IMG/VR virus record: IMGVR_UViG_3300005096_000018
Location: 1-37,686 of that record
DNA length: 37,686 nucleotides
Source of the DNA: a virus
Strand: one strand, 5' to 3'
The translations under genes and the position numbers were made by a program. Positions 1 to 37,686 of the stretch are shown here, piece after piece (position 1 is the first letter of the stretch; every line of letters begins with the position of its first letter). Below the pieces are notes generated by a model. It searched no databases. It saw only the letters and a list, made by a program, of their open reading frames with translations, and was not told the DNA's origin.

Positions 1-91
1 CAGCTATCCCTGAAATATTATGCCATTCTCCAACAGTTAATGCCGTCCCTCCTTTTGCCTCTACCAGCGTACCTCCATTTACATAAATTCT
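1..91. repeat. Terminal direct repeat (copy 1), circularisation overlap
   Basis: Bases 1-91 are identical to 37596-37686. The LamG gene is open and in frame through the join, so this is best read as the overlap left when a circular (or circularly permuted) genome is assembled, not as two biological copies. A true 91-bp terminal repeat is less likely but cannot be excluded from sequence alone. Confidence 0.95.
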
Positions 92-331
92 GAAACTAAC
101 TTCTCCAGCGGTACCAGTAATCATTAACCTTTTAGCGGCTGAACCTTTATCCCAAATACCAACCCAATCTGTCCATGTTGTTATATATATCCACATGGAA
201 AACGAAAACGGATTAAAGTCATCAATAGATACATCGCTTCCAAAATTAATAAAGTCATCAACACCATCAAAATCTATTCCAAAACAAGGAGCTGAAAACA
301 AAAGAAAAAATATTATTAAGAGTTTTTTCAT
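1..331 (-). CDS. LamG/concanavalin-fold exported protein, N-terminal part (continues at 37595)
   Basis: This is the N-terminal 110 codons of a 244-residue protein whose remainder lies at 37192-37595. The ATG at 331 overlaps the TGA of the upstream gene (ATGA), so translation is probably coupled. It opens with a Sec signal peptide (MKKLLIIFFLLFSAPCFG), followed by IDFDGVDDFINFG, a typical start of LamG/laminin-G-like jelly-roll domains. Such domains bind glycans or calcium. It lies at the distal end of the tail gene cluster, which suggests an adhesin or a fibre-associated protein. The exact role is unknown. Confidence 0.85.
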   Translation of the reverse strand, partial: MKKLLIIFFLLFSAPCFGIDFDGVDDFINFGSDVSIDDFNPFSFSMWIYITTWTDWVGIWDKGSAAKRLMITGTAGEVSFRIYVNGGTLVEAKGGTALTVGEWHNISGIA

Positions 332-798
332 AGCCCTTTATCCAGTTTTATTTGATCTTTTAATTCCTTAGCTGTTATTCGATATTGAACCGGCATTTTT
401 GAATTGTATACTTTTATGAATGATGTAAAAACATCCTTGACGGATACTGATAGATTGTTCACTGCTGTTGTGTCTGCGGCTTTCTTTGCAATTGTTTTTG
501 CTTGTGTTTCTGCGTCAATCTCTGCTTGTGTCCAGTCAACAATTCTATTCACTGACTGGCTAACATCAACTTTCTTATGATTAAGTTTTGAATCAATCCA
601 TTCTTGCCTTGTTTTTGCGACAATACAATTTGATTGCAATCCGGTATTATTTTCTCCTGAACATAATCCTAATTTTTTACAGTCACCAGAAACTCTTTTT
701 ATAATTTTTTTTGTAGTCGAATCATAACAAATAAAGCCTTCTGCATAAACATTGCCAGCAATTAATAATCCAATTAATAGTAAAATAAACTTTTTCAT
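328..798 (-). CDS. Exported protein of unknown function in distal tail cluster
   Basis: 156 residues with a clear signal peptide: MKKF, a hydrophobic core, then a cleavage-like GNVYA|E site. The mature part has four Cys near its N-terminus (residues about 24-58) that could form disulfides after export. An Ala/Thr-rich helical middle follows, then a basic C-terminus. A good SD (AAAAGGAGG) precedes the ATG. Its stop overlaps the start of the LamG gene. It sits between a signal-peptide-bearing fibre and the LamG protein, so it probably works with them. I do not recognise the family. Confidence 0.8.
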   Translation of the reverse strand: MKKFILLLIGLLIAGNVYAEGFICYDSTTKKIIKRVSGDCKKLGLCSGENNTGLQSNCIVAKTRQEWIDSKLNHKKVDVSQSVNRIVDWTQAEIDAETQAKTIAKKAADTTAVNNLSVSVKDVFTSFIKVYNSKMPVQYRITAKELKDQIKLDKGL

Positions 799-810
799 AA
801 GCCTCCTTTT

Positions 811-2739
811 TTAAATTCCTGTATAAGAAAACTCTACACCAATAACTTCCCTGTCTCCAGTCGCTGTATCGTTTGTCGCGTCATCTGCGTCTGTGCTTAG
901 CCATATCCAGACCATATCTCCGGCAGCGCAAGAATCATCTGTTAATGTAATGCTTATGACGTCCTGATATCCTGCGGTTCCCGGAACGGTCGCATTTCCT
1001 GCAACGCAATTAGCGAAAGAAGCTGTGCCGACATCAGCGGCATCAGCATCGCTTACACACATAATCGCCGCCTCATATTCAACGGTTCCAGACGTTGCTG
1101 ACGCCATTGAATAATGTACTTTCAAAACCGGCGTTGATGAATAATTGTCAGGCATAACAAACTGCCAAACTGCGGCTTCGTCTGCTACTGCGCTATCTGC
1201 TTCTAACAGTAGCCTCCAATTTCCGTCGCCCGCGTCTATAGCTGCACTTGTAGAAGCTGTCGTTGAACACCCAGCAGGCGTCATTGTTACAAAAGAGCCT
1301 GTCAATTTAGCAGACTGAACTGGCAAAGTTAAATTTGTTCGTGATGTTCCTCCGCCTCCACCGTCACCCTGTAAAGCCCATGTATCGGTTGATTCACAGG
1401 CATAAATTCTTTGTCCGCTTGTTGCGTCTGTGTCCATATATATTTGACCTACTGTACATGTGGCAGGCAAAGATGTTGAATTAGGAACTTCTACAGAAGC
1501 CCCGCCAAAATCATAAGTCCCGGTTCCGACATCGCCAGTATTTAACAGGAAAGAATCATCAACATTTAAAGTATTTGTGGCTAAAGTTATATTCGTGCCT
1601 GCGACCAATGCTGTTTTTGATACATCAATAGCCGCACTCGCATTAATATCCGCATTGACAATAACCCCGGCATTAATATTTGCGGTAACAGTATTTGAAG
1701 TGTCGACAAAGTCAATGTCCCCGGTGCTTACAAAGTCAGGGTCTACAACCGCCGCCCCGTCAATCGATATTGAGTCAGCCCCGCTTGCCGCTGTTCCGTC
1801 TCCGGCAATAACCCAATTAGTTCCGTCATCAACACAAACATTCACCGTTGACCCTCCGCCTGTTGTGCAGTCATTATCAGCGTTTCCGTCGGTTACAACA
1901 GCTATTCTTCCAACGGTTCCTGCTGCAGGTAAAGATGCAATAGTCCCGTTATCAATCTCTATCGTTGCTCCGCCAAAGTCATAAGCTCCTGTGCCTACGT
2001 CACCGGTATTAGACAAAAACGCATCATCAACATTACAGACACCGCCAGAACATGTTAGATTCGTTCCACCTGCCCCATTAATCTCCTGCTGGACAAATGC
2101 CGTTGTGGCTATGGCTGTTGTGTTTGTGTCGGCCGCGGCTGTTGTTGATAGTGAGGCCGTTAAAGTGTCTGACACCTCATTGTCCGCCCATGGATTAGCA
2201 GTATTTACCCAGTTCCCTGTTATGGTCTCATTGCCGGCTAAATTAAGCGTTGTATCTGTCGTATGCGCTCCGGCGTAAAATTCGTTTGTCCCTGTACCGT
2301 CTCCAACCTGCAATCTCTCTGTTGTCCGATCAAATTTAATTTGTCCATCTGTTGTTGGGGCGGCCCCATTGCCATCGAGCAATTTAAATACACAGTCTCC
2401 TGTATCGCTACAAGTAGGTGCCCCAGAAGTATAATCTTGTATAATTTTTCCAGTGGTTCCGTCAAAGCGCACTATAGCGTTATCAACAGAAGCCGCGGGG
2501 CCAGAAACATCGCCGCCACCTCCAAGCCCTGTTGTCAATGTATATGTACCGTCTCCATTATCAGCTAAAGCGCCGTTAGTAACTTTAATTTTCCCGCAAA
2601 CAGGGCTTGATGGATCGCCGTCAATTTCTTCCATAGTAATACATTTGTCAAACTTGCCTGTAAATGGATTAAATGTTTGTCCAGCAAAAGCCTGCGCGTT
2701 TAAAAATAATAAAAAAAATAAAATTTTAATATATTTCAT
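811..2739 (-). CDS. Long repetitive tail fibre-like protein with Sec signal peptide
   Basis: 642 residues with low-complexity, Thr/Ala/Asp/Gly-rich beta-type sequence typical of phage tail fibres. It begins with a signal peptide (MKYIKILFFLLFLNAQAFA). At least two copies of a module of about 60-80 residues are visible, marked by NTGDVGTGxYDFGGAxxE followed by SLPAxxTVGxI. The C-terminal 150 residues differ and may form a tip or knob domain. The SD AGGGG lies upstream. It is the largest gene of the distal tail group. A Sec signal on a fibre is unusual, because virion proteins normally assemble in the cytoplasm. Confidence 0.8.
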   Translation of the reverse strand: MKYIKILFFLLFLNAQAFAGQTFNPFTGKFDKCITMEEIDGDPSSPVCGKIKVTNGALADNGDGTYTLTTGLGGGGDVSGPAASVDNAIVRFDGTTGKIIQDYTSGAPTCSDTGDCVFKLLDGNGAAPTTDGQIKFDRTTERLQVGDGTGTNEFYAGAHTTDTTLNLAGNETITGNWVNTANPWADNEVSDTLTASLSTTAAADTNTTAIATTAFVQQEINGAGGTNLTCSGGVCNVDDAFLSNTGDVGTGAYDFGGATIEIDNGTIASLPAAGTVGRIAVVTDGNADNDCTTGGGSTVNVCVDDGTNWVIAGDGTAASGADSISIDGAAVVDPDFVSTGDIDFVDTSNTVTANINAGVIVNADINASAAIDVSKTALVAGTNITLATNTLNVDDSFLLNTGDVGTGTYDFGGASVEVPNSTSLPATCTVGQIYMDTDATSGQRIYACESTDTWALQGDGGGGGTSRTNLTLPVQSAKLTGSFVTMTPAGCSTTASTSAAIDAGDGNWRLLLEADSAVADEAAVWQFVMPDNYSSTPVLKVHYSMASATSGTVEYEAAIMCVSDADAADVGTASFANCVAGNATVPGTAGYQDVISITLTDDSCAAGDMVWIWLSTDADDATNDTATGDREVIGVEFSYTGI

Positions 2740-2747
2740 AAGAACCC

Positions 2748-3047
2748 CTATTCATAAGTAGCCGAAGCTCTATTATCCCATGAATCAAACGCGGACTGTC
2801 TTAACGTAACTTGTTGATTCGCGTCATAAGTAAATTTATGTAATAGCCATCCAGTTGATGAAGCCGCAAGTCCTTTTGCTCCATATCCAGCATATAAAAT
2901 TGTTAAATCCGCGTTATAAGCAAATCTTTGTTGAAGATCTGATGGAATCTCTGTGATACGCCTTGCCATAAGTGAAATCTGATGTTCCCGCTCTTCAGCG
3001 ACAGAAGTCTTGCTTCCTTTTATATCTGTTGTTAGCTCATTTGCCAT
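2748..3047 (-). CDS. Small phage protein downstream of tail genes
   Basis: 99 residues starting MANELTTD after a G-rich SD (GGGGGG). The C-terminal half reads as beta strands ending in FDSWDNRASATYE. That ending resembles small fibre-associated proteins found next to tail fibres in many phages, which end in similar WDNR-T-Y sequences. The function is unknown and is probably structural. No signal peptide or membrane segment. Confidence 0.65.
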   Translation of the reverse strand: MANELTTDIKGSKTSVAEEREHQISLMARRITEIPSDLQQRFAYNADLTILYAGYGAKGLAASSTGWLLHKFTYDANQQVTLRQSAFDSWDNRASATYE

Positions 3048-3066
3048 ATATCCCCCCGGGCTTAAA

Positions 3067-3390
3067 TCATAAATTTTTTATTCTTTTTGATAATTTCAAA
3101 TAATTCCATACTCTGCTATACCTGGATTCTGTATATGTTGGAGGCCCTAATTTTCTTTCTATTTGCCTTATTTTAGACAGCAGCTCTCCAATGTCAACTT
3201 CATTCCCTATCATTTCACGAATGCCTGTAAGCTTTGTCACAATTTTATTATCCATCCCAGCGACATCAACATCAAAATATCTCATAACGTCAAGAGGGAT
3301 ATTGTCTATCATAAATGGAACAGGCTTAGATTCTGCCTTTATAATAGGCGCTACTATTTCTTGTTCTGCTGTTTTTGCTATTCCTTCCAT
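3067..3390 (-). CDS. Hypothetical protein
   Basis: 107 residues. The N-terminal half is acidic and hydrophobic; the C-terminal half is helical and basic (RQIERKLGPPTY..., ending KLSKRIKNL). An SD (AGGGAG) is present. It belongs to the tail-gene run on the same strand. No family recognised. Confidence 0.65.
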   Translation of the reverse strand: MEGIAKTAEQEIVAPIIKAESKPVPFMIDNIPLDVMRYFDVDVAGMDNKIVTKLTGIREMIGNEVDIGELLSKIRQIERKLGPPTYTESRYSRVWNYLKLSKRIKNL

Positions 3391-3398
3391 AAATCTCC

Positions 3399-3467
3399 CT
3401 AAGAAATTGTATTAATAAATTCAATTAATACGCATACAAATAAAATAGTTATTATAATCGTTTGCAT
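3399..3467 (-). CDS. 22-residue membrane microprotein
   Basis: A 23-codon reading frame with an ideal SD (AAGGAG, 8 nt before the ATG). It encodes essentially one hydrophobic segment, MQTIIITILFVCVLIEFINT. It fills the 80-nt gap between two structural genes. Size and sequence fit a single-pass inner-membrane peptide. The role is unknown, and a tiny holin-like or regulatory peptide is possible. Confidence 0.5.
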   Translation of the reverse strand: MQTIIITILFVCVLIEFINTIS

Positions 3468-3471
3468 TGCT

Positions 3472-4761
3472 TTATTCTCCTTGTTGGCCTGTTTTAAAAA
3501 TTCCCCTTGCGCCACCAGTAGATTTTAAAGCCGCTCCAATAGCTGTTGTATAAGCAACGCCTTTAAGCAGGCGCCCAGCAAACTCCCTGCTTCTAATAAT
3601 TTTTTCTATATTTCTAAGTTCCTGCGCGAATTTATTAGATTTTGCGCCAAATTTATTTAAAGCGCTTAATGTCGTTCTTAAATCAGACTCCCTTGAATCT
3701 AATATTTCTTTTAATAATTTTCCTGTTTTAGTCGGTTTGCCTGTTATGGGGTTTACCATTTTTCTTTGTATAGACGCGTATCCTTTTTTTAATTCAGAAT
3801 AATTTAATCTTGCTTTTTTAAATTTATTAACATACTTAATTCCTTTGGCTTTTGCGATTGCTGAGTCTGCGATATCATTAAGGTTTCTGCTTATCTTCAT
3901 TAATGCCTTTTGTCCTGAAGAAATTTTTTTCCCGGACGCGCTATTCGCCCAACTTGTTATTAGATCATCTAATAATTGCCTGGCCTGCCTAACCGCGTTA
4001 ACATTTCCCTGCTCGGCAAGATTTAGTAATGAAGCCTCAGCGTCTTTTATGTTTATATTAGGGACACCTGCCATTTGTTTTTTAGCGATATTGCTAGCGT
4101 TAGCGAGTTCATCAAGAAATTTATTTTTATTAATAGCGGTTTCCCCTATTTCATTATAAAATTTCTGTACTTTACCTCCAACTTTATTTAATGCCCCGCC
4201 TTTTCCTTCAACAGCATTCACAAATGAAGTTATAGCCTTTGCAGTTCTTTTGTCTGCATATTTAGACACAGCCCCTAGCTTTCCTGCGATTTTAGACAAA
4301 CCTAAAGGCATGGCAATATCAGCCATAAACCCTATTACATTTGAAGGCGTTTCTGAAATCCCTGCGCCGCGTGGAATATCCCTAAATTCGCCTTGTTTTA
4401 TTCCTGCGATCCCAAGCCCAGCCTCTTTAACAAGATTTATCGGGTTAAATTTTCCTTGCTGTAACGCGATTATTGGATTAGCTATTCCTGATTGTAACAA
4501 TTCAAAAGGAAGCCCAACAGTTTTTAATCCAGTGCTAATTCTTTCAAAAGGCTTTGTTCCGGGCTTAAATTCACTCCAAACAGAGCCTCTTGATTTGATT
4601 CTTTCTTTAATAAATGAATCTAAATTTTGCTGTTTTTTTATAATTTTAGGGCGGTCTAGCGTTTTACTTTTATCCATTAATCCAGAAAAATCATATTTAT
4701 ATTTTGATTGCGTTTCTGGCTTTGCGTTGTCCATTAAACCCGAAAAGTCATATTGCGCCAT
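3472..4761 (-). CDS. Large structural or internal virion protein
   Basis: 429 residues with the motif YDFSGLMD twice in the first 31 residues (about 4-11 and 23-30). A mostly helical, Lys/Ala/Asn-rich body follows, and a hydrophobic patch (about 400-418) near the C-terminus. Repeated N-terminal YDFSGLMD motifs recall docking motifs of phage internal virion or ejection proteins, but this is inference. The ATG overlaps the stop of the next upstream gene (4761). It is part of a block of Gln/Ala-rich proteins between fibre and tail genes, the usual place for ejection proteins in podoviruses. Confidence 0.65.
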   Translation of the reverse strand: MAQYDFSGLMDNAKPETQSKYKYDFSGLMDKSKTLDRPKIIKKQQNLDSFIKERIKSRGSVWSEFKPGTKPFERISTGLKTVGLPFELLQSGIANPIIALQQGKFNPINLVKEAGLGIAGIKQGEFRDIPRGAGISETPSNVIGFMADIAMPLGLSKIAGKLGAVSKYADKRTAKAITSFVNAVEGKGGALNKVGGKVQKFYNEIGETAINKNKFLDELANASNIAKKQMAGVPNINIKDAEASLLNLAEQGNVNAVRQARQLLDDLITSWANSASGKKISSGQKALMKISRNLNDIADSAIAKAKGIKYVNKFKKARLNYSELKKGYASIQRKMVNPITGKPTKTGKLLKEILDSRESDLRTTLSALNKFGAKSNKFAQELRNIEKIIRSREFAGRLLKGVAYTTAIGAALKSTGGARGIFKTGQQGE

Positions 4762-6044
4762 TACAACAGCCCCTCTTCTATTAATCTTGCTATTACTTGA
4801 GTTCTGCTAAATTTTTTATTATCCCGCATGGCATTTTGAATTAATTGATTTTCTCTATCATTAAAGCTTGAATTTTCCGCCAACCATTTAAAACTTCTTT
4901 TAGCTGTATAAGGTTTGTCCATTAATCCCATTGCTCTATACATATGATTATATTTTCGGATTAAATTAGCCTCAAAGCTGTTCATTTTTTGAGATCGTTT
5001 TTCATCTGAAAGAGGTTTTCCATTATCGTCAAGCAAAACAGCGTTCGCTTTATTTTTAACTATGGTTGTCGTCATGTTAGCAATATCTTCTCTTATATCT
5101 CCTGAAAATTGTGATAAAGTTTTTTCAAATTTACTTGCCATTTCGCCTGAACGAAACGCTCCGAGTTGCCGCATAAGTTCAGTACCAAGCTCTGGCCTTA
5201 AATTATCCAAAGCTGTCATTAATGGTGCTGCTTTAGCTGCCATTGCGGCGTTTTTAAAAAGTTTAGTTTTCCATGCCTGAATGCCACCCTTGCTAAAATC
5301 TAATTTAATCCCCAAATTAGCCGCAACATCTTTTAATTCTTGATAAGCCCTCCCGCCGACTTCCATGAAATTCTGCAATTTAGGATTTACAACATCGAAC
5401 TTTATCCTTCTTTTAACGTCCTCTTCGTTCCATTTTACGCCTGTTAATTGTTGTTTTTCTGTTAATTTTGAAGGTTCTGCTATTTTATATCCTGTTGGCT
5501 GACCAAATTTATCAAAACCCTTTGGAACGATTTGCCTCCCTTTAATGTTAATCCCGGGTTGAATTTTTGGCTGTTTTAAAATATTTATTGCGGTGTCAGT
5601 AATTTTTCCCGGAGCAATTTGTAGCATAGGTTGCTGTCTATTAATTGAAGGCGGCTGGATTTGTTGCGAATTTCCGATTAATTGAGCAAAAGCCTGCTGT
5701 CCCCCTAATTGCTCAATTTGTTGAGGCCCCATTCCAAGATTAGCTGCGGCTTCTGCGAGCTTTCCTTTTTCAATAAAATCTTGAGCCGGCGTCCTTATAT
5801 TTCTTTGCGCGATACTCTGCATTCTCTGATTTTCTATTTGTATTGGATCAGGCCCAATTGGAACCCCCTGTATGCCTTGGCTATATCCAACCATGCCCCG
5901 CCCCAAAGCTGAAAGCAACCCTCTTTTCCCGGGAATAAATTTTCCAGTAGCCGGGTCAATTGAGGGGCTTCTATCAAAAAAAACAAAACCTTTTTTATCC
6001 ATATTCTTCTCGCGTTCTGTTTTATTTTCTAATTTCTTTGCCAT
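4761..6044 (-). CDS. Internal virion/ejection-like protein
   Basis: I chose the start at 6044 (MAKKLENK) because SD GGAGGG stands 6-7 nt upstream; the frame stays open 15 codons further, but that extension overlaps the preceding gene. About 427 residues. The N-terminal third is rich in Pro/Gln/Gly. The C-terminal two thirds are helical (Ala/Lys/Glu-rich), including a stretch about LSQFSGDIREDIANMTTT. Composition and place match internal head or ejection proteins. No enzymatic motif seen. Confidence 0.65.
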   Translation of the reverse strand: MAKKLENKTEREKNMDKKGFVFFDRSPSIDPATGKFIPGKRGLLSALGRGMVGYSQGIQGVPIGPDPIQIENQRMQSIAQRNIRTPAQDFIEKGKLAEAAANLGMGPQQIEQLGGQQAFAQLIGNSQQIQPPSINRQQPMLQIAPGKITDTAINILKQPKIQPGINIKGRQIVPKGFDKFGQPTGYKIAEPSKLTEKQQLTGVKWNEEDVKRRIKFDVVNPKLQNFMEVGGRAYQELKDVAANLGIKLDFSKGGIQAWKTKLFKNAAMAAKAAPLMTALDNLRPELGTELMRQLGAFRSGEMASKFEKTLSQFSGDIREDIANMTTTIVKNKANAVLLDDNGKPLSDEKRSQKMNSFEANLIRKYNHMYRAMGLMDKPYTAKRSFKWLAENSSFNDRENQLIQNAMRDNKKFSRTQVIARLIEEGLL

Positions 6045-6048
6045 ATCA

Positions 6049-6696
6049 TTACCCTCCAAAACTCCCAAGTCCTTGTAAAACATTACCAAACCCAGTTAAA
6101 TAATCTGGCTTCTGCTGCTGGAAGAACTGAGGCCTATTATATTGTAGCCTTGATTGATACCCCTGCATTCTATTGCTTAAAACTTGCCCGGGAGTCAAGC
6201 TAGCCGAAAAATTAGAAAATGTTGGCGTTGTGGGCTGAGGAAACGGAGCAAATCCAGCAATAGATAATCCAAGGTTCCTTGCGGCCATTTGACGTTGAAG
6301 TCTTTGCTCTGACATTATTCGAGAAAAGTCTCTACCGGCCACAGGACTTAACGCATTTGGGCCTACAGCGGCCTGGAAGTCTCTTAACATACTTTCTTGT
6401 TCTGACGCCGGAATTTCACCCTGAAGCTCATTAGAGGCTATTCCAGCAAGCTGCTCTGTTAGACTTGTTGCTTGGGGTGCAAGCTGTTCTTGAGCTTTGC
6501 GTAACGCTAAAGCCATTGGCCCGGCAAACTGTTGCGTTAATTCTAATTGTTGTTGCGCCTCTAATGGCGCCTGTTGTTGTTGTAACGCAAATAATTTAGG
6601 CTGAGCCTTAACAAATTCCTGTATGCCTTGCGCTGTTGATGGCGCCGGTGGCGCTGGTGGTGGTGTCGCTGATACTACTTTTGTACCCCCTGCCAT
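6049..6696 (-). CDS. Gln/Ala-rich virion protein
   Basis: 215 residues. It starts with a Pro/Ala-rich tail (PPPAPPAPS), continues with a Gln-rich helical core (FALQQQQAPLEAQQQLEL) and ends with aromatic, Gln-rich and Gly-rich sequence. This composition recurs in podovirus head or ejection proteins encoded next to the tail nozzle. Four nucleotides separate it from the next gene. No catalytic motif seen. Confidence 0.6.
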   Translation of the reverse strand: MAGGTKVVSATPPPAPPAPSTAQGIQEFVKAQPKLFALQQQQAPLEAQQQLELTQQFAGPMALALRKAQEQLAPQATSLTEQLAGIASNELQGEIPASEQESMLRDFQAAVGPNALSPVAGRDFSRIMSEQRLQRQMAARNLGLSIAGFAPFPQPTTPTFSNFSASLTPGQVLSNRMQGYQSRLQYNRPQFFQQQKPDYLTGFGNVLQGLGSFGG

Positions 6697-6697
6697 A

Positions 6698-7111
6698 TTA
6701 GCCCCCCTTTATTTTTAATATTTTATTAAATGAATAAATTCTGCTTGCTCTGTATTTATATTTATAATACCGCTGGAACCTTAAATATTTCATAAATGGA
6801 AATTTCTGTAAATTTTTTATTATAATATATTTTAACGCATTTTTGTTTCTATAATCTTTTCTAATTGCGACATCTAATAAATCACAGATATTGCCAGACC
6901 TGCTGACATTCCATCGCGCCGTATAAATAATGCCTTTATCGTCTTTTTCATAATCAAAAGTCCCAAATTTTATATGTTCTTTTATGATTTGCGTAATTTT
7001 GAATTTTTGATTACGCATTTCATTAAAATGATTGCAAATAAATTCTGCAATTTCGTTAATTTCAATATCAATATTTTTATTATACTCCGTAGATTCCTGT
7101 ACTGCCGTCAT
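6698..7111 (-). CDS. Possible GNAT-like acetyltransferase
   Basis: 137 residues. The middle (CDLLDVAIRKDYRNKNALKY) resembles the core of GNAT N-acetyltransferases, where a V-x-x-x-R-x-x-(G/N)-K loop binds acetyl-CoA. The canonical Gly-x-Gly is absent, so activity is uncertain. Small GNAT-like proteins occur in several podovirus structural clusters. The ATG at 7111 overlaps the upstream gene by 32 nt and lacks a clear SD; no better in-frame start is visible. Confidence 0.45.
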   Translation of the reverse strand: MTAVQESTEYNKNIDIEINEIAEFICNHFNEMRNQKFKITQIIKEHIKFGTFDYEKDDKGIIYTARWNVSRSGNICDLLDVAIRKDYRNKNALKYIIIKNLQKFPFMKYLRFQRYYKYKYRASRIYSFNKILKIKGG

Positions 7112-7313
7112 ATTTTAAAGTAGCCCCGCTTGCTAAAGAAGACATTAATATATAACTTGGTATCATGCCGGCCGTTGTTGCTAATGATGTCAACATATTA
7201 TTAGCAATCTCTGTATGCTCTAAAGATATCGTAGCTGAATCAACAAGAGCATGAAGCTTTGTATTTGTGATCTGCTCCGTACTTCCAAAAGTTTGCCCTT
7301 TAGTTATTGACAT
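7080..7313 (-). CDS. Short protein sharing the N-terminal module of the Gly-rich fibre
   Basis: 77 residues. The first 30 (TFGSTEQITNTKLHALVDSA) match the N-terminus of the Gly-rich fibre encoded at 7612-8703 (TYGATETITNTKLHNLVDLG). It is thus a stand-alone copy of what may be a virion-attachment module, with a different short C-terminus. Either a duplication or a small fibre adaptor. The function is inferred only from this similarity. Confidence 0.6.
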   Translation of the reverse strand: MSITKGQTFGSTEQITNTKLHALVDSATISLEHTEIANNMLTSLATTAGMIPSYILMSSLASGATLKYDGSTGIYGV

Positions 7314-7597
7314 TATTTTTCAAATCCTCTATCTGTTGAAATTTTATCATCTTTGATATAAGCTAAAATTTGTTCATCTGTCATATTTGAAACCGTATTA
7401 ATACAACCTTGCTCATCCCCTATATTTGAAACGCACTGTTCTATTGCTTTACGTGCTCTAAATCCATTAACACTGAAATCTGGAGAACTTAATTCACCTT
7501 TTGTGTAAGTGATATACGTCGGGACTGATATAATTAATCCTAAAGCTATTGATACTAACAAAAACGCTGTTTCTACTACGCCTTTTTGATTTTTCAT
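7313..7597 (-). CDS. Single-pass membrane protein
   Basis: I chose the start at 7597 (MKNQKG) because SD AAGGAG precedes it; an upstream ATG at 7630 has no SD. About 94 residues with one strong membrane helix close to the N-terminus (TAFLLVSIALGLIISV), then a soluble part with two Cys (EQCVSN..., EQGCIN). The topology is probably N-in, C-out. It lies between two genes carrying the same fibre-attachment module. Role unknown. Confidence 0.65.
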   Translation of the reverse strand: MKNQKGVVETAFLLVSIALGLIISVPTYITYTKGELSSPDFSVNGFRARKAIEQCVSNIGDEQGCINTVSNMTDEQILAYIKDDKISTDRGFEK

Positions 7598-7611
7598 GTT
7601 ATTCTCCTTTT

Positions 7612-8703
7612 TTAATACATTACTATACAAAGGCCTGAACCTCCAGCGCCTCCATCTCTACCTCCAGTGTTTTCTCCTCCTCCTCCTCCTCCAGCTCCAG
7701 AATTAGCAGTAGCAGAAGACCCAACTCCTCCGGTTGTTGAACCATCACCACCAGTTCCAAAAGGCGTTCCTCCACCGCCTCCACCATCATCACTTCCTCC
7801 ATTTCCACCACTTCCGCTTTTCATTCTCCATACTCCACCTGTGCTTCCTGAAGCATCAGAATCTAAACTAACTCCACCTAATCCCCCACTTGAAGAGCCT
7901 CCGACAATCGGACCTGACCCACCTGATCCTCCATTCACTGATAAAGTATCAAAACTTGTTGGGCCACCATTTGCCCCATCTCCTCTTTCAGCGCTCCCAC
8001 CTGAACCGCCAGCGCCAATAGAAACTGTATAACTATTACCAGGAGTTACAGTAAAAGGAATATTAAATAAAAAATACCCTCCTGCTCCACCCCCTCCTCC
8101 GTCTACAGCTCCTCCACTATTTGCTTGAGAAGCCGCCCCACCACCTCCACCACCCAACAAAGTAACATAAACTTTAGTAACCCCAACAGGAGCAGTAAAA
8201 GTGGATGATCCACTAGATGTAAATATTTGGATCCCTGACAAATCACCTTTACCAATAAAATTAGTTGATCCATCGAACATAGGAATTGATCCGCTTGCAA
8301 GAGAGCTTACTATTGTTTTATAATGAAATTGTCCTATCGTAGATGGAACGCTAGCCAAATTTCTCATAGATATTCCATCTACCCAAGAAGCTTGTGTTAA
8401 TGGCAGTAAAGATGCATTTGGAATACTTACCAAAGAAACTATCGTGCTTCCTAACACAGGAATATTAGTTGATGGAATTGTGCCGGCTCCAGAAGGAATA
8501 CTAGCAAGGTTTCCAAGAGCAATTCCTCGCACTTTATTTCCTGTAGTAATATCAGCTAATTTCGTATCTGCTATTGCTGCTGCGCTGTCAATATCTGCGT
8601 TTACAATAGCCGTTACAGAGCCTAAATCAACTAAATTATGTAATTTAGTGTTCGTAATGGTTTCAGTTGCTCCATATGTTACGCCACGGCTAAGAGTTGC
8701 CAT
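7612..8703 (-). CDS. Glycine-rich tail fibre/adhesin
   Basis: 363 residues from MATLSRG; SD GGAGG decides this start over the 8718 extension. Module order: an attachment-like N-terminus (TYGATETITNTKLHNLVD), an Ala/Ser region, then IQIFTSSGSSTFTAP followed by VTLLGGGGGG. This opens a domain of about 180 residues that is more than a third Gly in long runs. Gly-rich sandwich domains of this type form receptor-binding tips in many tailed phages. It is likely the main receptor-binding protein. Confidence 0.75.
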   Translation of the reverse strand: MATLSRGVTYGATETITNTKLHNLVDLGSVTAIVNADIDSAAAIADTKLADITTGNKVRGIALGNLASIPSGAGTIPSTNIPVLGSTIVSLVSIPNASLLPLTQASWVDGISMRNLASVPSTIGQFHYKTIVSSLASGSIPMFDGSTNFIGKGDLSGIQIFTSSGSSTFTAPVGVTKVYVTLLGGGGGGAASQANSGGAVDGGGGGAGGYFLFNIPFTVTPGNSYTVSIGAGGSGGSAERGDGANGGPTSFDTLSVNGGSGGSGPIVGGSSSGGLGGVSLDSDASGSTGGVWRMKSGSGGNGGSDDGGGGGGTPFGTGGDGSTTGGVGSSATANSGAGGGGGGENTGGRDGGAGGSGLCIVMY

Positions 8704-9100
8704 TTTGTTCCTCCGCAAGTATATCTGATAATGCTATTTCTGCGTCTACAAATCTGTTATATTTATTTTCAATGACCCTCCCATTATTGTTATATCCAAA
8801 TAATACATAATCAGTTATGTCGTTTTTTAGATATTCTGTAATAACATAATGATTATTTTTTTCACTTTGAAAGCGTAGCGTATATTCTTTTATGAGAGGC
8901 CCGTCCATTTCATATGTTACTGTTATTTTAACTTTTTTCCCATATCTTAATTCAAATGCCTTTTCTTTTTCTTCATGTTTAAACGCATTTTTTATATCTG
9001 GTATTTTTGACGTTCTTAGCGCCGTTAATTTAACTATATCCTTTGCTCTATTATGAGCAGTTTCTAATTTTTCATTAAGCTGATTGATATTCGTCGGCAT
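8690..9100 (-). CDS. Hypothetical protein next to fibre
   Basis: 136 residues with a helical, charged N-terminus (LNEKLETAHNRAKDIV) and a beta-rich C-terminal half (KVKITVTYEMDG...). It overlaps the fibre gene by 14 nt and the upstream nozzle-like gene by 26 nt, so translation is tightly coupled to structural genes. A tail-fibre assembly or baseplate-like role is possible. No family recognised. Confidence 0.6.
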   Translation of the reverse strand: MPTNINQLNEKLETAHNRAKDIVKLTALRTSKIPDIKNAFKHEEKEKAFELRYGKKVKITVTYEMDGPLIKEYTLRFQSEKNNHYVITEYLKNDITDYVLFGYNNNGRVIENKYNRFVDAEIALSDILAEEQNGNS

Positions 9101-10592
9101 AAGTTATAATCCCTCTTTCATAAATTATTATATCATCTGAACCGTTTGTTGCGTTATGCTGTACTTTAATTCTAATCTGCCGCCATGGCCCTAAAGAATC
9201 AAGATGAAAAATCCCTTCAAGGATATTTGTATCAGCTAAAGTAAAAGGCAATGACGCCGGCAATGTCGGCGCATTTCCTTTTAAATTCATTGTCCCTAAA
9301 ATTTGATATGATTGATCGTCAATGCTCGCATAAACTGTTAAATCATAATTCCCGGAAGATAATGCCCTTATTTTGGCTTCTCCACCACTTTTAAATCTTA
9401 AAGGTAGTCCCATATCTTCCTTTCTTCCTTCCTCTTGATAATTTATTGCGGTTCCATTATCATCGTATCCAGTCCATGCTCTATAAACAGAAGCGTTATT
9501 GGAATCAATATAGTATAGCCGCTCTTCTCCGCTTACTTTAACTTTCGCCCATGCACCAACATTCCATCCGGTTATTACCGTCCAGCCTTTTGTCGCGGGA
9601 TAATATACCCATACTTCATTATTATATGTTGAAGCGTCTACTGGAACAGCTAAAAAATATTTATTGTCGAAATAAACAGCAGTGGCTTTACTAATTTTCG
9701 ACCAGTTTAAACTATCAAATTCATTTTTAATTAAATAATTCTCTGGGAAAGATGAACCAATTTGTATTTTATCTTGTTGCGACCTAAACAATTTCCGCAC
9801 GCCGTCATTAGCTAAAAACATAATGTCATCGCCGACCTGCACAACTGTATTCCCAGCCGCGCATCCAATATCAATAATCTTTTCAGGCTTGTCTGACGAT
9901 ACCGGCGACACGGAAGGATTAATCCCCCAAACTGAATCTCCACCAAAGCAAACTATGCCTAAATCTCTTATTCCTATCAAAGCCTTTTCTTTTCCGACTG
10001 GCATATTATAAGCGTTAGTCGTTTGGTTCCATGTTCCTGAAAATGATGAAGGTACTGCGTCAGACCAATACAATTTATTGTCTTTTAGCGCCCATAATCT
10101 ATTTCTATACCATAAATAAGCTAAAGTTTTTGGAGGATTTAGGTTCCCTGAGCCTAAATCTGTAAAAGAATGGCTCTGATTCATGCTAAACACATTATCT
10201 GTTGTATTAGACAAAATAACTATTTCTCCATCAGTTGTATCAATGGCTCTTAACATTTTCATATTTTCTGTTGACGTAAAATTAGTCTTATGCGCTGTAA
10301 ATGTTCCTGTTGTAACCCATCCTTCTAAATTTGTGCCATGTTGAACTAATAGTTCATTTGTGCCGCCAATAGGCTCAAACCCAAAAGCCCCAACCCCTAC
10401 AGTTGTCCCTAAATTTTCAATAAGAACTTCACCCGGACGTTTTTTTGTTTCTCCTAAAGTCCCAATATCAGCGTTTAAAAGATTTGTTGCCTGATTGTCC
10501 CCTATTTTAGAGCCTTGTATACGGTTATTAATCCCGCCAGAAAAATCAACACGATTTACTATTAACTGAATATCATCTTTTACTGAAGCCAT
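9075..10592 (-). CDS. Tail nozzle/hub-like beta-propeller protein
   Basis: 505 residues. The N-terminus (VDFSGGINNR...ATNLLNADIGTLGETKKRPG) is typical of podovirus proteins that recruit a beta-propeller, such as tail nozzle or stabilisation proteins. Repeated strand-turn blocks with Trp and Tyr (LWYRNRLWAL, LYWSDAVPSSFSG, VWVYYPATKGW) support a propeller fold. The ATG overlaps the stop of the adaptor gene (TAATG). It follows the head-tail adaptor, as in T7-like and P22-like gene orders. Confidence 0.65.
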   Translation of the reverse strand: MASVKDDIQLIVNRVDFSGGINNRIQGSKIGDNQATNLLNADIGTLGETKKRPGEVLIENLGTTVGVGAFGFEPIGGTNELLVQHGTNLEGWVTTGTFTAHKTNFTSTENMKMLRAIDTTDGEIVILSNTTDNVFSMNQSHSFTDLGSGNLNPPKTLAYLWYRNRLWALKDNKLYWSDAVPSSFSGTWNQTTNAYNMPVGKEKALIGIRDLGIVCFGGDSVWGINPSVSPVSSDKPEKIIDIGCAAGNTVVQVGDDIMFLANDGVRKLFRSQQDKIQIGSSFPENYLIKNEFDSLNWSKISKATAVYFDNKYFLAVPVDASTYNNEVWVYYPATKGWTVITGWNVGAWAKVKVSGEERLYYIDSNNASVYRAWTGYDDNGTAINYQEEGRKEDMGLPLRFKSGGEAKIRALSSGNYDLTVYASIDDQSYQILGTMNLKGNAPTLPASLPFTLADTNILEGIFHLDSLGPWRQIRIKVQHNATNGSDDIIIYERGIITYADEYQSA

Positions 10593-11509
10593 TAAATTGT
10601 ATCCCTTGAATAAGCGGTATAATTAATTTCGTCAACACGGTTTGGATTATTAAAGGCGTTCCACGTGAAACGCTTTAATGTTTTTTCATATATTCTTTCG
10701 TATTCTCTTGCTTTTGCAAATTGTCTTTTATAAAGCCATGCCTTCCATGTTCCCCCTTCTTCAAGAACATTTGAGCAATCAATAACCGGGGTGTCGTAAT
10801 CACTAACTAATGGAGCAGGCCTTAATATATACGGCATTTTAATTGTATAAGCCGCGTTTGGAGTCTCATGAAATCTTATAACTTTAATTTTATAATCTTT
10901 AATTGCCGGGGCTAAAATCGCATTTGTAATTGCTCCACTATTTGAAGTAATTGTAATCTTTCCTGTAGTAGTCGCAGATTTTGAGATCGCGTAAATTGAA
11001 GAAAACGAATTTGTTGTAACTGTTGCGGTTGTTCCTGTTAACGTAACATCTTCGCTCATTTCAACAGAATTAGATATTCCTCTAATATGAACTACTTGCG
11101 TTGAATCAGATGATGATGATGAAACAATGCTTAATACAGATGCCGATGTCGGCTGTTTGCTTACCTGCTTATCAATAATTGTATATCTACCAATAGTTCC
11201 TTGAGAGCTTAAAGTCGAAGAAAAATCTTCTGCTAATTTTTCAAATGCGATAAAAGGATAATCTTTTAAATTTGTTGCGTCATAAACATATAATTCTTTG
11301 CTAAAATTGCTAGGCAAATCATAATCTTTTGTGCCCGCGATTGTCGAAAAAGAATAATCATCATCGATTGATTTAAAATTAATTTCATCTAATAATTCAA
11401 AATAAATATTATTTACATAATTTTTAATGTTAGTTTGCATTGAGGAAGATGAGTCCTGAATGTTTGTGCCTATATTTGATACGATATCAACAAAAAGTTT
11501 ATTCCGCAT
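10592..11509 (-). CDS. Head-tail adaptor/tail tubular A-like protein
   Basis: 305 residues. The opening (VDIVSNIGTNIQ...YVNNIYFELLDE) and later SFSTIAGTKDYDLPSNFSKEL are characteristic of adaptor proteins that bind under the portal (P22 gp4/T7 gp11 group). A Ser/Thr-rich insertion (about residues 115-205) looks like an added Ig-like domain. The C-terminal segment (WKAWLYKRQFAKAREYERIYEK) is the usual helical part. It overlaps the end of the glycosyltransferase gene by 11 nt. Confidence 0.7.
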   Translation of the reverse strand: MRNKLFVDIVSNIGTNIQDSSSSMQTNIKNYVNNIYFELLDEINFKSIDDDYSFSTIAGTKDYDLPSNFSKELYVYDATNLKDYPFIAFEKLAEDFSSTLSSQGTIGRYTIIDKQVSKQPTSASVLSIVSSSSSDSTQVVHIRGISNSVEMSEDVTLTGTTATVTTNSFSSIYAISKSATTTGKITITSNSGAITNAILAPAIKDYKIKVIRFHETPNAAYTIKMPYILRPAPLVSDYDTPVIDCSNVLEEGGTWKAWLYKRQFAKAREYERIYEKTLKRFTWNAFNNPNRVDEINYTAYSRDTI

Positions 11510-14387
11510 GTGCTATTGCCCCCAAAAACGCCCATTGTCCTTCTGAGTATTTTGTAATTTCAATGTTTCGCCATCCCGCGCTTTGAATATCCTTTTTTAA
11601 AGTCTCTTTAGTATAATATCTATGATGGTATAAATGCTCGTAATTATCTTTATTATAAATTTCTAATGCTTCAGGGTTTGCTTGTTTGGCGTGAGTTTTA
11701 GAATCAATATTCCCCTGCTCTTCTAACGTTTTTGATATTTTTTGAAACGGCTTTAGCATATCAGCCCACTCCTGTTCATATGGAACAGTTACAATAAGCT
11801 TGTTTGACACCCTTAATGCTTCTGACAATACCTCAACTGGCTCCGGGACATGCTCGCAAATTTCTCCTAAAACTGAAATTTCAAATTCTTTATTTTTAAA
11901 CGGAAGTTTTTTAGCGTCAGATTGAACGAAATTTTCGACATCATATAAATCAATATCGACAGTTGTAATATTTTTGCGATTACATCCTTCGAATATTAAC
12001 CCTTTATTGCCTCCAATATCTACAATTTTTTTATTTAAATCGCAATTGCTTTTAATCCATTCATATCTTGAACCAACCAAAACTCTTTTTTCAATTGATG
12101 TGAATAATTTTTCACTCCATTCTTTAGCTACTCTATGCCAAGAAAAATCACACGAAACAGATAATACTTCATTTCTAAGAGCCTCTTGCCTTTCGGTATT
12201 ATTTAAAATGTCAATAAGCGAAGCTTTAAATGCTTCCAATGTTTTTTGATCAGACGCCGATCCTTGTATTTTAATACCGGATTTTACTGTTTCTTTTAAC
12301 GCCGCTAAGTCTGTAGTTATCGGCACACAACCGCAGGCCTGCGCCTTCATTGCTGAAATGCAGGAAATCTCAGTAAAATGAGATGGATATGCGTATATTC
12401 CTGATTGTTTAAATTCATTAATTAATTCTTTGTGCCCAACTCTTCCATGCTCAAACACACCTTCTTGATTCATTAAAGCCACTAAATCAGCTTTTTCTTT
12501 TTCTCCCCTAACGCCTTGCTTAACCATTGCGTCATACGTATTCCACCCATAAAACAAATGCAGCTCAGCTTCTGGGGACTGCTCTTTAATTTCAGGCCAG
12601 ATTTTAAGCAGATGTTCAACACCCCTGTCATAGCTTGAAGTGTATATAATTCTTTTCGGATTTCTTTTAATGCCATTGCTTTTAAAATCTTCAATATTAA
12701 TCCCATTAGTAGTTACAAAAACTTTGTTTTTATTAATATGTTCTGGAAGCAATGACTTATGGTATTCAGAAAGCACTAATATTTTATCAAAAGTTCTGTC
12801 TTCACCTTTTTTAAACATTCCATTTATTGGAACGTCATGCAGCCAAACTATTTTTTTTCTTGCTTTCACTATACCGTTTTTAAAAACATTTCCGCGCCAT
12901 GATATAAAAATATTAAAATTGTCTTTAATGTTAAATTTTTTAACATCTAAATATTCTACTCCATCATATTTTCCTTCTAAGCCCTGGCAAGAATTATAAA
13001 CAGTAACCGCATATCCTAATTTGACAAATTCTTTTGATAAATAAATAACCGCCTCTTCACTTCCTCCTATTCCGGTATCAACGCTTTTAGGCGACCAATT
13101 TTCCCAAGATCCTCCACAAAAAAATACTATATGATTGCCGGGAAAAGTTTTTTCTTTTGTTAAATGCGCCTTTAATCCCGCAATTTGCTGATTATCTGTT
13201 TTATCTGTAATAACCATTGGAATATTATTAACTTTATCCGGATCTACCTCTTCAAGATATTTTTTTATCCAAATCAAATTTTTTAAATAATTTTTTTCTA
13301 ACTGGATTTTGTCAAGTAATTTTGCGTGGGTATCAATAAATTGATTATCGGGGCACATTTTTTTTGCTTGATCAATGAGCGCTTTTGCCTTATCAATATC
13401 ACCTTTTCCAAAATATGCCATTGAAAGGTTTGTTGCGGCTTTATATGTATATGTGGAAGGGTCAAGGACATATAAAGTATCAGGCTTTGGCTTTGATACC
13501 CCTATGTTCCCCCAATGAATGGCCTTATCAAATTCTTGCTTTTCAACATAAATTTCACACAAAGAAAGATACGCGTCAGGATATTCTGTTTTTATCGTGA
13601 AGGCTTCATTGCAGGCGGATATTGCGTCTTCTAAGCGTCCCAATTGCAGAAAACAATGAGATATCTGGACATATGCGAAATATTTATCTTCATCCCATCC
13701 AGACTTATTTATAAATATATTTAAAAATGTAATTGCTTTGCCCCATTGTCCAATCCCCATAAGCATTCTACCGATATATGCGATCGTTCTTGGATCGGCG
13801 TTCTCCCCGTCTCTATTAAATTCATCTAAAAGAATTTTAATATTTCTTTCTGATGATTTTTCCGCGTGTTTTTCGTCTACATTATGGATAATTCTAATTC
13901 TGTTATCTTTTATTCCTTTAAATTTATTTTTATCATTTATAAAAATATTTTCGTGGACAGCTTTTTTCCAATAACAATTTGGCGTTTTTCGTATAAATGT
14001 CTCTCTCCAATGCTCGGCTATACAATTGCCATTTGCGTCTTTTGCATAAATATAAGGAGTGTACACAATATCAATATTTTCATTTACCATATATTCCAAA
14101 ATTTTGTTTATGTTTTCAGGCGATTCTATAATATCGTCGGTATCAATTCTAACATAATAAGGCTCATCAATTTGCTCTGCTAAAAAGTTTCTTTTATGCG
14201 AAAAATCATTAATCCAATTATATTTTATTAACCTAACTCCAGTTCTTCCGTCAAACATTTCTTCAAATTTATCAAAATGATTGTCAACAGCGAAATAAAT
14301 AGTATTAAAATATCCTGCGTATTTATTTGCTATTTTTTCACATAATTTTAATTCATCTTTTACAATAACAGCTAAAGCTAATCGCAT
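11499..14387 (-). CDS. Four-module glycosyltransferase (GT-A + TPR + GT-B) fused to SAM methyltransferase
   Basis: 962 residues. Module 1 (about 1-200) is a GT-A/GT2-like domain, starting LALAVIVKDE with the metal-binding motif RIDTDD. Module 2 (about 205-365) contains TPR repeats (ISHCFLQLGRLEDAISACNE). Module 3 (about 420-740) is a GT-B/GT4-like domain (GGSEEAVIYLSKEFVKLG; FTEISCISAMKAQACGC), but the second Glu of the usual E-x7-E motif is Lys. Module 4 (about 750-962) is a class I SAM methyltransferase (IVDIGGNKG; DAKKLPFKNKEFEISV). SD GAGGAG precedes the ATG. Lying between capsid and adaptor genes, it probably builds and methylates a glycan on virion or host surface material. Target and sugar are unknown. 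Confidence 0.85.
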   Translation of the reverse strand: MRLALAVIVKDELKLCEKIANKYAGYFNTIYFAVDNHFDKFEEMFDGRTGVRLIKYNWINDFSHKRNFLAEQIDEPYYVRIDTDDIIESPENINKILEYMVNENIDIVYTPYIYAKDANGNCIAEHWRETFIRKTPNCYWKKAVHENIFINDKNKFKGIKDNRIRIIHNVDEKHAEKSSERNIKILLDEFNRDGENADPRTIAYIGRMLMGIGQWGKAITFLNIFINKSGWDEDKYFAYVQISHCFLQLGRLEDAISACNEAFTIKTEYPDAYLSLCEIYVEKQEFDKAIHWGNIGVSKPKPDTLYVLDPSTYTYKAATNLSMAYFGKGDIDKAKALIDQAKKMCPDNQFIDTHAKLLDKIQLEKNYLKNLIWIKKYLEEVDPDKVNNIPMVITDKTDNQQIAGLKAHLTKEKTFPGNHIVFFCGGSWENWSPKSVDTGIGGSEEAVIYLSKEFVKLGYAVTVYNSCQGLEGKYDGVEYLDVKKFNIKDNFNIFISWRGNVFKNGIVKARKKIVWLHDVPINGMFKKGEDRTFDKILVLSEYHKSLLPEHINKNKVFVTTNGINIEDFKSNGIKRNPKRIIYTSSYDRGVEHLLKIWPEIKEQSPEAELHLFYGWNTYDAMVKQGVRGEKEKADLVALMNQEGVFEHGRVGHKELINEFKQSGIYAYPSHFTEISCISAMKAQACGCVPITTDLAALKETVKSGIKIQGSASDQKTLEAFKASLIDILNNTERQEALRNEVLSVSCDFSWHRVAKEWSEKLFTSIEKRVLVGSRYEWIKSNCDLNKKIVDIGGNKGLIFEGCNRKNITTVDIDLYDVENFVQSDAKKLPFKNKEFEISVLGEICEHVPEPVEVLSEALRVSNKLIVTVPYEQEWADMLKPFQKISKTLEEQGNIDSKTHAKQANPEALEIYNKDNYEHLYHHRYYTKETLKKDIQSAGWRNIEITKYSEGQWAFLGAIAHAE

Positions 14388-14779
14388 TAAATCTCCTCTG
14401 GCACCTGAAAATATTTTCTAAAATGTTTTGCGAACCACGTTGTGCCATGCTCATCATTAAATAATTTTTCTCCATGAGATTGTATTTCAAAAGCCCGCTC
14501 TAAATATTCTAATAACCCTGGTGGAAAAGATAATTTTACTCTTAATGTTTTATTATCTGTTGACGCATATTTATTATTTTGAATATCTTTTTTGATTTGT
14601 AATTCTTTGTGAAATTGTTTGAATATCCCTTTATTGTCGGTAATAAAAGGTCTTTCGCAACACGGCTCTTGCTCTCCAAAATAATTTGCGCCACACATCC
14701 CACAGCTTTTACCAGGCATAGAAAGCCATTCATTGATAAGATTTTTAATTAGTTCTTCTCGTGAAATAATATGTTTCAT
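14387..14779 (-). CDS. Cys-rich protein downstream of capsid gene
   Basis: About 130 residues from MKHIISREEL; an alternative ATG lies 18 nt upstream and neither has a clear SD. A cluster CGMCGANYFGEQEPCCE near residue 27 has four Cys that could bind zinc. A helical region follows (FPPGLLEYLERAFEIQ). Its 3' end overlaps the SD and start of the glycosyltransferase gene. Role unknown; decoration or an adaptor for the glycosylation enzyme is possible by position only. Confidence 0.65.
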   Translation of the reverse strand: MKHIISREELIKNLINEWLSMPGKSCGMCGANYFGEQEPCCERPFITDNKGIFKQFHKELQIKKDIQNNKYASTDNKTLRVKLSFPPGLLEYLERAFEIQSHGEKLFNDEHGTTWFAKHFRKYFQVPEEI

Positions 14780-14786
14780 AATAAAG

Positions 14787-14810
14787 TGCGGGGACAATTA
14801 AGCCCCCGCA
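14787..14810 (-). terminator. GC-rich stem-loop after major capsid gene
   Basis: On the minus strand TGCGGGG pairs perfectly with CCCCGCA across a 10-nt loop, six nt after the capsid stop codon. The following tract (CTTTATT) is only partly U-rich, so it may be a partial terminator or a 3'-end stabiliser that sets the high capsid mRNA level relative to downstream genes. Confidence 0.5.
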
Positions 14811-14815
14811 AATTT

Positions 14816-15670
14816 TTATAGATGCTTTTCAGCCCAGAACCCACCGTTTTTATGACGACATTCTAGCGTTAATTCACCTAAGACCTGTTCTTTATCAGCA
14901 TCTCCTGTTTTTGCAAGAGGCTCTGTATTTGGCTTACGTAAATAAGCAACTTTCCATAAGTCCTCTTTAATGCCAACAAGGTCATAATTAGTGTCAGAAG
15001 ATATTGTGACATATCTATGCGCAAACAATTTAACAAGTTTAGCCGCGTCTGCCTCATAAACATCAACAGCGTTTACTAAACGCTTATCTTCTGCCTTTAT
15101 ATTTTTAGTAGTTCCTGCTGTAAAGCCTGAAATTTTACGTTTCAGATACATCGCAGCATAAACAGCATCTGTTTCGACGCCGTCATCCCATGTATTCTGA
15201 AAGTAATCATTAAGCATTGTTTCGGTTAAAGAGACCCCAGATTGACTTGTGTGATTATTGTTAGTCATAAATCTCTTAACACCTTTTAGTTGTCTAGCGG
15301 CAGAACCAGAACCGCACGCTAACGATCCCCGCATTAAAGCAAATTCAACGTCATTTTTCCAGTTCTTCATTGCTTTCATGGCTTCATAAGCAAGGCGGTC
15401 TTCATACCCAGCTGCATCAATCGCCCTAATCGTACCAGAAACACGAAAAGGTTTTGATATAATCTGAGTATGATTTGTCAGACGCGTTGGGTTTGTTAAT
15501 GTCGGATATGTTGGGTCGGCGCCTTCAACCTGAGCATTTGTCCCTGCCGTATCTAAAACGTCAGTTGTCCATTCATGCAAAATGCTATTGGCTGTAGACA
15601 CGCCCAATCCGCTTAACAATTGAGTTTCTGTTGGACTAATGTTAGTGATGATATCCAAGAGATCTTCTCT
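14816..15670 (-). CDS. Major capsid protein, exon 2 (SU10/DUF5309-like)
   Basis: This exon encodes REDLLDIITNISPTETQLLS onwards (284 residues). REDLxDIITNISPTET is the hallmark N-terminal region of SU10-type HK97-fold capsid proteins. The internal ATG at 15673 is an intron-exon artefact: family members carry about 10-15 more residues before this motif, and those are found in exon 1 at 16336-16377. Joined, they give about 298 residues, the usual length. It follows the scaffold gene, as expected. Confidence 0.85.
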   Translation of the reverse strand, partial: REDLLDIITNISPTETQLLSGLGVSTANSILHEWTTDVLDTAGTNAQVEGADPTYPTLTNPTRLTNHTQIISKPFRVSGTIRAIDAAGYEDRLAYEAMKAMKNWKNDVEFALMRGSLACGSGSAARQLKGVKRFMTNNNHTSQSGVSLTETMLNDYFQNTWDDGVETDAVYAAMYLKRKISGFTAGTTKNIKAEDKRLVNAVDVYEADAAKLVKLFAHRYVTISSDTNYDLVGIKEDLWKVAYLRKPNTEPLAKTGDADKEQVLGELTLECRHKNGGFWAEKHL

Positions 15671-16335
15671 CATGGCTCCATCGTCGTCACTTTTGTTACT
15701 CTATCAATTATCTTGATAGGATGAGGTCATTTCTGCCCCATTCTCTATATTACTATAGAGGTCAGACTGTGGCTTCATCTCTATACTATAGAGAGCTTTT
15801 CGCTCAGTCGTTACACCCGAATATCTGGATATCAACTCTTTAACCTTATCTTTTGTTCTTTTAGGCATATAATTACTTTTACCTAAAATTTTTATCTCAT
15901 TAATTCTATATTTGAGATATTCTAAGACAATTCTTGCTTTTTCTAATTTTGATGTTAAATATGGAACCAACAAATTTAAAACTTTATACACATCTTCTCT
16001 TCTTCTAAAATCTATAGTAAAACAATCTAAATTAGATTTTACAGTAGACTTGGAATAGATTTTTTTCTTATAAAGTTTTATTTGCCTGTTCAATATTTCC
16101 TGAAAGATTCTTCTACATTTATTTAATAATAATATATCAAAATTTGTAATATGAAATCCAATATAAACTTCATTTCGTTTTTTCATTATATTAAATATTA
16201 TTGATCCTTCCCCATCAAAAATTCCAGCAAGACAAGCAATATCCGTCAATCTTGGCTCGGCGTTATCCTCTTGTCCTTTAATAGGAGTAGGACTTTCACC
16301 GAATTCAGAAAAGTATTTTTTCACAAAGATCGCTC
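15671..16335 (-). ncRNA. Group I self-splicing intron in the major capsid gene
   Basis: About 665 nt separate the two capsid exons. Pairings found in the correct order on the minus strand: P1 CGCAAGG/CUUUGUG (16335-16341 with 16322-16328); P3 CUUUUC (16308-16313) with GAAAAG (15796-15801); P4 CGGUG (16297-16301) with CGCCG (16258-16262); P5 GUCCU (16289-16293) with AGGAC (16273-16277); P7 GACUG (15805-15809) with CAGUC (15765-15769); P8 CUCUA/UAGAG (15789-15793, 15779-15783); P9 CUCUAUA/UAUAGAG (15754-15760, 15743-15749); a further hairpin at 15701-15719. A G precedes exon 2 as expected of the terminal intron G. The exact 5' junction is unsure, because the usual exon U paired to G is not evident. 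Confidence 0.85.
15704..16324 (-). CDS. Intron-encoded LAGLIDADG homing endonuclease
   Basis: 206 residues with one LAGLIDADG-type motif (LAGIFDGEG, residues 32-40), so it probably acts as a homodimer that cuts intronless capsid alleles and spreads the intron. The start is GTG at 16324 with SD AAGGAG spanning the 5' splice region. SD and start codon both lie in the P1 hairpin, so folding or splicing may restrict translation. The ORF covers almost the whole intron: P3-P5 lie in codons of its N-terminus and P7-P9 in its C-terminus. It is more AT-rich and Lys/Ile-rich than the surrounding capsid genes. Confidence 0.85.
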   Translation of the reverse strand: MKKYFSEFGESPTPIKGQEDNAEPRLTDIACLAGIFDGEGSIIFNIMKKRNEVYIGFHITNFDILLLNKCRRIFQEILNRQIKLYKKKIYSKSTVKSNLDCFTIDFRRREDVYKVLNLLVPYLTSKLEKARIVLEYLKYRINEIKILGKSNYMPKRTKDKVKELISRYSGVTTERKALYSIEMKPQSDLYSNIENGAEMTSSYQDN

Positions 16336-16377
16336 CTTGCGCACGCTACGAGTTAACGTGTATGCTGTAGTAGCCAT
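16336..16377 (-). CDS. Major capsid protein, exon 1
   Basis: Encodes MATTAYTLTRSVRK (14 residues) with SD GGAAGGGA before the ATG at 16377. Without splicing the frame stops at a TGA a few codons into the intron. Spliced to exon 2 it restores a normal capsid N-terminus before REDLLDI. In-frame alternatives end this exon after CGC (16339) or after CGT (16348), so the 3' edge given here is a working estimate. Confidence 0.65.
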
Positions 16378-17226
16378 TTATCCCTTCCTTTTTTTTAAGA
16401 ACTCTTTCAATGCTGCTTTTGCATCAGTGTCAGAACCGGTCTGACGTAATCTTTCAGTCGCAATATTTAACCCTGTTTTTGGCTGAACGTTAACACCGCC
16501 GCCTTCAGATAATGTTTGCTTCTGTAAATTTACGTTTTGCCGTTTTAAAGAATTAATTTCATCTGCTTTTGCATCAATGATGTCTGCTCTTGCTAATTTT
16601 GCCGCGATTAAAAGCCCGTCAGGCTGGCCTTTTATCCTGTCGTCATTCATGTATTGACCAATCAACTGAGCAAGTTTAGACTCAGGGTTCCATGTTTTTT
16701 GCCCGTTTGGCATTGTAACAAAAGCGTCAGAATATTTTGTATCAGTTAAAACTTCAGATTCTGCGGCTTGACGCATTTGATTGTTTCTGATTTCGTTTTC
16801 TCTTGCGTCAAGCTCTTTTCTGACTATCTTTGCAGCTTCTTCTCTGTTAATTCTATCAATTTCCGATTGGGCCCAAGCAGAATATTCAGGGTTTTCTTCT
16901 GCGTATGCTCTGATTTGAGCGATATCATCAACCCCATATTGCTTTTCCTGTTTACTGCCTCCAATCGCCTTTTCTACGCTTTGCTGAATAATATCAGGTA
17001 TTTTTTGTTGTACCTGATCAAACTCCGTCCTCAGGTTGTTGTATTTTCGCATCCATTCACTATCAACGTTTTTTTGAGGACGGTCTTGTTCAACATTTTG
17101 CGTTTGTTCAGAAGCCTGGCCTTCAACAGATGTCTCATCAACACCAGTAGTTACGCTACTATCCGCTTGTTGGTCTCCCGCTTCTTCGGTGGTTACGCCA
17201 CCATTCGAAATTTTTTTTGTTTCCAT
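16378..17226 (-). CDS. Scaffold protein
   Basis: 282 residues. Acidic, Gln/Ser/Thr-rich and probably disordered N-terminus (1-55), then long helices (DEINSLKRQNVNLQKQT) and a basic C-terminal tail (LKEFLKKRKG) of the type that binds the capsid protein. This layout, with position between portal and capsid, is standard for internal scaffolds of P22-like phages. SD AAGGGG precedes the ATG. Its stop is directly followed by the capsid start. Confidence 0.75.
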   Translation of the reverse strand: METKKISNGGVTTEEAGDQQADSSVTTGVDETSVEGQASEQTQNVEQDRPQKNVDSEWMRKYNNLRTEFDQVQQKIPDIIQQSVEKAIGGSKQEKQYGVDDIAQIRAYAEENPEYSAWAQSEIDRINREEAAKIVRKELDARENEIRNNQMRQAAESEVLTDTKYSDAFVTMPNGQKTWNPESKLAQLIGQYMNDDRIKGQPDGLLIAAKLARADIIDAKADEINSLKRQNVNLQKQTLSEGGGVNVQPKTGLNIATERLRQTGSDTDAKAALKEFLKKRKG

Positions 17227-17249
17227 GATATCCCCTTATAGTGATTACG

Positions 17250-17783
17250 TCACTGCTCGCTTAAATAAATCTTTCTTAATTTATTAATCCTATTTTGCCA
17301 ACCATTAGCAAATTGAGCGTTTAATTCTGGGTTCTGCTCAACTAAATTTTTATAATTTTCTTCTCTAACATTTAACAATTGTTCTATTATTTTTTTTACT
17401 CCATTTTTTTTAATAAAATCATTTGTTTTTGTGATGGTTTTTGGTCCTATAATGCCGTCAGGACGGCTTCCAATTATGCCTTGTAATGCTTTAATCGCAT
17501 TTGCCGGGCCTGAATTAACCCCATGATCAAATACTAATGAAGACACCCCGGGCGGCAATTTATTAATTTTAGGTTTTTTATAAAATTCGTCTTTATATAA
17601 ATTAATAACATCTTCAGTAGTTAAATCTTTAACGCTTTTAGCCGGCATTTTTTTTTGTTTTCTGTAATTATCTAAAGTACTCTGCGTAATGCCGTAATTT
17701 GTTAATCCACCTGCTGGATCAACTACCATCCCGCCTTCAAACCCTAATGTTTCGGCTAACATTTTATTGAAATTATTCTGCAT
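17250..17783 (-). CDS. GH108 endolysin (N-acetylmuramidase)
   Basis: 177 residues. N-terminal FEGGMVVDPAGGLTNYGIT holds the catalytic Glu (E16) of glycoside hydrolase family 108, and LPPGVSSLVFDHGVNSGP is the second family motif. The C-terminal part (RPDGIIGPKT) is the peptidoglycan-binding part usual in this family. It cleaves the glycan strand of peptidoglycan. No signal peptide, so a holin or virion delivery is needed. It sits between portal and scaffold instead of in a lysis cassette, so a virion-associated lysin is possible. It overlaps the upstream gene by 11 nt. Confidence 0.85.
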   Translation of the reverse strand: MQNNFNKMLAETLGFEGGMVVDPAGGLTNYGITQSTLDNYRKQKKMPAKSVKDLTTEDVINLYKDEFYKKPKINKLPPGVSSLVFDHGVNSGPANAIKALQGIIGSRPDGIIGPKTITKTNDFIKKNGVKKIIEQLLNVREENYKNLVEQNPELNAQFANGWQNRINKLRKIYLSEQ

Positions 17784-18102
17784 CGTAATATGAGCTTTGT
17801 ATTGTTTCGGGATTATTTATCCCTGATATTTCTTTATTAAGAATAGCTATTTCATTTTCATAATTACTAATAACATTTATAATGCTTAACCCCGCGATCT
17901 TACTTATTCTTAATTCTAACAATTTATTTTGCTCAGTTACGGGTATCATATGCCATGTATCATCAGCATTTTTAAGCAATTTCGCGAAATCGTCAACAAG
18001 GGTTTTAAAGGCGATATTATCTTTCAGGCCATCAACAATAAGCCTGCAATGCTCTTTTCGCTCTATCAATTCTTTTTTTAAAATATCTTTATCATTCACC
18101 AA
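17773..18102 (-). CDS. Small helical protein between portal and endolysin
   Basis: 109 residues, helical, no membrane segment. The start is non-ATG: TTG at 18102 or GTG at 18099, both downstream of SD GGAGG and inside the end of the portal gene. Small proteins in this spot are common in P22-like and SU10-like clusters, but their function is not established. Confidence 0.65.
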   Translation of the reverse strand: MVNDKDILKKELIERKEHCRLIVDGLKDNIAFKTLVDDFAKLLKNADDTWHMIPVTEQNKLLELRISKIAGLSIINVISNYENEIAILNKEISGINNPETIQSSYYDAE

Positions 18103-20110
18103 TTAAAGCCTCCGCCTCAGCTGTTTCTTTAACAGCGGTTCGTGTTTCTTTTGCTCCTCTTGCCTCAAGATCAGGGTAAATCCCTATAGATTGTAAAACC
18201 TGTGCCTGCTCTGATTCTGTTAAATCTGCCATTGCCATTTTAATCCTGTCTGCCGGAGACTGCTCTTGCTGTTGAGGGTTTTTATTTATATATTCTTCCC
18301 AGTTTTCAACTTCTAATTCTTTAAAAAATCTACGCAAACCAGCGGCCATTTGTGCCGGCCCGACAAGTCCGGCCTGCAAATATATCGGGTTTGTTGTCGC
18401 CATTAATATTTGTTGAGCTTTTTGCATTTTTATCTGTGGGTTTGTATTTGTATCATTGCCACGGACTGTAATAGTGTATTTGCCCTGAATCTCCTCTTTT
18501 GTGAGTTTAATTGTTTCGCCTTGTGTTGAATCGCCGAAATAATTAAACTCATATTCATCAGAACCTAGTTTGCTCCATAAATTAAAGATCATGTTAAATA
18601 ATTTAGAAAATTGTTCAATAAACATTGCGGCGTCTAAAGAAAAAACCTGATTCGCGTTTTGCTGTTGCAATTGCACTTCACCTAATGTCCGCGGTTCTCG
18701 TCTATTAATTTGAGATTGCAGGGTAAAATCAATTTGTCCGACCATTTCTTCAATTTGGCTTTGTAAAATTTGCTGTTCACGCTCATAAGAAAATTCGACG
18801 TTTGGATTATGGGTATTTAAAACCCGAATAGTGTCTTCAAGCGGGTTTAATCCGTTAACAGGAATTGCCTGCGCTGGTGAGGCGCCGACATTAGAAGGAT
18901 TAATCATTCCGGCCCTATAAATTATTGTCGGCGCATTACGCATGGTCTGGTAATCAATTTTCATATTATGCTGAACATCTATCTCTTTAACCAAATCTTC
19001 TAAAATTTCTCCTAAGCCTCTATGCGCAAACCATCTATCGTCAATTAATTCATAAAATAATTTAACAAAAGGATATTCCCCGCTGAATGAATCCATTCTC
19101 GCGCGTCTTGCTACTTTGCGAAAATCAGGGAAAGACGTTACTTTAGCTTTTACTTTCTGTCCATTCCCGTCTATATCTAACCACCCATAGGTTTCCCATA
19201 CTCTGACTAAAGAATTTGACTCATTAAGCCTTTCTATGCCCTCTCTTGTGTTTTTTTGCATATCAGTAAGTTTATTATTCTCGGTTCCTTTTAGCGCTGA
19301 AATGTCTTCAATAACTTCTGGATTCCATCCCTTTTCTTCTGCGTTTATTTTTATTTGATGTAAAGGAAGGAAAAATTCATGTGTAATAGAAACAGCTTCT
19401 TGCGGGTCATAACCTGATTCTGTAGGAACATAAACTCTTTCAGGAGAAACTAAAGCGACGTCCGGGGAATCATAAATAATATCTTTAACCAAAAATTCAA
19501 CTTCATCTTTCCCTGAAAGAATTTCCTTAACCACAAAATCTAAAACTTTTAAATTGTCTTCAGCTACCATATCACCCATATCAACATTAACTTTAGAAAT
19601 AATTGCCTGAATTATATCTTCTGTTTTGGTATTAATGTCAAATAACTGCACAAGTTCTTCAATAGACAATTTCTTAATATCAAACTTTTCTTCTCTTTTG
19701 ACGACTTCAATTCTCCAAAAAGGTTTTAACAGATAAAATCCTTTTTCTAACGCCTGATCAATCGCAATAATACCTTTTGACTTAAACGACATAACATCCA
19801 TGATAAGATGATCAAGAAACTTTTCTATTTTTTTAGCCGTATCCCAATCGCCAGACGGGGAAGGCACAACATTTACAATAGGCCTTATTCCAAAAATCGT
19901 ATTGACTAAAGCCGCTTTTAGTTTACGCAGCTTTATCTCAACAGTAGGCATGCGAATGTTAGACGAGCCAATAAAGGGAAAAGTTTTCGTTTTCTTTATT
20001 CGCATCCTTAGCTTATGCCATTTATTTTGATTAGATGACCATGTAGCGGTGTTGCCAATCGATTCCTGGATTTGTTTTTCTATATCAGAAAAAAGATTTT
20101 CGTTTCCCAT
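18092..20110 (-). CDS. Portal protein
   Basis: 672 residues, the size of podovirus portals. Regions typical of the family: an N-terminal clip/wing with SSNIRMPTVEIKLRKLKA, a central WRIEV..., then HRGLGEILEDLVKEIDVQHNM and the helical RREPRTLGEVQLQQQNANQ stretch leading to the crown. It forms the dodecameric DNA channel at the capsid vertex and docks the terminase. SD AAGGAT precedes the ATG. It is separated from terminase by two small genes. Confidence 0.85.
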   Translation of the reverse strand: MGNENLFSDIEKQIQESIGNTATWSSNQNKWHKLRMRIKKTKTFPFIGSSNIRMPTVEIKLRKLKAALVNTIFGIRPIVNVVPSPSGDWDTAKKIEKFLDHLIMDVMSFKSKGIIAIDQALEKGFYLLKPFWRIEVVKREEKFDIKKLSIEELVQLFDINTKTEDIIQAIISKVNVDMGDMVAEDNLKVLDFVVKEILSGKDEVEFLVKDIIYDSPDVALVSPERVYVPTESGYDPQEAVSITHEFFLPLHQIKINAEEKGWNPEVIEDISALKGTENNKLTDMQKNTREGIERLNESNSLVRVWETYGWLDIDGNGQKVKAKVTSFPDFRKVARRARMDSFSGEYPFVKLFYELIDDRWFAHRGLGEILEDLVKEIDVQHNMKIDYQTMRNAPTIIYRAGMINPSNVGASPAQAIPVNGLNPLEDTIRVLNTHNPNVEFSYEREQQILQSQIEEMVGQIDFTLQSQINRREPRTLGEVQLQQQNANQVFSLDAAMFIEQFSKLFNMIFNLWSKLGSDEYEFNYFGDSTQGETIKLTKEEIQGKYTITVRGNDTNTNPQIKMQKAQQILMATTNPIYLQAGLVGPAQMAAGLRRFFKELEVENWEEYINKNPQQQEQSPADRIKMAMADLTESEQAQVLQSIGIYPDLEARGAKETRTAVKETAEAEALIGE

Positions 20111-20119
20111 AGATATCCT

Positions 20120-20689
20120 TTATACGAATGCCTTTTCTTTCATTATATTATTCCCAGGATAGGCAAAAATTTTTTTTGCACCCTGTAGCATTGCTATATT
20201 ATAATGAATGCCTAAAAAATCACATATCCTAAATAGCTCTCTTTCGGGGTAAATTACTAATTCTTCAAAGCTAACATTTAAAATTTTATCAGGCCTCTTT
20301 TCTCTCATTATAAAATAACAAGATTGCGCAAATTCCCATATTTTTTTTGCGCCATAGCTATTTTTAATTTTCCCACGCTTTAAAATGCTTTTATAATACC
20401 CGCTAAATTTTCTTGTTAGCCATATTATAAAATAATCGTCAATTAAAGACGTAATATCTTGTTTTTTAGCTTCTGACAAAATAAACAGTTCAATAGGAAT
20501 TTTATTCCCCCAGATTAATTTTTCTTCATTTTTTAACTTTTCCCATTCATGTTTCCATTTTTCAATTGATTTATCTCTCCATTGGAATTTTTCAAACTCA
20601 ACATTTACCTCATCATTACTATTAATTAATGAATGCAGTAAAGAGCTCCCTGAATATCCATTCCCCAAAATCAAAAAATCTTTTTTCAT
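20120..20689 (-). CDS. Small sulfotransferase-like enzyme
   Basis: 189 residues. FLILGNGYSGSSLLHSLI matches the P-loop-like 5'-phosphosulfate loop of sulfotransferases that binds PAPS. LTRKFSGYYKSILKR matches the 3'-phosphate-binding Arg/Ser motif. VSFEELVIYPERELFRICDFLGI is the usual C-terminal motif. It is shorter than typical members (about 250-300 residues). The ATG overlaps the stop of the preceding gene (ATGA). Placed between terminase and portal, it would most simply sulfate a glycan or Tyr on virion or surface material, perhaps with the glycosyltransferase. The substrate is unknown. Confidence 0.75.
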   Translation of the reverse strand: MKKDFLILGNGYSGSSLLHSLINSNDEVNVEFEKFQWRDKSIEKWKHEWEKLKNEEKLIWGNKIPIELFILSEAKKQDITSLIDDYFIIWLTRKFSGYYKSILKRGKIKNSYGAKKIWEFAQSCYFIMREKRPDKILNVSFEELVIYPERELFRICDFLGIHYNIAMLQGAKKIFAYPGNNIMKEKAFV

Positions 20690-20841
20690 TCGCTAATGTA
20701 CTTTTTTAATTCATTTGTACTATCAACAGAATTGTTTCTCTTGCTAATATTATCATTGTCATTTAATTTATTTGTTAATATTTTAATTTGGTTTTCTAAA
20801 TACTCAATATACTGCTTATCATTCATAAATTCCGGTCTCAT
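20686..20841 (-). CDS. 51-residue coiled-coil-like protein
   Basis: Starts MRPEFMNDKQ after an excellent SD (AAAGGAG). The middle (YIEYLENQIKILTNKLND) has a heptad-like pattern. It lies between terminase large subunit and sulfotransferase, whose ATG overlaps its stop. Function unknown. Confidence 0.65.
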   Translation of the reverse strand: MRPEFMNDKQYIEYLENQIKILTNKLNDNDNISKRNNSVDSTNELKKYISE

Positions 20842-20855
20842 AATATCTCCTTTCT

Positions 20856-22307
20856 TTAATATTCTATACCATAACAGGCTTTTTGTCTAAAAAAAACATC
20901 ATTTTGCTCTTTTTTTTCAACAGTATCAACAAAACGAACCCCAGGAGTTAATATCTGTTCTGCATAACACATTGAATCCACAATATCGTCCCATCTGCTG
21001 CTTCCTATTTCTAAAAGCTCTTCACGGGCTTCAATATGAGCTACATTTATAAAATATTTGCCCTGTTCAAATAATGGTTGCAATGCAGCGACTATTCTAT
21101 CAGATTTTCTTCTTTTAGTTACCCCTGACACAGTAGTATAAACGTTTTTAAGCTCCTTAAACGGTACTCCAAGACCTCTTTCCATGGCTTTTTCAGTGCT
21201 TTTATTAAAAAAATCAATCTCGCGCCCTCCAGGAACGCCTACTGCTGTAATAATGCCTTTATTACGCACATACATATTTAAATACTGATCGATAAAATCT
21301 CCTTGCGGTGCGTGTGTTCTGATATAATCAATTAAATATCTGTTATTATTAACATCAATTCCTACTAATACCGCTACCTTATAGTCAGCCTGATCATGAT
21401 CTTTATACGCCGGGTCTATAGCCATAACGGCGGCCATTTGTGCCGGCAATTCAGTCCAATACTTTATCATTTCGTCTTTAAGCGGACTGGCCTCATCAGC
21501 CTTTGGGTCATTCATATATTCATTCGCAAATGCTGTAGTGCCTATTGTAGCTTTACGTTCCTGTAGCCATTCATGTGTCCTTGCTTGCGGCCATAACTCA
21601 TTTCCAGCCTTCTGTTCTTCCCCTACATACGCTCTATATCTTCGTTTTATCCATTTATTTGGCATATTTAAAAGATCATTAAGTAGGCTCAACTGATGTA
21701 AAATTGTTCCTATTAAAAGCATCTGCCCGCCCGGCAATAAAGTGTTTAAGCAGGCTTTAAATAGCCAATTCTTTAACTTTTTTCTTTGCTCTTCGCTAAC
21801 CACGCCTTCATCTGTCTCTATATCATCTAAAATTATACAATCAGGCCTAAATCCACGAATCTGTCCGCCTGCACCTTTTGCCCTTAAATTTATCAATGTA
21901 TTGTCAGGATGCTTTATCATTAAATGATTTTCAGTCCATTTATCACTCTTTAAATCCCCCCATCCAGCCAATACATAAGGACTGCTCTCTAAAGACATTT
22001 TTATATATCTCATATGCTCAACAGCTAACGTCTCACTCGCTGAAATTATACAAATATCTGTTCTTTTTTTAAACAACGCAAGCCATAAAGGATATACCTT
22101 TGCTACAATAGAACTTTTCGCAAATCCTCTAGGCGCGGCTAACGCCAGTAACTCTTCTTTCATAATTAAATCATAAATCTCATAATGAAATAACGGCATT
22201 TCGTTTGTTACTAAATCTTTGCATACAACTTTAGCAAACGTACTGATATCCTCTTCCATGGAAACATATATTTCTTTATACCGCTCTTTGTCATCAGACT
22301 TAATCAT
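20856..22307 (-). CDS. terL: Terminase large subunit (packaging ATPase/nuclease)
   Basis: 483 residues. Walker A-type loop APRGFAKSS (58-66), Walker B CIILDDIE (157-164) and the coupling region GTILHQLSLL (about 200-209) mark the ATPase. The RNase H-like nuclease begins MAIDPAYKDHD (first acidic residue D298) and ends near WDDIVDSMCYAEQ. It powers DNA packaging and cuts concatemers. The ATG overlaps the upstream small gene by 8 nt. Length and domain order are normal. Confidence 0.92.
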   Translation of the reverse strand: MIKSDDKERYKEIYVSMEEDISTFAKVVCKDLVTNEMPLFHYEIYDLIMKEELLALAAPRGFAKSSIVAKVYPLWLALFKKRTDICIISASETLAVEHMRYIKMSLESSPYVLAGWGDLKSDKWTENHLMIKHPDNTLINLRAKGAGGQIRGFRPDCIILDDIETDEGVVSEEQRKKLKNWLFKACLNTLLPGGQMLLIGTILHQLSLLNDLLNMPNKWIKRRYRAYVGEEQKAGNELWPQARTHEWLQERKATIGTTAFANEYMNDPKADEASPLKDEMIKYWTELPAQMAAVMAIDPAYKDHDQADYKVAVLVGIDVNNNRYLIDYIRTHAPQGDFIDQYLNMYVRNKGIITAVGVPGGREIDFFNKSTEKAMERGLGVPFKELKNVYTTVSGVTKRRKSDRIVAALQPLFEQGKYFINVAHIEAREELLEIGSSRWDDIVDSMCYAEQILTPGVRFVDTVEKKEQNDVFFRQKACYGIEY

Positions 22308-22461
22308 CGCTTACCTGTGTTATTAATATCTTGAATTTAACTTTTCCTTTCTTTGTTACTTCATACAGCCCGTCCTGTAAATAAGCATAAATACATCTTG
22401 TAAATTCTCTTAAATTTACTCTTATTGGAACGTCAAATACTGTTTGCTCTTCTTGTTTCAT
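22300..22461 (-). CDS. 53-residue protein coupled to terminase
   Basis: Open frame starting MKQEEQTVFD and ending VSDD, overlapping the terL start by 8 nt, which favours coupled translation. It contains one Cys and a beta-like C-terminus (KKGKVKFKILIT). No good SD is visible, so the call rests on length, overlap and composition. Function unknown. Confidence 0.5.
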   Translation of the reverse strand: MKQEEQTVFDVPIRVNLREFTRCIYAYLQDGLYEVTKKGKVKFKILITQVSDD

Positions 22462-22549
22462 TGTTTTGTCATGTCAAAAGCTGGGGGTTGTGGGTTTTAG
22501 TGGGGGGGGTATATGTCTATCTAAAGTGCCCCAGGGGCCCTTAACCCTC

Positions 22550-22578
22550 TTACATAAAACGTTACACATACTTGTAAT
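22550..22578 (+). promoter_or_regulatory. Possible promoter for the CRISPR-like repeat RNA
   Basis: TTACAT, a 17-nt spacer and TGTAAT resemble a sigma70 promoter pointing at the single CRISPR-like repeat 25 nt downstream. The match is modest and no transcript is known, so this is tentative. Confidence 0.3.
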
Positions 22579-22603
22579 AATTAATCGGCATCTGGACAAT
22601 ATC

Positions 22604-22635
22604 GTCGCCCATCGTGCAGGAGCGTGGATTGAAAC
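22604..22635 (+). CRISPR. Solitary type I-C-like CRISPR repeat (no array)
   Basis: A single 32-nt unit, the exact length of type I-C repeats. It starts GTCGCCC and ends GTGGATTGAAAC, the conserved 3' end of I-C repeats. The stem is imperfect (CGC/GCG with a mismatch). No second copy is found within a spacer distance and no cas genes are present. A small hairpin (CGCTA/TAGCG) follows at once. Its antisense translation gives the well-known spurious peptide VSIHAPAR. Phages are known to carry solitary repeat units that act as RNA anti-CRISPRs by diverting Cas proteins; that role is inferred here. Confidence 0.7.
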
Positions 22636-22667
22636 AAACGCTAACAATAAAATAGCGCAACCATCCA

Positions 22668-23375
22668 TCAACGCTTATCATTACTTAAGCTCCCGACGAC
22701 GCTATCACATCTCCCCGACGCTACAGTTAAGCGATCATTACTGTCACCACTAACGTCACCGTTACCGCTCTCTACTCTAATACTACGCAACTGATCAATA
22801 ACAGCCTTTGGCCGCTTAACGTCCTCAAGTTTTAAATTTTCATTTTGAAAAACTTGAAAAATCGCAATGTTGCCTGCTGTAGACTTATCTCTAAACATCC
22901 CACGCTCTTTGCCAAGCAATTCATTCGCCCTAATCTTGTCCGAATCCTTAGCATTCTCGTCGAGAGCAATTTTTTTTAAATTATTTTCAATCCACGTCGG
23001 GGTAATTAAATCCTGCTGCTTATATCTCGCCGTCTCCTCAAGAATAATCGCCTTAATATTAGCCGACCGCTTAAGTCTTGACGCAGTAACGCAACAATTA
23101 TTATCAGCATAACCAGCAGATCGAGCCGCAGCAGTTGCCTTATTACCATTACGTACGTAATAATGTACGTATAAATTTTGCAAATTAGAGAGTCCTTTAT
23201 AACGATGCACTTCCTCCGGCAGGTCGTCATTAATCGCTGCCCGGATATTATCATCTAACTGCTTCTGCTGCTTAGACTTAGCAATCTCTTCTTTTTTTTT
23301 AATCGCGGCTAACTGCTGAGCCCTAATAAGGTCACGCTTAGCCTGTCCGGACATGTCACGTTTTCTGATCGTCAT
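22668..23375 (-). CDS. terS: Terminase small subunit
   Basis: 235 residues. A basic, Gln/Lys-rich helical N-terminus precedes the DNA-binding core LYVHYYVRNGNKATAAARSAGY, the classic helix-turn-helix of phage terminase small subunits (substitution of GNATQAAIRAGYS-like motifs). The C-terminal 50 residues are low-complexity and come from DNA with internal repeats (22671-22770). It recognises the packaging site and loads TerL. It is the first gene of the late leftward block. Confidence 0.8.
   Translation of the reverse strand: MTIRKRDMSGQAKRDLIRAQQLAAIKKKEEIAKSKQQKQLDDNIRAAINDDLPEEVHRYKGLSNLQNLYVHYYVRNGNKATAAARSAGYADNNCCVTASRLKRSANIKAIILEETARYKQQDLITPTWIENNLKKIALDENAKDSDKIRANELLGKERGMFRDKSTAGNIAIFQVFQNENLKLEDVKRPKAVIDQLRSIRVESGNGDVSGDSNDRLTVASGRCDSVVGSLSNDKR
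22671..22770. repeat. Short repeats in the 3' end of the terminase small gene; candidate packaging site
   Basis: On the plus strand ATCATTACT occurs twice (about 22677 and 22735), TTAAGC twice, CGACGCTA twice and GTCACC twice within 100 bp. Packaging sites (pac/cos) often lie in or next to the small-subunit gene and contain short iterated binding sites. A nearby run of eight G (22502-22509) is also unusual. No cleavage site can be read from sequence alone. Confidence 0.35.
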
Positions 23376-23450
23376 TTTTTAATAAGATACAGTAACCGCC
23401 AGACGTCAATATTAACCGGCGTATCTGTATCGCTCGTTACAACTGTACTA

Positions 23451-23479
23451 TCAGTATCATATATTTTGTAATTTGTCAA
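23451..23479 (-). promoter_or_regulatory. Possible late promoter ahead of terS
   Basis: TTGACA at 23474-23479 is a perfect -35, but the best -10 candidates (TACTGA at 17 nt or GATACT at 15 nt) are weak, as expected of a promoter needing an activator. It points to terS and the structural block. Confidence 0.4.
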
Positions 23480-23627
23480 ACATGTTTTTTATAGCGTCGA
23501 GGATTTTTTAGGTTTTTGTTTTTTGTTTTTAATGTATTTTGTATGTTGTTTGTTTTTATACGATTAGATGATTTTTGTTTTGTCTGTCGGCGAGGCAAGT
23601 TTTTTTAAAAAAATATTAAAATAACTC
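23480..23627. other. AT-rich, C-poor intergenic region between divergent promoters
   Basis: No gene is seen. Plus-strand bases about 23507-23563 contain only G, T and A with T runs (GGTTTTTG, TTTTTTG, TTGTTTG) and almost no C. Such strand asymmetry and low melting stability fit a DNA-unwinding element or a replication start, or simply an A-tract region upstream of the promoters. No iterons were found. Confidence 0.35.
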
Positions 23628-23655
23628 TTGACATATGTACAATACATGCTATACT
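23628..23655 (+). promoter_or_regulatory. Strong rightward early promoter with internal inverted repeat
   Basis: TTGACA (23628-23633), 16-nt spacer, TATACT (23650-23655). Between the boxes lies ATGTA-CAA-TACAT (23636-23648), a perfect 5-bp inverted repeat that could be an operator. The start region TTAGGTGAGAGA (23660-23671) is shared with the second early promoter at 24096. Confidence 0.8.
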
Positions 23656-23706
23656 ATCATTAGGTGAGAGAGAGGCAATCATGCCGCTCAAAAAAAAGGA
23701 GGAAAA

Positions 23707-23892
23707 ATGAAAAACACTAAATACAACGTTATTCCAGGCAACAATCCATACAATATCTATCAGTTGACAGCACGTACAGATAATGGAGCGCGGAAACAAG
23801 CAAAAAAATTGGCCGCAGAAAAAAACTGGAACGATTACTCTATTTGTTTTTTCCGCGAATCAGACGGTTGCCGAGGATTTATTGATAATTAA
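23707..23892 (+). CDS. First early gene, small hypothetical protein
   Basis: 61 residues, SD AAAGGAGG before the ATG, directly under the strong early promoter. Basic middle (RKQAKKLAAEKNW) and aromatic residues. As the first early product it could be a host-takeover protein, but that is position-based inference. The 260 nt after it (23893-24153) hold no gene I can support, only the next promoter. Confidence 0.7.
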   Translation: MKNTKYNVIPGNNPYNIYQLTARTDNGARKQAKKLAAEKNWNDYSICFFRESDGCRGFIDN

Positions 23893-24095
23893 TTTCAAAA
23901 AAAGCGGTGGCCTCTGTAATCAAGACTAGGATGTTAGAGCGTCGACAGTCCTCATATGATATGGTGTCAAGATTGTGATCCGGAAGATTAAAATAAATGC
24001 ATAATGAAAGGGATAATTAAAGAATGACTTTGATAGAATGAAGAAGGGATTTTCTCACATTTGAAAGAAATAATGAAAAAAAATAAATAAATCGC

Positions 24096-24124
24096 TTGAC
24101 AAAAAAAAGAAACCATGGTAGGCT
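24096..24124 (+). promoter_or_regulatory. Second rightward early promoter
   Basis: TTGACA (24096-24101), 17-nt spacer, TAGGCT as a weak -10. The downstream sequence TTAGGTGAGAGA (24129-24140) repeats that of the first early promoter at almost the same distance from the -10, which supports a real, co-regulated start site. Confidence 0.6.
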
Positions 24125-24153
24125 TGTTTTAGGTGAGAGAAAAAGGAGGCCAT

Positions 24154-24465
24154 ATGAAATCAATAAACGAATTAATCCAGAACGACCCGAACGTAGCAGA
24201 AGCGTTTAAAAAAGTTGTTGAGCCTGACTACAGAGAACTGTTAATTGAAACAAAGTTAAAGATTTACGAGCAGTACTTGAAAACAATCAGCGACGAAGAG
24301 CTTGATTATGAAATATCAACAAGAGGGGTTTTGCTTGATAGCGAGATTGATTTTTTTGATAATAGCGCCAAAAGAAAATTTTTAATAGATTTTGCGAGTG
24401 AGGTCTTGTTTGATAACCCGGAAACTGAATTAATTGATTATAACAGGATATATTTTTGGAGGTGA
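24154..24465 (+). CDS. Hypothetical acidic early protein
   Basis: 103 residues from MKSINELIQN, chosen because AAGGAGG precedes it; the frame opens 7 codons earlier. Acidic and helical (SDEELDYEIS, DSEIDFFDN). No recognised family. It is the first gene of the recombination block. Confidence 0.65.
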   Translation: MKSINELIQNDPNVAEAFKKVVEPDYRELLIETKLKIYEQYLKTISDEELDYEISTRGVLLDSEIDFFDNSAKRKFLIDFASEVLFDNPETELIDYNRIYFWR

Positions 24466-24469
24466 AATA

Positions 24470-24934
24470 ATGTCTCGAATTTTAAAATTTAGAGCTTGGG
24501 ATAAAATAAATAAAGAAATGATTAATTTTTGTGATCCATATTTTACAGATTTTTATACTTTTGAAGCAGACAGGGGCGGGGGAGGATTATATTTTTTGCA
24601 TAATGTTAAAAATAAGCGTGAATTATCAGGGCAAGATTTTATTTTAATGCAATTTACAGGCCGAAAAGACAAGAATGGCGTTGATGTTTTTGATGGTGAC
24701 ATCGTGAAATTTTATTGTGATGATTTTGCTATTGCAAGTTATTATAATGGAATAATCACGTATGATGATGAAAATCTTTTTTATAGGATACATAAGATTA
24801 GCTTTGTTGACGATGGCTTTAAATATCCATTGCATTATTATAAAAATATTGAAGTAATCGGGAATATTTATGAAGATAAATACAAACATTTATGGGATAA
24901 GGGGGAAAAATGGAAAAAGAATTACAAACAGTAA
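24470..24934 (+). CDS. YopX family protein
   Basis: 154 residues from MSRILKFRAWD, with SD GGAGGTG. FRAWDKINKEMI, MQFTGRKDKNGVDVFDGDIV and EVIGNIYED are the three conserved blocks of the YopX family, common in phage early regions. Its function is unknown. The last 25 nt overlap the next gene. Confidence 0.85.
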   Translation: MSRILKFRAWDKINKEMINFCDPYFTDFYTFEADRGGGGLYFLHNVKNKRELSGQDFILMQFTGRKDKNGVDVFDGDIVKFYCDDFAIASYYNGIITYDDENLFYRIHKISFVDDGFKYPLHYYKNIEVIGNIYEDKYKHLWDKGEKWKKNYKQ

Positions 24935-25644
24935 AAGACAATAGCCCGACGACCTTAATAGAAAAGGCGATTGCAGGCGGTGCGAATCTTGAGCAATTAG
25001 AAAAAGTATTATTAATGCAGGAGCGCTGGGAAAAAAATCAGGCAAAAAAAGCATTTAACGCGGCAATGGTTGAGGTACATAAAAACATACCGGTTATTGT
25101 CAAATCATTAGACAATAACCAGACTCATTCAAAATACGCCTCGCTCGACATTATCGTAAGCAAGACAAAAGCAATTTATACAGCAGAAGGGTTTTCAATC
25201 TCATTTTATGAGGGCGAAACCAGTAAAGAAAATCACATCAGAATATGCGCTGATGTCACACATTGCCTCGGGCATAAAGAACAATATCATTATGACGTCC
25301 CGCTTGATGGTAAGGGAATCAAAGGCAATACAAACATGACATCGATACATGCTAAGGCGTCATCAACATCATACGCGAGACGTTATTTAATGTGCATGGT
25401 TTGGAATATCCCAACCGGAGACGATACGGATGGGAACATGACGGATGGGAACATGCCGGAAGAAAAAATTACAGCAGAGCAGGTGAAAGAATTGGCAGAT
25501 GAGCTGCATGTTGTAAATATTGACTTAAATAAGTTTTATGCTTATTTTAAAATAAATGATATCCAGGAGCTTCCTAAAACCCGTTTTAAAGCCGCAAAAA
25601 TAGCTATAGAACAAGTTAAAAAGCGAAAAATGAATGGGGGTTAA
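24910..25644 (+). CDS. erf: ERF-family single-strand annealing protein
   Basis: 244 residues. HSKYASLDIIVSKTKAI, then AEGFSISF and finally SSTSYARRYLMCMVWNI...GDDTDGN are the ERF signature. ERF proteins anneal complementary DNA ends and circularise or recombine phage genomes. The adjacent exonuclease is its usual partner. SD AAGGGGG precedes the ATG. Confidence 0.88.
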   Translation: MEKELQTVKDNSPTTLIEKAIAGGANLEQLEKVLLMQERWEKNQAKKAFNAAMVEVHKNIPVIVKSLDNNQTHSKYASLDIIVSKTKAIYTAEGFSISFYEGETSKENHIRICADVTHCLGHKEQYHYDVPLDGKGIKGNTNMTSIHAKASSTSYARRYLMCMVWNIPTGDDTDGNMTDGNMPEEKITAEQVKELADELHVVNIDLNKFYAYFKINDIQELPKTRFKAAKIAIEQVKKRKMNGG

Positions 25645-25677
25645 GAAATAATAAAAATCAATTTAAAGGGTTATTTC

Positions 25678-26292
25678 ATGGAAATTTACGATTATGACCA
25701 ATACTCACCTGAATGGTGGGACGTTAGGAAAGGAATTCCAACAGCATCGCAGTTTCATAAAATTGTGACAACGACTGGGGCGCCATCAAAACAAGCAAAA
25801 AAATATATGTATCAATTAGCGGCTGAATATGTTTCCGGTGAAATTGAAGAAACGTTTCAAAGCGCGGCAATGCGCAGGGGCTCGGCTTTGGAAGAAAATG
25901 CTCGGCGTATGTATGCGATGATAAATGGGACGGAAGTTAAGCAGACAGGATTTTGCATAAATAATAATGTCGGTTGCAGCTGTGACGGGTTAATCGGGGA
26001 TGATGGTATTGTTGAGATTAAATGTAAGACCGGGGCGAATTTTGTGGAATTGTTGGAAATAAAAAACGAAGCCTTAATCTCTCAAAAACTAACATCAGAC
26101 CATGTCCAGCAGATACAGGGGCAGCTAATGGTTACTGAGCGTAAATGGTGTGATTTGTTTTGTTATTATCCTAATTTACAGCCGATAACGATTAGATTTA
26201 AACGTGACGAAGAATTTATTAAAAAACTCGACGCTGAGCTTAGATTATTTAATGATGAGCTTCAAAAATTAATAAAGAGAATAAATTATTAA
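25678..26292 (+). CDS. Lambda-type (YqaJ) recombination exonuclease
   Basis: 204 residues. SPEWWDVRKGIPTASQF, RGSALEENARRMY, CSCDGLIGDDGIVEIKCK (the D...E-x-K nuclease core) and QIQGQLMVT are the ordered motifs of lambda Exo. It degrades the 5' strand of double-stranded ends so that ERF can load. Length is normal. It follows erf by 33 nt. Confidence 0.88.
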   Translation: MEIYDYDQYSPEWWDVRKGIPTASQFHKIVTTTGAPSKQAKKYMYQLAAEYVSGEIEETFQSAAMRRGSALEENARRMYAMINGTEVKQTGFCINNNVGCSCDGLIGDDGIVEIKCKTGANFVELLEIKNEALISQKLTSDHVQQIQGQLMVTERKWCDLFCYYPNLQPITIRFKRDEEFIKKLDAELRLFNDELQKLIKRINY

Positions 26293-26305
26293 AAAAGGAG
26301 AAAAA

Positions 26306-26764
26306 ATGAAAATCAAAACGAAATTTCAAGTAGTACCAGAAGGAAGCCATGTTTTTACGCTTTCAGAACCGCCAACGCTTTTAAAAACAAAAACAGGGCT
26401 TGAAAAATTAAATTTTCCGGTAACATACGGAATCGGTAAATCCGGAAAAATTTCTTTATTTTTAAATCATGCCGGTGAGCTTTTAAAAGCTATTGGTGTA
26501 GAAGAAAATGAAGACGGAGAATTTGACTTTGATGAAAACGCTATTGTCGGCATGATGTTCACAGCCGATGTCATTCATGACATCGATGACAAAGGCAACA
26601 AATGGCCGCGATATTCAAATTTTCAACCTATCGCGTGGGATGCTCCGTCATACGGAAATCAAGAAACATTATGTTCTGACGCTACACCTGGGCATATAAC
26701 AGGTGATAAAGGGCCTGAAACAGCTAAAGTAATTAACGAAAAAGACGTGGAGTGGGCGGAATGA
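26306..26764 (+). CDS. Putative ssDNA-binding protein (DUF669-like)
   Basis: 152 residues with beta-rich N-terminus (KTKFQVVPEGSHVFTL) and an acidic tail (NEKDVEWAE) of the type seen in SSB proteins. Phages with exonuclease/annealase pairs often carry such a protein at this position. SD AAAAGGAG. Its stop overlaps the next ATG. Family assignment is tentative. Confidence 0.55.
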   Translation: MKIKTKFQVVPEGSHVFTLSEPPTLLKTKTGLEKLNFPVTYGIGKSGKISLFLNHAGELLKAIGVEENEDGEFDFDENAIVGMMFTADVIHDIDDKGNKWPRYSNFQPIAWDAPSYGNQETLCSDATPGHITGDKGPETAKVINEKDVEWAE

Positions 26765-27168
26765 AGGCGTTAGCTAAAATCATAAATGGTGATGTTGTGC
26801 TTTTTAACAAGACAGCCCTTCAGGCTCAATTAAATGAGCTTGAGGGCAGGGCTGTAGAGGTTACAATTAATTTGCCGAAAAGAATACGGTCGGATAACCA
26901 GAACCGTTATTATTGGGACCAGGTTGTTGAGGCTTTCAGCGACCATACAGGATATCAAAAAAGTGAAGCGCACGAGATTCTTATGTTAGAGATTCTCGGC
27001 GAGGAAATCTGTCTGTCCGGGAATGTTTATAAAGTCGTAACAAAAAGAACGTCTCAAATGAACACCGTTGAAATGGAAAACTATCTATCAAAAGCAAGGC
27101 AGTGGCTGAGTTTAGAGTTTGGAATTTATGTGCCAGTGCCAAATGAAACAATTAATTTAAACGGTTAA
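26761..27168 (+). CDS. NinB/Orf-like recombination protein
   Basis: About 135 residues from MKALAK (the ATG overlaps the previous stop, ATGA). LPKRIRSDNQNRYYWDQVV matches the RSxxQNRxxW motif of NinB/Orf proteins. The C-terminal MNTVEMENYLSKARQWLSLEFGI fits the family helix. NinB binds single-stranded DNA and helps replace host RecFOR. Confidence 0.65.
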   Translation: MKALAKIINGDVVLFNKTALQAQLNELEGRAVEVTINLPKRIRSDNQNRYYWDQVVEAFSDHTGYQKSEAHEILMLEILGEEICLSGNVYKVVTKRTSQMNTVEMENYLSKARQWLSLEFGIYVPVPNETINLNG

Positions 27169-27170
27169 AC

Positions 27171-27359
27171 ATGAAAAAACTTAAAAATTGTCCTTTTTGT
27201 GGACAAGATTGCGAAATCCAATATGCTGGATACGACCCAATTAAACAAACACCATTTGTTTTTATATCCTGTTCCGGCTGTTTTGCCTCTAGTTTTAATT
27301 ATTTCCAAACAAAAAAAGACGCTATAGAGGCGTGGAATAAAAGAATAAATGACAATTAA
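27171..27359 (+). CDS. Lar-like zinc-ribbon protein
   Basis: 62 residues. CPFCGQDC near the N-terminus, ISCSGCFAS in the middle and DAIEAWNKR at the end define the Lar (restriction alleviation) small zinc-ribbon family found next to recombination genes. Lar of Rac prophage modulates type I restriction; whether this homologue does is unknown. Confidence 0.75.
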   Translation: MKKLKNCPFCGQDCEIQYAGYDPIKQTPFVFISCSGCFASSFNYFQTKKDAIEAWNKRINDN

Positions 27360-27738
27360 ATTTATAAGTCCTATTTATATAATTTTACCACGAAAAACTA
27401 AAAAAGACAAAAAGATTGCGTTAAATCTTAATGTTTACAGAAATCTGCATTTTCAAATAAATAATCAGATGAAAGAAAAATATAATCAAATCATGTCTGA
27501 ACAATTAAATGGCAAAGTGTTTGATGTTATTAAAAATATAGAATTTGTGCTGTATAAGCCAAGTAGGCGTAAAATTGACAGATCAAATATTTTGTGCATT
27601 GTCGAAAAGTTTTTTTGTGACGCTTTGGTAAATTGCGGGTGCATTAAAGATGATGACGATAATTATATTAAATCAACAGCATATCGCACTGACGGGATTG
27701 ATATAAAAAATCCTAGATGTGAAATTTTTATTAGGTAG
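27349..27738 (+). CDS. RusA-like Holliday junction resolvase
   Basis: 129 residues. RRKIDRSNILCIVEKFFCDAL and GCIKDDDDNYI match the acidic D..N...KxxxDAL and DDD metal-binding blocks of RusA. It resolves recombination intermediates before packaging. It overlaps the Lar-like gene by 11 nt. Confidence 0.75.
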   Translation: MTIKFISPIYIILPRKTKKDKKIALNLNVYRNLHFQINNQMKEKYNQIMSEQLNGKVFDVIKNIEFVLYKPSRRKIDRSNILCIVEKFFCDALVNCGCIKDDDDNYIKSTAYRTDGIDIKNPRCEIFIR

Positions 27739-27777
27739 TCCAGCAGGCAGGCCTGGACGTATTTATAAAAGGAAATT

Positions 27778-27936
27778 ATGAAAAAACTCAAAAAAGAAAC
27801 CCGTGCGCTTTTAATTGATAACGCCACAAGAAGAATAAAAGAAATCATGCCGGACATTACTCAAGACCAGCTACAGAAACTTTATAACTGGGCGTGGTAT
27901 CAAATCTGGAAACAAAATAAAGCCCCCTTGAAATAA
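27778..27936 (+). CDS. 52-residue hypothetical protein, last gene of rightward block
   Basis: SD AAAAGGAAA precedes MKKLKKETRA. Helical and basic, with several aromatic residues near the C-terminus (YNWAWYQIWK). Its 3' end runs into the terminator. No family recognised. Confidence 0.6.
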   Translation: MKKLKKETRALLIDNATRRIKEIMPDITQDQLQKLYNWAWYQIWKQNKAPLK

Positions 27937-27945
27937 GAGGGCTTT
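27919..27945. terminator. Bidirectional terminator between converging blocks
   Basis: AAAGCCC (27919-27925) pairs with GGGCTTT (27939-27945). Read on the minus strand the hairpin is followed by a T-rich tract. Genes on both sides end here, so it stops both the rightward recombination block and the leftward block. Confidence 0.85.
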
Positions 27946-27957
27946 ATAGCGTTTCAA

Positions 27958-28104
27958 TTATTCCTCAATCCACTTTTTAAGATACTCAATGATTACATTT
28001 TTTAACGTTGTGCCTTGAGTGACTGCCTTGACAATGCAAAGCCGCTTAAATTCGTTTGTAAATTCTTCGTCGCATTCCACAACAAGTCTTTGTTTAGTTT
28101 TCAT
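27958..28104 (-). CDS. 48-residue Arc-like small protein
   Basis: SD GGAGG before MKTKQRLVVECDEEF. A short basic strand followed by two helices (EFKRLCIVKAVTQG; LKNVIIEYLKKWIEE) is the ribbon-helix-helix layout of Arc/MetJ-type DNA-binding proteins. It would act as a dimer. The target is unknown. It overlaps the next upstream gene by 11 nt. Confidence 0.6.
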   Translation of the reverse strand: MKTKQRLVVECDEEFTNEFKRLCIVKAVTQGTTLKNVIIEYLKKWIEE

Positions 28105-28399
28105 CGTCTACGCCTCCTTGAGCTTTTTGAATAACGTCAACGCAATTCCAAAAAATTGTTCGTCCGGGCTCATCTAAATAAGGCTCTAAAAATTTCTTTG
28201 CTTGTTTGCAGACTTCGAGCAGTTCTGGGGCTGTGGCGATCAATCTGGCGTTAGCTTCGCTGTTTTTATTTACTTTGTCAATACATGCTATAATATCGCC
28301 AGAAAGAAAATCTTTTCCTTTTACAATCCAAATATATGCTTTCCCAGACTTTTTATACGTTCGGTAATCGCAGTTCCATTTTATCTTTTTATTTTTCAT
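28094..28399 (-). CDS. Small phage protein with APELLE motif
   Basis: About 101 residues from MKNKKIKW (SD GGAAGGGG; the frame extends 13 codons further, into the neighbour). ANARLIATAPELLEVCKQAKK is a recurring motif of small phage proteins. Their function is not known. The N-terminal half is beta-rich and aromatic. Confidence 0.65.
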   Translation of the reverse strand: MKNKKIKWNCDYRTYKKSGKAYIWIVKGKDFLSGDIIACIDKVNKNSEANARLIATAPELLEVCKQAKKFLEPYLDEPGRTIFWNCVDVIQKAQGGVDDEN

Positions 28400-28517
28400 C
28401 TTCAACCCCTTCCGGTTCATTAAGTCCGTTTTCTTCAAGGTATTCTAAAACGTAAACTGATGTCGCCATAATTAAAAATATTGTAAATACTGCTATTATT
28501 AATAACGCTTTAAGCAT
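28389..28517 (-). CDS. 42-residue membrane protein
   Basis: SD GGGAGGG before MLKALLIIAV. One membrane helix (about residues 3-22) is followed by an acidic tail (EENGLNEPEGVEDEK). It overlaps the following gene by 11 nt. Role unknown. Confidence 0.6.
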   Translation of the reverse strand: MLKALLIIAVFTIFLIMATSVYVLEYLEENGLNEPEGVEDEK

Positions 28518-28518
28518 T

Positions 28519-28926
28519 TTAAACCCTCCCGTTATCTGAAAAACTGTAATAATTATCGCCTAAAATCAAGTGGTCAAGCAGCTTAACTCCTAAAACATTA
28601 CAGGCCTGCTCCAGTTTTGTTGTAAAATCATCATCCTCCCGGCTTGGTTCGGTGTCTCCTGACGGGTGGTTATGGCAGACTATAATACCGGCGGCATTTT
28701 TTATCAGGGCCTGTCGCATAGCCTCTCTGATTTCTGGGGTGCAACGGTTTACTGTGCCTATTGCTATCAGGTCAATATATAGCACTGTATTTTGGCTGTT
28801 TAATCCCATGACGTAAAAACATTCTTTATGTTGGTCTTCCTCTCCACGCATTGCCAGTACGGCTTTAAAAACGTCAGCTGCGTCTTTTGACGACGATACT
28901 GATTTTGTTTTGTTTTTTATTAGCAT
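28519..28926 (-). CDS. RadC-like JAB-domain protein
   Basis: 135 residues, a stand-alone RadC C-terminal domain. CHNHPSGDTEPSREDDDFT contains the metal-binding JAMM motif (H85, H87, then the Asp). YIDLIAIGTVNRCTPEIREA is the usual region before it. It is predicted to be a metal-dependent hydrolase or peptidase-like fold; its biological role is unsettled and phage or island copies are often near anti-defence genes. Confidence 0.85.
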   Translation of the reverse strand: MLIKNKTKSVSSSKDAADVFKAVLAMRGEEDQHKECFYVMGLNSQNTVLYIDLIAIGTVNRCTPEIREAMRQALIKNAAGIIVCHNHPSGDTEPSREDDDFTTKLEQACNVLGVKLLDHLILGDNYYSFSDNGRV

Positions 28927-28979
28927 TTTTTAACATCCCTTATTATAACTCATTAATTGATATATTTAGTTGCCTTAGA

Positions 28980-28997
28980 TATTATTGATCAATAATA
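28980..28997. promoter_or_regulatory. 18-bp perfect palindrome upstream of the RadC-like gene
   Basis: TATTATTGATCAATAATA is fully self-complementary. A TATAAT box on the minus strand (28942-28947) lies between it and the RadC-like start, so it may be an operator. The 137 nt between the RadC-like gene and the next gene hold no ORF. Confidence 0.4.
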
Positions 28998-29063
28998 CTG
29001 TAATGCAGGCTACTATTGTTATTGCGATATATTGAGCAGTGTGTCTTAACTGCTATTATTATC

Positions 29064-29228
29064 TTAATTTATCCAAAAACTCCGACATTTGCTTGTTTTT
29101 GTAGATCGTTCTATCAATTTTTTTGTCAATTTCTTCGATTGCTTTAGGCAGTCTTGACACCATTCACAGTCATGTGGACATTTATAATCTCTAACAAAAT
29201 CACAATCACACTCTAAACATCTTGACAT
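29064..29228 (-). CDS. Cys-rich 54-residue protein
   Basis: SD AAAGGAG before MSRCLECDCDF. Cys and His are arranged C..C.C....C..HDCEWCQDC in the first 28 residues, a likely zinc-binding knuckle. The C-terminal part is basic. No family recognised. Confidence 0.55.
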   Translation of the reverse strand: MSRCLECDCDFVRDYKCPHDCEWCQDCLKQSKKLTKKLIERSTKTSKCRSFWIN

Positions 29229-29546
29229 TTAACACACTCCTTTCATTATGCTCTTTATTGACTCCGGCATTCTGCAAAACTTGTTTTTATCTGCTTCGAC
29301 TTGAGTTTTCTTCGCAAAATAATCTTGTGATTTCATTTCTAAAACTTTCATAAAATATGGCCAAGGTTTCTTGATGTTGTCTATGTTGCTCAAAATATTT
29401 TTACACACCTCTAACTTAACCTCCTCAGGAATTGCATAAATTGTTTTTCTTTCTTTCCTGATTTTTGCGAGCTTGTTTAATAGCATGGAAATATTGAAGC
29501 CTTTTGCGTGGATTTGTTTAAGAAGATTGTTAAGCTCTTGATTCAT
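29229..29546 (-). CDS. Hypothetical helical protein
   Basis: 105 residues, basic and helical. IPEEVKLEVCKNILSN and KKPWPYFMKVLEMKSQDYFAKK recall the C-terminal helical part of phage replication initiator-like proteins, but the match is loose. Its start overlaps the stop of the DUF3326 gene by 4 nt, so it may belong to the same transcript. Confidence 0.55.
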   Translation of the reverse strand: MNQELNNLLKQIHAKGFNISMLLNKLAKIRKERKTIYAIPEEVKLEVCKNILSNIDNIKKPWPYFMKVLEMKSQDYFAKKTQVEADKNKFCRMPESIKSIMKGVC

Positions 29547-30538
29547 AATTTAATTATTTTTGTTTTTTCAATAGGCCTTTTAATCGAGTTTAAAGAGACT
29601 CCTGATTTTTTTGCAGAAATAACCCCGCAGACCTCAAGATAATTATTAACAACTATAAAATCTTTTGGCATATCTTGGTTTATAACTGTTTTATTCTCTT
29701 GCACGGCTATGACAGGAATATTATTTTTTAAACAAGCATGATGTGGACGCCCAATAATATTCGCAGGAGTTATTAAAAAATCAATATCTGTATTCCAAAA
29801 AGCATTTTTAAACATTGAAATTTTAGGCGAAACATGCGCCCCCTTTATACAACAATGAATATAACAAACAGAAACAAGTTCTGCCGCTTTTCTAGGATCA
29901 ACAATTTCATTGAATGCTTTGAAAACTTCGCTATTTTCAATAGGCGCATGAATCACTGGCTTATTAAGTTTTTCAGACGCTAATTTTGACAATTTCGCCT
30001 CAACACCTCCCCATATATTAACCCCGCCACACGATGTTAAATAATTTTTTACTTCTTCATCATCTGTTTCTATAGGAGTATTTATAATAAGTACATTAAA
30101 ATCATATTCTAACACCTGTTCAATCATTTCATCTAGGTTGTATATTTCACCCGTAGCTTTCCCATGGTTTAATCTTGCAATCATTCTCAATTTATTCTTT
30201 AATTCGATAATTTCAATATCCGCGCCTAAAACAGCCCTCGCTCCAGAAATAGCATTCACGGTTTCGTTTTTTACAGGGGCATTGACTGCGACTAGAATTT
30301 TGTTCATATGAACTTCTTCGAGTCCTATTTGGCCTTCAAGAAATCTGTCAAGAATTGATCCTTCGACATATAACATATTTTCTGTCATTTCATTTAGATC
30401 GGAAGCGTTTACTACATTTGGATGTATAAATAATTTATCACATAGAGAAGAAATCATTTTTGCGTATGGGGTCGCATCGCCTGAATGCCCACCTATCTCT
30501 GCCCCTACCCCTGTCGGCACAATAAAAACAACATTCAT
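29543..30538 (-). CDS. DUF3326 family protein
   Basis: 331 residues. IVPTGVGAEIGGHSGDATPYAK, HPNVVNASDLNEM, NMLYVEGSI, NIWGGVEAKL, VDPRKAAELVSVCYIHC and IPVIAVQENKT follow in order and match the DUF3326 family, known from cyanobacteria, chloroplast-bearing eukaryotes and some other bacteria. The function of the family is not established. Length is near full size. The SD AAGGAG lies in the last codons of the speD-like gene, one nt before it, so the two are translated together. A phage copy is unusual. Confidence 0.85.
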   Translation of the reverse strand: MNVVFIVPTGVGAEIGGHSGDATPYAKMISSLCDKLFIHPNVVNASDLNEMTENMLYVEGSILDRFLEGQIGLEEVHMNKILVAVNAPVKNETVNAISGARAVLGADIEIIELKNKLRMIARLNHGKATGEIYNLDEMIEQVLEYDFNVLIINTPIETDDEEVKNYLTSCGGVNIWGGVEAKLSKLASEKLNKPVIHAPIENSEVFKAFNEIVDPRKAAELVSVCYIHCCIKGAHVSPKISMFKNAFWNTDIDFLITPANIIGRPHHACLKNNIPVIAVQENKTVINQDMPKDFIVVNNYLEVCGVISAKKSGVSLNSIKRPIEKTKIIKL

Positions 30539-30539
30539 T

Positions 30540-30917
30540 TTATATTCTCCTTAAAATTTTATAATTCACGACATTACCTCCAAACCATTCTTTTGTGAAA
30601 TTTAATGTTTTTTTAACGCAAAACTCCTTGCATGAAAATATGTTAATATAGACGCACCCCAATTCATCAAGAGTGTGAATCGTTATGTTGCTTGTTTTAA
30701 TAAATTGTACCGCGGAAGTTCCTTTTAAATGCTTCGGAGCTTTTTCATATGCCTCTAAATCATTTTTATAATCCCACCAAAATAAATTTTCCCTCTGCAT
30801 ATCTATTAATTCACACAATTCTTTAAAATATTTCCTTATTGATTTACGAGTAAACGCAGAATTGTCGCAATTATGTAAATCGATTATCAGCTCTTTACCA
30901 AAATTCTTATCTCTCAT
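30540..30917 (-). CDS. speD: SpeD-like pyruvoyl S-adenosylmethionine decarboxylase
   Basis: 125 residues, class 1B size. S68, S76, H81 and C96 have exactly the spacing of the catalytic Ser55, Ser63, His68 and Cys83 of the Thermotoga enzyme (8, 5 and 15 residues apart). S76 would self-cleave to give the pyruvoyl group. The flanking ESH is TSN here and HTWPE is HTLDE, so substrate use may differ; some SpeD paralogues are known to decarboxylate ornithine or arginine. No spermidine synthase is in the genome. SD AAAGGTAG. Tightly coupled to DUF3326. Confidence 0.78.
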   Translation of the reverse strand: MRDKNFGKELIIDLHNCDNSAFTRKSIRKYFKELCELIDMQRENLFWWDYKNDLEAYEKAPKHLKGTSAVQFIKTSNITIHTLDELGCVYINIFSCKEFCVKKTLNFTKEWFGGNVVNYKILRRI

Positions 30918-31022
30918 TTTACTACCTTTATTTATTGCTTTACTGTATAGGGGAGCTTAAACTCTTTTTCCTAGGATATATATGTTGAGGCGTTTAGGAA
31001 TTAAGTTTTTAAACTGCTCAGC

Positions 31023-31148
31023 TCACCCTTTTGGCTTACGAATCCTTGGACGGTGAAAGTCCTCAACTGTTCTAGTTATCCTAGTCCCGGCCGTACGGTT
31101 ATAGCTCCCAATTATCACTACGGGTGTCCGGTTTTTGTTTTGTAACAT
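31023..31148 (-). CDS. Possible 41-residue leader ORF in GC-richer leader
   Basis: Frame MLQNKNRTPV...HRPRIRKPKG with SD AGAAGGA five nt before the ATG. It is very rich in Arg/Lys/Thr and its DNA is clearly GC-richer than its neighbours. It lies in the long 5' leader of the speD-DUF3326 pair. It may be a leader peptide, a transferred fragment, or a by-product of structured RNA (GGAC/GTCC and CTAG/CTAG hairpins are present). Confidence 0.35.
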   Translation of the reverse strand: MLQNKNRTPVVIIGSYNRTAGTRITRTVEDFHRPRIRKPKG

Positions 31149-31198
31149 ATGAGTCCTTCTGCAGGTTCCGGTGAGGACGTGATAAAAACCCTTAAAAC

Positions 31199-31294
31199 AG
31201 AAAAGCCACATCTCCTTTTGTTCCGACCAGAAACGAAAAGAAATATGGCTTTGAGATATGGCTTTTCTAAAATTTTCACTTTCCATTTCTGGTC
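31199..31294 (-). ncRNA. Pseudoknotted leader RNA upstream of speD-DUF3326
   Basis: On the minus strand two stems interleave. GACCAGAAA (31286-31294) pairs with TTTCTGGTC (31225-31233). A 16-bp stem with one mismatch pairs 31253-31268 with 31199-31214. The second stem's left arm is partly duplicated (AAAGCCATAT at 31243-31252), so the right arm can pair with either copy. The predicted start site of the 31302 promoter falls at the first stem, and GTTTTAAGGGTTTTT follows the last arm. This layout suggests an attenuator, a riboswitch-like element or a discrete small RNA. It matches no class I recognise. Confidence 0.65.
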
Positions 31295-31301
31295 ATTTTT
31301 T

Positions 31302-31329
31302 ATGATACTCAAATTTTTGAAATTGTCAA
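31302..31329 (-). promoter_or_regulatory. Leftward promoter for the structured leader
   Basis: TTGACA (31324-31329), 16-nt spacer, TATCAT (31302-31307). The spacer holds TCAAA-AA-TTTGA, a small inverted repeat. Transcription would start at about 31295, at the first arm of the pseudoknot. Confidence 0.7.
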
Positions 31330-31335
31330 GCGAAA

Positions 31336-31392
31336 TTAATATTCAGTTATTGCTCCCGATAAAACAATTACGATTGCGATAAATTTTTTCAT
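31336..31392 (-). CDS. 18-residue hydrophobic peptide
   Basis: SD GGAGG precedes MKKFIAIVIVLSGAITEY. The SD overlaps the end of the upstream gene. It looks like a bare signal peptide or a tiny membrane peptide and ends just before the promoter at 31329. It may be a real microprotein or chance. Confidence 0.35.
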   Translation of the reverse strand: MKKFIAIVIVLSGAITEY

Positions 31393-31394
31393 TT

Positions 31395-31760
31395 TTAAAC
31401 CTCCAATAAACCTTCTTTATCTAAATATTCAATCATAGAACACAATACGTCTGGCAGGCTGTCGCCAGTCCAATTCATCCCTGGGACAACAAGACTATTA
31501 TCGATAAAATAAAAATTTAATTTAGTTATTGTTGTATCTTTCGGCAAAACCTCCAACGCCATCATTACTGATATTGCGGGATAAGCATTGCAATCTTTAC
31601 TTTTTAAAAACTCTTCTTGGAATGATGATCTGTGAACAATTTTATAATCTGGATTAGACTTTATTCCTCCAAAAGTATTGTCAAACCACATTTCAGCCTC
31701 CGGAAACAAATTCCTTAATTTCTTTGACCACTCGATTGAAGCATATTCTGATTTATTCAT
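31395..31760 (-). CDS. Hypothetical protein
   Basis: 121 residues, acidic, aromatic, with EYASIEWSKKLRNLFPEAEMWF at the start. Its ATG overlaps the stop of the previous gene (4 nt). No recognised domain. Confidence 0.6.
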   Translation of the reverse strand: MNKSEYASIEWSKKLRNLFPEAEMWFDNTFGGIKSNPDYKIVHRSSFQEEFLKSKDCNAYPAISVMMALEVLPKDTTITKLNFYFIDNSLVVPGMNWTGDSLPDVLCSMIEYLDKEGLLEV

Positions 31761-31990
31761 GATTCCCTCGCCTTCTTATGTTTTTCAAGTTTATATTCTT
31801 TTCCTTGTGTAATAAACCTGACTTTTCCAGTTTTTGTTACATAAAGTTGTATATGTTTACTGCCTTTATGTTTAGGCGTTTCAATCGTTAAAATAACCCA
31901 TCCTTTTTTAGTATCAGAACAGGCTCTAGCTATTTTTGCTGAGCCAAATTCAAATCCATATTTTGTTTTTTTGTAATGTATTGTTTCCAT
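31757..31990 (-). CDS. Small basic hypothetical protein
   Basis: 77 residues, Lys-rich and beta-type (KKGWVILTIETPKHK; IQLYVTKTGKVRFI). It may bind nucleic acid by charge; no family recognised. It lies 1 nt downstream of the methyltransferase gene. Confidence 0.6.
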   Translation of the reverse strand: METIHYKKTKYGFEFGSAKIARACSDTKKGWVILTIETPKHKGSKHIQLYVTKTGKVRFITQGKEYKLEKHKKARES

Positions 31991-31991
31991 T

Positions 31992-32630
31992 TTATCTGTT
32001 TGCTTTGAAAAATGCCTGAGCGAATTTTTCAGAACAAATGCTTCTGCGCTCCTGCCTTGTAAGCTTACCGTAAAATTCAGGATGAATTTCTTTTGTTAAT
32101 AAATTGTCGAATTTTTTTAGATGTTTACCATTAGCGCCGATTGTATGGATATAATCTTTTGAGTATTTTTTCACAGGATTTTTTTTAGGAACGTTAAAGA
32201 ACCCCCATAAACATGTTTTCTTCTGATAAAAATCACCATATTCATGCGGACTATAAATTAAAACGGGATGCCCAAGATATCTTCTCAAAAGCCCGAATGG
32301 ATTTTCAAGGCTCCAAAATTTTAAATTTGTTTTTTTCGCCAATGGCGTCGGCAGTTTATATTGACACTCCCAAATTATTCTTAAACAATGTTTTACTAGG
32401 AACATTCCTTTTTCCATATCTCTTGGATATTTTGAATTTGATTTTGCAAACGAAAACTCTGTGCATGGCGGATTAGCAATAATCCCATAAACATTTTCAG
32501 GCGGATGATAGTTTTCAACGCCTATGTCTTTTCCGATGAGGCGGACATCATATTCATCTGGATTATCTGCATATGGCTTTGAGTCGCTTCCAGTTCCTGA
32601 ACATAGATGTAAAATTATTTTCTTTTTCAT
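31992..32630 (-). CDS. Small C5 DNA cytosine methyltransferase-like protein
   Basis: 212 residues from MKKKIILHLC (SD AAGGA; frame opens 9 codons earlier). Motif I HLCSGTGSDS (8-17), motif IV ANPPCTEFSFAKS with catalytic C56, and motif VI-like SLENPFG (about 107-113) are in the order of m5C methyltransferases. GDFYQKKTCLWGFF resembles motif VIII. It lacks room for a full target-recognition domain. It probably protects phage DNA from restriction or methylates specific sites. A 200-nt structured leader lies upstream. Confidence 0.75.
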   Translation of the reverse strand: MKKKIILHLCSGTGSDSKPYADNPDEYDVRLIGKDIGVENYHPPENVYGIIANPPCTEFSFAKSNSKYPRDMEKGMFLVKHCLRIIWECQYKLPTPLAKKTNLKFWSLENPFGLLRRYLGHPVLIYSPHEYGDFYQKKTCLWGFFNVPKKNPVKKYSKDYIHTIGANGKHLKKFDNLLTKEIHPEFYGKLTRQERRSICSEKFAQAFFKANR

Positions 32631-32667
32631 GTTTATCCTTAAAAAAGCTTTTTGCAAAAAGTAAATA

Positions 32668-32834
32668 AGCCTAACAAATTATCTAGTACTATTTTTACGT
32701 TTCTTGCTGGGTAATCCCAGTCATCACCGCCCGGCGTTTCAACCTCTTAGATAGCGCATTTGTCAGGCTAAATATCCAACCCGCAAACTCAAGGAGTTTT
32801 GGCTGGTCTGGTGAGAGAGTCGCCTGCGGGTTGG
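32668..32834 (-). ncRNA. Structured leader RNA before the methyltransferase gene
   Basis: Two adjacent long stems are visible: 32668-32679 pairs with 32758-32769 (12 bp, one mismatch), enclosing a CTGGG/CCCAG hairpin (32707-32720); 32776-32785 pairs perfectly with 32825-32834 (CCAACCCGCA/TGCGGGTTGG), enclosing an AACTC-AAG-GAGTT hairpin (32786-32798). No convincing ORF is present, and GC content is higher than in the flanks. The coding strand cannot be decided by pairing alone; position suggests the leftward 5' leader. Confidence 0.5.
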
Positions 32835-32839
32835 GGTTG

Positions 32840-33019
32840 TTAGTCTAACTTTATTTTCTTAAATTCATCGTCTAATCCTGTGTAATGCCTAGTATTTCTA
32901 AAACTTTTAATGTCTATAATTGCTTCTTCTAAATCGTATTCTTTGTTTAAAATATCAACTAACTGATCTGTTAAATAACCCCAAGCATTTAATTCTTCTT
33001 TTGTAATTTTTTTATCCAT
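32840..33019 (-). CDS. 59-residue hypothetical protein
   Basis: Starts MDKKITKEEL with SD AAAGGA; an upstream ATG 18 nt away is less well placed. Acidic and helical (YLTDQLVDILNKEYDLEEAI). No recognised family. Confidence 0.55.
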   Translation of the reverse strand: MDKKITKEELNAWGYLTDQLVDILNKEYDLEEAIIDIKSFRNTRHYTGLDDEFKKIKLD

Positions 33020-33049
33020 CTTTAGTCCTTTATGCAATATCAGATTATG

Positions 33050-33134
33050 CTAGTCTTTACGTATTGCTATATAATATCCTATTAAAAATACTATTAAGAA
33101 AAGTATTGCGGGTTGAATTATAATTATTTTTCAT
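33050..33134 (-). pseudogene. Frameshifted small membrane-protein gene
   Basis: A hydrophobic frame (QPAILFLIVFLIGYYIAIRKD) ends at a TAG at 33050 but has no in-frame start. An ATG with nearby GGTG at 33134 is one base out of frame, across a run of five A. Removing one A gives a clean 27-residue membrane protein. This may be a frameshift mutation, a sequencing error or slippage. Confidence 0.4.
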
Positions 33135-33138
33135 AAAA

Positions 33139-33384
33139 TCACCTAATTGCGCCGGCTTTAATTTTAATCTGTTTTTCATAAAAAATGTCTTTAATTTTAA
33201 TCTGTTTTTCATAAACAATGTTTCCGTCCTTTTCAATCATCCAGTATCCGCATTTATTTTTAATTTTACAACCTTTTAGCGTACGCATTCCAAAACATTT
33301 ATAATGATAGTAATTAATCGCTGTTGTAGGTTGCCTTATTAAGGTTTGCTCACATATTGGACATCGTTTCATTTGTTTATTCAT
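33139..33384 (-). CDS. Zinc-ribbon-like protein with duplicated C-terminal segment
   Basis: 81 residues. CPICEQTL near the N-terminus and CKIKNKCG downstream suggest a zinc ribbon. The end contains two copies of FYEKQIKIK/VYEKQIKIK, encoded by a 33-bp tandem duplication (33156-33221). The duplication adds 11 residues without breaking the frame. Function unknown. Confidence 0.6.
   Translation of the reverse strand: MNKQMKRCPICEQTLIRQPTTAINYYHYKCFGMRTLKGCKIKNKCGYWMIEKDGNIVYEKQIKIKDIFYEKQIKIKAGAIR
33156..33221. repeat. 33-bp tandem duplication, one mismatch
   Basis: Copy 1 at 33156-33188 and copy 2 at 33189-33221 differ at one base (AAAAAATGT versus AAACAATGT). Near-identity suggests a recent event, inside the zinc-ribbon gene. 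Confidence 0.9.
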
Positions 33385-33421
33385 ATAAAAATACCCTATT
33401 AAAGATGTTATTATGAAAATA

Positions 33422-33814
33422 TTATAATTTTTTATAAATAATATTTGCTATTGCTGAGTTAGTCACATCTGCGTGATACGGGCGACATTTTTCTGTTAAC
33501 TTTTCATTCTCTCTTGTTTCTGCTATTAACCCACGTAACAAACATAAATATATTCTACAGTCCATAATCCGGCTTTCTATGCTTTCCGTTGATAACGTTT
33601 TTCCTCGTTGGACATAGCTACAAACAGCGTCGATATGTTTTTTTAAATAAACCCATAATATCATTTCAGGTGTTAAATTTAATTCTTCTGCAAGGCGTTT
33701 AAAATTATCAAGCCTGTCATTGTTTCCGGAATATTCCCTGCCTTTTTGAGTCGCGGTTTCAATTTCTTCTTCGTGCATTTTATTCATTAATGCTATTGAT
33801 TCTTTATGTGTCAT
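33422..33814 (-). CDS. DUF1599/Nmad1-like phage protein
   Basis: 130 residues. KGREYSGNNDRLDNFKRLAEELNLTPE and VYLKKHIDAVCSY, then ESRIMDCRIYLCLLRGLI match a common phage family (nucleotide modification-associated domain 1/DUF1599). The role is not firmly known; a link to modified nucleotides has been proposed from gene neighbourhoods. SD AAGGAG precedes the ATG. Confidence 0.65.
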   Translation of the reverse strand: MTHKESIALMNKMHEEEIETATQKGREYSGNNDRLDNFKRLAEELNLTPEMILWVYLKKHIDAVCSYVQRGKTLSTESIESRIMDCRIYLCLLRGLIAETRENEKLTEKCRPYHADVTNSAIANIIYKKL

Positions 33815-33824
33815 TTTTATCTCC

Positions 33825-34001
33825 TTATGACGTTATTTTTGCATAAATATCTTCCAGTTTATCTGCCTGTTTTTCCGACAAGTTTTCTTTCGTTTCTAAT
33901 TGCTCGGCGAGGGAGCTTATAAAATCAATTTCTCAATCCGTTAATTCTAACTCTTCATCCATGATACATTCAATTAAGTATTCAGCGTCTTGTTTGGTCA
34001 T
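33825..34001 (-). pseudogene. Small acidic protein gene interrupted by in-frame UGA
   Basis: 58 sense/stop codons from ATG 34001 to TAA 33825 read as MTKQDAEYLIECIMDEELELTD-stop-EIDFISSL...LEDIYAKITS. The TGA is codon 23 (33933-33935). Both halves read as one protein, and related small phage proteins commonly have Trp at this place (xxWEIxFI). Either a nonsense mutation (TGG to TGA) or readthrough. The start ATG overlaps the upstream stop. Confidence 0.6.
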
Positions 34002-34192
34002 ATCTTCCCCCAAATAAGAATTTTATTATCAATTGCGGTTTTAACGATATTATAAAGGTCTTCACTTGATAAATTGCCGTCTAGGCTTGATTTGTAAATT
34101 AACAATTCTATTGCCTGTTTTAAATCTACAGTTTCAGCGTAATCTTTTAATTGGATAAATCTATTTTTTGACGTCCATGTTAGCGTGTTCAT
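33998..34192 (-). CDS. 64-residue hypothetical protein
   Basis: Starts MNTLTWTSKN; AGGGA about 8 nt upstream favours this over the ATG at 34198. Helical middle (DLKQAIELLIYKSSLDG). Its TGA overlaps the start of the next gene. Function unknown. Confidence 0.55.
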   Translation of the reverse strand: MNTLTWTSKNRFIQLKDYAETVDLKQAIELLIYKSSLDGNLSSEDLYNIVKTAIDNKILIWGKI

Positions 34193-34194
34193 TT

Positions 34195-34386
34195 TCATTC
34201 CCTAAATTTCAACCCGCAATTTTCCGCAAAGCGTTTTGCTGTATTGCGACATTGTGTTTTGTTTTTATAAAGTTTTGATTCCATAATTGAAACGCCATTA
34301 ATACATACAACATTAAATATATATCCAAATTGATAAAGAGATATCGTATATCGCATTTTTACAAAATAATTTTTTTTATTTTTCAT
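34195..34386 (-). CDS. Small basic hypothetical protein
   Basis: About 63 residues from MKNKKNYFVKMR with SD AGAGGA. Aromatic N-terminal half and a basic helix (KTQCRNTAKRFAENCGL) at the C-terminus. It overlaps the RHH gene by 11 nt. No family recognised. Confidence 0.55.
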   Translation of the reverse strand: MKNKKNYFVKMRYTISLYQFGYIFNVVCINGVSIMESKLYKNKTQCRNTAKRFAENCGLKFRE

Positions 34387-34525
34387 TTGCATTCCTCTGC
34401 TTTTTCATAAACTGCGTAAGAATGTTAGTTAACACCCCCCGCATCGATTTTTTATTCTTAACGCACCATTCTTTAAATTGCAAATGTTGATTTTCGTTCA
34501 ATTCTAAAACTATTCTTTTAATCAT
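34376..34525 (-). CDS. Ribbon-helix-helix regulator, first gene of leftward block
   Basis: 49 residues from MIKRIVLELN; AAGGAGG lies 7-8 nt upstream, so the longer frame from 34606 is rejected. One strand (RIVLEL) followed by helices (QHLQFKEWCVKNKK; SMRGVLTNILTQFMKK) matches RHH repressors of the Arc/CopG type. It lies directly behind a promoter with an inverted repeat, as expected of an autoregulated repressor. It may set the timing of the leftward early block. Confidence 0.65.
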   Translation of the reverse strand: MIKRIVLELNENQHLQFKEWCVKNKKSMRGVLTNILTQFMKKQRNANEK

Positions 34526-34553
34526 TTCCATCCCTCCTTCATTTGATGAAACA

Positions 34554-34582
34554 ATTATACTAAACAAACAAATGTTTGTAAA
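34554..34582 (-). promoter_or_regulatory. Leftward early promoter with operator
   Basis: TTTACA (34577-34582), 17-nt spacer, TATAAT (34554-34559). The perfect inverted repeat ACAAAC-ATTT-GTTTGT (34564-34579) fills the spacer and touches the -35 box, a position where a bound RHH dimer pair would block polymerase. Confidence 0.85.
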
Positions 34583-34593
34583 GTGTTTTTTAA

Positions 34594-34623
34594 ATAAAAA
34601 AACCATTATATTGAAGATAATGG
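34594..34623 (-). terminator. Intrinsic terminator at the end of the late block
   Basis: On the minus strand CCATTAT (34617-34623) pairs with ATAATGG (34603-34609) and a run of seven T follows. It ends the late transcript just before the leftward early promoter. Confidence 0.85.
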
Positions 34624-34647
34624 CAGGTTCTCGACGGTGTGATTTTA

Positions 34648-35127
34648 TTATGTAGATATAAATGGATAAAAAACAAACGCAATATTATTAAGCAAGCAAA
34701 CCATGACCTCCTCTGCGCTTGCGTAAACCGGATTCTTAAAGGCAAACAAAACCGTAATTGAGCCAATTAAAGCCTGAGCAGGCAATAATAACCACGCGTT
34801 ACCGCTCAAAACCAGACAAAATATAATGCCGCCCAGGCAAGATGTCGCTGTTATTCCTAAACGTTTAATCCAACCTTTTCCGTCGTTATCAGAATATCCT
34901 TGAATGAATTGTAATATTAAAAGTGGATAAAACAACAAAAACCACCAGCTAAAATTTCCCATTAAAGCCGATGAAGTCAAGACGGTTGCCGCAAGAATAA
35001 ACGAACTGCCAAAGCGCCGAATCCCTTTGCTTGTTTTGGAACGCCCGGCAAGTCCGTAAAGAAACGCGGCAACCATCAGACCAACTAATGAGCCGGTGAT
35101 AATATATAAAATAGAAAATTCCGTCAT
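34648..35127 (-). CDS. Multi-pass membrane protein, last gene of late block
   Basis: 159 residues with about four or five membrane helices (YIITGSLVGLMVAAFLYGLAG; FILAATVLTSSALMG; WWFLLFYPLLILQFIQG; CLGGIIFCLVLSG). Could be a holin-type protein, as it lies with other small membrane proteins, but it is longer and more polytopic than most holins. Its ATG overlaps the stop of the preceding gene. Confidence 0.6.
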   Translation of the reverse strand: MTEFSILYIITGSLVGLMVAAFLYGLAGRSKTSKGIRRFGSSFILAATVLTSSALMGNFSWWFLLFYPLLILQFIQGYSDNDGKGWIKRLGITATSCLGGIIFCLVLSGNAWLLLPAQALIGSITVLFAFKNPVYASAEEVMVCLLNNIAFVFYPFIST

Positions 35128-35357
35128 TAGTTATTATATTTAAAGAAGTCATCACTGAGCTTCTTTAATTCCTTATCCCTTAATTTCAATTCTTTGACCC
35201 TTAGAGCCATTTTTTCGCCTATCTCTATACCTTTTCTCATTCTCCGGCGTTCTGCCCCTGAAATCACCTGTGAAAGCAGTTTAAAGCCCTCTGAGATTGC
35301 GCTTGATATGGCAGTAACCATTGCGCCTGCTGTGATAATATCTTTATTCTTCGCCAT
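35127..35357 (-). CDS. Small helical late protein
   Basis: 76 residues. An Ala/Ser-rich, weakly hydrophobic N-terminal half (TAGAMVTAISSAISEG) and a strongly charged helix (ALRVKELKLRDKELKKL) follow. It may be membrane-associated. Overlaps its neighbours at both ends, so coupled translation is likely. Function unknown. Confidence 0.6.
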   Translation of the reverse strand: MAKNKDIITAGAMVTAISSAISEGFKLLSQVISGAERRRMRKGIEIGEKMALRVKELKLRDKELKKLSDDFFKYNN

Positions 35358-35544
35358 CCGGAATGCTCAATAGTTCCCTGACTTTATTAATTAAAGGCAG
35401 TGCTATTGCGTCATCAAGTTTGGTTTTAGAGCCGGCGATACTATCTTCTAATTTGTCAAGCAAGGCGTCTGCTACTTTCTTAAAATCTTCCTTACTTAAA
35501 AGGCTTAACAATGTTACTATTACTTGTCCGATAATGTTGTTCAT
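35344..35544 (-). CDS. 66-residue late protein
   Basis: SD AAGGAGG before MNNIIGQVIV. Amphipathic, acidic, helical (LLSKEDFKKVADALLDKLED). Possibly a lysis-associated or phage structural helper; no family recognised. Confidence 0.55.
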   Translation of the reverse strand: MNNIIGQVIVTLLSLLSKEDFKKVADALLDKLEDSIAGSKTKLDDAIALPLINKVRELLSIPDGEE

Positions 35545-35723
35545 TCTTCATCCTCCTTTTTGTTTAAATCCATGTAATAATTCATCTTAACCAATTCCAG
35601 AACCCCAAAAATGTCGGTATAATTTAAGTCATATTCATTAATAAAATATTCGATTTTAGATTCTATTTCATCATACAGTCGTGTTGTTGTTTCTAAAGAG
35701 TTAACAGGCACGTTTATGTCCAT
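35541..35723 (-). CDS. 60-residue phage protein
   Basis: SD AAGGAG before MDINVPVNSL. The sequence around NYTDIFGVLELVKMNYY resembles small phage proteins often found in late regions. The stop overlaps the following start. Function unknown. Confidence 0.6.
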   Translation of the reverse strand: MDINVPVNSLETTTRLYDEIESKIEYFINEYDLNYTDIFGVLELVKMNYYMDLNKKEDEE

Positions 35724-35726
35724 ATT

Positions 35727-35903
35727 CTACTCCTTGACTTTTAAATGCAGGACAATCTCATCAAACAGCTTTAAAGCCCTCTCCATGGCACTTATTTTTG
35801 CGTTATCCGCTATAAGCCCGCCGCGGTCTTTTGAAGCTAACCAGATACATTCTATATTTTTCATCTCATGCAACAAGTCTTTTACAGGCATTTTCTTTTT
35901 CAT
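35727..35903 (-). CDS. 58-residue late protein
   Basis: SD GGAGA before MKKKMPVKDL. It has one helix-rich core and a C-terminal helix (SAMERALKLFDEIVLHLKVKE). It lies just after the Acb2-like gene. No family recognised. Confidence 0.55.
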   Translation of the reverse strand: MKKKMPVKDLLHEMKNIECIWLASKDRGGLIADNAKISAMERALKLFDEIVLHLKVKE

Positions 35904-35940
35904 CTCGAAATCTCCAAAAAAACAGGTGGCAACCTGATTA

Positions 35941-36273
35941 TTATTCTACCTCTTTATGCTTAACATTTGTACCTTCAACGCCTTGCTTTACTCTTTGTTT
36001 AGTCCTTTCTTCTAACCACATCATCGCTTCTGCAATTTTTGTTATTGCTATAGCGTTTGTTCTACAGCGAAAAGGCCCCTTCTGAAATCCTTCTAACCGG
36101 GTTTTAAGTAATTCAAGAACATTTTCGATTGATGTTCCGTTGATCCCATGCTCTTTAATAGGCCCACATTGAAATTTAATATGGATATATCCAGCCGCGT
36201 CTGAAACTGACGGCGAGCTTCCATCCATTGCCACTTGCGCTTTTTCATTCAAATTTCTTAATTCATCATTCAT
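35941..36273 (-). CDS. acb2: Acb2-like cyclic-oligonucleotide sponge (anti-CBASS)
   Basis: 110 residues from MNDELRNLNE (SD AAAGGAAA; the frame opens 10 codons earlier). FQCGPIKEHGINGTSIENVL, FRCRTNAIAITKIAEAMMWLEERTKQR and QGVEGT are the ordered motifs of the Acb2/Tad1-type domain. Acb2 binds cyclic di- and trinucleotides made by CBASS and related signals of Thoeris, which blocks defence. The length fits. Its placement in the late block is notable because anti-defence genes are usually early. Confidence 0.8.
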   Translation of the reverse strand: MNDELRNLNEKAQVAMDGSSPSVSDAAGYIHIKFQCGPIKEHGINGTSIENVLELLKTRLEGFQKGPFRCRTNAIAITKIAEAMMWLEERTKQRVKQGVEGTNVKHKEVE

Positions 36274-36308
36274 AATTATTTCCTTTTGTCTGTAGGTTGC
36301 CACCTGAA

Positions 36309-36620
36309 TTATTTCGAAATCTCCCCTAATTTTAAAAGTATCTGCGTAAACTTCTTGTCCTGATTCTTATACATTTCCATCTGATCTTTACGAGCATCCT
36401 GCATTTCTGCTCTTAATTCGCTGAAACTTCTTTCCATGGCAAGCCTTATTTTATCATCTCCATCTTGGCTTTCTTTTCTGATTGCTATATGTTCTTTGAC
36501 TGCGTTCTTTTCGTTCTTGTTTGTTGTTCCGGCTATTGCCGTAATAACTCCTATCGTTATTGTTGCTATGATTCCGGCTAACCATAACAGCCATTTGTTG
36601 TCGTTTTTAGTTGGTGTCAT
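36309..36620 (-). CDS. Single-pass membrane protein with coiled coil
   Basis: 103 residues: short N-terminus, one membrane helix (WLLWLAGIIATITIGVITAIAG), then a long charged helix to the end. This layout is seen in i-spanin-like and holin-like lysis proteins. With the lipoprotein encoded 160 nt upstream it could form a spanin pair. Only topology supports this. Confidence 0.55.
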   Translation of the reverse strand: MTPTKNDNKWLLWLAGIIATITIGVITAIAGTTNKNEKNAVKEHIAIRKESQDGDDKIRLAMERSFSELRAEMQDARKDQMEMYKNQDKKFTQILLKLGEISK

Positions 36621-36783
36621 TATTATCGTTCGCCCTATACATTTTTATTATACAGCGCCCACATTTAATCTCTAAATTATCACCTAATTCTTGAATAAAT
36701 GGATAGAGTTCATCTGATAATTTCCCTATCTGATGAATTAAAGATTCTGCTTTTCTTCTGTATTGTTCTGGAATTGGCTTCAT
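36607..36783 (-). CDS. 58-residue hypothetical protein with CxxC
   Basis: Starts MKPIPEQYRR; its ATG overlaps the stop of the lipoprotein gene (ATGA), and its end overlaps the next gene by 14 nt. IKCGRCIIKMY holds a CxxC pair. Function unknown. Confidence 0.6.
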   Translation of the reverse strand: MKPIPEQYRRKAESLIHQIGKLSDELYPFIQELGDNLEIKCGRCIIKMYRANDNNDTN

Positions 36784-37013
36784 CGTCTAGCCCCAACAAC
36801 CCCAAGCCCCAAAGCAGTCCCAATCTTGCTTAACAAAGACTCAGACTTACTGCTATAAGAATATTTTTTCCCGTCTTTCTCCATGCTCATCTCAACCGGC
36901 CTTGACGCAGAGAATTTAACTCCTGTCGCTGTTTCTTTAATAGAAGCGTTCCCGTTGAGGCTTGCGCAGGAAATAATAAACGGCAATAAAGCAATTAATA
37001 TTTTATTTTTCAT
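36780..37013 (-). CDS. Small lipoprotein, o-spanin-like
   Basis: 77 residues. MKNKILIALLPFIISCASL contains a lipobox (IISC), so Cys16 is expected to be lipidated after cleavage. The mature protein is short, Ser/Lys-rich and has no known domain. Small late phage lipoproteins of this kind often act as outer-membrane spanins. This also points to a diderm host. Confidence 0.65.
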   Translation of the reverse strand: MKNKILIALLPFIISCASLNGNASIKETATGVKFSASRPVEMSMEKDGKKYSYSSKSESLLSKIGTALGLGVVGARR

Positions 37014-37182
37014 TTTTTACCCTTGTAGATTTAATATCGAAAATACATTTATATTTTTTATTCACGCCACGGAACAATCGATTGATATTTAAACAATCCG
37101 GAACAGTAAAAATTTGATTGCCATGCGTGTCTGTAATGACATATCGCTCAATGTATTTATTCCAATGTAGGATTATTTTCAT
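37003..37182 (-). CDS. 59-residue hypothetical protein
   Basis: Frame MKIILHWNKY...STRVKNEK between the LamG gene and the lipoprotein gene, overlapping the latter by 11 nt. Basic, beta-type, two Cys. No SD is obvious. Real-gene status rests on the fit into an otherwise empty gap. Confidence 0.55.
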   Translation of the reverse strand: MKIILHWNKYIERYVITDTHGNQIFTVPDCLNINRLFRGVNKKYKCIFDIKSTRVKNEK

Positions 37183-37191
37183 TTGCGTATT

Positions 37192-37686
37192 TTAAGGATA
37201 TGATAAAACTTCTTCAGCCTTTGCTGTTAACCCCGTATTGTTTGCCCCGTCATCTCCTGTACCGTCGTTTCCGTTTCCGCTTCTATCTTTAAAAGTATCT
37301 GTATCGCCGCTTGTCCCGTCGGGCTGGTCATCTAATGGCCAATAACCCTTTAGATTAGCTGGCTGTATTTGTAGAGGCATTCCTTTTATTTTTGATGATG
37401 CTAATAATTTAATTTCATCACTTGTAAGTTTAATGTTCCAATATGCAAAATCAGTTACTGCGCAGTGCGCGCCAGGTAGTATTTGTAAATTATTAGCATT
37501 ATCTAAATCAATAGCGCCACTAAATCCAGTTATAGCTGCTTGTTGTACGCCATCAACATAAATCCGCACTTCAGCCAAATCTGTAGTTCCATCGCCAGCT
37601 ATCCCTGAAATATTATGCCATTCTCCAACAGTTAATGCCGTCCCTCCTTTTGCCTCTACCAGCGTACCTCCATTTACATAAATTCT
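37192..37686 (-). CDS. LamG/concanavalin-fold exported protein, C-terminal part (continues at 1)
   Basis: C-terminal 135 codons of the protein that starts at 331; the last 91 nt of this interval repeat bases 1-91. AEVRIYVDGVQQAAITG, LQILPGAHCAVTDFAYWNIKLT and KGYWPLDDQ are classic LamG strands. The final part is Gly/Asp/Asn-rich (KDRSGNGNDGTGDDG), often a calcium-binding or end-of-domain segment. Joined length is 244 residues. Confidence 0.85.
   Translation of the reverse strand, partial: RIYVNGGTLVEAKGGTALTVGEWHNISGIAGDGTTDLAEVRIYVDGVQQAAITGFSGAIDLDNANNLQILPGAHCAVTDFAYWNIKLTSDEIKLLASSKIKGMPLQIQPANLKGYWPLDDQPDGTSGDTDTFKDRSGNGNDGTGDDGANNTGLTAKAEEVLSYP
37596..37686. repeat. Terminal direct repeat (copy 2), circularisation overlap
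   Basis: Identical to bases 1-91; see the first entry. Bases 37595 and 1 are adjacent in the circular genome. Confidence 0.95.

Follow-up and report, generated by a model that had tools for sequence, protein, structure and literature searches.

Solitary CRISPR repeats can be RNA anti-CRISPRs (Racrs). A Racr is expected to be made as a small RNA from an immediately upstream promoter, in a host whose CRISPR-Cas system is of the same subtype. RacrIF1 binds Cas6f and Cas7f, and its stem-loop is required: changes in the stem-loop abolish its inhibition (PMC10651486). RacrIC1 is a type I-C solitary repeat, for which inhibition of I-C CRISPR was demonstrated experimentally (PMC10651486). In type I-C systems, Cas5d recognizes the hairpin of the repeat together with the 3′ single strand, and its cut leaves an 11-nt 5′ handle (PMC5965380, PMC3890593).

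We analyzed a viral DNA of 37,686 nucleotides (IMG/VR record IMGVR_UViG_3300005096_000018, hereafter the window). The original prediction, made from the letters of the window, described a solitary type I-C-like repeat with a degenerate stem and proposed it as a candidate Racr. Here we compare this unit with array repeats, with viral solitary repeats and with the described Racrs.

Genome and terminase region

The ends of the window (1-91 and 37596-37686) are identical over 91 bp. The virus genome is therefore probably complete and circularly closed; it measures 37.6 kb and has a GC content of 36%. The phage is unclassified. Its terL has one close relative in IMG/VR (L002, 59%), and the portal, capsid and glycosyltransferase homologues of this relative are in the same order. 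The closest portal among the phage records comes from Manatee Spring metagenomes.

The unit had been placed between the terminase genes. More exactly, it lies in the gap that separates terS from the small ORF preceding terL (Table 1). Two ORFs, on either strand, cross this gap. Their codon scores were negative, whereas those of real genes were positive.

Table 1. Features around the repeat unit (coordinates of the window)
Feature	Coordinates	Strand	Basis
Terminase large subunit gene (terL)	20856..22307	-	phrog_38, E 1.2e-85
53-aa ORF overlapping the terL start, no family	22300..22461	-	ORF and profile scans
Noncoding gap of 206 bp, from terS to the small ORF before terL	22462..22667		ORFs and codon scores
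Extended -10-like TGtAATAAT, sole upstream promoter hint	22573..22581	+	By eye; best 12-position score 8, as in the antisense control
Solitary type I-C-like CRISPR repeat unit	22604..22635	+	30/32 versus the Paenibacillus sp. 598K array repeat; unit position 6 T>C, 8 C>A
5′ stem arm, mismatched at 22609 and 22611	22606..22612	+	Canonical pairs 6-18 and 8-16 broken (C.A, A.G)
24-nt core equal to the host-type repeat (from the end of the 5′ arm through the loop and the 3′ arm to the 3′ handle)	22612..22635	+	blastn-short 24/24, 48.1 bits
Expected Cas5d cut site (unit G21/U22 junction), if processed	22624..22625	+	11-nt 5′ handle rule (PMC5965380, PMC3890593) placed on the unit
Small hairpin CGCTA-9-TAGCG following the unit; no T-run	22638..22656	+	Folding; no terminator by scan
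Terminase small subunit gene (terS)	22668..23375	-	phrog_51, E 1.5e-14

The terminase gaps of both phages (22462-22667 in the window and 7366-7800 in L002) contain a run of eight or more C residues beside CATATA or TATATG. This C-tract is possibly part of a packaging site. Short matches between the two gaps, including CTGTACCATGGGCGA, were at chance level and were set aside. Two further loci of the window were recorded. Inside the structural gene block (11499-14387, minus strand), a protein of 962 aa combines TPR, glycosyltransferase and methyltransferase domains, and its homologue in L002 shows 51% identity. At 29543-30917 (minus strand), a DUF3326 protein adjoins an S-adenosylmethionine decarboxylase-like protein, which is unusual phage cargo; the DUF3326 protein had no match among the phage or plasmid collections.

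Identity of the repeat unit and its source

The 32-mer at 22604-22635 (plus strand) is GTCGCCCATCGTGCAGGAGCGTGGATTGAAAC. A single exact occurrence of GTGGATTGAAAC was found, with zero mismatches. Against the 127 distinct I-C repeats collected, the unit scored 30/32, while the remaining genome and eight simulated genomes gave 21-22. Within 200 bp of the unit, no second or partial repeat was detected (best flank score, 16/32), and Rfam gave no match across the 2.5 kb around it. No convincing cas gene was found among some three dozen ORFs compared with PHROGs, Pfam or PADLOC. An ORF with weak Cas6 matches (27349-27738) was rejected because it is a RusA-like resolvase (E 2.9e-25). These results bear out the original prediction of a solitary I-C-like repeat without cas genes.

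The last 22 bases of the unit were used for a scan of 84,980 genomes, and only three Paenibacillus species matched. The arrays of Paenibacillus sp. 598K contain dozens of copies of GTCGCTCCTCGTGCAGGAGCGTGGATTGAAAC. The unit is identical to this repeat at 30/32 positions, including all of the last 24. Near-identical repeats are thus present in real arrays, which supports the original prediction on this point. Repeats with three or fewer mismatches were found in 10 of 400 Paenibacillus-family genomes, and the CCCA stem arm of the unit was absent among the first places listed for each of those genomes.

In the 10 Paenibacillaceae genomes with similar repeats, no spacer matched the phage; only the repeats themselves matched. 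Furthermore, the GC content of the phage (36%) differs from that at the loci of the three named Paenibacillus species (48-54%), which disfavors a Paenibacillus host. With neither a spacer link in these 10 genomes nor matching GC, Paenibacillus was rejected as the host. The unit was probably taken from a host. The source type of the repeat is known, but no link of the phage to Paenibacillus was found. No I-C-like repeat occurs anywhere in the records of the terL relative (L002/G401) or of a capsid relative (L140).

To count as a solitary repeat unit (SRU), a sequence must be intergenic, match a known CRISPR repeat with at least 90% identity and have no neighboring repeat within 100 bp. The unit shows 93.8% identity (30/32) to the array repeat, has no repeat within 100 bp and lies in a 206-bp gap whose ORFs score as noncoding. 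Judging from its sequence, the unit is a genuine phage-borne solitary I-C repeat, the class that gives rise to RNA anti-CRISPRs, with the qualification that its local blastn-short alignment covers 24/32 nt (75%) only, so that the published pipeline, which demands 90% coverage for a full match (PMC10651486), might call it partial.

Transcription signals

By scan, neither a sigma-70 promoter nor an intrinsic terminator was found within 22300-23000. A weak promoter had been proposed for the unit; however, the best upstream score was 8/12, no better than the antisense control. The hairpin after the unit, also noted in the original prediction, is real, but it is not an intrinsic terminator because it has no T-run. 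The unit is flanked on both sides by minus-strand genes. At 23628, 1 kb downstream of the unit, a strong promoter on the plus strand (TTGACA-16-TATACT with TG) precedes the rightward genes. No viral contig matched the 18-mer upstream of the unit. Across 81 solitary viral repeats, promoter scores were slightly enriched upstream (7.44 versus 7.16 in the control), and this difference was not usable.

Viral solitary I-C repeats keep the stem

Solitary I-C repeats are common in IMG/VR (contigs L008-L126): full I-C repeats were found in more than 100 viral stretches, and many of them are solitary. For comparison with the unit, the frame GTCGC-N13-GCGTGGATTGAAA was used to select viral contigs (at least 119 stretches), and the solitary repeats were retained, 71 of which are distinct. 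The variable stem pairs 6-18, 7-17 and 8-16 are all intact in 64 of these; 5 repeats retain two pairs and 2 retain one. The mean was 2.87 of three pairs, as compared with 2.05 when the 3′ letters were reshuffled (maximum 2.21 in 500). Since the variable pairs are seen as G-C, C-G, T-A and A-T, the stem is kept by compensation. The compensation may have been passed on from host arrays, where it is also seen. Thus, viral solitary I-C repeats usually keep the hairpin and are not degenerate as a rule, and the statement that the stem of the unit is degenerate as in known mimics is wrong.

Among the solitary viral repeats whose flanking genes share one direction, 18 are in sense and 10 in antisense orientation. 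One repeat of this kind, GTCGCTCCTCGTGCAGGAGCGTGGATTGAAAT, is solitary at 1980-2010 (minus strand) of L017 (IMGVR_UViG_3300031867_000107). Its stem is intact, it is one base off the Paenibacillus repeat, and a TATAAT-like sequence is present upstream. By sequence, the L017 unit is a better Racr candidate than the unit at 22604-22635.

The stem of the unit is broken

T6>C and C8>A are the only differences between the unit and the host repeat. Each affects the 5′ arm and disrupts the stem. The unit keeps one of the three variable stem pairs. The energy of its canonical stem is +0.6 kcal/mol, whereas the median of the viral solitary repeats is -12.5, and all 71 are stronger. Thus, the hairpin that a Racr keeps for binding of its cognate endonuclease (Cas5d in I-C) is broken at two of the three variable pairs in the unit, and is the weakest in the comparison.

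The predicted fold of the unit shifts to CCA/UGG pairing, in which the expected Cas5d cut site is paired (U22 paired, P = 0.76). The same cut-site-hiding fold was obtained from 25% of all double mutants and 46% of the 5′-arm double mutants. Since nearly half of the 5′-arm double changes give it, the shifted fold is no evidence of design, and a designed hiding of the cut site was rejected.

Discussion

On the best reading, the unit is a weak Cas5d decoy or a relic in decay. We tentatively favor a captured SRU kept as a Racr-like RNA decoy of uncertain strength. In this model, the phage or its ancestor would have taken the unit from a type I-C array with the repeat GTCGCTCCTCGTGCAGGAGCGTGGATTGAAAC/T. 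A short plus-strand RNA containing the unit would bind Cas5d via the hairpin and the 3′ handle. Without a proper crRNA around the unit, such an RNA would tie up Cas5d and Cas7 in dead complexes, as Racrs do, and so inhibit interference. The identity with real arrays at 30/32, against an expected 21-22, and the perfect 24 nt at the 3′ side are consistent with a decoy, as are the intergenic position and the solitude of the unit in a complete, compact genome without a detected cas gene. So are the more than 100 viral stretches with full I-C repeats, many of them solitary and with stem pairs kept by compensation, and the experimental inhibition of I-C CRISPR by RacrIC1 (PMC10651486). In contrast, each of the 71 viral solitary repeats has a stronger canonical stem than the unit. 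RacrIF1 loses its activity when the stem-loop is changed (PMC10651486), and Cas5d needs the hairpin as well as the 3′ single strand (PMC3890593). Moreover, no promoter exceeds the control, plus-strand transcription would be antisense to the terminase operon, the terL relative has no unit, and no spacer match was found in the 10 Paenibacillaceae genomes. Because the hairpin is broken in the present unit, decoy activity against hosts with ordinary repeats is probably weak or already lost. The original prediction of a Racr candidate holds as to the class, a phage solitary I-C repeat, but not as to the hairpin, and its promoter is at control level.

The main alternative is a relic, that is, a captured solitary repeat that no longer functions and drifts in a tolerated noncoding gap. 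Two changes that break the stem, a canonical stem weaker than any other in the set, the control-level promoter and the absence of the unit from L002/G401 all fit this reading, and the stem is intact in the close array repeats listed for Paenibacillaceae. On the other hand, the first 5 nucleotides and a run of 24 others are unaltered, so that the unit has few changes for an element in decay. The chance that two random changes both fall in the first 8 nt is about 6% (8/32 squared). Since the unit keeps the 3′ handle and the 3′ arm but not the full stem, we place the decoy first, at somewhat less than even chances, and regard the relic as almost as probable. The orientation of the repeat and its intact 5′ handle would also suit a crippled mini-array or a crRNA-like guide, in which the repeat and the next ~34 nt target another virus or, like CreR/CreA, a cas promoter; such guides exist (PMC6858448, PMC12948488). 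This is unlikely. A mini-array has two or more repeats around a virus-targeting spacer, and neither a second repeat nor a target was found here, so that a mini-array was rejected. Neither the window nor the examined Paenibacillus array loci contained a TTC-flanked target for the downstream 34 nt, which also had no match in 50,697 phage records. The single match in IMG/VR (L167) ends after 21 nt and lies inside an ORF without TTC; we judged it to be chance.

Two further explanations place the role of the unit in the DNA or on the minus strand. The CRISPR likeness may act as DNA, either as a landing site that recombines with host arrays or as part of a packaging site. The position between the terminase genes and the C-tract shared by the two gaps would fit such a role, and other repeat-like sequences can mediate array integration (discussed in PMC10651486). 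However, no integrase was found among the proteins scanned, and packaging does not need the repeat because the gap of L002 is without it; we consider this explanation slightly less probable still than a guide. Alternatively, the minus-strand unit in the terminase mRNA could be an antisense sponge, complementary to every crRNA handle of a matching system. Minus-strand transcription is expected from the operon. The duplex with the host repeat RNA is calculated at -59.5 kcal/mol, the hairpin of the minus strand itself is weakened from -12.6 to -6.3, and its predicted fold leaves UCAAUCCAC, the handle complement, unpaired (z -2.3). Nevertheless, this fold is modestly better than shuffles (5/200 as good), the terminase genes are late and probably too late to block interference, and no precedent was found. 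A sponge is thus the least probable of the explanations. A variant in which the stem-breaking changes were selected because they make the minus-strand unit accessible for pairing, or, in a milder form, in which the refolded hairpin of a decoy hides the cut site so that the RNA is bound yet unprocessed, is a model to which we give a small chance.

If the unit is active, the ordinary repeat hairpin would not be essential to an RNA anti-CRISPR. This would bear on Cas5d trapping, and searches that now require intact stems would be broadened. If it is a relic, it records the capture and decay of a CRISPR repeat in phages. Stem compensation in solitary viral I-C repeats offers a simple sequence test for live versus dead solitary repeats. 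The unit is an added example of the viral solitary repeat units, short of a demonstrated Racr.

The array repeat of Paenibacillus sp. 598K and P. oryzae (type I-C-like) has 30/32 bases in common with the unit, the last 24 being identical. It is iterated in arrays with spacers, whereas the phage unit is single and has no GC or spacer link to the genus. Virus-borne mini-CRISPR arrays (PMC6858448) resemble the unit in that a CRISPR repeat is carried on a virus without cas genes, and differ in the second repeat and the recognized target, which the unit lacks. RacrIC1, from a Bifidobacterium pseudocatenulatum prophage (PMC10651486), is like the unit a phage type I-C solitary repeat outside arrays and without cas. 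It lies next to acrIC5, is co-transcribed with the acr gene and was tested, whereas no acr neighbor was recognized for the unit, no promoter above control precedes it and its stem is broken. In viral type I-C solitary repeats (the SRUFinder set of PMC10651486 and those recovered here), the hairpin is nearly always kept through compensatory changes, whereas it is broken in the unit at 22604-22635; these repeats and the unit are alike in being full-length (32 nt), solitary and, often in the former, intergenic.
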